Shown here piece by piece: positions 1 through 5,248 of a stretch of DNA of 5,248 nt. Within the stretch, counting starts at the first letter, position 1; each line of letters starts with the position of its first letter. The notes beneath the pieces are model-generated. The model was not told where the DNA came from, ran no database searches, and saw only the letters and a list, made by a program, of their open reading frames with translations. The DNA is from Acidobacteriota bacterium. GTDB lineage: Bacteria; Acidobacteriota; Vicinamibacteria; Vicinamibacterales; UBA8438. The position numbers and the translations under genes were made by a program. Where the stretch lies: NCBI GenBank assembly GCA_011523485.1, contig WTGR01000254.1:1-5248 (forward strand), in the 5' to 3' direction.

Positions 1-94
1 CGGTCCGAAGCGACCCGGCTTCAGATTCGATCACTTCTTCGTGCTCCCTGACAGGCTGCGCCTGAACGTCGAGCCAGCGAGGCGTTTCGGGGCG
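1..94. other. Left-edge stretch without a supported gene
   Basis: No frame here gives a convincing product. One weak possibility lies on the minus strand: a GTG at 34-32 preceded at about 9 nt by AGGGAG, which would open a CDS running off the left edge with only 11 codons visible (VIESEAGSLRT). That is too short to call. The plus-strand frame open from base 2 continues antisense through the small gene at 95-334 and turns into low-complexity Arg/Gly/Pro/Ala sequence, as expected of a shadow. The TTCGATC at 27-33 resembles a tRNA T-loop, but no T-stem can pair around it. Confidence 0.3.
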
Positions 95-334
95 CTATCC
101 GGCGGCGGGACGCCAGCGGGGCGCCGGCCGGTGCAGCGGCTCCCAGCCGTCCGCGGTCAGCGCCGCCTGCAGTGCGGCGGTTCCGGCGGCGAGGGCCGCA
201 TCGTCCGCGAACGCGTGCAGCCGTCGCAGGCCGTCCGGATACGCAACCACCAGCCGATGGCCGCTGCGAGCACGGATGCGCCGCACCGTCAGCCGGCGGG
301 GCTCCTGCATCCGGCGGTTGACGAAACGCACCAT
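95..334 (-). CDS. Small hypothetical protein (79 aa)
   Basis: I do not recognise this protein. It starts MVRFVNRRMQ, has a basic N-terminal half rich in Arg, then a beta-like stretch (HRLVVAYPDGLRRLHAF) followed by an Ala-rich probable helix (about residues 43-61) and a Trp/Pro/Arg-rich tail. There is no signal peptide, membrane segment or metal-binding motif, so it is probably a small soluble cytoplasmic protein. Third codon positions are overwhelmingly G or C in this frame, unlike the opposing plus-strand frame, which supports it as the true gene. A GGGAG ribosome-binding motif at 341-337 sits only 2 nt before the ATG at 334 but 5 nt before the next codon, GTG at 331. Initiation at that GTG (78 aa) is equally plausible. 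The frame stays open upstream to 553, but that part is antisense to the aminotransferase and is rejected. The gene is divergent from the aminotransferase across a 64-nt gap. Confidence 0.6.
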   Translation of the reverse strand: MVRFVNRRMQEPRRLTVRRIRARSGHRLVVAYPDGLRRLHAFADDAALAAGTAALQAALTADGWEPLHRPAPRWRPAAG

Positions 335-336
335 GT

Positions 337-341
337 CTCCC
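337..341 (-). promoter_or_regulatory. Ribosome-binding site of the small gene
   Basis: GGGAG on the minus strand. Its spacing is 2 nt to the ATG at 334 and 5 nt to the GTG at 331, so it slightly favours the GTG as the real start. Confidence 0.45.
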
Positions 342-384
342 GCTGTATCGGCCGCGGGCCGGCGGCTCGTGAGGGGGGCGCAGG

Positions 385-390
385 TAGAAT
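385..390 (+). promoter_or_regulatory. Candidate -10 box for the aminotransferase
   Basis: TAGAAT matches the sigma-70 -10 consensus at five of six positions. If used, transcription would start around 397, two bases before the ATG at 399, giving an almost leaderless mRNA. This fits the lack of a well-placed Shine-Dalgarno: the G-run at 373-378 is 20 nt from the ATG. No good -35 hexamer is visible at the usual distance. Confidence 0.4.
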
Positions 391-398
391 GACCGGCG

Positions 399-1670
399 AT
401 GCAGGCCAGCGAATCGGTCATTCGGCGCATGACGCGACTCGCCCGGCAGCATGACGCCATCAATCTGGCCCAGGGATTCACGGACGAGCCCCCGCCCTTT
501 CCGCTCGTCTGGGGTGCGATCACGGCGCTGCTCGGCGGCAGCGACGCCGGCATCCGACGGATCGAGCGCGCCCCGGCGGTCGATTCCGCCGCCGACCGCG
601 GTGCGGGGCTGCTGCGGGATGCGCTCGAGTCCCTGCAGGGCCGGCGCGACGAGCTGAACCAGTACTCCTATCCCTTCGGGTTGCCCGAGTTGCGGCAGGC
701 GATCGCCGCCCATACGGCGCGCTGGAGCGGCTTCGAGCCCGACCCGGAGACCGAGGCGACCGTCGTGCTCGGCTCCACCGAGGGGCTCGCGGCGGTGCTC
801 GCCGCGGTCGGCCGCCGCGGCGACGGCGTCGTGATCGTGGAGCCGTTTCACGAGATGTACCCCTCGCAGGCGGAGATCTTCGGGCTCGCGCCCCGCTTCG
901 TCACCCTGCGCGAAGAAGAGAGCGGAACGGCGTGGCGGCTCGATCCGGACGAGCTGCGGCGCGTTGCGGCCGGCGCCAGGCTGCTGATTCTGAACACGCC
1001 GCACAACCCGACCGGCAAGGTGTTCGCGTCCGAGGATCTGGAGGCGATCGCCGACCTCGCGCGGTCGCGGGACCTCGTGGTGGTCGCGGACGAAATCTAC
1101 GAGCACATCGTCTTCGACGGCGCGCGCCACCGGTCCATCGCCACGTGGCCCGGCATGCGCGAGCGGACCATCGTCGTCAACTCGATCTCCAAGACCGCCA
1201 ATGCGACCGGCTGGCGAATCGGCTGGGTGCTGGCGCCGCCGCACCTGACGCCGGCGATTCGCGCGGTCCACGACACGCTGGTCGTACAGGCTCCGACGCC
1301 GCTGCAGAAGGCCGCGGTCGAGCTTCTCGCCATGCCCGCCGCGTTCTTCCGCGATCTGGGGCGGGGCTACGCGGACAAGCGCGCCGTCCTGGGCGGCGCG
1401 TTGCGCGAAGCGGGGTTCCGCATGACCCAGCCGCGCGGCGCCTACTACTTTCTGGCGGACTACCGCGGGGTCGCGGATCTGGCGCAACTGGATCCCCTGC
1501 CGGCGGCCATGCGCCTCATCGAACGCGTCGGGGTGGCGGCGGTGCCCGGCGACAACTTCTACGAGCGCAGCCGCGACGGTGCCCGGTATCTGCGGTTCGC
1601 CTTCTGCCGGGGCCGGGAGACCCTCGAGGAGGCGGCGCATCGGCTCCGGCGGCTGGCTTCCGGTCCGTGA
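399..1670 (+). CDS. Class I/II PLP-dependent aminotransferase
   Basis: Fold-type I aminotransferase of 423 aa, of the aspartate / kynurenine / methionine aminotransferase type (EC 2.6.1.-). It moves an amino group from an amino acid to a 2-oxoacid in the cytoplasm; the substrate cannot be read from sequence. Visible landmarks are the INLAQGF N-terminal motif (residues 21-27), GSTEGL (125-130) near the phosphate site, NTPHNPTG (199-206), DEIY (231-234; Asp for the pyridine nitrogen, Tyr for O3'), and SISKT with the PLP-linked Lys265. GWRIGW follows at 271-276, and Arg399 in YLRFAF is the expected substrate-carboxylate arginine. All key residues are present. Compared with the usual spacing between INLAQGF and the NQYS/GLPELR motif, about 30 extra residues lie around 44-77. 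The ATG at 399 gives the family-typical N-terminus; a later ATG at 429 is possible. The gene is convergent with the hydrolase, 66 nt apart. The stop codon lies inside a 43-bp tandem repeat. Confidence 0.93.
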   Translation: MQASESVIRRMTRLARQHDAINLAQGFTDEPPPFPLVWGAITALLGGSDAGIRRIERAPAVDSAADRGAGLLRDALESLQGRRDELNQYSYPFGLPELRQAIAAHTARWSGFEPDPETEATVVLGSTEGLAAVLAAVGRRGDGVVIVEPFHEMYPSQAEIFGLAPRFVTLREEESGTAWRLDPDELRRVAAGARLLILNTPHNPTGKVFASEDLEAIADLARSRDLVVVADEIYEHIVFDGARHRSIATWPGMRERTIVVNSISKTANATGWRIGWVLAPPHLTPAIRAVHDTLVVQAPTPLQKAAVELLAMPAAFFRDLGRGYADKRAVLGGALREAGFRMTQPRGAYYFLADYRGVADLAQLDPLPAAMRLIERVGVAAVPGDNFYERSRDGARYLRFAFCRGRETLEEAAHRLRRLASGP

Positions 1671-1729
1671 CGCCGAGCCGGGTGGCCTCCGGCGGCTGGC
1701 TTCCGGTCCGTGACGCCGAGCCGGGTGGC
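1644..1729. repeat. Perfect 43-bp tandem duplication (two copies)
   Basis: Copies at 1644-1686 and 1687-1729 are identical, and the base after the second copy also matches. The first copy encodes the last eight residues of the aminotransferase (LRRLASGP) and its TGA stop at 1668-1670. The second lies in the gap before the convergent hydrolase. The duplication does not change either protein. Removing one copy would shrink the gap from 66 to 23 nt. The unit contains no clear hairpin with a T-tract, so I do not call it a terminator. Confidence 0.95.
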
Positions 1730-1736
1730 CGCGGCG
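1671..1736. other. Convergent intergenic gap
   Basis: The gap lies between the ends of the aminotransferase and the hydrolase and is largely filled by the second 43-bp repeat unit. I see no GC stem followed by a T-run on either strand, so no intrinsic terminator can be supported. Confidence 0.4.
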
Positions 1737-2783
1737 TTACCGTGGGCGGGTCAGGTACGGCCGGAGATGCCAGTCGAAGAAGGTCCAGATCCGGTTCCAC
1801 GAATCGCGCTGCTCGGGGCTGTCGACGCGCCGGTAGCCGCGATCCCGATCGACCCGCCGGTTGAACCGGTGGCCGCCGCCGAACCGGTCTATCGGCGGGT
1901 CGCGGTAGATGCGCGTCTCCGCCAGATCCGGCTTCAGGTACTCGAGCGCGTGGATGAGCTGCTGCGCTTCCTCGAAGTTGACGTCCCGGTCGTTGTCCGC
2001 GACGTGGACGAGCAGCGGCGTCTGCAGCTTGTCGACGTGGTAGAGGGGTGAGCGGTCGACGTAGACGCCGCGCCGCTCGTGCACCGGGCCGCCGATGCGT
2101 TCCTGGGCCACGAAGTGCCGGGCGTAGCGCGGGCCCTTGTAGGAGAGCCGGAACACGAGGTTGGTCACCGGCACCATCGCCGCCGCGGCCTTGAACGAGG
2201 CCTGGTCGCGGAACACCGAGTGCAGCGTGATGAACCCGCCGTGGCTCCAGCCGATGATGCCGAGCCGCTCGAGGTCGACGTGCGGCAGGTGACGGCGCAT
2301 GTAGTCGACCGCGGTCAGACAGTCGTCCACCTCGTAGCCGCCGTAGTCGATGGCGTGGTGGTGCGCCCGGCCGTAGCCGGTGCTGCCGCGGTACTCGGGG
2401 GCCAGGACGACGTAGCCGCGGGCCACCGCTTCCCGGATGAACGGGAAGTAGGTGGGGTCGAGGTCCCCGTGCACGCCGCCGTGAATCCAGATCAGCGCCG
2501 CGTGGGCCCGCGGTCCCCGCAACTGCAGCGGCTCGAAGAGGTAGAACGGAATGTCGAGGCCGTCGACCCGGCTCTCGTACGAGAGCTTCCTCATGCGCAG
2601 GACGCCGTCGCTGAGCCGGCGGAATGTCCGGTCGCGCTCGCGTTTGCGGTTGCGGTCGAGCTCGTAGCGGTCCACCGCGGACTGGGCGGCGGCGGGGGCT
2701 GCCGACCCGGCCGCGATCAGCAGGCACGCCGCGAGCACCAGGAAGCGCGCCGTCCTCGAGGCAAGGGATGTCGGGCTGGTCAC
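1737..2783 (-). CDS. Secreted S9-type alpha/beta hydrolase (prolyl oligopeptidase-like)
   Basis: A 348-aa alpha/beta hydrolase matching the catalytic domain of the S9 prolyl-oligopeptidase / dipeptidyl-peptidase clan, without the beta-propeller. The N-terminus is a signal peptide: Arg9 and Arg13, a hydrophobic core at about 14-25, and a likely cleavage after AAA33. An LAAC sequence at 17-20 resembles a lipobox but lies too early in the core to favour a lipoprotein. Core motifs are HGG (101-103, oxyanion region), APEYRGSTGYG (128-138, a hallmark of S9 proteins) and GWSHGG with nucleophile Ser180. Likely acid is Asp265 (DRDV) and likely base His305 (GGGHRF). It probably acts outside the cytoplasm as a peptidase or esterase; the substrate is unknown. 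The GTG start at 2783 is chosen because the signal peptide begins there and a -10-like TATGAT lies exactly where a leaderless start would need it. The frame is open further upstream into the duplicated hisC fragment, but that part is not coding-like. It lies downstream of hisC on the same strand. Confidence 0.88.
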   Translation of the reverse strand: MTSPTSLASRTARFLVLAACLLIAAGSAAPAAAQSAVDRYELDRNRKRERDRTFRRLSDGVLRMRKLSYESRVDGLDIPFYLFEPLQLRGPRAHAALIWIHGGVHGDLDPTYFPFIREAVARGYVVLAPEYRGSTGYGRAHHHAIDYGGYEVDDCLTAVDYMRRHLPHVDLERLGIIGWSHGGFITLHSVFRDQASFKAAAAMVPVTNLVFRLSYKGPRYARHFVAQERIGGPVHERRGVYVDRSPLYHVDKLQTPLLVHVADNDRDVNFEEAQQLIHALEYLKPDLAETRIYRDPPIDRFGGGHRFNRRVDRDRGYRRVDSPEQRDSWNRIWTFFDWHLRPYLTRPR

Positions 2784-2789
2784 GCCGTC

Positions 2790-2795
2790 ATCATA
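2790..2795 (-). promoter_or_regulatory. Candidate -10 box, hydrolase (leaderless start)
   Basis: Minus-strand TATGAT (2795 to 2790) matches the -10 consensus at five of six positions. Six bases separate it from the GTG at 2783, so the predicted transcription start is the first base of the start codon. No Shine-Dalgarno precedes the GTG, consistent with leaderless translation. No convincing -35 is visible. An identical copy lies at 3290-3295. Confidence 0.45.
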
Positions 2796-2797
2796 AA

Positions 2798-2811
2798 CCG
2801 GCCATCGCCGG
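2798..2811 (-). other. Small hairpin between the hisC-fragment stop and hydrolase promoter
   Basis: CCGGC-GATG-GCCGG on the minus strand forms a 5-bp GC stem with a 4-nt loop, followed by TTTAT. It lies about 20 nt after the stop at 2831. It could weakly attenuate readthrough from upstream, but the stem is short and the T-run only three bases. It recurs at 3298-3311 behind intact hisC because of the 500-bp duplication. Confidence 0.25.
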
Positions 2812-2830
2812 ATTGTGCCGCGGCGACCGG

Positions 2831-3283
2831 TCAGGGCGCCAGATCCGCGAGCGCCGACAGCAGCCTCGTGGTCTCGTGCTCGGTGCCGACGGTGATCCGC
2901 AGCTTGTCGGCCAGCCCCGGATCGGCGAAGTAGCGCACCAGGACGCCGCGCTCCCGCAGCCCGTGGTACAGCCGGCGGGCATCGCCGTCGGCGGGCCGGG
3001 CCAGCACGAAGTTGGCCTGGCTGGGCCAGATCCGGAACCCGCGGCCGGCCAGCGCGCGGCCGAGCCGGGCCCGCGTCCCGCGAATTCGTTCGACCGTCTC
3101 GCGCGTGTAGGCGACGTCGCGAACGGCCGCGGCGCCCACCGCGGCCGCGACCGCGTCGACGTTGTAGCGGTCCACCGCGGACTGGGCGGCGGCGGGGGCT
3201 GCCGACCCGGCCGCGATCAGCAGGCACGCCGCGAGCACCAGGAAGCGCGCCGTCCTCGAGGCAAGGGATGTCGGGCTGGTCAC
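2831..3283 (-). pseudogene. Chimeric ORF: hydrolase signal peptide fused to HisC C-terminus
   Basis: A 150-aa ORF created at the duplication junction. Residues 1-40 (VTSPTSLASR to SAVDRY) equal the hydrolase N-terminus including its whole signal peptide. Residues 41-150 (NVDAVAAAVG to LADLAP) equal HisC residues 240-349. The join falls at a Tyr codon within GCTAC and is in frame. The piece keeps the HisC small C-terminal domain, including the LRITVGT arginine, but lacks everything that binds PLP: no Lys210, no DEAY, no NPNSPSG. It cannot transaminate. It inherits the -10 box TATGAT (3295 to 3290) and the GTG start, so it may be expressed, with a HisC fragment of about 117 aa sent to the export pathway. 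That fragment would probably misfold or be degraded. Best read as a by-product of duplication, either a nascent fusion or, if the repeat is an assembly error, not a real gene. Confidence 0.75.
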
Positions 3284-3668
3284 GCCGTCATCATAAACCG
3301 GCCATCGCCGGATTGTGCCGCGGCGACCGGTCAGGGCGCCAGATCCGCGAGCGCCGACAGCAGCCTCGTGGTCTCGTGCTCGGTGCCGACGGTGATCCGC
3401 AGCTTGTCGGCCAGCCCCGGATCGGCGAAGTAGCGCACCAGGACGCCGCGCTCCCGCAGCCCGTGGTACAGCCGGCGGGCATCGCCGTCGGCGGGCCGGG
3501 CCAGCACGAAGTTGGCCTGGCTGGGCCAGATCCGGAACCCGCGGCCGGCCAGCGCGCGGCCGAGCCGGGCCCGCGTCCCGCGAATTCGTTCGACCGTCTC
3601 GCGCGTGTAGGCGACGTCGCGAACGGCCGCGGCGCCCACCGCGGCCGCGACCGCGTCGACGTTGTAGC
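3164..3668. repeat. 500-bp tandem duplication, copy 2
   Basis: Identical to 2664-3168. Homology ends at 3668, where 3169 is g and 3669 is t. GTAGC occurs at the left end (2664-2668), at the junction (3164-3168) and at the right end (3664-3668), the signature expected of a duplication through 5-bp microhomology. This copy supplies the true 3' end of hisC; its hydrolase start region is orphaned and feeds the chimeric ORF. Confidence 0.97.
3290..3295 (-). promoter_or_regulatory. Duplicated -10 box driving the chimeric ORF
   Basis: Exact copy of the TATGAT upstream of the hydrolase, six bases before the GTG at 3283. If the parent element is a promoter, this one should transcribe the chimera and could read on into the hydrolase. 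Confidence 0.38.
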
Positions 3669-4380
3669 TGTCCTTCACCTTGGCCAGCCCGGACAGCAGG
3701 TCGGGATGGGCGATGCCGAAGCCCAGCCGCAGCCCGGCGAGCCCGTGGCTCTTGGACAGCGTGCGCAGCACGATGACCCGGTCGTTCCTCCGGACCAGGT
3801 CGAGCGCGGAGCCTTCGGCGAACGCCACGTACGCCTCGTCGACCGCCACCACCCCGGCCGTGCGGTCGGCCAGCTCCGCGAGCTGTTCGATCGTGGCCGC
3901 GGTGCCGGACGGGCTGTTGGGGTTGGCGACGATGGTCAGCGCCGCGCCGGAATCCGCCAGCGCATCCACGGGGAGCGTGTACTCCTCGTCGAACGGCGCC
4001 TCCAGCGCCGGCGCGCCCTGGATGGCCGCCAGGGTGCGGTACAGGACGTAGGTCGGCGCAGGATATGCGACCGCCCGGCCGGCGCCGGTGACGGCGCGGA
4101 AGAGCATCGTCAACAGATCGTCGCTGCCGTTGCCCACCAGGATCCATTCCGGATCGACGCCCAGGACCTCGGCCGCGCTCCGCCGGAACGTGTCGGCGAA
4201 CGGTTGGGGGTAGCGGCGCAGGCTCTCTGCGTCGATGGCGCCGAGCGCGGCGAGCGCGCGCGGGCTGGGCGGGTACGGGTTCTCGTTCGTGTTCAGCTTG
4301 ACGACGTCGACGCCGCCGGGCGGTTGCTCGCCCGGCGCGTAGGCGCGGAGGACGTCGATGGCTGGACGGAAGCGTGTCAT
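3331..4380 (-). CDS. hisC: Histidinol-phosphate aminotransferase
   Basis: A 349-aa class I/II aminotransferase, close to the usual HisC length of about 350. HisC converts imidazole-acetol phosphate and glutamate to histidinol phosphate and 2-oxoglutarate in histidine biosynthesis, in the cytoplasm, with PLP. Landmarks are LNTNENPYPPSP (29-40), the HisC N-terminal signature; GNGSDD (84-89); ANPNSPSGT (152-160); DEAY (181-184); TLSKSHGLAGLRLG with PLP Lys210; and LRITVGT with Arg328. All catalytic residues are intact. The ATG at 4380 gives the family-typical N-terminus. The frame stays open to 5100 upstream, but that is antisense to the VWFA gene. No Shine-Dalgarno is evident. No other his genes are in the window, so a broader role (for example aromatic or other amino-acid transamination by a HisC-like enzyme) is possible. 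The last 112 codons or so lie in copy 2 of the tandem repeat; the gene is undamaged. The hydrolase was probably its immediate downstream neighbour before the duplication. Confidence 0.92.
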   Translation of the reverse strand: MTRFRPAIDVLRAYAPGEQPPGGVDVVKLNTNENPYPPSPRALAALGAIDAESLRRYPQPFADTFRRSAAEVLGVDPEWILVGNGSDDLLTMLFRAVTGAGRAVAYPAPTYVLYRTLAAIQGAPALEAPFDEEYTLPVDALADSGAALTIVANPNSPSGTAATIEQLAELADRTAGVVAVDEAYVAFAEGSALDLVRRNDRVIVLRTLSKSHGLAGLRLGFGIAHPDLLSGLAKVKDSYNVDAVAAAVGAAAVRDVAYTRETVERIRGTRARLGRALAGRGFRIWPSQANFVLARPADGDARRLYHGLRERGVLVRYFADPGLADKLRITVGTEHETTRLLSALADLAP

Positions 4381-4432
4381 GGGGCTCGGATCGGAACGAT
4401 ACCAGTCGGCGGGCGCGTGCGGCCGGAAGCCG

Positions 4433-4446
4433 CGCAGTATACTGCG
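4433..4446. promoter_or_regulatory. Perfect 14-bp palindrome; candidate bidirectional -10 element
   Basis: CGCAGTATACTGCG is its own reverse complement. It contains TATACT on the plus strand (4438-4443) and the same hexamer on the minus strand (4441 to 4436), each a five-of-six match to the -10 consensus. Predicted starts are about 4450 toward the VWFA gene and about 4429 toward hisC, leaving a 49-nt hisC leader. No clear -35 is seen on either side. It could instead, or also, be a dimeric-regulator operator. A second hisC -10 candidate, TGGTATCGT (extended type), lies at 4404-4396. Confidence 0.45.
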
Positions 4447-4488
4447 GAGATGCCTGTTGGAACAGCGCCTGGAGCGTCCACCGGAGAC

Positions 4489-4494
4489 GGGAGG
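4489..4494 (+). promoter_or_regulatory. Ribosome-binding site of the VWFA gene
   Basis: GGGAGG with 6-nt spacing to the ATG at 4501, the strongest Shine-Dalgarno in the window. It decides the start in favour of 4501 over the in-frame ATG at 4450, which sits exactly at the predicted transcription start of the TATACT promoter and would add 17 residues. Confidence 0.7.
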
Positions 4495-4500
4495 TCTCGC

Positions 4501-5248
4501 ATGATTCGTTTCGCTGTCGTCGTCGCGGTGTCGGTTCTCCTGGTCGTTCCGTCCGCGGCGGGAGCCCAGGCTCTCGGGCAACTGTTCATCGAGGTGGTCG
4601 ATGGGGCGGGGCAGTTCGTGCCCGGCATGACGCCGGCCGATTTCGTGGTGCGGGAGGACGGCCGGGAGGCGGGGATCGTGTCGGCCGAGCCGGTGGCGCC
4701 GATGAAGATCGCGTTCATGGTCGACAACGGCGACCGCATGGTCGAGATGAACGCGCTGAACGCCCTGCGGAACGGGATGCAGGGGTTCCTCGAGGCCGTG
4801 CCGCCGCCGCACGAGATCTCGCTGTTCACGATCGGCAGGAACATCCAGCGGCGGGTCGATTTCACCACCGACCGCGGCGAGCTCCAGCGGTCGGCCGGAG
4901 AGATCTTTCTGGACCGGGGCGCAAGCGCCGTCGTGCTGGACGGCATTCGCGAGACCTGGGAGCGCCGCTTCGAGGACGACGAGCCGTTCCCGGTGTTCGT
5001 GATGGTGCTGACCGACGGTACCGAGGGGAGCGGCAACTACAACGAGAACGAGTACGTGGAGCTGGTCAACGAGTTGATCACGAACGCGATAACCGTCCAC
5101 GTCGTGCTCCTGTCGTCGCGCGGCGGCAGCGTCATCAACCAGTACGCGCTCAACCTGACCCAGAACACCGGCGGCATCTACGAGAACATCGCGGCGGCGA
5201 CCGGCATCGAGCAGATGCTGGTGAGCATCGCCGAGCGCATGAACGCCC
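4501..5248 (+). CDS. Secreted VWFA-domain protein, acidobacterial type (3' truncated by window)
   Basis: The first 249 residues are visible, with no stop before the right edge. Residues 1-22 form a signal peptide (MIRFAVVVAV core, AGA before the likely cleavage at 22/23). Residues 28-60 match the N-terminal segment of the 'VWFA-related Acidobacterial domain' family: a beta strand (LFIEVVDGAG), then PGMTPADFVVREDG. A von Willebrand A fold starts at KIAFMVD (69-75) and includes the strand VFVMVLTDG (165-173). The metal site (MIDAS) looks degenerate: the usual DxSxS is D75-N-G-D-R79, the threonine loop reads GASAVVLDG (140-148), while Asp172 of LTDG is kept. Such proteins are exported and probably mediate protein contacts; the partner is unknown. 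The gene is divergent from hisC, with a possible shared promoter at 4433-4446. The family call is from motif memory; the VWA fold is the firmer part. Confidence 0.82.
   Translation, partial: MIRFAVVVAVSVLLVVPSAAGAQALGQLFIEVVDGAGQFVPGMTPADFVVREDGREAGIVSAEPVAPMKIAFMVDNGDRMVEMNALNALRNGMQGFLEAVPPPHEISLFTIGRNIQRRVDFTTDRGELQRSAGEIFLDRGASAVVLDGIRETWERRFEDDEPFPVFVMVLTDGTEGSGNYNENEYVELVNELITNAITVHVVLLSSRGGSVINQYALNLTQNTGGIYENIAAATGIEQMLVSIAERMNA

Follow-up and report, generated by a model that had tools for sequence, protein, structure and literature searches.

The locus analysed here raises the question of whether a perfect tandem repeat across the boundary of two genes is a real duplication, and what such a duplication does to the genes on its two sides. 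We compared the window (the whole 5,248-nucleotide stretch of Acidobacteriota DNA that was analysed) with itself at every shift. Positions 2664-3168 and 3164-3668 are identical at 505 of 505 sites with a period of 500, and the identity claimed by the original prediction was reproduced without a mismatch. The 505-bp match is made up of a 500-bp unit and 5 bp of junction homology, and far exceeds the agreement expected by chance. As had also been claimed, the self-comparison finds GTAGC three times, at the left edge (2664-2668), at the junction (3164-3168) and at the right edge (3664-3668). The sequence across the junction is GTTGTAGCGGTCC. Besides shift 500, 20-mers are shared within the window at shift 43 only. 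Copy 1 of the unit (2664-3163) contains the start of a hydrolase gene and the terminal (3′) part of hisC, separated by a spacer of 47 bp; the hisC gene that is intact takes its 3′ end from copy 2 (3164-3663). The GTAGC at 3164-3168 is common to both breakpoints, as seen in the self-match and in the alignment to relatives of the same genus. With two adjacent copies in direct orientation, the structure matches a microhomology-associated tandem duplication. The original prediction further stated that a new sequence is inserted between the two genes. However, all inserted bases are copies, and the novelty is confined to the junction. Two features were not part of that prediction: the duplicated piece contains an in-frame fusion ORF, and the contig contains another perfect tandem duplication.

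Both genes are encoded on the minus strand, and the hydrolase gene is downstream of hisC. The hisC gene (3331-4380) encodes an intact histidinol-phosphate aminotransferase of 349 amino acids (Aminotran_1_2, 5.5e-58), the full-length relatives of which are 94-97% identical. The hydrolase gene (1737-2783) encodes an intact, secreted-type S9/BD-FAE alpha/beta hydrolase of 348 amino acids (Peptidase_S9, 1.9e-31), and its full-length relative P0119 is 98% identical. Because the full-length relatives of each protein have the same length, neither gene was broken by the duplication. This bears out the earlier statements that copy 2 completes hisC, that copy 1 completes the hydrolase gene and that no gene is lost. 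Because the two genes share one strand and the unit starts in one of them and ends in its neighbour, the frames of both outer genes stay complete, and the next ORF is again preceded by the 47-bp spacer.

The closest relatives of the window belong to the Acidobacteriota. They were reached from a distant Acidobacteria locus (L001) through searches of the phylum, then of the order of the best genome and then of the genus. In the phylum search, HisC was detected at E <= 1e-100 in at least 4 of 396 genomes. The order search detected HisC in 26 of 162 genomes, two of which match at 95%; L083, a 27th locus, is a paralogue that lacks the HisC C-terminal domain. Duplications aside, the window is colinear over the locus with all four genomes of the genus. 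In each of these genomes, a single main match to the 500-bp unit is present (97, 94, 77 and 76% identity), and the other matches are only 27-45 bp long. The distance between fixed anchors is 1005 bp in the window, compared with 516, 505, 505 and 506 bp in L109, L110, L111 and L112, respectively. The HisC C-terminal domain is single in 26 of 26 order-level loci, although most of these span about 4 kb and a distant second copy would escape view. It is also single in 9 of 9 larger loci, a set that overlaps the order-level loci, and in 80 of 80 loci from genome_contigs, which are the best 80 of 588 confirmed and have a top identity of 62%. Thus, the comparison with related genomes suggested in the original prediction gives a single copy in all four genomes of the genus. 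Because the relatives have a single copy and the nearest is 97% identical, the duplication is derived and recent. The 516-bp segment of L109 carries a 10-bp insertion in the spacer between hisC and the hydrolase gene, which resembles a small tandem duplication.

GTAGC is present at both breakpoints in three of the four genus relatives (L109, L110 and L112). In L111, it is present at one of the two breakpoints, and the left one reads GTGGC. Because both breakpoints carry the word in single-copy relatives, the homology predates the event. The probability of a homology of at least 5 bp at random breakpoint pairs is 0.0125 in the window and 0.0112 in a genus sample; over all positions at distance 500, it is 0.0130. 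Because a homology of 5 bp or longer is found at only 1.1-1.3% of random breakpoint pairs, microhomology-guided strand switching, either in the cell or in vitro, would be a good guess for the mechanism. The unit and L110 differ at 15 of 505 sites, whereas copy 1 and copy 2 do not differ at all. From these counts, the event would be younger than about one fifth of the L110 split (exp(-15 x 0.2) = 0.05), an estimate that assumes a clock and ignores gene conversion.

The fusion ORF (2831-3283, minus strand) encodes 150 amino acids and connects the first 40 codons of the hydrolase gene in frame with HisC residues 240-349. Residues 41-150 of the chimera are the last 110 residues of HisC, and the Tyr at the junction is common to the hydrolase and HisC. 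With the 5′ part of one gene, the 3′ part of its neighbour and both parents intact, it has the structure of a boundary-spanning chimeric gene. In the chimera, the Pfam match to the aminotransferase profile is confined to the last profile positions (236-361 of 361). Because the chimera begins after HisC residue 239, it has neither the large domain nor Lys210 of the SKSHG motif, which we take to be the PLP-binding lysine. Thus, the two features that mark an active aminotransferase, the PLP-binding lysine and the large domain, are absent from the chimera. The 40 hydrolase codons include a likely Sec signal peptide, as judged by eye. In the AlphaFold model (mean pLDDT 78.9, pTM 0.60), the HisC part has block-mean pLDDT values of 81-96 from residue 51, and the N-terminal 40 residues have values of 37-54. 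Among solved structures, the best relative is the histidinol-phosphate aminotransferase 3hdo.

In the protein database, the identical fusion is present as P0001, a predicted protein of 135 amino acids from a later start, on one 5248-bp contig, a length equal to that of the window; its cluster has 2 member sequences. No other such fusion was found among 14 examined of 117 further database matches. These 14 include all seven matches with a query coverage of more than 80%; the coverage of the others is at most 77%, near that of the HisC part alone (73%). A degenerate pattern of the junction had no match in genome_contigs and one in the window, which served as the positive control. A separate database entry, P0002 (on an 8274-bp contig), is a 121-amino-acid C-terminal fragment of HisC, which starts 11 residues before the Tyr of the window's junction and may reflect a contig edge, a frameshift or a rearrangement. 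No sigma-70-type promoter was found in 2600-4450, and hence none that would belong to the chimera itself. Two weak terminator-like hairpins are present, one in each copy (0.4 expected). When boundary-spanning duplications were simulated, an in-frame open fusion was obtained in 33% of 16,125 cases. Because the open frame is a one-in-three accident, no selection or function need be inferred. The chimera is likely an inert by-product.

We propose, with a probability of roughly 0.5, that the structure arose by one recent 500-bp tandem duplication in a single lineage of an uncultivated Acidobacteriota population. In this process, strand switching or sister-strand end joining would have linked two GTAGC words at a spacing of 500 bp. 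The outer genes would have kept their complete frames, and the ORF between them would be a by-product in which a likely signal peptide is joined to HisC's small C-terminal domain and the PLP-binding lysine is missing. Given the missing lysine, this ORF is probably enzymatically inert and near neutral, and the two-copy structure should revert to one copy by RecA recombination.

The repeat may instead be a sequencing or assembly error. The second copy may have been made in vitro, by template switching during amplification or as a nanopore tandem artefact, or by the joining of untrimmed overlapping pieces in the assembly; we place this explanation somewhat short of an even chance. It would account for the period of exactly 500, the identity of the copies and the single-copy state of all relatives examined. 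Moreover, the same 5.2-kb contig contains a second perfect tandem duplication of 43 bp x 2 (1644-1729; the self-match is 1644-1687 with 1687-1730), which crosses the stop codon of an aminotransferase gene (399-1670); the stop codon in copy 1 keeps this gene intact. Both relatives aligned, L109 and L110, have one copy of the 43-bp unit. In the genus sample (60 stretches from the four genomes of the genus), only 2 perfect tandems with a unit of at least 40 bp (60 and 107 bp) were found in 974,503 bases; among the 824,812 bases of 80 other loci, such units were found only as multiples of a 7-bp microsatellite. At the genus rate, the probability of a second perfect tandem in 5.2 kb is about 0.011, but this rate may be too low, since the stretches come from contig starts of draft genomes, in which tandem copies may be collapsed. 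Exact P0001 is found on one contig, whereas the identical HisC (P0239) is found on two, the longest of which is 28,332 bp. This comparison is of contig counts alone, and gene calls on the 28,332-bp contig might differ; it hints at a single-copy form within the same species or at an error in the doubling. In a report on nanopore libraries, artefactual tandem sequence, most of it in PCR libraries, is described, including a case stitched into an assembly (PMC10589936). A study of vertebrate assemblies describes false chimeric genes that false duplications can produce (PMC9516828). For this contig, a nanopore artefact would presuppose nanopore reads. The ORFs around the duplication are undamaged, which speaks against an error. 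Plain concatenation of overlapping pieces would not predict the 5-bp homology at the joint (P of about 0.012), whereas strand switching in vitro would also give it. The origin by microhomology or slippage put forward in the original prediction therefore stands in part: the duplication is derived, the homology existed before it and the parents are intact, but the period of 500, the second tandem and the absence from the relatives examined would also suit an in-vitro or assembly origin.

Selection for the duplication, either because the chimera is a functional exported HisC-domain protein or because expression of the hydrolase is tuned, seems very unlikely. The in-frame fusion, the likely Sec signal seen by eye and the pLDDT of 81-96 for the HisC domain from residue 51 are consistent with a functional protein. 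However, the frame would be open by chance in one of three cases, and the copies have no sequence divergence. Furthermore, neither the 14 examined of 117 further matches nor the junction pattern in genome_contigs gave another such fusion, and the promoter search in 2600-4450 was negative. Equally improbable is a real, reversible population variant in which the small domain of HisC, provided with the signal peptide of the neighbour, would be a new exported protein under selection, caught before divergence. Close tandem copies can be homogenised, and an older duplication held identical by gene conversion is conceivable in principle. We consider this extremely unlikely, because the duplication is absent from all four genomes of the genus and unequal exchange is as likely to delete a copy.

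The recent duplication that we favour is of a kind that is already known, and the locus is a new example of that kind. As in the Drosophila yakuba duplications (PMC5460883), the unit brings together the 5′ end of one gene and its neighbour's 3′ end. In the Fig. 2 example of that report, the chimera shows a change in transcript level that is not seen for the transcripts of the parents. Unlike those duplications, the present one is bacterial, involves neighbours on one strand, is 500 bp long, is found on one contig and is known from sequence alone. The duplications of Acinetobacter baylyi share with it a joint at 0-5 bp of common sequence and the direct orientation, but their amplicons are 12-290 kb and were selected (PMC9997567), whereas here the unit is 500 bp and no selection is known. 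In an Escherichia coli construct, a 9-bp microhomology is described at the duplication borders (PMC11111574). The nanopore artefacts (PMC10589936) are comparable in that tandem sequence that the real genome lacks can enter an assembly; they differ from the present case, which has just two copies and intact surrounding frames. If the duplication is real, it would be a snapshot of a two-gene tandem duplication that adds a chimeric ORF at no cost to the parents, with the ancestral state, the breakpoints and the homology all readable from relatives. If it is not real, database proteins such as P0001 can stem from duplicated sequence in single contigs. A plasmid origin was rejected, as the window had no match in the plasmid collection (near mode). 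In viral_contigs, HisC has 1 distant relative (57%).

Elsewhere in the window, the alignment with the relatives' loci does not extend to positions 1-64. Next to this stretch, positions 72-94 contain a dispersed REP-like repeat, CGAGCCnGCGAGGCGTTTCGGGG, which is also found in L158 (19561-19674) and in contigs C25 and C27 of G513. In the four genus genomes, 11, 29, 94 and 119 matches with at most 2 mismatches were counted, and the control gave 0 in each. The repeat in several relatives belongs to a hairpin, CCGAAACGCC...GGCGTTTCGG, and some pairs of the repeat are 105-107 bp apart. At the other end, positions 4501-5248 contain a secreted-looking ORF without a Pfam match at 0.001. In relatives, a second stretch, which is 72-75% similar, adjoins the counterpart of this ORF.
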